Origin: Bacteroidota bacterium
GTDB taxonomy: Bacteria > Bacteroidota > Bacteroidia > Cytophagales > Cyclobacteriaceae
Assembly (NCBI GenBank): GCA_027593175.1
Contig: JAQCJI010000019.1
Coordinates: 1-37,220 of the forward strand
Direction of reading: 5' to 3'
DNA length: 37,220 bases
Of this stretch, positions 1 through 37,220 are shown in pieces. The notes under the pieces were generated by a model. The model made no database searches. It was not told where the DNA came from and saw only the letters and a program-made list of their open reading frames with translations. Position numbers and translations under genes: made by a program. Position 1 is the stretch's first letter, and each line of letters opens with the position of its first letter.

Positions 1-2185
1 GCAACTCGGGGATACGCGGGTGGTAGAATTTCGTAAGACAGGAACTAAAATCCTAATGGTGCACAAAAATTACGATTACAGAGCCTATACCAAAAACGCA
101 TATGAAGCCAAATCCATCCAAGATGCTTTTTCAGAGTCCGCCCTATGGGGATTTGAAGTGGTGAAAGCCGAAGGTAGTACCTACCTTGTGGACGCGACAA
201 ACTTCTTCCTACAAGATGCACATGGGGTCAGTGAAACACTTGCAAGAACACGGCAAGGCAACTACAAAGTCGATCCAAGTCGCTCTGGATTATATTATCC
301 CACTACCAAAAACTTCCCTAAAAACACGGAAGTTGAAGCCAGCATCACCCTGACAGGAACTGGTGCAGGAGCAAATTTACGTTCGGTGACTCCCAGTCCG
401 GATGCAGTATCCGTACGAATGAGGCATTCTTTTATTGAGTTGCCCCCATTGTATGCAACGCGTGAATTTGATCCTAGAGCTGGCTATTTCTTTATCAGCT
501 ACCAAGATTATACCACCCCCATTGATCAACCTTTGGTTAAGCGTTTTATCTCTAGACACCGATTGGAGAAAAAGAATCCCAATGCAGCCGTTTCTGAGGT
601 GGTGGAACCCATAGTATACTATCTAGATCGTGGCACTCCAGAGCCCGTGGCAAGTGCTCTGATTGAAGGGGGAAATTGGTGGGCGCAAGCCTTCGAAGCC
701 GCCGGGTTTAAAAATGCATTCCGGGTAGAACTTGCCCCAGAGGGTATGGACCTAAGCGATGTACGCTATAATGTAATCCAATGGATCCATCGCTCTACCC
801 GAGGCTGGTCCTATGGGTCTAGCATCCAAGACCCGCGTACAGGCGAAATCATCAAGGGGCAGGTATCACTCGGTTCACTACGTGTACGGCAGGATTACCT
901 CATCGCCCAAGGTTTGTTACAGCCTTTTGAGAAAGGAAATACGGCAGATCCAAAATTGATGGAGTTTGCATTAAATCGCCTCAAGCAACTTTCTGCACAT
1001 GAAATTGGTCACACCATCGGATTGGCACATAGCTATGCAACCTCTGCTACAGGTCGATCTTCTGTCATGGATTATCCTCACCCACTGATTAAAGAAAATG
1101 AAAAGGGGGAACTTGACTTTGAGAATGCTTATGACCTAAAAATTGGAGAATGGGATAAGTTGGCCATTACCTACGGCTATGGACAACCGGCTGCAAACCA
1201 AAGTGAACAGGAGTTTTTAGAAAAAACACTCCAAGCGACCTATGCGGCAGGATATGAATTTATTACCGATTTAGATTCAAGAAACCCAAGTGGTGTACAT
1301 CCTCGCTCACACCTCTGGGACAATGGTGCTTCTGCTCCAGAAGAACTGAAACGGATGTTAAGCTTACGCGAAAAACGAATGAAAACCTTTGGTCTTAATG
1401 CCATTAAAACAGGAGAACCACAAGCAGTCTTGGAAGAGGTATTTGTTCCGCTTTATCTCATGCACCGGTACCAGCTAGAGGCAACCAGCAAGTTGGTAGG
1501 TGGGCTCGACTATACCTACAAAATCAAAGGAGATAATCAATCGAATCAACAGTGGATATCTTCAAAGAATCAAATTGAGGCATTGGATGCGCTCTTGCTT
1601 TCTATTAGCCCTGCGCAATTGGAAGTTCCTGCCTCTATTTTGGCATTAATTCCCCCACGACCTTATGGGTATAATAAAAACAGAGAAACCTTTCCTTCTC
1701 GTACAGGGCCTATTTTTGACCCGATCGCTCCAGCAGAAAATGTCGTAGATGCCACCTTCTCCTTTCTTTTTGAATCAGGAAGAGTAAATCGAATTTACTT
1801 GCAGCAGCTCCAAAATACCTCCTTACCTGGATTGGAAGCCGTACTCACCAAGGTGCGTACACAGGTATTCAGCAATACAATGCCAGTTGGTCTGGGAGCT
1901 GAGATTAAACTCATGACTGAAGCGAAACTGGTGGATCACTTGATTGCTCTATCGAAAAATGGTTCTACTTCACAGACTGTCCGTGCACTAGTTCGTCAAG
2001 AACTTCGTCGGCTTAATTCTTCTGCCAATCTTTCCTCCAGTCTTTTGCAAGCTCACCGGGATTACCTACGACAAAAAATAGATACCTATCTCAGTTTACC
2101 GGAGGAACTAACCCCTCAGCAGCTCCTCGCCATCCCAGACGGTGCTCCTATTGGCATGGAAAGTATGACTTGTGACTTTCAATAA
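1..2185 (+). CDS. Zinc-dependent metalloprotease (DUF5117/DUF4953 type), 5'-truncated by window edge
   Basis: The reading frame is open to the left edge (first full codon at base 2), so the true start lies upstream; the GTG at 20 is only an internal codon. The visible part holds an extended zincin motif, HEIGHTIGLAH, with the zinc-binding histidines at about residues 327, 331 and 337 counted from base 20 and the catalytic Glu between. This matches the large Bacteroidota metalloproteases with an N-terminal DUF5117 domain and a DUF4953 catalytic domain, usually somewhat over 800 residues, so roughly the first hundred residues, including any signal peptide, are missing here. Likely an exported protease; substrate unknown. 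The gene ends in a strong palindromic terminator, so it is transcriptionally separate from the M3 peptidase downstream. The family call is from motif and overall layout, not from a database search. Confidence 0.88.
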   Translation, partial: QLGDTRVVEFRKTGTKILMVHKNYDYRAYTKNAYEAKSIQDAFSESALWGFEVVKAEGSTYLVDATNFFLQDAHGVSETLARTRQGNYKVDPSRSGLYYPTTKNFPKNTEVEASITLTGTGAGANLRSVTPSPDAVSVRMRHSFIELPPLYATREFDPRAGYFFISYQDYTTPIDQPLVKRFISRHRLEKKNPNAAVSEVVEPIVYYLDRGTPEPVASALIEGGNWWAQAFEAAGFKNAFRVELAPEGMDLSDVRYNVIQWIHRSTRGWSYGSSIQDPRTGEIIKGQVSLGSLRVRQDYLIAQGLLQPFEKGNTADPKLMEFALNRLKQLSAHEIGHTIGLAHSYATSATGRSSVMDYPHPLIKENEKGELDFENAYDLKIGEWDKLAITYGYGQPAANQSEQEFLEKTLQATYAAGYEFITDLDSRNPSGVHPRSHLWDNGASAPEELKRMLSLREKRMKTFGLNAIKTGEPQAVLEEVFVPLYLMHRYQLEATSKLVGGLDYTYKIKGDNQSNQQWISSKNQIEALDALLLSISPAQLEVPASILALIPPRPYGYNKNRETFPSRTGPIFDPIAPAENVVDATFSFLFESGRVNRIYLQQLQNTSLPGLEAVLTKVRTQVFSNTMPVGLGAEIKLMTEAKLVDHLIALSKNGSTSQTVRALVRQELRRLNSSANLSSSLLQAHRDYLRQKIDTYLSLPEELTPQQLLAIPDGAPIGMESMTCDFQ

Positions 2186-2192
2186 TGACAAT

Positions 2193-2226
2193 TAAGGCCA
2201 GGAATTCCTGGCCTTAGCTTTTTTAT
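2193..2226 (+). terminator. Rho-independent terminator after the metalloprotease
   Basis: A perfect 24-base palindrome (2193-2216) centred on GGAATTCC is followed within a few bases by a run of six T. It lies 8 bases after the stop codon. Because the stem is fully self-complementary it folds on both strands, but the T-run serves the + transcript. Confidence 0.85.
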
Positions 2227-2253
2227 AGCAGGAGCTGGGGAAAATGCCTAAAA

Positions 2254-2287
2254 TTTGGGTAAAAATCCCCTAAAATAGCTAATTTTG
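2254..2287 (+). promoter_or_regulatory. Putative Bacteroidota promoter for the M3 peptidase
   Basis: A TTTG (2254-2257) lies 22 bases upstream of TAATTTTG (2280-2287), which fits the TAnnTTTG -7 consensus of Bacteroidota promoters. The predicted start of transcription is about 40 bases before the ATG at 2332. Spacing is at the long end of the accepted range. Confidence 0.42.
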
Positions 2288-2331
2288 GGATTGTATTTCG
2301 TATAAATTAATTGATTACCTCCTTCGAATTC

Positions 2332-4368
2332 ATGAGCAATCCCTTACTTTCTGCATTCAACACCCCCTTTTCTACAGCTCCATTTTCAGATATTTCACCC
2401 AGCCACTTTCAACCTGCATTTATTGAGGCTATAGCAGAGACAAAAAAAGAAATTGAAGCAATCAAAGCGGTGACACTACCTAACTTCGAAAATACGGTAG
2501 AGGCATTGGAAAAAAGCGGGAAGCACCTTGGAGTGATTTCCTCTATTTTTTTCAATCTGAATTCAGCTGAAACCAACGAGGACATCCAAAAATTAGCTCG
2601 GGAAATCTCTCCCCTCCTAACAACCCATGCCAATGATATTTTATTGGATCAAAAGTTATTTCAACGTATTGAAGAGGTTTTTGAGCAAAAGGAGCATCTT
2701 TCCCTTACTACTGAACAAACTACTCTCCTAGAAAAAACCTACAAGTCCTTTGTACGGAATGGTGCCCAGTTGGGAGAAACTGATGCTACCAAGCTTCGGG
2801 AAATTGACCAGGAACTTGCCCAACTTAGTCTTCAATTTGGAGAGCATGTATTGGCGGAAACCAATCGATTTGTCCACCTAGTGGATAATTTGAGCGAACT
2901 CGAGGGTCTTCCTCAGGGAGCATTGGAAGCTGCAGCGCAACTCGCAGAAGAAAAGGGGCATTTGGCCCGTTGGGCTTTTACCTTGGACTACCCATCCTAC
3001 ATCCCCGTGATGACTTATGCCAAAAATCGAAGTCTCCGTAAGACGCTATTTATGGCCTTCAATACCAAGTGCGCAAAAGGCGATGCCTTAGACAACCAGG
3101 AGATTATTCGGCAACTTGTGACCCTTAAGCAGCAGCGCGCTAATCTTTTGGGATACGAAAGCCATGCCCACTTTACCTTGGAAGAACGAATGGCTAAAAG
3201 TTCAGATACTGTTATGGAGTTTCTCCAATCACTTTTGGAAAAGGCCAAACCCAAAGCGCAACTCGAAGTAAAAGAAGTCGCTGCATTGGCAAAAAATCAT
3301 GAGCAGTTGGAGGTACTTGAAAAATGGGATTTTGCTTACTATTCCGAATTACTGAAGAAAGAAAAGTATGCACTCGATGAAGAAGTACTTCGTCCATATT
3401 TCAGTTTAGAAAATGTGATTTCAGGCGTATTTGAAACAGCTTCACGCCTATTTGGCCTTCGCTTTGTCAAAAATTTAGCCATCCCAGTCTACCATCCTGA
3501 GGTTACTACGTATGAGGTATACGACCGAGAAAATCTCTTTCTATCTGTTTTTTATGCAGACTTTTTCCCAAGACCTGGAAAACGAAATGGAGCTTGGATG
3601 ACCTCCTACCGAGGACAATTTAAGGAAGAAAATGTGGACCACCGACCACATATCTCAATCGTCTGTAACTTCACCAAGCCTACCAAAACCAGTCCAAGCT
3701 TACTCACCTTCAATGAGGTGACAACCCTTTTCCATGAATTTGGACATGCATTGCATGGCATGCTGGCAAGGGGAGTTTACGAAAGCTTATCGGGCACAAG
3801 CGTGTATTGGGATTTTGTGGAACTGCCTTCTCAAATCTTTGAAAACTGGTGTTATGAAAAAGAGTGCCTAGATCTTTTTGCGCGACATTACCAAACTGGA
3901 GAAGCTATACCGGCTGAGCTCGTAGAAAAAATAAAGAAAGCTGCAAATTTTCAGCAGGGTTACATGACCCTACGGCAGCTAAGCTTTGCATTGCTAGACA
4001 TGGCCTACCATAGCCAAAGTCCCAACCAAATTAGAGACATCAAAGCCTTTGAAAATGAAACTTTAAAGGAAACCGAATTACTTCCTTCAGTAGAAACTAC
4101 TCGAATAAGCACCAGTTTCTCCCATATTTTTCAAGGCGGTTATGCTGCAGGGTATTACAGCTACAAATGGGCAGAGGTCCTGGATGCAGATGCCTTTGAA
4201 TTATTTCAAGAGAAGGGTGTATTTGATCCCACAACTGCCATTTCCTTTGAACGGAATATTCTTTCCGCGGGAGGTAGCGAACATCCTTCCCTTTTGTATG
4301 CTAGATTTAGAGGACGAGCTCCAAAACCTGATGCGCTACTGAAGCGTAATGGACTCGTATCCAAGTAA
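2332..4368 (+). CDS. M3 family metallopeptidase (oligopeptidase A / Dcp type)
   Basis: A 678-residue cytosolic-type M3A peptidase, the family of oligopeptidase A and peptidyl-dipeptidase Dcp, which trims short peptides released by protein and signal-peptide turnover. The zinc site is visible: HEFGHALHG with His468, Glu469 and His472, plus the third ligand Glu497 in the stretch VELPSQIFENW. The length is standard for the family. No signal peptide is seen. The frame is open upstream to a TTG at 2311, but ATG at 2332 gives the usual family N-terminus (MSNPLL...) and is preferred. The preceding gene is also a metalloprotease, but a terminator and a putative promoter lie between them, so they are probably independent. 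Whether it is an endo-oligopeptidase or a dipeptidyl carboxypeptidase cannot be decided from sequence alone. Confidence 0.92.
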   Translation: MSNPLLSAFNTPFSTAPFSDISPSHFQPAFIEAIAETKKEIEAIKAVTLPNFENTVEALEKSGKHLGVISSIFFNLNSAETNEDIQKLAREISPLLTTHANDILLDQKLFQRIEEVFEQKEHLSLTTEQTTLLEKTYKSFVRNGAQLGETDATKLREIDQELAQLSLQFGEHVLAETNRFVHLVDNLSELEGLPQGALEAAAQLAEEKGHLARWAFTLDYPSYIPVMTYAKNRSLRKTLFMAFNTKCAKGDALDNQEIIRQLVTLKQQRANLLGYESHAHFTLEERMAKSSDTVMEFLQSLLEKAKPKAQLEVKEVAALAKNHEQLEVLEKWDFAYYSELLKKEKYALDEEVLRPYFSLENVISGVFETASRLFGLRFVKNLAIPVYHPEVTTYEVYDRENLFLSVFYADFFPRPGKRNGAWMTSYRGQFKEENVDHRPHISIVCNFTKPTKTSPSLLTFNEVTTLFHEFGHALHGMLARGVYESLSGTSVYWDFVELPSQIFENWCYEKECLDLFARHYQTGEAIPAELVEKIKKAANFQQGYMTLRQLSFALLDMAYHSQSPNQIRDIKAFENETLKETELLPSVETTRISTSFSHIFQGGYAAGYYSYKWAEVLDADAFELFQEKGVFDPTTAISFERNILSAGGSEHPSLLYARFRGRAPKPDALLKRNGLVSK

Positions 4369-4501
4369 ATTAAGCTTGAAAAATCCAGTTACCCGGATAA
4401 TAGCGAATGTTAGTAAAGCATCACCTTACTTATTCAAGAACTATTTCTTTCTAACGCATCTTGTTGATGGAAGCGTGATTCATTTTAAAGCTAGGAAATA
4501 T

Positions 4502-4530
4502 AATTAGCCTCATTTCTAGGCTAATTCTTT
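4502..4530 (+). terminator. Possible weak terminator hairpin
   Basis: AATTAGCCT and AGGCTAATT form a perfect 9-bp stem with a 7-base loop, followed by CTTTCTGTT, only a poor T-run. It could end the M3 peptidase transcript with a long 3' leader, or be an RNA structure ahead of the TPR gene. Confidence 0.35.
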
Positions 4531-4639
4531 CTGTTAGATTTAATTTAGAGTACCAAATAAGATCTGAACCAAGAATCTTATTTTTTGGGCCTCTTTAGAG
4601 AACTTTTCAAATTATCTGCCTTCACCAAGCCTTTTACCT

Positions 4640-4647
4640 TACTTTTG
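4640..4647 (+). promoter_or_regulatory. Putative -7 box upstream of the TPR lipoprotein
   Basis: TACTTTTG matches TAnnTTTG and lies 39 bases before the ATG at 4687. No good TTG -33 element is present at the expected distance, so support is partial. Confidence 0.35.
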
Positions 4648-4686
4648 GAAAAGAATTATTGAGCAAATTTACCTAGCCTTTTTCTG

Positions 4687-5619
4687 ATGATAAAAAACCA
4701 AATTAGTATTGTCGTTTTTCTCTCTTTCCTATGGGTGAGTTGCGACAGTTTAGAAGATAAAAAAGGCAGATTCCTTCTCAAAGGCAATGAGAAAATGGAA
4801 GAAAATGATCCAAAAACTGCCCTTGGATTTTATGAAGAAGCAATTGCATTGGATTCCAATTTTAGTGATGCCTACTACAATAAAGGGATGGCCCACCTCC
4901 GATTAAATCAACTTGAGGAAGCCATTCAAGATTTCAGCAAAGCGATTCAAAAAAATCCAACCTATGTAGATGCGGTATTTCAGCGAGGTCTCGCTTACCT
5001 AGATTTAGGTGCCAATTACAATGCAAAAGAGGATGCAAACCGTATGGTGTCGCAAAGCCCATCCGATTGGAGATCCTATTTTTTGGTAGGCCTCACCGAA
5101 GAGAAACTTAAAAACTATCCGGAAGCACTCCAATCCTTTCAAAAAGCTTCTGAACTAGCTCCTGAAAATTCGGACCTTTTGGTGAACCAAGCGACCGTTC
5201 GCTACTACCAAAAGGAGTATGAGGAAGCAAAGTCCCTGTTAGTAAATGCTGAGGAAATCAATCCACTCGAGCCTAACTTACACAACTTGAGGTCCATGAT
5301 TTATTTTGAAGAGAAAAATTACAAAGGGGCAGTTCAGGCAGTAGAAAAAGCCATCACTTTGGACAATCGACAGGCCTATTTTTATAACAATCACGGTTTA
5401 TATCTGCTCTATCTAAGTCAATTGGAAGAAGGACTTACTTTAATCAATCAAAGTTTGGCAATGGATTCCAAAAACCCATTTGCACTTCGAAACAAAGGCA
5501 TCTATTACACCCTCCGTGGAGATAAAGTAAGCGCCTTAAGTTATTTGGAGGAATTGGCAATTAGCCATCCCGGTTTGGACTTAGTCAACGAATACCTTGC
5601 CAAAGCCAAGTCTTTGTAA
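4687..5619 (+). CDS. Tetratricopeptide-repeat lipoprotein
   Basis: 310 residues. A short hydrophobic signal segment ends in WVSC, with Cys19 as the likely lipidation site (signal peptidase II type), so the protein is probably membrane-anchored on the periplasmic side. The rest is a run of TPR units of about 34 residues, recognisable from the recurring A-[LF]-x-x-[FY]-x-[KR]-A pattern (for example ALGFYEEAIALDSN, AIQDFSKAIQKNP, ALQSFQKASELAPEN), roughly seven copies filling the whole mature protein. TPR superhelices are protein-binding scaffolds; partner unknown. It stands alone between a + gene behind a possible terminator and a convergent - gene, so context gives no functional hint. Confidence 0.85.
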   Translation: MIKNQISIVVFLSFLWVSCDSLEDKKGRFLLKGNEKMEENDPKTALGFYEEAIALDSNFSDAYYNKGMAHLRLNQLEEAIQDFSKAIQKNPTYVDAVFQRGLAYLDLGANYNAKEDANRMVSQSPSDWRSYFLVGLTEEKLKNYPEALQSFQKASELAPENSDLLVNQATVRYYQKEYEEAKSLLVNAEEINPLEPNLHNLRSMIYFEEKNYKGAVQAVEKAITLDNRQAYFYNNHGLYLLYLSQLEEGLTLINQSLAMDSKNPFALRNKGIYYTLRGDKVSALSYLEELAISHPGLDLVNEYLAKAKSL

Positions 5620-5929
5620 GAATTTGAGGGCTAAAATCACCTCTTTATATCCCAAATTTAACCTAAAAAAGCCCGAATCAGGAATTTGTCATTTGATTTA
5701 ATTGGCTGTTCCCATTGGCCCAAGAATAGCCGAAATTTCCTCATAGCATGACCCAATATCCACGCACATCGTGTGTGTGTCCGAAAGTAGTCTCCTCTTG
5801 CTACATCTTCAAGGAACGAATAGCTTGTTTTGAAATAATCAGAGAATAATGGAGGGCACACTCAAGCTTTTTTACAAAAAAAAAGCCATAACGAATTTCT
5901 CATTACGGCTTTACTTGAATTTGGTTTAG
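5620..5929. other. Convergent intergenic region between TPR gene and aconitase
   Basis: 310 bases between two convergent genes. Apart from the aconitase terminator (5875-5911) nothing is recognised. A 67-codon minus-strand frame (5658-5861) has no recognisable domain and is not called as a gene. Confidence 0.55.
5875..5911 (-). terminator. Terminator of aconitase
   Basis: Read on the minus strand, AAGCCGTAA pairs with TTATGGCTT (one G-T pair) around an 11-base loop and is followed by a run of about ten T. It begins some 20 bases beyond the aconitase stop codon. Confidence 0.8.
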
Positions 5930-8191
5930 TTAAACTTTTACCTTGATCAAATTTAAAGCACTTCCAGCCTTAAACCATTCGATTTGTCCTTTATTGTAGG
6001 TATGGTTGGCCACAACTTTATCACTGCTACCATCGAAATGATGGAAGATCAATTCCAAAGGCTTGGCAGGAGCAAAACTCGTCAACCCGTTGATTTCGAT
6101 CACATCGTTTTCCTGAATCAAGTCATAGTCTGAGGGATTAGCGAAAGTTAGCGCCAGCATTCCTTGCTTTTTCAAATTGGTTTCATGAATTCGAGCAAAG
6201 GACTTTACTAGAATAGCTCTTACTCCAAGGAACCTTGGTTCCATAGCGGCATGCTCTCGGGAAGATCCTTCTCCATAGTTTTCATCGCCAACGACAATAG
6301 AACCAATTCCTTCAGCCTTGTAAGCACGTTGGGTTGCAGGTACCTCACCATAAGCACCAGTAAGTTGATTTTTAACCAAGTTAGTAGCTTCATTGAACGC
6401 ATTTATAGCTCCTATTAGCATGTTATTGGAAATATTATCCAAATGGCCTCGGTACTTCAACCACGGGCCTGCCATTGAAATGTGGTCCGTAGTACATTTC
6501 CCTTTGGCTTTGATTAATAATTTTAACCCTTTAAGGTCCGCACCCTCCCAAGCAACAAATGAATCCAAAAGCTGCAATCGATCAGATGTAGGCGATACCA
6601 ATACTTGTACCCTAGATCCATCTGCTGCAGGAGCCTGATAGCCAGCATCTTCAACAGCAAACCCTTTGGTTGGCAGTTCCAATCCTTTAGGCTCTTCCAA
6701 TCGTACTTGATTACCCTCTGCATTGGTAAGCGTGTCTGTAAGTGGGTTAAAAGTCAGGTCACCGGCAATAGCTAAAGCAGTTACAATTTCGGGTGACGCT
6801 ACAAAGGCATGCGTGTTGGGATTACCATCTGCTCGCTTCGCAAAATTTCGGTTGAATGAAGTGATAATGGAGTTCTTTTCTTGTTTTTCAGCTCCATGTC
6901 TCGCCCACTGTCCAATACAAGGTCCACAGGCATTGGCAAGCACCACCCCGCCCATCTTGTCGAAGGTATCCAAAAACCCATCTCGGGCTACAGTAAAGCG
7001 AACTTGTTCAGATCCTGGAGTAATGGTGTACTCAGATTTGGCAATCAATTTTTTATCTACTGCCTGCTGCGCCAAGGAAGCAGCTCTAGAGATATCTTCA
7101 TAAGAGGAGTTGGTACATGAGCCGATGAGGCCCACATCCAATTTTGCTGGCCAACCGTTTTCTCTGACGGCAGCAGCGAATTTAGAAATTGGCCAGGCCA
7201 AATCCGGTGTAAATGGACCATTTACATGGGGTTCTAGTTCAGAAAGATTAATTTCAATCACCTGATCGAAGTAAAGTTCTGGTTGGGCATATACTTCTGG
7301 GTCACCAGTTAGGTGTTCTGCGATGTTATTTGCTAACGCTGCAATATCAGAACGGCCTGTGCCCGATAAGTAGGCTGCAGATTTTTCGTCGTAACCAAAA
7401 ATTGAAGTGGTAGCACCAATCTCGGCACCCATGTTACAGATTGTTCCTTTCCCAGTGGCAGATAGGGAACGAGCTCCTTCTCCAAAATATTCTACAATAG
7501 CGCCTGTTCCACCTTTTACGGTAAGGATTCCAGCTACTTTCAAGATCACATCTTTTGCGGCCGTCCAACCGGATAGCTTGCCAGTTAACTTTACGCCAAT
7601 CAATTTTGGAAACTTTAGTTCCCATGGCAAACCAGCCATCACGTCACAGGCATCTGCACCACCCACGCCGATTGCAATCATACCCAAACCACCTGCATTC
7701 GGAGTATGGGAATCAGTACCAATCATCATTCCCCCTGGGAATGCATAGTTTTCCAATACCACCTGGTGGATAATCCCAGCCCCTGGCTTCCAAAAACCAA
7801 TGCCATACTTATTTGATACAGAGGCAAGAAAATCATACACCTCTTTATTTTTGTCTTTTGCTTTGCTCAAGTCTTTGTCTGCACCAATTTCAGCTTGAAT
7901 CAAGTGATCACAGTGAACAGTAGAAGGTACTGCAACCTGAGAGCGACCGGCCTGCATAAATTGCAACAAGGCCATCTGTGCGGTGGCATCTTGCATAGCT
8001 ACTCGATCGGGTTGAAAATCTACATAGGAGGTTCCTCTTTTAAATACCTGACTAGCAGTCCCTTCACTCAAGTGAGCGTAAAGAATTTTTTCAGTCAATG
8101 TAAGCGGTTTGCCCACAACCTTTCTTGCCGCTGCAATACGACCAAGCGTTTGTGCATAAACCTCTTTGATCATTTCGATATCAAAAGCCAT
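5930..8191 (-). CDS. acn: Aconitate hydratase, mitochondrial type
   Basis: 753 residues from the ATG at 8191. It interconverts citrate and isocitrate in the TCA cycle using a [4Fe-4S] cluster. The three cluster ligands are visible: Cys359 in GSCTNSS, and Cys422 and Cys425 in ACGPCIG, at positions nearly the same as in mitochondrial aconitase. The C-terminal swivel domain has the [10 protein letters not shown] segment with the substrate-binding Ser and Arg. Length and layout fit the mitochondrial-type family rather than the ~890-residue AcnA or AcnB. The frame runs 22 codons further upstream to 8257, but [12 protein letters not shown] is the normal family N-terminus. Single gene, followed by its own terminator. 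No Bacteroidota -7 box was found just upstream. Confidence 0.96.
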
Positions 8192-8383
8192 TGTTTTGTA
8201 TAGTTTATGGATTAAATGATTCAAATTTCCGACTGCGAATATAGGGAAAAGCATCAAAAAAGGTAACGAAAATACCGCTTAAAGGGTTACTCTAAGAAAG
8301 CAGTATACTAAACTTTGCCAAGCCAGATCCCCTTAAAATAAATAAAATTGGATCGAAAGGAATCAAGTTATTGCCTCCCTATT

Positions 8384-9418
8384 TCAATTACCCAAAGTAC
8401 CAAGGAAGTGAAGGGTATCCACCCCATCCGCATAGTCCCAAGGTAGCGGACATTGCGTTTGACCAAAGGAAATAATTCCCGTTATATCCAGCGCCGGACT
8501 ACCTACCACACATTGAATCTTGGAATTCAGGTCTTGCAACTTGGTTTTTAGCTCTTGATCGTCAGAATAAATTTCATAAAAAAGCACGCCTATCGGCGAA
8601 ACCAAATCACTAGATTCCTTTAGCAATAGAAACCCATTGTCTAAATGTGGCGTTCGATTGACCAAATAAATTGATTTATTGTATTCGTAATTATTGAAGT
8701 ACTTATGGTGATTAGCTACCCATGCAAAGGATTCAAGTGCCTCCAACAAGTGGGTTAATTGTGCTAGATTTTTGACAAACACCTTGGATACATTTCTACA
8801 GCCTAGCCCGAAGTAATCAAAAATATCGTTTCCCAAAGCCTCTAAATCCACTTTGGACTCATCCCCTTGAAGAATAGCCACAGAACTTCGGTTCGCACGA
8901 ATGAGGTGAGGATACTTCCAAAAGTAATAATTGAAATACCGTGCTGAGTTGTTACTACCTGTTGCGATATATGCCTGCTTGTTTTTCAACATATCTTCGA
9001 TTTGTATTCGATCTGAAAAACGTGGCTCAATCAATTTCAATTGGTGAATCATCCATAAAGGAAAAGCTGTATCCTGAGAGCTCAGCTTGATACAAGCACA
9101 ATGTCCAGAAATTAAAACTGAAAGAATATCATGAAAGCCCACAGCTGGTATATTGCCTGCAAGCATCAACCCCACCTGATTGGGGGTATGTGGGTCTTTT
9201 ATTTCGTAGGGTGCTACCCATTTTTCCAAAGCTTTGGCATCTAGCAGGACTCGAATCCCTTGTATTGCTTGCTCTAAAAAGCGGTGGATAAACCAAGGAT
9301 TCTGATTTTCTGCCTGTTGAAAGAGTGTTATTTTTTCATCTTCCGATAAGTTGGAAAGACGAATACCTAGTTGATTAAACGCTGAAATTCGATCAGAAAG
9401 TGTGAAATCTGAGTTCAT
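8384..9418 (-). CDS. LuxC-type acyl-CoA reductase
   Basis: 344 residues from the ATG at 9418. It resembles the LuxC branch of the aldehyde dehydrogenase superfamily, which reduces acyl-CoA (or acyl-protein) to aldehyde with NADPH. Visible features are a LMLAGNIPAVGFHDILSVL stretch near residue 85, typical of the nucleotide-binding start of LuxC-like proteins, and a GLGCRNVSKVFV motif with Cys207 as candidate active-site thiol. It is shorter than luminescent LuxC (about 480). No lux genes are nearby. The frame extends upstream to 9523, but that would run over the divergent promoter region and the family N-terminus starts at MNSDF. A -7 box ends only four bases before the ATG, suggesting a leaderless message. 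It is divergent from a ferredoxin gene, a pairing that may reflect shared redox chemistry. Physiological substrate unknown. Confidence 0.8.
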   Translation of the reverse strand: MNSDFTLSDRISAFNQLGIRLSNLSEDEKITLFQQAENQNPWFIHRFLEQAIQGIRVLLDAKALEKWVAPYEIKDPHTPNQVGLMLAGNIPAVGFHDILSVLISGHCACIKLSSQDTAFPLWMIHQLKLIEPRFSDRIQIEDMLKNKQAYIATGSNNSARYFNYYFWKYPHLIRANRSSVAILQGDESKVDLEALGNDIFDYFGLGCRNVSKVFVKNLAQLTHLLEALESFAWVANHHKYFNNYEYNKSIYLVNRTPHLDNGFLLLKESSDLVSPIGVLFYEIYSDDQELKTKLQDLNSKIQCVVGSPALDITGIISFGQTQCPLPWDYADGVDTLHFLGTLGN

Positions 9419-9422
9419 TTTA

Positions 9423-9430
9423 CAAAGGTA
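9423..9430 (-). promoter_or_regulatory. Putative -7 box of the acyl-CoA reductase (leaderless)
   Basis: On the minus strand TACCTTTG fits TAnnTTTG and is followed by TAAA and the ATG at 9418. Transcription would then begin at or within a base or two of the start codon. No clear TTG -33 element is present at the expected distance. Confidence 0.4.
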
Positions 9431-9485
9431 TCCAAAAAAAAGCCCACGGATAAAATTAAAATTAATTAGTGTGACAACATTTTTA

Positions 9486-9516
9486 TTGCGAAGGTGTTGA
9501 GGAGATTGTAACTTTG
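9486..9516 (+). promoter_or_regulatory. Putative Bacteroidota promoter of the ferredoxin gene
   Basis: TTG (9486-9488), 20 bases of spacer, then TAACTTTG (9509-9516): a good match to the -33/-7 consensus. The ATG at 9536 is 19 bases further on, giving a very short leader. Confidence 0.58.
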
Positions 9517-9535
9517 AAATCAAATTTGACTACTT

Positions 9536-9883
9536 ATGGCAATAATGATTACAGACGAATGCATCAATTGCGGTGCCTGCGAACCTGAATGCCCAAATAC
9601 GGCAATTTATGAAGGAGGAGTAGAATGGACGTGGGCTGGAGGCACCAATCTAAAAGAAGTATCCCTCCCAGACGGTGACGTTATAGCCGGTTCGTCCAGG
9701 CAAACTCCTGTTTCTGATGAATTCTATTACATCGTATCTGAGAAGTGCACCGAGTGTAACGGTTTTCATGAGGAGCCGCAGTGTGCTGCAGTATGTCCGG
9801 TAGACTGCTGTGTAGATGATCCTGACCACCGAGAGAGCGAAGAAATATTGCTTGCTAGAAAAGCATTCTTACACGACGAATAA
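9536..9883 (+). CDS. fdx: 4Fe-4S dicluster ferredoxin
   Basis: 115 residues, small soluble electron carrier with two iron-sulfur clusters. The first binding motif is C9-x2-C12-x2-C15-x3-C19-P. The second is C71-x2-C74-x8-C83-x3-C87-P, the longer spacing typical of the bacterial ferredoxin group that carries an insertion between the second and third ligands. Between them lies an insertion of about 50 residues. A further CysCys pair (91-92) follows. Start at ATG 9536, directly behind a good promoter, and stop followed by a clear terminator, so it is a monocistronic gene. Electron partner unknown; the divergent LuxC-type reductase is a neighbour but uses nicotinamide in its known relatives. Confidence 0.92.
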
Positions 9884-9903
9884 TTTTATAAGATAATTGA
9901 GTT

Positions 9904-9937
9904 GGGCCGATTCTGAATAGAATCAGCCCTTTTTTTC
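9904..9937 (+). terminator. Terminator of the ferredoxin gene
   Basis: GGGC-GATTCT pairs with AGAATC-GCCC around a GAAT loop with one mismatch, followed by seven or eight T. It lies 20 bases past the ferredoxin stop. Confidence 0.85.
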
Positions 9938-10237
9938 ATACTCATCTAAGAATGCTAGCCCATATTCAGACTTATTTTTAATTCTCCTCGATCGCATTTT
10001 TTCAAAAGCTACTCTCCTAAAAATCAAAAGAATAGTTTACTTAATCTTCGAGAATCCTTCCATTTATTACTTATACAATTGTTTAACCTTTTAAGGTTTA
10101 TAACAGATTTAAAACAACTTGTACTCTATTATTGACAGATTTTTTTAAAAAAGCAGTCCTGGATTTTGAATTCTAAGTTGCTTTTAACTTATCTTACATT
10201 TAATATTTTAACATCCCAACCATTAATCCCTAGAACA
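9938..10237. other. AT-rich intergenic leader before DUF3276
   Basis: 300 bases without a recognisable gene. It has a short inverted repeat AACCTT-TT-AAGGTT (10085-10098) and several A/T runs; no convincing TAnnTTTG promoter was found. The frame of the next gene is open from 10166 on, but that part is probably untranslated. Confidence 0.5.
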
Positions 10238-10567
10238 TTGGAAGATCACCGAGGATACGATAGAGAAGAAATTTTCTCAAAAAAAGTAAAAGCAGGTAAG
10301 CGAACCTATTTTTTTGACATTAAGGCAACCCGGGGAAACGATTATTACTTGACCATCACTGAAAGTAAACGAAGAATAGATGGAGATAACTGCAGTTATG
10401 AAAAGCACAAAATCTTTTTGTACAAAGAAGATTTCTTCAAATTTGTGAATGCATTGAATGAAGCGGTTGATCATGTGAAAACCGATTTGCTTCCTGATTT
10501 CAATTTTGAGCAATTTGAAAACGAAGATTCTGAAAACGAAGTTAATAATGACCTTCGTTGGGAATAA
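10238..10567 (+). CDS. PUR-family DNA/RNA-binding protein (DUF3276), TTG start
   Basis: About 110 residues from TTG at 10238. DUF3276 proteins are small Bacteroidota single-strand nucleic-acid-binding proteins with a PUR-alpha-like fold. The signature stretch EEIFSKKVKAGKRTYFFDIK is followed by NDYYLTITESKRR, and the C-terminus is acidic with a terminal tryptophan (DLRWE), as usual for the family. There is no in-frame ATG or GTG before the conserved domain. The frame opens at a TTG at 10166, but the TTG at 10238 gives (M)EDHRGYDREEIFSKK, matching the short polar N-terminus I expect for relatives, whereas the 24 extra residues are hydrophobic and look non-coding. Likely RNA or ssDNA chaperone; precise role not known. 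Confidence 0.82.
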   Translation: MEDHRGYDREEIFSKKVKAGKRTYFFDIKATRGNDYYLTITESKRRIDGDNCSYEKHKIFLYKEDFFKFVNALNEAVDHVKTDLLPDFNFEQFENEDSENEVNNDLRWE

Positions 10568-10606
10568 TCCAATAAAAGAGCATTAGGGTTACACACCTTA
10601 TTCCAA

Positions 10607-10614
10607 TATATTTG
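10607..10614 (+). promoter_or_regulatory. Putative -7 box of the permease-ychF unit
   Basis: TATATTTG fits TAnnTTTG and lies 32 bases before the permease ATG at 10647. No well-placed TTG -33 element is seen. Confidence 0.38.
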
Positions 10615-10646
10615 AGGAAGCTTTTGCCTCCTTTTCTTTTGCGTCT

Positions 10647-11741
10647 ATGCAGCGGTTTTTCGTATACCTGATTCTTTCCTTAGTCACTTTCCTGGTATTT
10701 GGTTCGTATTTTTCTGCTATTTCCCTGTATTTAGTCACCTCGCTAATCTTAGCTGCATTACTAAGGCCACTCACCAATAAGATCAATGAAGTGCATATCT
10801 TAGGCCAGCACATCCCTCGAGGGATTGCCATTCTAGCGTCTTATGCTACTATGGTTTCTACCGTCTTTTTACTTGGTCTACTCTTTTTCCCATTAATCAA
10901 TCGCCAAGTTATAGTATTGAGCGATCTGGATTTGGAAAGCATTTACCTCCAACTTGAAGTTCCATTGGAAAAGCTTGAACGGTTTTTATTGAAGTACCAA
11001 CTCATTGATAACAAACAAGGTATTTTAATTGAAGAACTGCGGTTTTCTATTCAAGAACCTCTGAAGAAGTTTAATATTGGTGGATTTATTACAGGCGCAA
11101 TTTCAATAACCAGCAATATATTTATTGGCACCTTGGCAGTAGCCTTCATCTGCTTTTTCCTACTATTCGAAAATGGCTTGCTTCGTAGAAATCTTTTAAA
11201 TCTTATTCCAAACGCCTACTTCGAGCTATCGGTAGCCACCTTTACCAAAGTTGAAAAATTACTTTCGAATTACCTTTTTGGATTACTACTTCAGGTTTTG
11301 GCTATTTTTCTCCTTGCCGCTTTCGGCCTTAGCCTATCAGGTGTAGAATATGCATTGACAATCGCGTTGTTTGCGGCCATCGCCAACCTTATTCCCTATG
11401 CAGGTCCGATTTTAGGGATCATTTTTGGTATTTTGGTTGGAATTACTACCGAGGATTTTACGATAGACAGCGACTACAGCTTTTTTCTTTTTAAAATTAT
11501 TTCTGTGTTTGCAGCGGTTCAAATCACAGACAATGTTCTGCTGCAGCCACTTATTTTTTCCAAATCAGTAAAAGCACATCCCCTTGAAATATTTGTTATT
11601 ATCTTTGCCGGAGCAAAAATCGCAGGAATCCTAGGGATGATATTTGCAATACCCGTATACACCATTTTCAGAGTATCGGTATTGGAATTTTATAGTGGGT
11701 ACAAGTCCTACAAAATATTTAAAATTAAAGTAACGAATTAA
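10647..11741 (+). CDS. AI-2E family transporter (PerM/DUF20 permease)
   Basis: 364 residues, integral inner-membrane protein. The sequence begins with two hydrophobic helices (residues about 3-40), a third near 55-80, then a soluble stretch of roughly 70 residues, and a hydrophobic C-terminal half with four or five helices. The conserved region ALFAAIANLIPYAGPILG near residues 240-260 is typical of the AI-2E exporter/PerM family. Despite the family name, most members have no proven link to autoinducer-2, and several act in cation or proton exchange, so no substrate is assigned. Its stop codon shares one base with the ATG of ychF (TAATG), which suggests coupled translation. Confidence 0.88.
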   Translation: MQRFFVYLILSLVTFLVFGSYFSAISLYLVTSLILAALLRPLTNKINEVHILGQHIPRGIAILASYATMVSTVFLLGLLFFPLINRQVIVLSDLDLESIYLQLEVPLEKLERFLLKYQLIDNKQGILIEELRFSIQEPLKKFNIGGFITGAISITSNIFIGTLAVAFICFFLLFENGLLRRNLLNLIPNAYFELSVATFTKVEKLLSNYLFGLLLQVLAIFLLAAFGLSLSGVEYALTIALFAAIANLIPYAGPILGIIFGILVGITTEDFTIDSDYSFFLFKIISVFAAVQITDNVLLQPLIFSKSVKAHPLEIFVIIFAGAKIAGILGMIFAIPVYTIFRVSVLEFYSGYKSYKIFKIKVTN

Positions 11742-12838
11742 TGGCATTACAATGTGGCATAGTAGGTCTCCCCAATGTGGGCAAATCTACCTTGTTTAAT
11801 GCGCTTTCAAGCGCTAAAGCAGAAGCAGCTAACTTCCCTTTTTGTACCATAGAACCCAATTTAGGGGTGATATCGGTTCCTGATTCTAGACTTCAAGAAC
11901 TAGAGGAACTCGTAAATCCTCAGCGGGTAGTCCCTACCATCATCGAGTTTGTAGATATTGCAGGACTAGTGAAAGGCGCTTCCAAAGGAGAAGGATTAGG
12001 CAATAAGTTTCTTGCCAACATACGCGAGGTGGATGCCATTATTCATGTAATCCGCTGCTTTGAAGACAACAACATTGTTCATGTTGCTGGTGGAGTAGAT
12101 CCCCTATTTGACAAGGAGGTCATCGACACTGAACTTCAACTTAAGGATCTGGAGTCGGTAGAAAAAAAGATTCAGCGAAGCGAAAAAATGGCCAGGTCCG
12201 GAGATGCCAAAGCAAAAAGAGAATTGGAAACTTTACTCCAATTTAAAGAAGGGCTTACCTCAGGCCTTAATGCACGCGCCATTGAAGTGGAAAAAGAAGA
12301 TTTAGAGGCCGTAAGGGACCTTTATTTACTCACTATAAAGCCTGTTCTTTATGTTGCCAATGTGGATGAGGCAAGTATACATATAGGCAATGCCTTTGTA
12401 GACCGCTTACGTGAAAAAGTGAAGGAGGAACAAGCAGATGTCATTGTACTCTGCGCCGCCATCGAATCTCAAATCGCTGAATTTGAAGACCCTGAAGAAA
12501 AAGAACTATTTTTAGTAGAGTATGGACTCAAAGAAAGTGGACTGAACCGTTTGATTTATGGAGCATACACCCTACTTAATCTAATTACTTACTTTACTGC
12601 TGGTGTACAAGAGGTTCGTGCTTGGACCATTCGAAAAGGATGGAAGGCCCCTCAGGCTGCTGGTGTGATTCACACCGACTTCGAAAGGGGATTTATCAAA
12701 GCAGAAGTAATTCGCATCGCCGACTATAAACAATTTAAAACGGAAGTGGGTTGTAGAGATAGCGGCAAAATATCCATAGAGGGCAAGGAATATATAGTCC
12801 AAGATGGTGATATTATGCATTTTAGGTTCAATGTTTGA
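11741..12838 (+). CDS. ychF: Redox-regulated ATPase YchF (Obg-like)
   Basis: 365 residues, the standard length. A ribosome-associated P-loop ATPase of the Obg/OLA1 family with roles in translation and stress response. Visible are the P-loop G9-LPNVGKST, the switch segment [20 protein letters not shown] near residues 70-90, a NVDE motif in the place of the usual NKxD (the reason the family prefers ATP over GTP), a coiled-coil region about residues 130-190, and a C-terminal TGS domain from about residue 280 ([31 protein letters not shown]). Start ATG overlaps the stop of the permease by one base. A putative promoter for the Cas6-like gene begins at the very end of this gene. Confidence 0.97.
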
Positions 12839-12866
12839 GTTAAAATAAAAAATAAGTTTAGATTTG
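12834..12866 (+). promoter_or_regulatory. Putative promoter of the Cas6-like gene
   Basis: TTTG (12834-12837, overlapping the ychF stop), a 21-base spacer and TAGATTTG (12859-12866). The GTG start at 12932 is about 65 bases downstream, leaving an AT-rich 5' leader. The -7 box is a perfect consensus match; spacing is slightly long. Confidence 0.42.
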
Positions 12867-12931
12867 CAAACTCAATCTTAAATTCAAAGAATTAGAGCTG
12901 CTAAGATTATTATTGTTTTATTTTTATAATC

Positions 12932-13822
12932 GTGAGAGTACGTCTGATATTTTCCCTAAAAAACAAAGGCTCTTTTTTGCCTTTCCATCATCAGTATATC
13001 CTAGCTCAATTTCTTAAGGGACTGATTGTCAAAGGAGGTAAAGAAGAGTTTTACAACTATAATTTCTTTAATTTCTCGGGATTGAAGGGACAAACCAAGA
13101 TCAGTCGTAGTGGACTACACTATTACTCCAGTCTTGTAACGCTCGTGCTTTCTTCTCAAAGTGAGGAATTTATAGATTACTTGTTGGAACAAGTTTTTGA
13201 AGCTCCAAAAATCGAGCTTGGCAATTTAATCCTCTCTCCAGAGTATACAGAACTTGAAACAGAACCTATTTTGGAGGTTTCAAATAAATTTATTTGCATC
13301 TCTCCCTTGGTATTGATCACGCCTGCTTTTAATGAAGAAGCTGGAAAGCGGTTCATCAACCCAGACAGCGACGAGTTTTCTGATTTACTCTATGAATCTA
13401 CACTCACTAGAATGGAGAAATCAGGATGGTATACCCCAGAACAAATGGAGTCTTTCTTCAAGTTTCAAGTGGTGCCAGACATGGTTTATGTTAACAAACT
13501 CAAAGATCAACAGAAGAAATTTGCTCGGATCTATGCGGTCTATGACCTTGATGTGAAATATGAAGTGAGAGGTTACACACTTCCCTTCACACTCTATGCT
13601 GCTCCGGAGGTTCAAGATTTCGTCTTTAAGTGTGGATTAGGTGCCTTCACCCACAAGGGTTTCGGTATGATGGACTTGGCAATACACCCTGCTGATAATA
13701 AGACTAGCCCTTACAAATTTAAAAGAGAGGGATTTGTTACTTATAAAACCAGCGCCGATCGAGCTAGACAAAATGTAGCCCCTACGGAAGAAGAAACTGA
13801 GGCTTCCCCTCAGGAATTTTAA
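12932..13822 (+). CDS. cas6: Cas6-family endoribonuclease-like protein, stand-alone
   Basis: 296 residues with GTG start (MRVRLIF...). The layout is that of Cas6, the ribonuclease that cuts CRISPR precursor RNA: an N-terminal ferredoxin-like beta strand, helix one beginning FHHQYILAQFLKGLI (residues 18-32), the FFNFSGLKG segment (45-53) that parallels the F-x-F-S-x-L element of Cas6, a second strand-rich block ending LVTLVLSS, a second RRM-like half, and a C-terminal glycine-rich loop CGLGAFTHKGFG (234-245). The region between helix one and FFNFSG, where Cas6 normally has its catalytic histidine, contains none here; His19, His20 and His63 are the nearest. The last ~20 residues are an acidic tail. 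No CRISPR repeat or other cas gene is present in the window. The gene follows ychF by 93 bases and has its own likely promoter and a strong terminator. Family assignment is by pattern; catalytic activity is unproven. Confidence 0.8.
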   Translation: MRVRLIFSLKNKGSFLPFHHQYILAQFLKGLIVKGGKEEFYNYNFFNFSGLKGQTKISRSGLHYYSSLVTLVLSSQSEEFIDYLLEQVFEAPKIELGNLILSPEYTELETEPILEVSNKFICISPLVLITPAFNEEAGKRFINPDSDEFSDLLYESTLTRMEKSGWYTPEQMESFFKFQVVPDMVYVNKLKDQQKKFARIYAVYDLDVKYEVRGYTLPFTLYAAPEVQDFVFKCGLGAFTHKGFGMMDLAIHPADNKTSPYKFKREGFVTYKTSADRARQNVAPTEEETEASPQEF

Positions 13823-13847
13823 TCAACTCCTAGCTTAAAAATACAAG

Positions 13848-13888
13848 CCCAAAAAATACTTTCTGCTTTTTTGGGGGTTATTTTTTTT
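13848..13888 (+). terminator. Terminator of the Cas6-like gene
   Basis: CCCAAAAAA (13848-13856) pairs with TTTTTTGGG (13867-13875) around a 10-base loop, and eight T follow at 13881-13888. It begins 25 bases after the stop. Confidence 0.8.
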
Positions 13889-13897
13889 AAAAAATAT

Positions 13898-15166
13898 TCA
13901 AAGCCTTCGCTTATTGGGTTGCAGGTACACATATCCTACCAACTGGTCGTAGCGAGACCCGAGGGCTCGGTAATAAACCAACACCTCGTATTCATTTTCA
14001 GTTTGAAAATGACTCCCCTCTAAGGATTCAGAATCAAAAAGTCCATCCCCCCGATCCGATGCATAGTGGTAGTCATCCCCTCCTTGCTTCAATAGTAAAG
14101 ATGTGGTATATATCCGCTTCTTGGCGTCGTAAACTAATGTTGCTTCAAGTGCTTTCCCCCATTGACTGAGGGCCCCTATGAGCTTAATGGTTTTTCCTGG
14201 CACATCATTCAAGTAAAAAGTGGTGTAAATGTATTCACTCTCCACTTCAGGATCACCCCCTGGTCGATCGCTCGTTTGAATCATATATTGCCCATTTAGG
14301 TCCAAATATTGCGCATAAACGCCGCCAGGCCGAGGTAGATCTACCCTTACCTCTGCGGAAATTAGCGATTCCTCTACTTTTACCGAGGCTATATTGACGC
14401 CTGTGGCTCGGATAAACCGGAGGTCTATAAATCGAAATTCATTGCCCGCTCTGAAGGTACTCTCCCCCTCAAATGGTTCGTAGCGAATCAGCTTGGAATT
14501 TTGATTCAAAAAGGTAGGTTTAGTCAAGATTTTAACATTATCCCAGCGTTGATTTTGACGCATGTACACCTTGACCTGGGCGAGAGGATCAATCACCTCA
14601 AGCTTGCTATAATTCACGGTTGCATTGATTTGCTGCAGCGCACGCCGGTCTTCAGTTTGTACTGGAGGTACCAATTGGGCGCCCACAGCAGCTAAATTTT
14701 CTACTATCATAAACCTTCGCGTGAAGATGACCGCATTTTCATCTCGATTCTTGTACACTTTCAGCAGGTAATTTCCGGATTTACTTACACGGGGAAGGGT
14801 AAACGAATACCGAATGTAGGGCATTCTTGTGTTCACAGAATAGGCATAATCCATCACATTGTATTCGTTAAATGCCAACGAAAAATCAGTATCCTTCAAG
14901 GCTGATTTTTTCCAATCCGCATCACAGTGCACCAGTTTGGCAGTATACAACTCGGGATCATAAGACAAATCATCAAACAACACCACCAAGGACTTTGAAT
15001 CTGTCAAGGAGATCACAGGCGAAAGCAGCTGATTTTCTGTACCTGAACCTTGGGGAAACATCCGAACAGACAAGATATGATCTACGAATACCTTGTCTTC
15101 TAAAACCTGCCCATTGATCACTTGTGATAGGGATATAAAGAGGATAAACAGTAGCAGTAATTTCAT
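13898..15166 (-). CDS. Type IX secretion system Plug-type protein (DUF5103)
   Basis: 422 residues from the ATG at 15166. An N-terminal signal peptide (MKLLLLFILFISLSQVINGQ) indicates export. The body matches the DUF5103 family, one member of which was identified as the Plug that seals the SprA translocon of the type IX secretion system in Flavobacterium. Recognisable segments include the opening VFVDHILSVRMFP, LVVLFDDLSYD, LVHCDADWKKS, and the C-terminal YEVLVYYRALGSRYDQLVGY. The frame extends 24 codons upstream, but that stretch overlaps the end of the ABC-F gene and is polar, so MKLLLLF is preferred. The ABC-F gene ends 14 bases upstream, so the two are probably co-transcribed. Presence of this protein implies a T9SS elsewhere in the genome. 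Confidence 0.85.
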   Translation of the reverse strand: MKLLLLFILFISLSQVINGQVLEDKVFVDHILSVRMFPQGSGTENQLLSPVISLTDSKSLVVLFDDLSYDPELYTAKLVHCDADWKKSALKDTDFSLAFNEYNVMDYAYSVNTRMPYIRYSFTLPRVSKSGNYLLKVYKNRDENAVIFTRRFMIVENLAAVGAQLVPPVQTEDRRALQQINATVNYSKLEVIDPLAQVKVYMRQNQRWDNVKILTKPTFLNQNSKLIRYEPFEGESTFRAGNEFRFIDLRFIRATGVNIASVKVEESLISAEVRVDLPRPGGVYAQYLDLNGQYMIQTSDRPGGDPEVESEYIYTTFYLNDVPGKTIKLIGALSQWGKALEATLVYDAKKRIYTTSLLLKQGGDDYHYASDRGDGLFDSESLEGSHFQTENEYEVLVYYRALGSRYDQLVGYVYLQPNKRRL

Positions 15167-15180
15167 AGTGACATCGTTTT

Positions 15181-17109
15181 TTAAGCAGTTGAAACTTGCT
15201 GATGAAGCTGGGAGATTTGATCTACTAAGTTCTCCCAAGACGTATTTGAAGCCTCTAGAGATTCATCCACCTGTTGGTAGCTAGCTTGAATTTTTCGGGT
15301 CTGAACCTCATCCAAATACAAGGATGGATCTACCAATTTATCCTCTAGCTCTTTCTTTTTGACCTCCAACTGGCTGATTTCCTTTTCGATCAGCTGCAAC
15401 TGCTCTTCCAATTTTTTTAGTTCCCGCTTGGCCTGCTGGGAATCCTCCTTACTTTTTGGGGTAGCCACTTCCGCCTTAATTGGCTTTTGCATAGGTTCTG
15501 GAGAGTTGACCTCAACCTGCTGACTGCGCCAAAACTCATACTCCTCATAGGTTCCTGGATATTCCTTGATTTCATGCTGCTCGATATACCAGATCTTGTT
15601 TGCTACGCCTTTGATAAAATGTCGATCGTGGGAAACAGTGATAAACGTGCCTTCATACTGCTGAAGTGCCTGAATTAGGATATTGACCGATTGAAAATCC
15701 AAGTGGTTGGTCGGTTCATCGAGCAATAAAAAATTAGCCTCGGAGATTAGCGTTTTTGCCAAGGCTACGCGTGACTTCTCTCCTCCAGACAGCACCTTAA
15801 TTTTCTTGTATACCTCCTCGTTGGAGAACAGAAAACATCCCAAAACTCCTCTCAACTCCATCTCTGTCTTGCCGCTCCCCGCCTGCGACATTTCTTGAAT
15901 GATCTCATTGTCTAGAGTCAATGCTTCCAGCTGGTGCTGCGCAAAAAAGGATTTGATCACATTGTGACCCTCCTGCCTAGATCCTTGAAGTACTTCGGTG
16001 CCTGCAATAATTCGGAGCAAGGTAGATTTTCCCTTTCCATTGGCACCAATCAAAGCAATTTTATCCCCGCGATCAATGCGTGCTGTGGTGTTTTTCAGAA
16101 TAGTCAAGTCCCCATAAGCCTTGGATACCCGATCCAAGGTGACTACATCTCGACCGGATTTTTGTGAAAACTTAAATTTAAAATTCACAAAAGCCTCGTC
16201 ATTGACCACTTCATGGACCCGATCCAGCCTATCCAAGGCTTTGATGCGGGATTGAACCTGGTTGGATTTGGTAGCTTTGGCACGGAAGCGCTCAATAAAG
16301 CGCTCCGTCTGCTTGATCAGTTGCTGCTGGTTTTCAAAGGCATTTTGCTGTAGCTCCATGCGGAGTTTTTTCTCCTCCTTGTAGTAGGTATAGTTACCCG
16401 CATAGGTCGTTAAGGTCTCGTTGGCCACTTCCACCGTGGTAATGATGCAATTATCCAAAAAAGTCTGATCGTGAGAAATGACCACAACAGCTCCCTCGTA
16501 ATTTTTCAAGTAGTTCTCCACCCATTGGATTGAAGGAAGGTCAAGGTGGTTGGTGGGCTCATCTAGCATGAGAAGGGAGGGCTTTTCCAGGAGCAACTTG
16601 GCAAGCATGACCCGCATTCTCCATCCCCCAGAAAATTGCCGAAGTGGCTTTTGAAGGTCGCTAGTTTGAAAACCGATCCCTTCCAGCACTTCTTCTGCCT
16701 TGGCTTTGATAGTATAACCCTCGTTGGACTCAAATCGGTCCTGCAAAAAAGCCAGTTTGTTGATCACTTCGTCCGAATAATCGGTTTCCATCAATTTTAA
16801 TATCTTTTCGATTTCGTCTTGAATGGCCAAAGTTTCTTTAAATGCCGCCAAAGCTACATTCAAAATGCTATCGTCAGATTGGTAGGAAAGCAAATCCTGA
16901 TTTAAAAATCCAAGGGTGCAGTCTTTTGCTTTTTGTACATCTCCAGAAGACGGAAGGTAGTCTCCGTTGATAATTTTAAGTAAGGTGGATTTGCCGGTAC
17001 CGTTTTGACCCACTAGACCAATTTTGTCTTTAGGCTTGATGTGTAAGTTGGCATTTTCGTATAAGGCACGTCCGCCAATAAAATAAGAGAGGTTACTAAT
17101 CGATAACAT
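15181..17109 (-). CDS. ABC-F family ATP-binding protein
   Basis: 642 residues, two ABC ATPase domains in tandem and no membrane helices, the ABC-F arrangement (Uup/EttA/YfmR group), which act on the ribosome rather than in transport. First domain: Walker A GQNGTGKST (34-42), signature FSGGWRMR, Walker B LLMLDEPTNHLD. The linker that follows (about residues 240-310) is rich in charged and Gln residues and corresponds to the P-site tRNA interaction motif. Second domain: Walker A GANGKGKST near residue 350, signature LSGGEKSR, Walker B FLLLDEPTNHLD. The C-terminal ~100 residues form a Lys/Glu-rich coiled coil as in Uup and YdiF-type proteins. Exact subfamily is not decidable by eye. A -7 box ends four bases before the ATG, so the message may be leaderless. 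Confidence 0.93.
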   Translation of the reverse strand: MLSISNLSYFIGGRALYENANLHIKPKDKIGLVGQNGTGKSTLLKIINGDYLPSSGDVQKAKDCTLGFLNQDLLSYQSDDSILNVALAAFKETLAIQDEIEKILKLMETDYSDEVINKLAFLQDRFESNEGYTIKAKAEEVLEGIGFQTSDLQKPLRQFSGGWRMRVMLAKLLLEKPSLLMLDEPTNHLDLPSIQWVENYLKNYEGAVVVISHDQTFLDNCIITTVEVANETLTTYAGNYTYYKEEKKLRMELQQNAFENQQQLIKQTERFIERFRAKATKSNQVQSRIKALDRLDRVHEVVNDEAFVNFKFKFSQKSGRDVVTLDRVSKAYGDLTILKNTTARIDRGDKIALIGANGKGKSTLLRIIAGTEVLQGSRQEGHNVIKSFFAQHQLEALTLDNEIIQEMSQAGSGKTEMELRGVLGCFLFSNEEVYKKIKVLSGGEKSRVALAKTLISEANFLLLDEPTNHLDFQSVNILIQALQQYEGTFITVSHDRHFIKGVANKIWYIEQHEIKEYPGTYEEYEFWRSQQVEVNSPEPMQKPIKAEVATPKSKEDSQQAKRELKKLEEQLQLIEKEISQLEVKKKELEDKLVDPSLYLDEVQTRKIQASYQQVDESLEASNTSWENLVDQISQLHQQVSTA

Positions 17110-17113
17110 GGCG

Positions 17114-17121
17114 CAAAAATA
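17114..17121 (-). promoter_or_regulatory. Putative -7 box of the ABC-F gene (leaderless)
   Basis: On the minus strand TATTTTTG is followed by CGCC and the ATG at 17109. The geometry is the same as for the acyl-CoA reductase gene. No convincing -33 TTG was found. Confidence 0.38.
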
Positions 17122-17190
17122 ACCAATACTGACCTTTAATCTGAATCATTCTCTGAAGTATTCGATTAAATTTACCCAAAATACAAGGAC

Positions 17191-18384
17191 ATGACTTCTC
17201 TACTTCGTTTCTACCCTACCCTTTTAGCAGTTTTCCTTCTTAGCCTATCCGCTTGCAAAGAGGAAAAAGCAGCAGCTACTAGCGGTCTACTCGGTCAAAA
17301 AATTTCCATTACGGATGCAAAAGCAGATGTTCAGTTGGACAAACTCCAGCTTCCTGAAGGGTTTACCATTGAGGTTTGGGCGGCGGAAGTACCTAATGCG
17401 CGCTCCATGGCCCTTTCTGAAACTGGAATCGTCTTTGTCGGCAATCGGCAGGAAAAAAATGTGTATGCATTGGTAGATGAAAATGGAGATGGTAAGGCAG
17501 ATAGCAAGTATGTTTTGGCCAATGACCTACGCATGCCTAATGGAGTTGCCATAAAAGACGGAGACCTGTATGTGGCAGAAGTATCACGGATTCTTCGATT
17601 CAAGGATATTGAAAACAACCTGACAAACCCTACCTACGAGGTGGTCTACGATGGCTACCCCGACGAAGCGCACCATGGATGGAAATTCATCGCCTTTGGA
17701 CCCGATGGCTTACTCTACGTTCCTGTGGGAGCTCCTTGCAACATCTGCATTTCGGAGGACTTTATTTTTGCAAGCATTACTCGATTGGATGTAAACAAGC
17801 TGGGTTCAAAACCAGAAATCTATGCGCATGGTGTGCGGAATTCGGTAGGAATGACCTGGCATCCAGAGACCAAGGAACTGTGGTTTACCGATAATGGAAG
17901 AGACATGATGGGAGATGATGTTCCAGATTGCGAGCTCAATAGGGCTCAAGAAATTGGGCAGGATTTCGGCTATCCTTTCTGGCATGCGGGTACAGTCCAA
18001 GATCCTGAATTTGGGACTGAAGGGCAAGAGGCCTCCTTCTACGTCCCTCCAGTAGCTAAACTAGGGGCTCATACCGCACCGCTAGGCTTAAGATTTTATA
18101 CAGGAGATCAATTCCCTGCTTCTTATAAAAATCAACTCATCATCGCCAAACACGGCAGCTGGAATCGAACCAAAAAATCTGGTTACGAATTGGTCGTCGT
18201 AAAATTAGACAGTACAGGAACTGCCCTTGGCCAAGAGGTTCTAGTATCTGGATGGCTTGACCAAGCTACCCAAGAGGCATGGGGAAGACCAGTAGATGTG
18301 CAGCAACTTGCGGATGGCAGCCTACTAATCTCCGACGATGTAGCCAACTGCATTTACCGCTTGAGCTATACACCTAAATCGTAG
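17191..18384 (+). CDS. Sorbosone/glucose dehydrogenase-type (PQQ) beta-propeller lipoprotein
   Basis: 397 residues. The signal peptide ends in LSAC with Cys22 as lipidation site, so this is a lipoprotein. The mature part is a six-bladed beta-propeller of the glucose/sorbosone dehydrogenase family: LPEGFTIEVWAAEVPNARSM opens the domain, DENGDGKAD lies in the first blades, EAHHGWKFIAFGPDGLLYVP carries the conserved His region, followed by YAHGVRNSVGMTWHPET and WFTDNGRDMMGDDVPDCE, and RPVDVQQLADGSLLISDD near the end. Known relatives are soluble PQQ-dependent aldose dehydrogenases that need calcium; whether this one binds PQQ is not shown. Periplasmic or outer-membrane sugar oxidation is likely. 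Convergent with the AarF gene; no close operon partner. Confidence 0.88.
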   Translation: MTSLLRFYPTLLAVFLLSLSACKEEKAAATSGLLGQKISITDAKADVQLDKLQLPEGFTIEVWAAEVPNARSMALSETGIVFVGNRQEKNVYALVDENGDGKADSKYVLANDLRMPNGVAIKDGDLYVAEVSRILRFKDIENNLTNPTYEVVYDGYPDEAHHGWKFIAFGPDGLLYVPVGAPCNICISEDFIFASITRLDVNKLGSKPEIYAHGVRNSVGMTWHPETKELWFTDNGRDMMGDDVPDCELNRAQEIGQDFGYPFWHAGTVQDPEFGTEGQEASFYVPPVAKLGAHTAPLGLRFYTGDQFPASYKNQLIIAKHGSWNRTKKSGYELVVVKLDSTGTALGQEVLVSGWLDQATQEAWGRPVDVQQLADGSLLISDDVANCIYRLSYTPKS

Positions 18385-18421
18385 GAATCGATTTAAATGA
18401 CGGATTCTTCCCTTGACCGAA

Positions 18422-18448
18422 ACCCTGGTTGATCAGGGTGGTATTTTT
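18422..18448 (+). terminator. Probable weak terminator after the sugar dehydrogenase
   Basis: ACCCTG (18422-18427) and CAGGGT (18434-18439) form a 6-bp stem with a 6-base loop, followed by GGTATTTTT. The T-run is short and offset from the stem, so efficiency is uncertain. Confidence 0.45.
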
Positions 18449-18512
18449 GGAGACAACTAGCTATGGCTTCACGGCTTTTCTTCGTTGAAGACAGCCTATC
18501 GACAGCTTTTTC

Positions 18513-19832
18513 TTATTTCAGCCAATCTGGCTTTGTGGTATCTACCTCCGCTTGGAGCTGGTTGAGCAGGTTGTAAAGTCCAAAATAGGTACGGTTGATG
18601 TACAATCCGTGTTTGGAACCTCGGGCCTGCCGAGAGCTCTTAAACATTTTATCATTGGAGATCCGATCCCCCAACTGAAAGATTTGTTCAAAGTATCGGT
18701 CATCGGCAAAATCAAAGCGATTTACATGAAAGGGCTGTCCTAACAAAAATATCAAATCCTTGAATGCTGACTTGAAATAGATTTTCTCTTCTTCCGTATC
18801 CAAATCTGAAATAAACTCCAAGTCATAGAAAATTTGATCTAATTCTACCGCATTCAAGACCAACTCCCGCTTGATCAAAGCAAAGTACCCCTGGTAAAAA
18901 TCTTCTGGAATCACCTTCACGCAACCAAAATCAATAATGCCTAGCGTCCCATCCTCCTGAATAATAAAATTGCCTGGATGTGGATCCGCATGCACCTGCT
19001 TCAAGTTATGGACCTGGTGGTGGTAAAAATCCCATAAGGCCTGACCTACCTGATTTCTAACTGCTTGGCTCGGTCGGGTATCCATCCATTCCTTGATATG
19101 CTTTCCTGAAATCCAATCCATGGTGATGATCCGCTCTGAGCTCCACAGGTCGTAGTAACTGGGAAACCGGAGGTTCGGAATGTGGCTGCATGCTTCGGAG
19201 ATCTCTCGAGAGCGAGCAACCTCCAATTGGTAATCGGTTTCTTCAATGAGCCGCTCCTCCACCTCTCCCATGTAATTGTCCAACTCTTTTTCATTCATGT
19301 TGAGCAGGCGCAAGGCAAAAGGGCGTACCAATCTCAGATCGGAACTTACCGAGTCAGCAATCCCTGGATACTGAATCTTTACCGCCAAGGTTTTTTCTCC
19401 TTTGGTCGCTTGATGCACCTGGCCAATGGAAGCCGCATTGACAGCAGATCGGGTAAAGGTATCGAATACCTGTTCCGGAGTTTGCTGGAAGTATTTTTGA
19501 AAGGTCTTTACTACGAGTGGATAGGATAGCGGTGGCGCAGAATACTGGGCCATGGTAAACTTGTCTTGGTAGGCTCGTGGAAGTAGATTTTTGTCCATGG
19601 ACATCATTTGAGCTACCTTCAAGGCCGAGCCCTTCAGCTGACTGAGGGAGTTATAGATGTCTGTGGCATTGTTTTGATGCAACTCCTCTCGGTTGAGCGA
19701 GGAATTGACCATCTTTTTGGCGTAATGCTTGAAGTAATTCCCCCCTACCTTTGCTCCCGTGAAAATAAATTTGGCCGCTCGCTGCACTTTAGAAACAGGA
19801 ATAGATCCCTGCTCTTTTATTTGGTCAGACAT
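18513..19832 (-). CDS. AarF/UbiB (ABC1/ADCK) family protein kinase-like protein
   Basis: 439 residues. The atypical kinase-like family includes UbiB and COQ8, ATPases that support isoprenoid-quinone biosynthesis. Motifs: KGSALKVAQ (residues 67-75), the family's KxGQ-type signature in the variant form with Gln75 kept; the Ala-rich loop AASIGQVH (133-140) in place of a glycine-rich loop; VKIQYPG (151-157) with the ATP-binding Lys; the catalytic loop HADPHPGNF with Asp283 and Asn288; and the metal-binding IDFG with Asp301. It lacks the C-terminal transmembrane helices of E. coli UbiB, so it may be soluble. It follows the TetR gene by three bases and is almost certainly in the same operon. Confidence 0.9.
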   Translation of the reverse strand: MSDQIKEQGSIPVSKVQRAAKFIFTGAKVGGNYFKHYAKKMVNSSLNREELHQNNATDIYNSLSQLKGSALKVAQMMSMDKNLLPRAYQDKFTMAQYSAPPLSYPLVVKTFQKYFQQTPEQVFDTFTRSAVNAASIGQVHQATKGEKTLAVKIQYPGIADSVSSDLRLVRPFALRLLNMNEKELDNYMGEVEERLIEETDYQLEVARSREISEACSHIPNLRFPSYYDLWSSERIITMDWISGKHIKEWMDTRPSQAVRNQVGQALWDFYHHQVHNLKQVHADPHPGNFIIQEDGTLGIIDFGCVKVIPEDFYQGYFALIKRELVLNAVELDQIFYDLEFISDLDTEEEKIYFKSAFKDLIFLLGQPFHVNRFDFADDRYFEQIFQLGDRISNDKMFKSSRQARGSKHGLYINRTYFGLYNLLNQLQAEVDTTKPDWLK

Positions 19833-19835
19833 TAC

Positions 19836-20501
19836 TTATTTGCTTTGGTATAGAAACTTGGCCAAGTCTAAAAAAGAGTCTAGCGCACTTTTTCCCATCA
19901 GGTCGAAGGCAAAATTGACCGACTTTTCGATGGCGGCATCTGTCTTCTCAAATCGTGGACTACGATCTTTCAACCAGTAGCGAAATACAAAGCCTACCTG
20001 AAGCCAAAGTGCCTCGTCATACTTTTCCGTAATCAAAGGTCTGGAAGCAATCTCCTGGGTTTCTTTACCCTCTAGGATCAATTCAGTAGCAAAATCTGAA
20101 AATTTCTCCTTGAATTCTCGGGTATCTGCAGGGAGATTTTTGAAGGTCATTACCTTATTTGCATAAAGTGAAAGGAGGTAGGACCTATTTTTCTTAAGCT
20201 CCTCCACCCAAGTAAAGAGAAAAGAGAGAAATTTCTCGCGTACCGCATATTCCTTGTATACCTCCTGCTCCTCCAATTGACGGTGAGTTTCTTCAAAAAA
20301 CACGACCCAAATTGCCGATTTAATGGCATCAAAGGAGGTGAAGTAGTTGTAAAACTCTTCTTCTTTGATTTTTAAATCTTTGGCAAACTTGAAAATGGAA
20401 GCAGGTTCTTTGCCATGCTCAAGAACATGCGAAACAAAACCTTTCAAAATCAATTGACGGTGATCTTTTTTTACTGTCTTTTTTGCTATTACTCTGTCCA
20501 T
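19836..20501 (-). CDS. TetR/AcrR family transcriptional regulator
   Basis: 221 residues. The N-terminal ~65 residues fit a TetR-type helix-turn-helix: RQLILKGFVSHVLEHG, then SIFKFAKDLKIKEEEFYNYFTSFDAIKSAIW, with the family's F/Y-x-Y-F-x-S-x-x-A recognition-helix end. The remainder is an all-helical ligand/dimer domain of the C-terminal type often annotated with COQ9-like or TetR_C features, but I cannot name the ligand. The stop codon is 3 bases from the ATG of the AarF-type kinase, so the two are translated from one message. The DNA-binding domain is divergent at its N-terminus (a Lys-rich extension), so its operator sites are not predictable here. Confidence 0.8.
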   Translation of the reverse strand: MDRVIAKKTVKKDHRQLILKGFVSHVLEHGKEPASIFKFAKDLKIKEEEFYNYFTSFDAIKSAIWVVFFEETHRQLEEQEVYKEYAVREKFLSFLFTWVEELKKNRSYLLSLYANKVMTFKNLPADTREFKEKFSDFATELILEGKETQEIASRPLITEKYDEALWLQVGFVFRYWLKDRSPRFEKTDAAIEKSVNFAFDLMGKSALDSFLDLAKFLYQSK

Positions 20502-20611
20502 TTGGATTCTTTACGTACTCATTAGTAACACATAAGAAGGGATTCAGGTTTGCAGGAAACATAAAAAAATTGAAATTTTCTTTCCTCCTTTTCCATCTCG
20601 AACTGCTTTGG

Positions 20612-21154
20612 TTACGGGATAACCTTTTCTACCACCAAATTATGGTTGGTGTAGATGCAAACATCTGCTGCAATATGTAGGCTTTCCCGCACCATCTCCT
20701 CAGCAGATAGTTGTGGAGCAAACTTCTTCATAGCCCGAGCGGCGGACTGTGCGAATACACTGCCCGAGCCGATGGTAGCAATCTCCATATCGGGCTCAAT
20801 CACATCCCCATTTCCAGAGATAATTAAAATATCGTCTTTGTCTGCCACGATCATCATGGCTTCAAGGCGACTTAGCATACGATCCATGCGCCATTCCTTG
20901 GCAAGCTCCACGGCCGCGCGCTTCATGTTGTTGCCATAGGCGTCTAACTTTTCCTCAAACTTGTCCAATAAAGTGAAGGCATCTGCGGTAGAGCCTGCAA
21001 ATCCCGTGACAATTTTGCCTCCTTGAAGTACTCTTATCTTCTTCACGGTGCTCTTTGCCACTGTATTGCCTAAGGTCGCCTGTCCGTCGGCACCGATTAC
21101 AACCTCTCCATTATGCCGAATTGCCACCACGGTGGTAGATTTAATTTTTTCCAT
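20612..21154 (-). CDS. hslV: ATP-dependent protease peptidase subunit HslV (ClpQ)
   Basis: 180 residues, the proteasome-like peptidase half of the HslUV protease. After a six-residue propeptide the chain begins TTVVAIRHNGEVVIGADGQA, with Thr7 expected to become the N-terminal nucleophile. Further family features are the GKIVTGFAGSTADAFTLLDKFE segment, the ISGNGDVIEP stretch and IGSGSVFAQSAARAM. Length is normal. HslU, the ATPase partner that usually lies next to hslV in proteobacteria and Firmicutes, is not in the window and must be elsewhere if the protease is functional. The TetR gene lies downstream on the same strand, 110 bases away. Confidence 0.95.
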   Translation of the reverse strand: MEKIKSTTVVAIRHNGEVVIGADGQATLGNTVAKSTVKKIRVLQGGKIVTGFAGSTADAFTLLDKFEEKLDAYGNNMKRAAVELAKEWRMDRMLSRLEAMMIVADKDDILIISGNGDVIEPDMEIATIGSGSVFAQSAARAMKKFAPQLSAEEMVRESLHIAADVCIYTNHNLVVEKVIP

Positions 21155-21229
21155 GGAAAATTTAAGTTTTTGGGATGCTATTTTAAGAATCCCATTTCAT
21201 GAGAATCGTTTCAAAAACCATACAAAAGT

Positions 21230-21257
21230 AAAAAGTCCCTGTTGAAAAGGACTTTTT
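21230..21257 (-). terminator. Terminator of the pyruvate dehydrogenase E2 gene
   Basis: AAAAAGTCC and GGACTTTTT form a perfect 9-bp stem with a 10-base loop 11 bases after the E2 stop. The A/T ends of the stem give a T-rich tail (GGACTTTTTACTTTT) on the minus strand. It separates the E2 gene from hslV. Confidence 0.78.
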
Positions 21258-21268
21258 GGCAGATACCT

Positions 21269-22897
21269 TTAAATTAATATGCGTACCGGGTCTTCTAGCA
21301 AACCCTTCAGGGTTAAAAGGAAAGCAGAGCCCAACGCTCCATCGACCACGCGGTGGTCACAAGAGAGCGTCACCTTCATCACATTGCCAATTTTAATTTG
21401 CCCATCCTTGATGATGACAGTTTCCTTGATTCCTCCCACTGCAAGGATACAGGCATCTGGGGGATTGATGATGGCGGTAAATTCATCGATGCCAAACATG
21501 CCCAAATTAGAGATGGTGAAGGTATTTCCTTCCCAATCTTTAGGCTGCAATTCCTTATTTTTGGCACGCTGTCCCAAAGATTTGGCTTGGTTAGAAATCT
21601 GGCTGAGCGACAGCTGATCCGCAAAGCGGATCACAGGAACTAGTAACCCTTCCTCCAAAGCTACAGCCATCCCGATATGGATGTGGTCGTTGTAGCGAAT
21701 CTTATCTCCTAGCCAACTCGAATTCACTTTTGGATTTTGACGCAAGGCAGCTGCTGCTGCTTTGATGACCAAATCGTTGAAAGAAATTTTTGCAGTACCA
21801 AATTCATTCATGCTCTTTCTCGCCTCGATGGCCTTATCCATGTTGATTTCCATAGTTAAGTAGAAGTGGGGAGCCGAATACTTACTTTCTGCCAATCGTT
21901 TGGCAATTATTTTACGCATTTGAGAAACATTTTCTTCTCTGAAGCTCTCTTGCCCTAAAACAAGGTTTACAGTTACTTGAGGAGCTGCTACTGACGAGCT
22001 ACTTATTGCTGCAGCAGGTACAAAGGTTTCAATATCTTTTTTGACAATCCGTCCTCCTTCTCCACTACCCGCCACCTGACGAATATCTACTCCCTTTTCA
22101 CTGGCTATCTTTTTTGCTAATGGAGAGGCCTTAAGTCGATCATTTCCATTTGAACTAGTAACTGCTGCTTTAACTACTACTGGAGGTGGTGCAACAGCCA
22201 CAGATGATGCAGGACTTGCTACTTCAACTGAAGCAGCGATCGATGCTCCACCCTGGTGTGCCGCCAAAAAACTTTGAAAATCAGCACCCTTTTCTCCAAT
22301 CACTGCAATAACACCATCCACAGGTACACTTCCTCCTGCTTCTACGCCAAGGTAAAGCAGTACTCCATCTTCGTAAGACTCCAACTCCATGGTGGCCTTG
22401 TCAGTCTCAACTTCAGCGATGATTTCTCCCGACTTAACAGAATCTCCAACTTTTTTCAACCAAGAGGAAATAGTTCCTTCCTGCATGGTATCACTCATTT
22501 TTGGCATGGTCACTACGACCGCTGATATAGAAGATGTAGCGACGGCAACGGCTGCAGCTTTCACTTCATTTACTACAGGAGCAATGGCATCAACTGCACT
22601 AGGTGCTTCTGCCTGTACCACTACAGGGGATTCTAATAATAAATGTTCGAATACCTCTCCCTTCTCGCCGATTATCGCGATGATTCCATTGACAGGAACC
22701 GAATCTTTTTCTTTTACACCTACATAAAGCAATACCCCCTCTTCGTAAGACTCCAACTCCATGGTAGCTTTATCCGTCTCCACCTCTGCCAGGATGTCTC
22801 CAGGCTTGACAGTATCACCTACTTTTTTCAACCAGGATGCAATCACACCTTCGTCCATGGTGTCACTCATTTTTGGCATTCTAATTATTTCGGCCAT
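21269..22897 (-). CDS. pdhC: Pyruvate dehydrogenase complex dihydrolipoamide acetyltransferase (E2)
   Basis: 542 residues, core subunit of the pyruvate dehydrogenase complex; transfers acetyl from lipoamide to CoA. Domains in order: lipoyl domain one (residues 1-80, ETDKATMELESY, lipoyl-Lys43); Ala/Val/Pro-rich linker; lipoyl domain two (about 126-205, lipoyl-Lys167); a second flexible linker; the peripheral-subunit-binding domain (KASPLAKKIASEKGVDI...GSGEGGRI); and the catalytic domain ending with DHRVVDG, His515 and Asp519. The pyruvate specificity is inferred from the bacterial two-lipoyl layout and the MPKMSDTM opening of PDH E2 proteins. E1 and E3 genes are not in the window. A good promoter precedes it and a terminator follows, so it is a single-gene unit. 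Confidence 0.94.
   Translation of the reverse strand: MAEIIRMPKMSDTMDEGVIASWLKKVGDTVKPGDILAEVETDKATMELESYEEGVLLYVGVKEKDSVPVNGIIAIIGEKGEVFEHLLLESPVVVQAEAPSAVDAIAPVVNEVKAAAVAVATSSISAVVVTMPKMSDTMQEGTISSWLKKVGDSVKSGEIIAEVETDKATMELESYEDGVLLYLGVEAGGSVPVDGVIAVIGEKGADFQSFLAAHQGGASIAASVEVASPASSVAVAPPPVVVKAAVTSSNGNDRLKASPLAKKIASEKGVDIRQVAGSGEGGRIVKKDIETFVPAAAISSSSVAAPQVTVNLVLGQESFREENVSQMRKIIAKRLAESKYSAPHFYLTMEINMDKAIEARKSMNEFGTAKISFNDLVIKAAAAALRQNPKVNSSWLGDKIRYNDHIHIGMAVALEEGLLVPVIRFADQLSLSQISNQAKSLGQRAKNKELQPKDWEGNTFTISNLGMFGIDEFTAIINPPDACILAVGGIKETVIIKDGQIKIGNVMKVTLSCDHRVVDGALGSAFLLTLKGLLEDPVRILI
22382..22871 (-). repeat. Internal duplication: two lipoyl-domain coding repeats
   Basis: The DNA for the two lipoyl domains is clearly duplicated: the stretch CTTCGTAAGACTCCAACTCC, for example, occurs around 22370 and again around 22741, each followed by similar sequence through the MPKMSDTM motif. 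The copies are about 372 bases apart. It is a normal tandem-domain duplication within one gene. Confidence 0.75.
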
Positions 22898-22928
22898 CTT
22901 CTGTATGCGCTTGTAGTTTTTAGGTGCC

Positions 22929-22960
22929 CAAAAATAGTTTTTAAAAACGCTTTATTCAAA
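22929..22960 (-). promoter_or_regulatory. Putative Bacteroidota promoter of the E2 gene
   Basis: On the minus strand TTTG (22960-22957), 20-base spacer, then TATTTTTG (22936-22929), a full consensus -33/-7 pair. The ATG at 22897 lies 31 bases downstream. Confidence 0.6.
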
Positions 22961-23003
22961 TTATATGCTGTATTTTCCACTCAGTTTTTGACCATGTGCA
23001 TCC

Positions 23004-23963
23004 ATGCCCTCACTTCAATCGTGCAATTTCCAAAGGCCTAAATATCTTTTTAACGGACACTTAGAAACAATTTATCCTGTATTATTCCGGCAAGTAACTC
23101 TCTGTCCCTCAGAGCAGGAACTAGTAGAAACTCACGATGGAGATGTCTTAGAAGTGGATTGGCACCGAAGAGGCAACTCAAAATTGATCGTAATCAGCCA
23201 CGGCTTGGAAGGCAGTAGCAGCAGGTCATACATCTTGGGAATGGCAAAAGAAGCCCTGAACAATGGCTTTGATGTCTTAGCTTGGAATTATCGAGGATGC
23301 GGCGCGCAACTCAACCGTAAGGCCATTTTTTACCACAGTGGCGCCACCTACGATTTAGAAACCATCGTTCGCTATGCCTCTCCAAGCTATACAGAGATTT
23401 CATTGATCGGCTTTAGCCTAGGAGGAAATCTAACCCTCAAGTACCTAGGTGAAAAGCGACAACTAGATCCAAAAATTAAAAAAGGAGTTGCAATATCAGT
23501 TCCTTTAGATCTTGGTGGGTCTTGCGACAAAATTTCTACTTCAGCCTTTGGAATTTATACTCGCCGGTTTCTGAAAAGTCTACAACTAAAAATTGAAAAA
23601 AAATCTATCCTTTTTCCCAAGGAATTTCCCTTAGAAAAATTTGCTTCGATTCGTACCCTTCGGGATTTTGACAACAGCTTTACCGGTCCCTTGCATGGGT
23701 TCTACGATGCTGAAGAATATTATCAAACCAACTCGTCCTTACAGTTTCTACCGAGTATTGAAGTGCCCACACTAGTTTTAAATGCTCAAAACGACCCATT
23801 TCTCAGCCAATCCTGCTACCCCATTCAGCTGGCAAAACAATTGGAGCAAGTACACTTTGAATTTCCAATCCATGGAGGGCATGTGGGATTTATGCAATCC
23901 GATCCCAGTAAAAGAGTTTATTCCGAGACTCGGGCAGTTGAATTTATTTGCCAGGATTCCTAA
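23004..23963 (+). CDS. YheT-type alpha/beta-hydrolase
   Basis: 319 residues, alpha/beta-hydrolase of the YheT/ABHD1-3 group. The N-terminal NGHLETIYPVLFR is the family's typical opening (G-H-x-Q/E-T). HGLEGSSSRSYI is the oxyanion-hole region, WNYRGCG follows, and GFSLGGN contains the nucleophile Ser138. An Asp (LVLNAQNDPFL) and a His (HGGHVGF) near the C-terminus complete the triad. Relatives act as esterases or lipases on acyl chains; the natural substrate of bacterial YheT is unknown. The SRAP gene starts 29 bases later, the KASIII-like gene and an unknown gene follow, and all may form one transcript. No signal peptide. Confidence 0.88.
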   Translation: MPSLQSCNFQRPKYLFNGHLETIYPVLFRQVTLCPSEQELVETHDGDVLEVDWHRRGNSKLIVISHGLEGSSSRSYILGMAKEALNNGFDVLAWNYRGCGAQLNRKAIFYHSGATYDLETIVRYASPSYTEISLIGFSLGGNLTLKYLGEKRQLDPKIKKGVAISVPLDLGGSCDKISTSAFGIYTRRFLKSLQLKIEKKSILFPKEFPLEKFASIRTLRDFDNSFTGPLHGFYDAEEYYQTNSSLQFLPSIEVPTLVLNAQNDPFLSQSCYPIQLAKQLEQVHFEFPIHGGHVGFMQSDPSKRVYSETRAVEFICQDS

Positions 23964-23992
23964 CTTCGAAAAAATTAGCTGAAACTGCGACC

Positions 23993-24691
23993 ATGTGTGG
24001 AAGATATTCACTTGCCAAAAGTAAAATTGAATTAGAAGAACGCTTTCAAGCAGAAATGCTGGTGGATTTCTCACCTCGATACAACATTGCACCTACCCAA
24101 TTGGTCCCTGTGATCACCTCGAATAGTCCCAAAGGATTTTCATTTTTTTACTGGGGCATTACCCCTGATTTTGGTCAAAACAAGCCCGTTTCGGCCAAAT
24201 TGATCAATGCAAGATCCGAATCTGTACATGAAAAAGTAACCTTTAAATCCTCCTTTCTCAAAAGAAGGTGCATCATTCCAGCAGATGGATTTTACGAATG
24301 GAAAAGGGTAGGAAAGAAAACCAAAATCCCCCACCGCTTCACCTTGCGTGAGGAGGAAATCTTTGCTTTTGCAGGCATTTGGGAAGAATATGAAACGGTC
24401 TCCGGAGAATCTCAACATATCTTTTTGATTCTTACTACCAGCCCGAATGAGGTGGTATCTGAAGTCCATGATCGGATGCCCGTAATTTTAGGGCCAGACC
24501 AAGAAAAAAAATGGTTGGATAGCTACAGTTCCGAGGCCGAACTGCTCGACCTTTTGAAGCCCTATCCAAATGAGGCCATGCTCGGCTTTACGGTGTCTCC
24601 CCTAGTCAATTCGGTTCAAAACGATTCCCAAAATTTACTTCGGAAAACCTCCCCTATGGATCAATTTGGAAATTACACGCTATTTGGGTAA
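23993..24691 (+). CDS. SOS response-associated peptidase family protein (SRAP/YedK/HMCES)
   Basis: 232 residues from the ATG at 23993. SRAP proteins shield abasic sites in single-stranded DNA by forming a thiazolidine link through their N-terminal cysteine. The key residues are present: Cys2 directly after the initiator Met (MCGRYSL), Asn31 in RYNIAPTQ, Glu102 in IIPADGFYEWK and His159 in HDRMPVIL. The frame is open 15 codons upstream to 23948, but only the start at 23993 exposes the essential Cys2 after Met removal, so it decides the start. It follows the hydrolase gene closely. No SOS box can be claimed from the sequence. Confidence 0.95.
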   Translation: MCGRYSLAKSKIELEERFQAEMLVDFSPRYNIAPTQLVPVITSNSPKGFSFFYWGITPDFGQNKPVSAKLINARSESVHEKVTFKSSFLKRRCIIPADGFYEWKRVGKKTKIPHRFTLREEEIFAFAGIWEEYETVSGESQHIFLILTTSPNEVVSEVHDRMPVILGPDQEKKWLDSYSSEAELLDLLKPYPNEAMLGFTVSPLVNSVQNDSQNLLRKTSPMDQFGNYTLFG

Positions 24692-24783
24692 CGCAAACTA
24701 GCCCTCTTTTTTATTGTTGAAACAAATTGCAGTACCGATATTGCGGTACATTTAATCCTTATCCACCCCTTTACTTCAAGCCA

Positions 24784-25782
24784 ATGTTTACATCACGAAT
24801 TCTAGCAGCTGGACATTATGTGCCTGAGAGAATCGTCACCAATGAGGAACTTTCAAAGCTCATGAATACCTCCAACGAGTGGATTTTAGAGCGTACAGGA
24901 ATTCAAGAAAGACGTTGGTATACTCCAGGAGTAGATACAGTAACAAACATGGCCGCCAAGGCAAGTAAAATGGCTATGGAACGGGCTGGAGTACAGCAAG
25001 AAGAGATTGACTTTATCATTTTCGCGACCATCACCCCCGATTACTTTTTGCCAGGCAATGGCGTACTACTGCAACGGGAGCTGGGCTTCAAAACAATTGG
25101 TGCCTTAGACATTCGAAATGCTTGTTCTGGCTTTATCTATGCGCTATCGATTGCTGATCAGTTTATCAAAACTGGCATGTACCAAAAAATCTTAGTAGTC
25201 GGAGCAGAAATTCAATCTTCTGCCTTGGACAAAAGTGATGAAGGAAGGTCTAGTTCGGTAATTTTTGCAGATGGTGCAGGTGCAGTGGTGGTAAGTAGAG
25301 CAGATGAGGGACAGCTGGGCATTCTCAGTACTCACCTGCATTCCGAAGGAACTCATGCCGAAGAACTCTATTGCATCGCTCCTAGCTCCAGTGGAAAAGA
25401 ACGAATCTCTAAAGAGCTCATCGATCGAGGCGATTTTTTCTTAAAAATGAATGGGAATGCCGTATTTAAGCATGCTGTGGTCCGCTTTATGGAAGTAATA
25501 CAGGAAGCATTGGCATTCAACCAATTTACAAAAGACGACATCGACCTCCTGGTACCCCATCAGGCCAACTTGAGAATCTCACAATACGTCCAACAGAAAC
25601 TAGAGCTTCCCGACCATAAGGTATTCAATAACATCATGCATCTCGGCAATACCACTTCAGGAACCATCCCTATTGCGCTTTCCCAAGCTTGGGAACAGGG
25701 AAAAATCAAAGAAAGGGACTTGCTCTGTTTGGCTGCATTCGGCTCTGGCTTTTCCTGGGCTTCTGCACTGTTGAGATGGTAA
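24784..25782 (+). CDS. 3-oxoacyl-ACP synthase III family protein (FabH-like)
   Basis: 332 residues from the ATG at 24784; the frame is open upstream to a TTG at 24727, but the extra residues do not fit the family. A thiolase-fold condensing enzyme of the KASIII type, which starts fatty-acid or related chains by joining an acyl-CoA to malonyl-ACP. The catalytic triad is intact: Cys114 in NACSGF, His259 in PHQAN and Asn289 in GNTTSGT. The early NTSNEWILERTGIQERRW motif is typical. Bacteroidota often carry several KASIII paralogues, and I cannot tell whether this is the housekeeping FabH (usually near plsX/rpmF, not present here) or one with a special primer. An unknown protein starts four bases after its stop. 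Confidence 0.9.
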   Translation: MFTSRILAAGHYVPERIVTNEELSKLMNTSNEWILERTGIQERRWYTPGVDTVTNMAAKASKMAMERAGVQQEEIDFIIFATITPDYFLPGNGVLLQRELGFKTIGALDIRNACSGFIYALSIADQFIKTGMYQKILVVGAEIQSSALDKSDEGRSSSVIFADGAGAVVVSRADEGQLGILSTHLHSEGTHAEELYCIAPSSSGKERISKELIDRGDFFLKMNGNAVFKHAVVRFMEVIQEALAFNQFTKDDIDLLVPHQANLRISQYVQQKLELPDHKVFNNIMHLGNTTSGTIPIALSQAWEQGKIKERDLLCLAAFGSGFSWASALLRW

Positions 25783-25786
25783 AGCC

Positions 25787-26335
25787 GTGAAGGAAGAACT
25801 AGATTTTAATCTTTGGCTAGATAAAACACTAGTTCAACGGCAAAATCAGCTCAAAGCAGACTTCTTGAATCTTTTTGAGCAAGTTGGCAATGCATTCCCA
25901 AATTCTGAACTCAGCTATTTTTTTCCAAAATCAAGAGGTAAAAAGATCTCGAAAGGAAACCAACTTCTCGGCTTTCCCTATCTTGTTTTAGACCTGATTC
26001 GAGATTTTGACTTGGACTCAGGATGCAATTTTCGTCTAGTCAGCTGGTTTGGCCATGGGCTTTATTTTTGCGTTTTTTTGGGAAAAAAAATGCTCCTGCC
26101 TGACCAATTATTTGTTGAAAATAAATTTCAGTTAGGACGAAATGACCTCCCTTGGGATTTGGCAGCACAGGTTGACCGGATTCAAGCCCGTACATCTACC
26201 CCAAACTACCCCCAAAAGCAGACAGAATCAAGGCTATGGGTTAAGGAGATTACATTGGAAGGCAGCCACGAAAAGTGTCTCCAAGTTATAGTTGATGAGG
26301 TTAAAAAAATTCTACTGGCAAATCCGACTCGGTGA
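25787..26335 (+). CDS. Uncharacterised protein coupled to the KASIII-like gene
   Basis: 182 residues with a GTG start only four bases after the KASIII stop, which points to translational coupling. I do not recognise a family. The protein appears soluble, with a mixed alpha/beta character. It has an N-terminal helix (KEELDFNLWLDKTLVQRQNQ), a segment FFPKSRGKKISKGNQLLGFPYLVLDLIRDF, and an aromatic core LVSWFGHGLYFCVFLGKK. The C-terminal half has LWVKEITLEGSHEKCLQVIVDEVKKIL, which could be a final helix. No signal peptide or cysteine motif. The length and coupling suggest a real gene, and codon use looks like that of its neighbours. A partner or accessory function for the condensing enzyme is only inference. 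Confidence 0.75.
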   Translation: MKEELDFNLWLDKTLVQRQNQLKADFLNLFEQVGNAFPNSELSYFFPKSRGKKISKGNQLLGFPYLVLDLIRDFDLDSGCNFRLVSWFGHGLYFCVFLGKKMLLPDQLFVENKFQLGRNDLPWDLAAQVDRIQARTSTPNYPQKQTESRLWVKEITLEGSHEKCLQVIVDEVKKILLANPTR

Positions 26336-26459
26336 ACAAAAAATTTAAGGATTTCATGTACTTTTAAGTAGGAAATGATTTTCTACGGAGGTTTAGGGAA
26401 ATCTTTCATTTACGCGTTCGAAAAACTAATTCTAACCTACCCTTAAGATCCTGATTTAC

Positions 26460-28019
26460 ATGAGATATATACTGATTGTAGTATTCTCCTTTCTTCATTT
26501 TTCGCTTTTTGCACAGACTTCTAAAGTTTCAGTAGCCTATTCCAGTGATTCGTCAATTGTAGGAAAAGGATTAGCCGAGAAAAATGTTCCAATTGGCCTT
26601 TGGAAGTTTTACACCGCCAAAACCAATACCGTAGTTAAGGAAGGTACCTTTAAAAATGGGCTTCGGGATGGGCAATGGGTTAGTTATTATGAAAATGGCC
26701 AGCGAAAAGAAGTCTCAGATTACAGAGACGGAAAGCTATTTGGCCCAGCTCGTTTTTTTGATTCAAATGGTTTTCTAGTCAAAGAAATGATTTTTCAAGA
26801 TAGTATTTTGGTTGGCAAGTATAGTGAATATTACAGTAGCGAGATCGATTTGATCCACACAGTAGGTGCGCAACTTAAATTGGAGGGAAACTATATAAAA
26901 GGCAAGAAAGCTGGACAATGGCTGAGTTACTTTCCTGGGGGTGAGCTCTCTACCCGTGAATTTTATGGAGATGGATTGAGAGAGGGGACTTATTTCGAAT
27001 TTGACCCGGAGGGAAATATCATGGTTGAAGCTACTGCAAGCAAAGGGCAATTTGAAGGTATTTACAAGACCTTTTCATTACCCAATGTGGTCTACCAGTC
27101 TGGAACCTACAAAAATGGAGAGAAAATTGGCGAATGGAAAAGTTACTTCCCCGGCACAAAAATCCCTGAATCGGAAGAATATTACGATGCATATGGAAAT
27201 CGCAATGGGGAATGGGTTTACTATTACAAAACGGGCCGACTAGCACGAAAGGAGAGGTATGAGAATAATGTCGCCGTTGGCGTATGGGAGGAATTTTTTC
27301 CCAACAAGGAATTATCAAAACGTAAAACCTATGTCTTGGGTGTTCCAGAAGGAGACTATGTGGAATACCATAGTTCTGGTAAGCTTTCTGTCCAAGGAAA
27401 ATACCAAGGTGGAGCAAAAGTTGGGGTTTGGAAAACGTTCTATCCAGACGCGCAATTGTACACCATTGGAGAGTACAAAAATGACCTCAAAACAGGCTTG
27501 TGGAAGTATTTTAATAAAATTGGCATTTTGGCAGCAGAAGGAGAATACCTACTCGGTATGGAGAATGGCCAATGGGTCTACTACTACGATGGAGGCCAAC
27601 TTAAGTCTTTGGGATCCTTTAATTTAGGATTTGAGGATGGGATTTGGGGATTATTCTACGACAACAAGCAGCTAACTCAAGAAGAGTTTTGGGACAACGG
27701 CAGGCTACTCAATGTGAGTGAGTATTTCAACCTAGATGGAAAAGAAACTCGGGACAAAGGAACTTTGAAAGACGGAAATGGTACCCGAATCACCTATTAT
27801 GTTACAGGACAAAAAGAGTCCGAAGGAAGTTATCAGGGGGGTAAGGCCGAAGGCCTTTGGATCTATTACCACGAATCAGACAAAAAAGCCTCTGAAGGCA
27901 ACATGAAGGACGGTAAAAAACAAGGCCCTTGGAAGTTTTATAACTCAGCTGGCCGATTGGAAGACCTCCTTCAATTTAAGGATGACGAAATCCAAAATCC
28001 AAAAGGAAGTATCGACTGA
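26460..28019 (+). CDS. Exported YwqK/MORN-like repeat protein
   Basis: 519 residues. A signal peptide ending at SLFAQ-T (about residues 1-19) indicates export. Almost the whole mature protein consists of about 18 repeats of 20-25 residues with the pattern G-x-W-x-x-[YF]-[YF]-x-x-G-x-L-x-x-x-G-x-Y-x-x-G, for example DGQWVSYYENGQRKEV, AGQWLSYFPGGELSTRE, NGQWVYYYDGGQLKSLG. These match the repeats of YwqK-type proteins, labelled as toxin-antitoxin antitoxins in databases but in Bacteroidota mostly secreted proteins of unknown role. The repeats form beta-hairpin ladders like MORN repeats and are probably a binding scaffold. No toxin gene is adjacent, so I do not regard this as a toxin-antitoxin pair. 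A 56-residue protein follows 66 bases later. Confidence 0.85.
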   Translation: MRYILIVVFSFLHFSLFAQTSKVSVAYSSDSSIVGKGLAEKNVPIGLWKFYTAKTNTVVKEGTFKNGLRDGQWVSYYENGQRKEVSDYRDGKLFGPARFFDSNGFLVKEMIFQDSILVGKYSEYYSSEIDLIHTVGAQLKLEGNYIKGKKAGQWLSYFPGGELSTREFYGDGLREGTYFEFDPEGNIMVEATASKGQFEGIYKTFSLPNVVYQSGTYKNGEKIGEWKSYFPGTKIPESEEYYDAYGNRNGEWVYYYKTGRLARKERYENNVAVGVWEEFFPNKELSKRKTYVLGVPEGDYVEYHSSGKLSVQGKYQGGAKVGVWKTFYPDAQLYTIGEYKNDLKTGLWKYFNKIGILAAEGEYLLGMENGQWVYYYDGGQLKSLGSFNLGFEDGIWGLFYDNKQLTQEEFWDNGRLLNVSEYFNLDGKETRDKGTLKDGNGTRITYYVTGQKESEGSYQGGKAEGLWIYYHESDKKASEGNMKDGKKQGPWKFYNSAGRLEDLLQFKDDEIQNPKGSID

Positions 28020-28085
28020 CAGTTTACTGACCGCGGGTAGTAAACAATCCTATGTAAACTCGGTTAAAAAGTAAAACCAAAACCC

Positions 28086-28256
28086 ATGTTTGGATTATTC
28101 AAAAAGAAAAGCGAAAAGGAAAAACTCCAGGAAACTTATGCCAAGATGATGGCAGATGCGCATAAACTATCGCACAGCAACCGAACGGCTGCAGACAAAT
28201 TGATGGCGGAAGCAGAGGAGGTAGCCAAGCAAATCGACGTCCTCAACAAAGCCTAG
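28086..28256 (+). CDS. Lacal_2735 family small protein
   Basis: 56 residues, MFGLFKKKSEKEKL... ending DVLNKA. The basic, amphipathic N-terminus (FGLFKKK) is followed by an Ala/Lys/Glu-rich helix with a heptad-like pattern and the segment AHKLSHSNRTAADKLMAEAEEV, which fits the small Lacal_2735 proteins of Bacteroidota. The family has no known function. The product is predicted to be all-helical and perhaps to sit at a membrane through its N-terminus. Start and stop are clear, and codon use fits the neighbours. It is downstream of the YwqK-type gene and converges with the cupin gene, stopping six bases before that gene's stop codon. Confidence 0.8.
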   Translation: MFGLFKKKSEKEKLQETYAKMMADAHKLSHSNRTAADKLMAEAEEVAKQIDVLNKA

Positions 28257-28262
28257 CCACAT

Positions 28263-28784
28263 CTACTTTCTAGCGTAATCGTCCTGCAATCGGACGATAT
28301 CGTCTTCATCGGAAGGCTGGTTATCATCCGTGTGTATCCAAATCTCAGCAACGATCCCCCAGCCATGTGTACCTATCAAACGATGGCGTTCTCCCTGACG
28401 TAGCGAAACCACATCGTGGGTGGCCATAGGAACAACTTCCCCCTGCTCATTATCCATGCTCCTACTTATTGCAGCTTCTCCAGCTAATAAGGTCCATAAC
28501 TCTGCTCGGCGGTAGTGGTACTGCCAAGAGAGTCTGGCTCCAGGAGCTATAAGTAAGAATTTTGGACTCAACTTCTGTGCATACTGCTCCTTAGAAAGTT
28601 CAATTTCAGGGAAAAACTGAGCTTTAAACGCTCTAATTTGCTTTTCATCAATCACAAAAAACCCTCCCCAAGGGCGCTCAAAATCTTTGGTGGAAATTGA
28701 AAATCCGGTCCCACCTAAAAAGCGTTCTACGAGTTCAGTAATTTGAGATTTACTCAAATCGGGTTGAAGAATAAGTGGCTCCAT
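28263..28784 (-). CDS. Cupin-domain protein, mannose-6-phosphate isomerase type II-like
   Basis: 173 residues. The region after ERPWGGFFVIDEKQ resembles the C-terminal cupin of type II phosphomannose isomerases: LSPKFLLIAPGARLSWQYHYRRAELWTLLAGEAA has the cupin motif one pattern with Y-H-Y-R-R-A-E replacing the usual metal-binding H-x-H-x(3-4)-E, and VVSLRQGERHRLIG gives motif two with its His. The C-terminal EIWIHTDDNQPSDEDDIVRLQDDYAR is highly characteristic of this subgroup. The putative metal ligands are His/Glu/His. Enzyme activity is not certain because the protein lacks the nucleotidyltransferase domain of ManC. A ROK regulator is divergent 310 bases away, which may suggest sugar metabolism. 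Confidence 0.8.
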   Translation of the reverse strand: MEPLILQPDLSKSQITELVERFLGGTGFSISTKDFERPWGGFFVIDEKQIRAFKAQFFPEIELSKEQYAQKLSPKFLLIAPGARLSWQYHYRRAELWTLLAGEAAISRSMDNEQGEVVPMATHDVVSLRQGERHRLIGTHGWGIVAEIWIHTDDNQPSDEDDIVRLQDDYARK

Positions 28785-29094
28785 ACACTAGAATTAAAAA
28801 AGAATTGAAAGTTAGACAATTTTCCAATTTTTAGCTTGAGGAGGTTAAAAAATGGATCATACATCGGAATCCAATGGGTTCAGACTAGTAAGGGGTTTCG
28901 CCGTTTTTTCCCAATATCAGTTCATAAAATGGAAGGACTTCAGGTAAAATCTAGTGCATAACATAAATTGAGAATCCCATACACCTTACTTTTATTTTTT
29001 ATTAATAAAATTACCTCCTTCTTCTTTAATTTTTTTTAAAAAGTATTTTTATTCCAGCGTATTTTTTGCGTATTTCACCCCTCATCTTCCAGAC
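28785..29094. other. Divergent intergenic region between cupin and ROK genes
   Basis: 310 bases. Both genes must start their transcripts here, but no exact TAnnTTTG box was found; the nearest is TATTTTTTG (29062-29070), with one extra base. A possible 31-codon frame sits at 28852-28947 behind GAGGAGG. The 70 bases before the ROK gene are very AT-rich, suited to promoter or regulator binding. Confidence 0.45.
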
Positions 29095-30342
29095 ATGCAC
29101 CTAATTAATCCAAAAAAGAACCTCTCGAAAATTGAAGGCGTAGTTGAAATAAAAAACTACCTACTACGAATTCGACTGATCAAAAATTTATACCAGAAAG
29201 GTGCTTCCACTGCCAATGAAATCTGTGGAAGTATGGGAATTTCCTTACCTACTGTAAATGCCCTACTTACAGACTTGATTCGTTCTGGTGAAGTAATCAA
29301 ACAGGGTCGTGCTGCATCCCAAGGAGGAAGGAAACCAGACTTGTACCGATTGGCACCGGATGCATTCTATGTTTTGGCGGTAGACTTAACCAAGTACTCC
29401 GCTAGCTTGGCACTTTACAACTGTCGGCAGTCTGCCATCAAGGAAAAGGTGATGCATAAAATCGTACTCAACAATGAGCCAGAAACATTCGAACTTCTTT
29501 GTCAGCATATCGAAAGCTACCTGGAGGTTTCTGGCTTTCCTACGGATAAAACCATTGCTATCGGAATTTCCATGCCGGGATTGATTGATTCCAAGGCTGG
29601 AATAAACCATACCTACCTCAATTTTGGAGGGAAAAGTCTGCAAGAACACTTGGAAAGCAGATTTCTACAATCCATATTTCTTGAGAATGACGCGCGAGCG
29701 ATGACGCTAGCAGAATACAAGTTTTTCTCAACGCATACCGCTCAAAATGTATTGGGGATTTTTGTAGGATGGGGAATCGGGTTAGGAATCATTATTGATG
29801 GAAAAATATACCAGGGTACTTCTGGATTTGCAGGAGAATTTGCTCACTCACCTCTTTTTGAATCTCAGGAAATCAATTGCATTTGCGGAAAAAAAGGGTG
29901 CTTGGAAGCCGTTGCCTCAGGCACATCAATCGTACGCATGGCCGAAGAAGCACTCCTACTCGATAAAGACAGTATTATGGCTAGAATGGTGAAGTCCTAC
30001 AAAGGACCACTAGACCCAAATCTTGTGGTGAATGCCGCACAGGAAGGAGACCAGCGCGCCATTACGATCTTGTCTGAAGTTGGTCTTAATCTTGGAAGAG
30101 GCATCTCCATGTTGATACAGCTACTTAATCCTGAACTAATAATCCTAGGAGGGGTCGTAGCTGAAGCCAAACAATATATTTTAACTCCAATTCAACAGGC
30201 GCTAAATGTGTATAGCATGGCCAAATCAAGGGAAAAGACCCAGATAGCCCTATACCAACTTGGTAGTGAGGTTGGTTTACGAGGTGCTATTGCCGTGGTA
30301 ACCGATAAACTATTCGAGGAGGTCCTTACCAAGCCAAATTAA
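29095..30342 (+). CDS. ROK family transcriptional regulator
   Basis: 415 residues. An N-terminal winged helix-turn-helix (about residues 20-75: IKNLYQKGASTANEICGSMG, then SLPTVNALLTDLIRSGEVIK) is joined to a ROK (repressor/ORF/kinase) sugar-binding domain. The zinc site is visible as His251 in EFAHSPLF and Cys262, Cys264, Cys269 in CICGKKGCLE, and the nucleotide-fold segments VLGIFVGWGIGLGIIIDG and NPELIILGGVV are present. The HTH makes it a NagC/XylR/Mlc-type regulator rather than a sugar kinase. Inducer and targets are unknown; the divergent cupin gene is a candidate target. Convergent with the zinc-ribbon gene downstream. Confidence 0.92.
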   Translation: MHLINPKKNLSKIEGVVEIKNYLLRIRLIKNLYQKGASTANEICGSMGISLPTVNALLTDLIRSGEVIKQGRAASQGGRKPDLYRLAPDAFYVLAVDLTKYSASLALYNCRQSAIKEKVMHKIVLNNEPETFELLCQHIESYLEVSGFPTDKTIAIGISMPGLIDSKAGINHTYLNFGGKSLQEHLESRFLQSIFLENDARAMTLAEYKFFSTHTAQNVLGIFVGWGIGLGIIIDGKIYQGTSGFAGEFAHSPLFESQEINCICGKKGCLEAVASGTSIVRMAEEALLLDKDSIMARMVKSYKGPLDPNLVVNAAQEGDQRAITILSEVGLNLGRGISMLIQLLNPELIILGGVVAEAKQYILTPIQQALNVYSMAKSREKTQIALYQLGSEVGLRGAIAVVTDKLFEEVLTKPN

Positions 30343-30365
30343 GTCTCGCCCGAATACCCTACTTC

Positions 30366-30725
30366 CTAGGTTCGTAGGATGAGGTACTCTGAATTTTCTT
30401 GCAGAATCAGCCCTACATCATAGCAAATCTGATACGAGTTTCCACCGGGAACTACTCCCTGATGGGTACTGTAGCTAAAGTTAAATCCCTCCAGCAACAA
30501 ACTTTCTTTCCTCACTTTTACTTGCTTCTTCCCTTCCAAGAGAAGTGCAATTAGGATAGTTCGATTTCGCTTCAACACCCGATTGACGCTTCGAACCTCC
30601 CTATTTACAACCGAATTTTGATGATTGTTGAAGTTGTTCCTACAGCCATCGTCACAAAATTTCTTGTCTATTCTTCCCTGAAGAACTTGAGCACAAGACT
30701 GGCAAAATCGTTTTTCTATTTCCAT
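30366..30725 (-). CDS. Small zinc-ribbon protein of unknown function
   Basis: 119 residues. The N-terminus carries a zinc-ribbon: C8-x2-C11 and C24-x3-C28 (RFCQSCAQVLQGR...KKFCDDGCRNNF), similar to the DUF2116-type or FLZ-like C4 knuckles seen in small Bacteroidota proteins. A basic stretch (REVRSVNRVLKRNRT) follows and then a hydrophobic helix (ILIALLLEGKKQVKV). The C-terminal half (GFNFSYSTHQGVVPGGNSYQICYDVGLIL) looks beta-rich. No enzyme motif is seen. The sequence suggests a nucleic-acid or protein-binding role, but I do not assign one. It is convergent with the ROK gene and not obviously in an operon. Confidence 0.7.
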   Translation of the reverse strand: MEIEKRFCQSCAQVLQGRIDKKFCDDGCRNNFNNHQNSVVNREVRSVNRVLKRNRTILIALLLEGKKQVKVRKESLLLEGFNFSYSTHQGVVPGGNSYQICYDVGLILQENSEYLILRT

Positions 30726-30800
30726 AGTTTAAAAAATTAAATGGTCAGAAGGTCGAGCTTCAAGCAGAGTTTTTAATAAAAAAATTACTTTAAAAAATTC

Positions 30801-30823
30801 AAAAAAGGGGGATGTCCCCCTTT
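30801..30823 (-). terminator. Terminator of the DUF1080-Gfo/Idh unit
   Basis: AAAGGGGG and CCCCCTTT form a perfect 8-bp stem with a 4-base loop; on the minus strand it is followed by six or more T. It begins 13 bases after the oxidoreductase stop. Confidence 0.85.
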
Positions 30824-30836
30824 CTTATTCTTGAAT

Positions 30837-32186
30837 CTAGAATTTTCGGTATTTTCCGTCAAGGAACTTGTTTGCTTTCTTCTCTGCAAACTTTGCTTTT
30901 TTACTATTCCAGTGCAAGGTCTCATTCGGAAAACGACCTGCAATCACCCCAAGAAGAATCGACTCAGTCAAGCGAGCTGAATAGGAAAAAGGTGCACTAC
31001 ATTCCCCTTTACCCAAACAAGCATCCACAAATTGGTGGTAATGCTTTTTGCTTTCTCCCGCATAGTCTTTTAATGGAGCTCCCAAATTGAAAGGAGTCAC
31101 ATCAAACTGCTTGTACTTTCCTTCCACTATCCATCGAGGGAGCTGCTGAAAGTGTGGCAATAAAAGCCGCCCTTTTTCACCCAAAAACATGGCTCCTTGA
31201 TCCGGAAGCTTGTCTCCATTAGGAAGCTGCAGATCCTCATGCAGCTCAGGAGCGCCAGGACCATCGTACCATACCCACTTTAAACTTTCTGTAGTATAAG
31301 GAGTAGCAGGAAATTCATAGGTAACGATATTATTCTCCGGAAACCCAAAACCCGTCGGCTTTCTACAGTTATTGACAATCGTACGGGGTACATCCAACTG
31401 AAGTGCATTGTATGGGGTATCAAAAATATGCACACCCATGTCTCCAAGTGTACCACAACCATAGTCCAATAACTTTCTCCAATTTCCAGGATGATAGATG
31501 CCCTCCTTGAAAGGACGCTCAGGAGCCGTGCCTAGCCATAAATTCCAATTCAAATTGCTCGGTACCAAATCGCTTCCTTTAGGCTCAATTCCATCAAAAC
31601 CCCAGTTTTTAGGCGACCAAGCTCGTACCGTATGTACTTTACCAATAATCCCAGACTGAATCAATAGCGTGGCAAGCTTATAATCGTAAAAGGAGTGTAC
31701 CTGAATCCCCATTTGAGTCACTAATTTTTTATCCTCTGCCATCTTTTTCATGGCCCTAGCTTCTGTGACATGGTGGGTAAGTGGTTTTTGACAATAAACC
31801 GCCTTATTCATTTCCATGGCCCTTAGAGACGCTGGGGCATGGGTATGATCTGGTGTGGATACGACTACTGCATCTATTTGATCTTTTAATTCCTCCAGCA
31901 AGAGGCGGTAATCACTGTAGGTTTTTGCTTTTGGGTACAAGGCTGTCGCATTGCTGAGGGCGTTGGTGTCCACATCGCAAAGGGCAACTACTTCCACCAT
32001 CGGGTGGCTCGCAATGGCGCGAAGATCATCCATGCCCATGCCTCCAATTCCGATATGTGCAGTCCTCAGCTTACCATCGGCAGATACCTTTGCCATCAGG
32101 GAGGGCGCTAGAGATAGACCAGCAATCCCTAAGGCAGACTTTTTGATAAAATCTCTACGATCGATTAGTTGATAGTTTTTTTTCAT
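30837..32186 (-). CDS. Gfo/Idh/MocA family oxidoreductase, Tat-exported
   Basis: 449 residues. The N-terminus has a twin-arginine signal (DRRDFIKKSALGIAGLSLAP, Arg10-Arg11), so the enzyme is probably folded in the cytoplasm with its NAD(P) and exported by Tat. The Rossmann fold starts at HIGIGGMGMDDL. VSTPDHTHAPASLRAMEM and the family catalytic-Lys motif here as YCQKPLTHHV (normally EKP) follow, then GCGTLGDMGVHIFDTPYNAL, which places the His region. This is the Bacteroidota periplasmic Gfo/Idh/MocA type with a C-terminal domain. The DUF1080 gene ends 30 bases upstream on the same strand, so the two form an operon. Related pairs take part in 3-keto-sugar metabolism, where an oxidoreductase makes or reduces 3-oxo sugars; for this pair that is inference. 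Confidence 0.88.
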   Translation of the reverse strand: MKKNYQLIDRRDFIKKSALGIAGLSLAPSLMAKVSADGKLRTAHIGIGGMGMDDLRAIASHPMVEVVALCDVDTNALSNATALYPKAKTYSDYRLLLEELKDQIDAVVVSTPDHTHAPASLRAMEMNKAVYCQKPLTHHVTEARAMKKMAEDKKLVTQMGIQVHSFYDYKLATLLIQSGIIGKVHTVRAWSPKNWGFDGIEPKGSDLVPSNLNWNLWLGTAPERPFKEGIYHPGNWRKLLDYGCGTLGDMGVHIFDTPYNALQLDVPRTIVNNCRKPTGFGFPENNIVTYEFPATPYTTESLKWVWYDGPGAPELHEDLQLPNGDKLPDQGAMFLGEKGRLLLPHFQQLPRWIVEGKYKQFDVTPFNLGAPLKDYAGESKKHYHQFVDACLGKGECSAPFSYSARLTESILLGVIAGRFPNETLHWNSKKAKFAEKKANKFLDGKYRKF

Positions 32187-32216
32187 GAAAAAAGAGCTTT
32201 TTTGGGTTTAGGGTAA

Positions 32217-32873
32217 TTATTTTAGTTTAATGTTTCGAAATCGGACCACATCGCCATGGCCTAAAAATCCAATATGGCCTCGACTTCTTTGAAGCCCTGG
32301 ATGTTCTTTTTTATCTAGGGTACCGTTTTTACTGGCTTCGAGATAATTGCCTTCTAGGATTATCTCTCCGTTAAGTATAACGGTGATGTAGGGGTGCTGA
32401 ACCCTCACCTCCTGCTGATTCCAGTCTCCAGTAGGTCGTAAATAGCCCCGCTTGGCAGGTATCACACCATAAACTGATCCATGGTATTGGTAGGGCTCTA
32501 GGCTAGCATATTTTTCTGCTTCATTATCCAATATCTGTAACTCTTTGCCCGCATAGGCAGCATCACCTTCCAGTGGCGCATGTATTCCCAATCCGTTGTT
32601 AGCTCCAGGGGTCAATTGAAACTCAAATCGTAAGATAAAATTCCCGTATTCCTTTTCAGTAAATAAATTTCCACCTCCCCCACCTTGAGGTTCAATGACG
32701 ATCATTCCATCTTTAACCAAATACGAACTTTTGTTCCCTACCCAGCCCGTCAATGAACGCCCATCAAATAAAGATATAAAACCCTCTTCTTGAGCCTTCA
32801 AAGTGCTTAAAGGCAGCAAAAAAAGCAAAAGAAGTGGGATAAATAAGGTAAGAATTCGTAAGGATGGATGCAT
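32217..32873 (-). CDS. DUF1080 (3-keto-disaccharide hydrolase) family protein
   Basis: 218 residues. A hydrophobic signal sequence ends near LSTLKAQ-E (about residues 1-27), so it is exported. The body is a DUF1080 concanavalin-like lectin/glucanase fold: GFISLFDGRSLTGWVG, the classical opening; FILRFEFQLTPGANNGLGIHAP, the central strands; LQILDNEAEKY; the segment YQYHGSVYGVIPAK; and RGHIGFLGHGDVVRFRNIKLK, the closing motif. Family members have been shown to hydrolyse 3-keto-glycosides or are secreted glycan-active proteins. It is upstream of, and in the same operon as, the Gfo/Idh/MocA enzyme. A single-domain protein, full length. Confidence 0.88.
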   Translation of the reverse strand: MHPSLRILTLFIPLLLLFLLPLSTLKAQEEGFISLFDGRSLTGWVGNKSSYLVKDGMIVIEPQGGGGGNLFTEKEYGNFILRFEFQLTPGANNGLGIHAPLEGDAAYAGKELQILDNEAEKYASLEPYQYHGSVYGVIPAKRGYLRPTGDWNQQEVRVQHPYITVILNGEIILEGNYLEASKNGTLDKKEHPGLQRSRGHIGFLGHGDVVRFRNIKLK

Positions 32874-32899
32874 GGTGAAATAAAAAATAATGTCTTATA

Positions 32900-32907
32900 C
32901 AAATCTA
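32900..32907 (-). promoter_or_regulatory. Putative -7 box of the DUF1080 operon
   Basis: On the minus strand TAGATTTG fits TAnnTTTG exactly, 26 bases before the ATG at 32873. The nearest TTG elements are at wrong distances (11 or 32 bases), so only the -7 part is supported. Confidence 0.35.
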
Positions 32908-33096
32908 AAAGGGTTCTTCAATTATTTCCTCTTATTTATCAAAAAAACGCAGTCCTGACAAAAAAAAAGTGCTCTCAATTGGGAAAATAGAATCTCCTCA
33001 AAATTAATCGCCTAAAATTGAAACAGAGTGGCTAATTCAGAGTTAAATTTATGTTCGCTTATAGCAATTCAACTCGTTGCACGAAACCAATTGAAA

Positions 33097-34206
33097 ATGA
33101 AAATCAAATCAAAATTTAGCTATCTCATGATCGCCTTGATTGCATCACTTATCCTTGCCTGTAGTGGAGCATCTACTCCTACAGATACAAAGAATCCTTT
33201 GGAAGAATTAGAGAGCCCCAAAGAAGTTTTTTCATCTTCACAACAAGTGGCTACCTTTGCCGGAGGTTGCTTTTGGTGTGTTGAAGCCCCTTTTGAGGAC
33301 TTAAATGGGGTAATTTCAGTTGTTTCGGGCTATGCAGGGGGAAAAGAAAAGAACCCTACTTACGGCGAAGTTGCTGCAGGCAAAACCTCTCATCGGGAAT
33401 CGGTTCAAATCACTTTTGATCCTGAAGTAATCAGCTATGCTGAATTGGTCGATATTTTCTGGCAAACTTTTGATCCTACAGATGTTGGTGGATCGTTTTT
33501 TGATCGAGGCACTCAATATGAGTCTGCTATTTTCTATCAAAATGACCAACAAAAAAAGGTAGCCGAGGAAAGTAAAAAACGCCTGGACCAGTCACGAAGA
33601 TTCTCTAAGCCGGTAATAACTCCCCTTCTTAAATTTACCAATTTTTACCCTGCCGAGGACTACCACCAAGATTACTATAAAAAGAGCCCCCAAGACTACT
33701 ATGCTTATCGCAGAGGTTCAGGCAGAGATGCATTCATTCAAAAACATTGGCCCGAGCTCTCTGCTAAAAAATATCCTTCCCCAACAAAAGGAGAACTTAA
33801 AAGCAGTTTGAACGAACTGCAATACGAGGTTACCATGGAAGGAGCTACCGAATTTGCATTCAACAACGAATACAATGGCAATAAGGAGCAAGGAATCTAT
33901 GTTTGCGTAGTTACTGGGGCTCCCCTATTTAGCTCAAAAGATAAGTATGAATCTGGCTCGGGATGGCCAAGTTTTTCCAAACCAATCGATGCACGGATTA
34001 TTGATAAGCCTGTTGATAAAACGCTCGGAATGATGCGTGTGGAGGTTCGTAGTAAATTAGGAAACTCACACTTAGGGCATGTATTTTACGATGGTCCTGC
34101 ATCTACAAACTTGCGGTATTGCATGAATTCTGCTGCCATGAAGTTTGTCCCAAAATCCCAAATGGAAGCTGCAGGTTATAAAGACTATCTCTGGATAGTG
34201 GATTGA
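33097..34206 (+). CDS. msrAB: Bifunctional peptide-methionine sulfoxide reductase MsrA/MsrB lipoprotein
   Basis: 369 residues from the ATG at 33097 (the frame is open to 33028). The signal peptide ends in LILAC, Cys22, so the enzyme is a lipoprotein that repairs oxidised methionines in the envelope. MsrA domain (about 52-205): catalytic Cys58 in GGCFWC, with FDPTDVGGSFFDRGTQYESAIFY and NFYPAEDYHQDYYKK. MsrB domain (about 225-369): Cys342 in RYCMNS and the segments LFSSKDKYES, GWPSF, GHVF. The zinc-binding CxxC pairs of some MsrBs are absent. Where many MsrBs have a resolving Cys (SGCGWPSF), this one has Ser288 (SGSGWPSF), so regeneration may use another route. The order is MsrA-MsrB. Confidence 0.95.
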   Translation: MKIKSKFSYLMIALIASLILACSGASTPTDTKNPLEELESPKEVFSSSQQVATFAGGCFWCVEAPFEDLNGVISVVSGYAGGKEKNPTYGEVAAGKTSHRESVQITFDPEVISYAELVDIFWQTFDPTDVGGSFFDRGTQYESAIFYQNDQQKKVAEESKKRLDQSRRFSKPVITPLLKFTNFYPAEDYHQDYYKKSPQDYYAYRRGSGRDAFIQKHWPELSAKKYPSPTKGELKSSLNELQYEVTMEGATEFAFNNEYNGNKEQGIYVCVVTGAPLFSSKDKYESGSGWPSFSKPIDARIIDKPVDKTLGMMRVEVRSKLGNSHLGHVFYDGPASTNLRYCMNSAAMKFVPKSQMEAAGYKDYLWIVD

Positions 34207-34242
34207 TCTATAACTCATACAACTCAAAATCAAATTTAGATG

Positions 34243-34857
34243 CTATATAACTAGCTTTCGAAAAGTAAGGTTGATTCTAGAATTTTGTACTTTTTTGATT
34301 TTGGGCAGCTGATGTTCCCAATAGTGCTGGCTTTCGCCTTCCATAAGCAATAAGCTTCCATGGGAGAGTTCAAGACTCACTTTAGGTACTTTTCCGCTGT
34401 AAGGCCTCATTTGAAACGATCGGTTAGCCCCAAAGGTGATCGAGGCTATTTTTGGATTTTTCCCTAAGACAACCTCATTGTCTCGATGCCAACCCATGCT
34501 GTCATGACCATCCCGGTAATAGTTACACAGGACATGTGTAAATTCATGCTGCGTAAAGTCCTGCAACCGTTGCTTAATTCTTTCCAATTCCGGCGTAAAT
34601 GGCAAGGCTTGCATAGCAATTCCAGAATAGCTATAAGGCACCTTAGGATCCCCATAGAGCGCAGTAAGTCGAGGCTGCAGAATTTGTTTACCAAACATCC
34701 AGATTGGTTCATGCTGCCAAAATAATCCATCTTGAAGCACATTGAAATAAAGATCAGCTTCCTCCAAGGATAAGAAATTAGGATAGAAATAGGCTTCCCC
34801 TTGAAAAGGAAGCAGATTAGCAATCGGGGTAGGGATAAGGGAATACTGCATACCCAT
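34243..34857 (-). CDS. AlkB-like Fe(II)/2-oxoglutarate-dependent dioxygenase
   Basis: 204 residues; ATG at 34857 is preferred over the TTG one codon upstream, with a further ATG at 34851. It belongs to the AlkB family, which removes alkyl groups from damaged DNA or RNA bases by oxidation. The iron ligands are seen as His124 and Asp126 in WHRDNE, with the third His in SQHYWEHQLPK, and the 2-oxoglutarate- and substrate-binding Arg residues in RINLTFR near the C-terminus. The segment PRLTALYGDP..YSYSGIAMQALP is typical of bacterial AlkB homologues of the ALKBH2/3-like type. Downstream of the Dabb lipoprotein gene on the same strand with a 66-base gap, and convergent with msrAB. Confidence 0.92.
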   Translation of the reverse strand: MGMQYSLIPTPIANLLPFQGEAYFYPNFLSLEEADLYFNVLQDGLFWQHEPIWMFGKQILQPRLTALYGDPKVPYSYSGIAMQALPFTPELERIKQRLQDFTQHEFTHVLCNYYRDGHDSMGWHRDNEVVLGKNPKIASITFGANRSFQMRPYSGKVPKVSLELSHGSLLLMEGESQHYWEHQLPKIKKVQNSRINLTFRKLVI

Positions 34858-34923
34858 CAACTGAACAAAGACCGGTTTGGTTTGTAATGGGAAGCTAAAA
34901 TTTAATGGAAGACTGCGCCCAAC

Positions 34924-35358
34924 CTACTTTGTAGTCCAGTAATCGATTACGGTCACCTTATCTAAATGTGGGCCTAGTAGACCCACGAATTCCTGATGAG
35001 TGGGATGTGGAATATACGCATCTCGATCTGCATCGGAGTGGAAGGTCACAGTAAAGGCATGCGTTAAGCCCTGGTTGAGTCCTTCGGGACTGGAGTTTAC
35101 TCCCCATTCAAACCCTTTTATTTCGGAGATTTTTGAGGGTAAGACTTGAAATGCTGCTACAATCACATCAATATCTTGCTGGGAGGAAGTTTTTTTAAAT
35201 CCAAAAAGGACTATATGGCGGAGAACAGAATCTGTCATGGCTTCGTTTTTTAGGTTGATTTTTGGGCGAGTACTTGAGTCTGTTTCCTGTTCCTTTTCTT
35301 TGGGAGCACAAGAAAGTAGAAGGAAGAAAGAAATGAGGTAAATTGGGCTATTTTTCAT
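34924..35358 (-). CDS. Dabb (stress-responsive alpha/beta-barrel) lipoprotein
   Basis: 144 residues from the ATG at 35358. The signal peptide ends FFLLLSC, with Cys16 (S-C) as lipidation site, followed by a polar, charged linker. The domain (LRHIVLFGFKKTSSQQDIDVIVAAF...GFEWGVNSSPEGLNQGLTHAFTVTFHSDADRDAYIPHPTHQEF) has the H-x-V-x-F-x-F-K opening and the A-Y-x-x-H-P-x-H end of the Dabb dimeric alpha/beta-barrel family. These dimers are known as stress-response proteins in plants and as cyclases or oxygenases in bacteria; no activity can be assigned here. The frame extends to 35403, but MKNSPIY starts the signal peptide. Confidence 0.85.
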   Translation of the reverse strand: MKNSPIYLISFFLLLSCAPKEKEQETDSSTRPKINLKNEAMTDSVLRHIVLFGFKKTSSQQDIDVIVAAFQVLPSKISEIKGFEWGVNSSPEGLNQGLTHAFTVTFHSDADRDAYIPHPTHQEFVGLLGPHLDKVTVIDYWTTK

Positions 35359-35461
35359 CGGGAATTGGTTGTAGAATGAATCAAAGAAAGTAAGTGGTCG
35401 CACTTCAAAAACGGATTCAGAGAAGTTGCTAAAGCTAAACTTCTAAATTGAAAAATAAAAT

Positions 35462-35498
35462 AAAAAATCCCCAAGCGATAGCATCACCCGGGGATTTT
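35462..35498 (-). terminator. Terminator of the cold-shock operon
   Basis: On the minus strand AAAATCCCC and GGGGATTTT form a 9-bp stem with a 17-base loop, followed by TT and an AT-rich tail. It starts about 20 bases after the csp stop. Confidence 0.78.
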
Positions 35499-35517
35499 AA
35501 ACAAGGAGAAGGTGGGA

Positions 35518-35712
35518 TTACTTAACCACTTTCACGTTTACGGCATTGATGCCTTTCTTTCCTTGTACCAATTCATACTCCACTTTGTCATTTTCACGGA
35601 TTTCGTGAACCAAACCTGTGTGGTGAACGAATACGTCCTCACTGTTATCAGATGGGGTAATGAATCCAAAGCCTTTGGTTGTGTTAAAGAATTTTACTGT
35701 TCCTTCATTCAT
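35518..35712 (-). CDS. CspA-family cold-shock protein
   Basis: 64 residues, a single cold-shock domain (five-stranded OB fold) that binds single-stranded RNA and DNA and melts RNA structure. The two RNA-binding motifs are present: RNP1 as KGFGFI (13-18) and RNP2 as VFVHH (27-31). MNEGTVKFFNTTKGFG is the usual opening. Its ATG lies inside the end of the upstream gene: the overlap ATGAATGA puts the start 8 bases before the upstream TGA, so translation is coupled. Third gene of the helicase operon, followed by a terminator. Confidence 0.96.
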   Translation of the reverse strand: MNEGTVKFFNTTKGFGFITPSDNSEDVFVHHTGLVHEIRENDKVEYELVQGKKGINAVNVKVVK

Positions 35713-35965
35713 GATTTTTGAAATTTTGATTTGTTTTTACTCGATTTTGATTAGACTGATTTGAAATAATTTTTTTTTCTACTGGCGGTTCTGGAGGAGT
35801 TGCTGAAATATTCCCGAATTCATCCACATAAGCGATCATATTGTCTAAGCTTCCGTCTTTTGGCTGCCCTTTTCGCTCTAGTTTCTTTTCAAGTTTATCT
35901 TTCTGCTTTCTCTTTTTAAGTTCTGCCTTTTGTTTTTTGATAAATGTGTTTTGATTTTTTGACAT
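35705..35965 (-). CDS. Small basic protein in the cold-shock operon
   Basis: 86 residues, no known domain. The first 40 residues are extremely lysine-rich (KKQKAELKKRKQKDKLEKKLERK), likely a disordered or helical RNA-binding tail. The middle holds a conserved-looking LDNMIAYVDEFGNISATPPEPP segment, and a Ser/Asn/Gln-rich tail follows. I recall similar small proteins next to cold-shock genes in other Bacteroidota, but I cannot cite a family. It starts nine bases after the helicase stop and its own stop overlaps the csp start by 8 bases. The tight arrangement makes a shared role in RNA remodelling in the cold plausible. Confidence 0.8.
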   Translation of the reverse strand: MSKNQNTFIKKQKAELKKRKQKDKLEKKLERKGQPKDGSLDNMIAYVDEFGNISATPPEPPVEKKIISNQSNQNRVKTNQNFKNHE

Positions 35966-35974
35966 GCAGGTGGT

Positions 35975-37168
35975 TTAGTTTACAAATGTGATGGCATGAC
36001 CTACTTTGCCGGCTCTGCCAGTTCTTCCGATACGATGGATGTAAGCATCCATGGTCATCGGTAGCTGATAATTGATCACATGGCTCACATCAGCTACATC
36101 GATCCCTCTGGCGGCAACATCGGTTGCTACCAACACGCGAATATCCCCACTCTTAAATTCGTCGATCATTCTATTTCGAAAATTCTGAGACTTATCTCCG
36201 TGGATTTGACCGGCTTGAATGCCGGATTGAATTAACTTTTTAGCTAGACGGTCTGCCAACCTTTTTGTTTCAGTAAATAAAATCACCTTCTCCAATTCTG
36301 GATTTGCAAATAAGTCTGCTAATACATCAAACTTATCATGCCCTTCTGGAACACGAATTGTCTGTTGCTCAATATTTTCATTTGTGCTTGCCCCATTAGA
36401 AACTTTCACTTCCACAGGATTAGCTAGTAGGCCATCGATCAATTTCTTTTGTCCTGGCTCCATGGTCGCTGAAAACAAAAGCGTTTGATCTCTTTTACCA
36501 ATCCGAGTGACTAATTTACTAACGTCCAGGATAAAACCCATATCCAACATCCGATCAAACTCATCCAACACTAGGGTGTTGACCTTTCTAAGGTCTAGCA
36601 CTCCCCTATCCGAAAGATCTAATAACCTTCCTGGAGTCCCTACAATCACTTGAAGCTTCCGCCCCAATTTCTGATTGTCCGAGTTGATGTTAGTTCCTCC
36701 AATAAAAGTTGCAGAATACAAAGACATCCCAATAGCAAGACTTTTAAACTCCTCTTCAATTTGCAAAGCCAACTCACGAGTAGGCGTCACCACTAGGGCG
36801 GTATAATTCCGTGAATCTTTAAGTGCATGCTCAATGATAGGAATCAAAAAGGCGGCTGTTTTTCCTGAACCTGTCTTCGAAATTGCCATAATATCCCTTC
36901 CTTGAAGGAGAGGTTCTATAGATTGCTCTTGTATGGTTGTCAGCGTTTCATATCCTTTTGCAAGGATATTTTGAAGCAACTTGGGACTTAATCCCAATGC
37001 TGTAAAGGTTTTTTCAGTTCGAAATCCATCCTGTCCACTAGGTTGCGCTTTCTTGACGAAGAGCCTAGGGTCAAGTGTAGATTCCTTCTTCTTAATCTGT
37101 CTTCGATCTAGATTTGAACCCCGAGCTGGAGTAGATGGCCTAATATTTTTTCTGGTAAAATGATTCAT
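35975..37168 (-). CDS. DEAD-box RNA helicase
   Basis: 397 residues. All core motifs are present: the isolated Phe55 and Q-motif Gln80 (GYETLTTIQEQS), Walker A SKTGSGKT (97-104), PTRELALQ, TPGR, motif II as VLDEFDRMLD with DEFD (202-205) instead of DEAD, SATM, the second RecA domain with VATDVAARGIDV, and HRIGRTGRAGKVG. The N-terminal 50 residues are basic and polar. It stops soon after motif VI, with no C-terminal RNA-binding extension, so it belongs to the short RhlE-like group. First of the three cold-shock genes. The upstream 52 bases reach the window edge, so its promoter may be partly outside. Confidence 0.95.
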   Translation of the reverse strand: MNHFTRKNIRPSTPARGSNLDRRQIKKKESTLDPRLFVKKAQPSGQDGFRTEKTFTALGLSPKLLQNILAKGYETLTTIQEQSIEPLLQGRDIMAISKTGSGKTAAFLIPIIEHALKDSRNYTALVVTPTRELALQIEEEFKSLAIGMSLYSATFIGGTNINSDNQKLGRKLQVIVGTPGRLLDLSDRGVLDLRKVNTLVLDEFDRMLDMGFILDVSKLVTRIGKRDQTLLFSATMEPGQKKLIDGLLANPVEVKVSNGASTNENIEQQTIRVPEGHDKFDVLADLFANPELEKVILFTETKRLADRLAKKLIQSGIQAGQIHGDKSQNFRNRMIDEFKSGDIRVLVATDVAARGIDVADVSHVINYQLPMTMDAYIHRIGRTGRAGKVGHAITFVN

Positions 37169-37220
37169 AAGTTGGTTTTAAACTTTCGAAGGCTGCATTT
37201 CTAGTCGACCAAGTTGGTAC

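What the first reader, a model, noticed from the sequence alone, without database searches (positions are those of the whole stretch)
12932..13822. Stand-alone Cas6-like protein with no CRISPR or cas neighbours
The protein has the two RRM-like halves and the glycine-rich loop of Cas6, yet no repeat array and no Cas1, Cas2, Cas3 or Cas5/7/8/10 is encoded in 37 kb. Its neighbours are housekeeping genes (ychF before, the T9SS Plug-type gene after), and it has its own putative promoter and terminator. This suggests a fixed chromosomal role outside immunity, for example processing or binding a cellular RNA, or use in trans on arrays elsewhere.
Basis: partly seen in the sequence, partly recalled or inferred. 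Interest (0 to 1): 0.8.

Follow-up and report, generated by a model that had tools for sequence, protein, structure and literature searches.

The report
A Cas6 turned core housekeeping gene
A protein normally used to cut CRISPR guide RNAs has, in one group of bacteria, become an ordinary chromosomal gene that is inherited without any CRISPR system and has lost its usual cutting residues, which suggests that it now does some other, still unknown job in the cell.

Summary
Window 12932-13822(+) encodes a real Cas6, and none of the other 32 main ORFs of the window is a cas gene. The window lies in an Algoriphagus MAG. The gene is not a stray: it occurs in 70 of 71 genomes of the genus and 26 of 46 others sampled from the order, in 41 of 42 genomes of a second order and in 3 of 3 of a third. 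It evolves about as slowly as ychF. ychF is directly upstream in 80 of 80 named loci and in some loci of all three orders, so the pair looks ancestral. Presence does not follow CRISPR: 23 of 23 genus genomes with a Cas1, Cas3 or RAMP marker have it, and 46 of 47 without. All 50 orthologues aligned lack the segment with the catalytic His, which 13 of 16 other Cas6s have. Most likely this is a domesticated Cas6 that binds a cellular RNA without cutting it. RNA binding is inferred, and an acidic core (pI 5.5) speaks against it; a relocated active site is not excluded. My searches found no paper on it. New variant of a known kind.

The parts
12932..13822 (+). stand-alone Cas6 orthologue (296 aa, GTG start); two RRM/ferredoxin-like halves by homology, glycine-rich loop around residues 235-245
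11741..12838 (+). ychF (GTPase/ATPase family); the gene found directly upstream in 80 of 80 named loci and in part of the loci of three orders
   Evidence: Pfam; adjacency
12859..12866 (+). TAGATTTG, promoter-like box of the TAnnTTTG type (consensus recalled) between ychF and cas6
   Evidence: mean column identity 0.88 over 81 loci at this place
12913..12931 (+). leader block just before the GTG start (TTGTCTCA..TATTTTTA in most of the 81 loci); role unknown
   Evidence: no significant fold
13848..13890 (+). hairpin (9 pairs) plus T-run between the convergent cas6 and T9SS-plug genes, terminator-like
   Evidence: sequence; fold (not better than shuffles)
10647..11741 (+). AI-2E family transporter gene, part of the conserved neighbourhood
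10166..10567 (+). DUF3276 protein gene, part of the conserved neighbourhood
13898..15238 (-). T9SS plug-domain gene, convergent downstream neighbour

Best explanation
This is a domesticated Cas6. A Cas6 gene came to lie next to ychF in an ancestor of several orders of class Bacteroidia and has since been passed on mainly vertically as a core gene with its own transcription unit. The protein kept the two RRM-like halves, the glycine-rich loop and a set of invariant basic and aromatic residues, but lost the segment that carries the catalytic histidine, and the helix-1 tyrosine. The most likely way it works: it binds a particular cellular RNA (a structured leader, a small RNA or a ribosome-related RNA) between its two halves and protects, folds or masks it rather than cutting it. 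Shown: homology, wide orthology, shared ychF neighbourhood in three orders, independence from the CRISPR markers searched, absence of the canonical triad. Strongly indicated but not tested against a species tree: vertical inheritance. Inferred: RNA binding, lack of cleavage, the ligand, any link to YchF or the ribosome.
For: Family. Distribution: 70 of 71 genus genomes and 26 of 46 other order genomes (a 27th, G115, has only divergent Cas6s); 27 of 395 genomes drawn from the class at 179 bits or more (the other 13 of its 40 matching genomes score 58 bits or less); 41 of 42 in a second order, 33 of 33 good-quality ones; 3 of 3 held of a third. In 345 genomes drawn from the phylum no match outside the class exceeded 91.3 bits. 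Synteny: ychF upstream on the same strand within 1,200 nt in 80 of 80 named loci, 9 of 26 order representatives, 4 of 15 loci of the second order, 3 of 3 of the third. Selection: dN 0.03-0.15 against 12 kin, like ychF; dN/dS 0.024 in the one comparison where dS is not saturated. CRISPR independence; among marker-free genus genomes of at least 90% completeness the gene is in 28 of 28. No CRISPR array in 129 loci around the gene, 2.10 Mb, while the same script found arrays in 9 of 15 control loci (its one hit, L119, is a head-to-tail repeat). Tree: the 50 stand-alone rows are one side of a branch, 100/96, in all 200 bootstrap trees. Catalytic His 13 of 16 against 0 of 50, helix-1 Tyr 13 of 16 against 0 of 50; H20, K52, D183, Y186, K195, R199, Y215, D248 and the four loop glycines 50 of 50. 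Precedent: PhCas6nc is inactive and binds RNA in the cleft between its halves. Hfq over cut-off in 0 of 117 relatives, so an RNA-chaperone niche is at least open.
Against: No RNA ligand or binding was shown. The stand-alone proteins are less basic than the other Cas6s: median pI of the core (residues 1-249) 6.54 against 9.05, and the window's own core is acidic, 5.51 (one search gave 6.68 and 9.35 on untrimmed frames). Hfq is missing in the whole sample, also where this gene is absent, so it does not discriminate. ychF is not adjacent in 17 of 26 order representatives and 11 of 15 second-order loci (one of the 15 has under 1,000 nt upstream), so a direct YchF partnership is weakly supported. 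Nine of the 21 other families sampled from the order lack the gene (f11 and f13 also by profile), so it is dispensable over long times. Active Cas6s without the catalytic histidine exist (SsoCas6). The predicted structures were poor. The gene tree was not compared with a species tree.
Confidence: 0.57

Rival explanations
1. It is still an endoribonuclease, with its active site rebuilt from other residues (for example invariant His20 at the start of helix 1 with Lys52, or the basic set K195/R199), and it matures or degrades a cellular RNA.
For: H20 and K52 are 50 of 50 in stand-alone proteins, while the column of H20 is Tyr in 13 and His in 3 of 16 other Cas6s. In TtCas6e and PaCas6f the catalytic His lies in helix 1, and SsoCas6 cuts with basic residues and no His (passages of PMC3652601; of PMC3727216).
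Against: The whole canonical His segment is missing and the Tyr column is scattered over K, E, D, S and others. PfuCas6 has a His in the matching NHQ motif too (alignment), while its catalytic His is His46.
Confidence: 0.25
2. RNA binding was lost altogether; the fold is now a protein scaffold, for instance for YchF or the ribosome.
For: Lower pI than other Cas6s, acidic core in the window protein; ychF neighbour in three orders.
Against: The four loop glycines and K52, K195, R199, Y215 are invariant in 50 of 50, which fits an RNA site; ychF adjacency is often broken.
Confidence: 0.13
3. It is a CRISPR Cas6 working in trans on arrays elsewhere in the genome.
For: Other genomes of the genus do have CRISPR systems (Cas1 in 21 of 71). 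One partial type III locus (L210) showed no Cas6, and in the five RAMP-bearing genomes the stand-alone gene is the only PF01881 hit, the type III Cas6s being of another subfamily.
Against: 46 of 47 genus genomes with no Cas1, RAMP or over-cut-off Cas3 keep the gene, among them G033 and G062, which are single contigs. Six type I loci (L137, L139-L141, L145, L147) and four type III loci (L206-L209) have their own Cas6. The catalytic residues are gone. Arrays without cas genes were not searched genome-wide, and G021 and G031 loci were not opened.
Confidence: 0.04

Closest known systems
Cas6 (PF01881, TIGR01877; for example PfuCas6, PDB 3i4h/3pkm)
   Same: Homology over both RRM-like halves, glycine-rich loop
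   Different: No CRISPR linkage; the catalytic His segment and Tyr are absent in all 50 orthologues aligned; core-gene distribution
Non-catalytic Cas6 of Thermococcales (PfuCas6nc, PDB 3ufc; PhCas6nc, which I recall to be PH0350, PDB 3qjj/3qjl)
   Same: Among the closest solved structures by sequence and fold; inactive, and PhCas6nc binds RNA (passages of PMC3727216)
   Different: Archaeal; PfuCas6nc sits beside an active paralogue, PfuCas6, whereas here most genus genomes show no CRISPR marker. Whether both inactivations are one event was not tested, and the papers on these two proteins were not held
SsoCas6 (Sso1437)
   Same: A Cas6 without catalytic histidine; its authors stress chaperone-like roles (PMC3652601, abstract and passages)
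   Different: An active CRISPR enzyme in a genome with five Cas6 paralogues
Solo-Cas4 and cas1-solo (cas genes outside CRISPR loci)
   Same: cas homologues encoded away from CRISPR loci (search listing with the start of the abstracts)
   Different: Other protein families

Membership tests
Cas6 protein family | similarity to curated Cas6 models over both RAMP/RRM halves | tested here: met
Cas6 protein family | glycine-rich loop in the second half | tested here: met
   G235, G237, G243, G245 in 50 of 50
Cas6 protein family | double ferredoxin-like fold | tested here: inconclusive
   models of pLDDT 39.4 and 52.8; first seven Foldseek hits Cas6 or Cas6-related, TM-scores 0.41-0.46
active CRISPR Cas6 endoribonuclease (PfuCas6 type) | Tyr/His/Lys triad (Tyr31, His46, Lys52 of PfuCas6; PMC3652601) | tested here: not met
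   His 0 of 50 (gap in all), Tyr 0 of 50; the Lys column, less surely aligned, is Lys in 2 of 50 against 8 of 16 other Cas6s
active CRISPR Cas6 endoribonuclease | encoded with or alongside a CRISPR array and other cas genes | tested here: not met
   no array in 129 loci; no Cas1, RAMP or over-cut-off Cas3 in the window's own genome, which is 83.5% complete
active CRISPR Cas6 endoribonuclease | cleaves repeat RNA | not testable with these tools
   needs a biochemical assay
non-catalytic RNA-binding Cas6 (PhCas6nc-like) | binds RNA without cutting | not testable with these tools
   residue pattern compatible, low pI against; no assay

The most novel reading that the evidence does not exclude
A Cas6 was exapted once, before several orders of class Bacteroidia split, into a core RNA-binding protein with a non-defence role (an RNA chaperone, or a dedicated factor for one conserved RNA) in bacteria that lack Hfq.
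Probability: 0.38. Interest if true: 0.85.

Novelty: new variant of a known kind. Interest (0 to 1): 0.72.

Why it matters
NCBI's Cas6 model (TIGR01877) scores this gene above its cut-off, so annotation would name it an ordinary CRISPR endoribonuclease and genome surveys could count it as evidence of CRISPR. If the exaptation reading is right, it is an unusual case of a CRISPR protein becoming a housekeeping gene across orders, in bacteria in which no Hfq was found. It makes a clear question testable: what does a Cas6 hold when there is no CRISPR?

Tried and rejected
Use in trans on arrays: rejected as the main role, with the gaps named under the rival. Recent transfer or remnant of a lost CRISPR locus: rejected by synteny, branch support and low dN. 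Viral carriage: no relative in viral contigs with the stand-alone profile; the other Cas6 profile also found none, so this pattern-based scan is not very sensitive. Autoregulatory hairpin at the start codon: the leader block is conserved and could pair with TGAGAG, but the fold is no better than shuffles and by eye I did not see the block in other families; left open. Hfq: 0 of 117 over cut-off, one hit below it in G111, uninformative. Window: no Rfam family at gathering score and no repeat of note. One search covered the same genomes as and is not counted. Downstream neighbours in other orders differ between clades and gave no functional lead. One search (PF10040) found no Cas6 of that family in the window's genome. 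Rows left out of the 66-row alignment and tree: of 47 stand-alone hits, 23 were not used (15 the same gene fetched twice, 8 further second-order genomes); of 20 weaker hits 4 were not used (two duplicates, two second small Cas6 ORFs). Of the 16 non-stand-alone rows, 12 come from loci with Cas1, Cas3 or an array; 4 (L146, L177, L203, L204) were not shown to be CRISPR-linked.

Full report
What is there. Window 12932-13822(+) is one intact ORF of 296 aa with a GTG start. It matches Cas6 models over their cut-offs: PF01881 at 75.6 bits, TIGR01877 at 70.6 bits against 58.65, and PADLOC Cas6b over residues 1-248 at 2.7e-27. The PDB chains it matches are 3ufc (the non-catalytic PfuCas6nc), 5yi6 (named Cas6 1) and 3qjj/3qjp (PH0350, which I recall as PhCas6nc); the profile of 26 orthologues adds PfuCas6 3pkm/3i4h. 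A profile-profile comparison with five Cas6s from relatives' CRISPR loci aligns residues 1-250 at prob 99.5, E 3.5e-22. Two AlphaFold runs were weak (mean pLDDT 39.4 and 52.8); the first seven PDB hits of the better one are 3qjj, 5yi6, 3ufc and 3i4h chains, at TM-scores of 0.41-0.46.

Where it is. The window is contig C45 of a 2.49 Mb, 83.5% complete MAG. The named relatives are mostly Algoriphagus and other Cyclobacteriaceae, order Cytophagales; genome G010, of the same genus as the window, has its hit where Algoriphagus mannitolivorans has it. Four near-identical MAG records are labelled Spirosoma fluviale, which does not fit. The local order is DUF3276, AI-2E transporter, ychF, cas6, then the convergent T9SS plug and an ABC-transporter ATPase gene. 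All 33 main ORFs were scanned against Pfam and only this one is a cas gene.

How widespread. With the window protein as query, 97 of 117 relatives have a match. In the genus, 70 of 71 genomes have the orthologue (84-97% identity besides the own copy); the one miss, G020, is 81% complete in about 510 contigs. Among 46 other genomes of the order 26 have it, in 12 of 21 families; one more (G115) has only divergent Cas6s. With the profile A1, 27 of 395 genomes drawn from the class score 179 bits or more. A second order has it in 41 of 42 genomes, 33 of 33 good-quality ones and 23 of 23 genera; a third, with three genomes held, in 3 of 3. In 345 genomes drawn from the phylum nothing outside the class exceeded 91.3 bits.

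Inheritance. ychF lies upstream on the same strand within 1,200 nt in 80 of 80 named loci, 4 of 4 loci of other genera of the family, 9 of 26 order representatives, 4 of 15 second-order loci and 3 of 3 third-order loci. The simplest reading is that ychF-cas6 was the arrangement in a common ancestor and was later broken in many lines. In the tree of 66 proteins the 50 stand-alone rows are one side of a branch (100/96; all 200 bootstrap trees); I did not compare it with a species tree. Against 12 relatives dN is 0.034-0.150 for cas6, 0.041-0.133 for ychF and 0.085-0.337 for the AI-2E gene; dS is saturated in 11 of 12 comparisons for cas6, and the one usable ratio is 0.024.

Independence from CRISPR. 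Cas1 occurs in 21 of 71 genus genomes and not in the window's own; RAMPs in 5 of 70; Cas3 over cut-off in 8 of 70 (all 70 have some match at E 0.001 or better, which in 62 of them stays below the cut-off). Together 23 of 70 carry a marker. The stand-alone gene is in 23 of 23 of these and in 46 of 47 of the rest; of the rest, 28 are at least 90% complete and all 28 have it, including G033 and G062, which are single contigs. Class 2 effectors and type IV were not searched as such. Arrays were sought in 129 loci around the gene, 2.10 Mb: one hit, L119, is a head-to-tail repeat; the same script found arrays in 9 of 15 control loci, so it misses some. Six type I loci (L137, L139-L141, L145, L147; Cas3, Cas6) and four type III loci (L206, L208, L209 by PADLOC; L207 by BLAST) have their own Cas6. 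The 6-kb piece L210 showed none, and the loci of G021 and G031 were not opened. In 13 of 14 genomes searched with PF01881 the stand-alone gene was the only hit, and G020 had none.

What changed in the protein. In the alignment of 50 stand-alone and 16 other Cas6s the column of the catalytic His (PfuCas6 His46; PMC3652601) is His in 13 of 16 others and a gap in 50 of 50 stand-alone ones. The helix-1 Tyr column is Tyr in 13 of 16 against 0 of 50. The hhalign gap falls on the same FLHxxGY segment. H20, S49, K52, P125, D183, Y186, K195, R199, Y215, P218, F219, D248 and the four loop glycines are 50 of 50. The stand-alone cores are less basic (median pI 6.54 against 9.05; the window's own 5.51), a point against RNA affinity.

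How it may work. Inactive Cas6 that binds RNA is known: PhCas6nc binds unstructured RNA in the cleft between the halves (PMC3727216, passages), and the SsoCas6 authors hold that recognition and chaperone-like activities may matter as much as cutting (PMC3652601, abstract and passages). I therefore favour a non-cutting RNA-binding role. The same papers show that Cas6 can cut without the canonical His and that in Cas6e and Cas6f the His is in helix 1, so a rebuilt active site around H20/K52 stays open. Hfq is over cut-off in 0 of 117 relatives, also where this gene is missing, so that fits but does not discriminate.

Expression signals. The start codon is GTG in the window and the 80 named loci, 81 of 81; at the conserved N-terminus of the 26 order representatives I read 18 non-ATG and 8 ATG starts by eye. 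A TAnnTTTG box sits just after ychF, and a block TTGTCTCA..TATTTTTA just before the start has column identities of 0.85-0.96 in 8-column windows, the highest of the spacer. Its function is unknown.

Literature. I searched the held open-access library for stand-alone, solo, orphan, solitary, lone, isolated or paralogous Cas6 and for Cas6 with Cytophagales names, with YchF and with exaptation terms; (Cas6 with YchF) returned no paper, and among the listed titles and abstract openings I saw none on such a clade. One listed paper, PMC8866350, uses 'solo' and 'standalone' Cas6 for the ordinary CRISPR enzyme (passages). Passages were also read in PMC3652601, PMC3727216, PMC7311316 and PMC8616872. 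Most subscription papers are not in the library, and three that I asked for were not held, so an earlier description cannot be ruled out.

Verdict. A real and unusual feature: a Cas6 that has become a core gene. Membership in the Cas6 family is met; membership among active CRISPR Cas6 enzymes was tested and not met on two defining features. Its function beyond that is inference.

Noticed in passing
window 12913-12931 and the same place in L031-L110: A leader block (TTGTCTCA..TATTTTTA in most of the 81 loci) just before the GTG start is the most conserved part of the spacer and can pair with TGAGAG at the start; function unknown.
   Followed up: partly
window 12932 and L031-L110: GTG start codon of cas6 in 81 of 81 loci, which may hint at low or controlled translation.
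   Followed up: partly
L206-L209: Type III loci of the genus carry a small Cas6 of another subfamily beside cas10; in L206 the Cas5 and Cas7 match PADLOC III-D models, although a review says that no cas6 homologue was described for III-D.
   Followed up: partly
L137, L139, L141: Type I loci hold a second, small Cas6-like ORF (226-228 aa, stop to stop) near the Cas6.
   Followed up: no
window 22266-22507 and 22638-22879: Repeat from the two lipoyl domains of a 2-oxoacid dehydrogenase acyltransferase frame; ordinary.
   Followed up: no
L031, L032, L033, L035 record titles: MAGs labelled Spirosoma fluviale carry a cas6 94-95% identical to this Algoriphagus one; the labels look wrong.
   Followed up: no
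L206 12170-13582 and 16246-17853: Proteins matching the candidate defence models PDC-M16A and PDC-M16B between the type III effector genes and the array.
   Followed up: no
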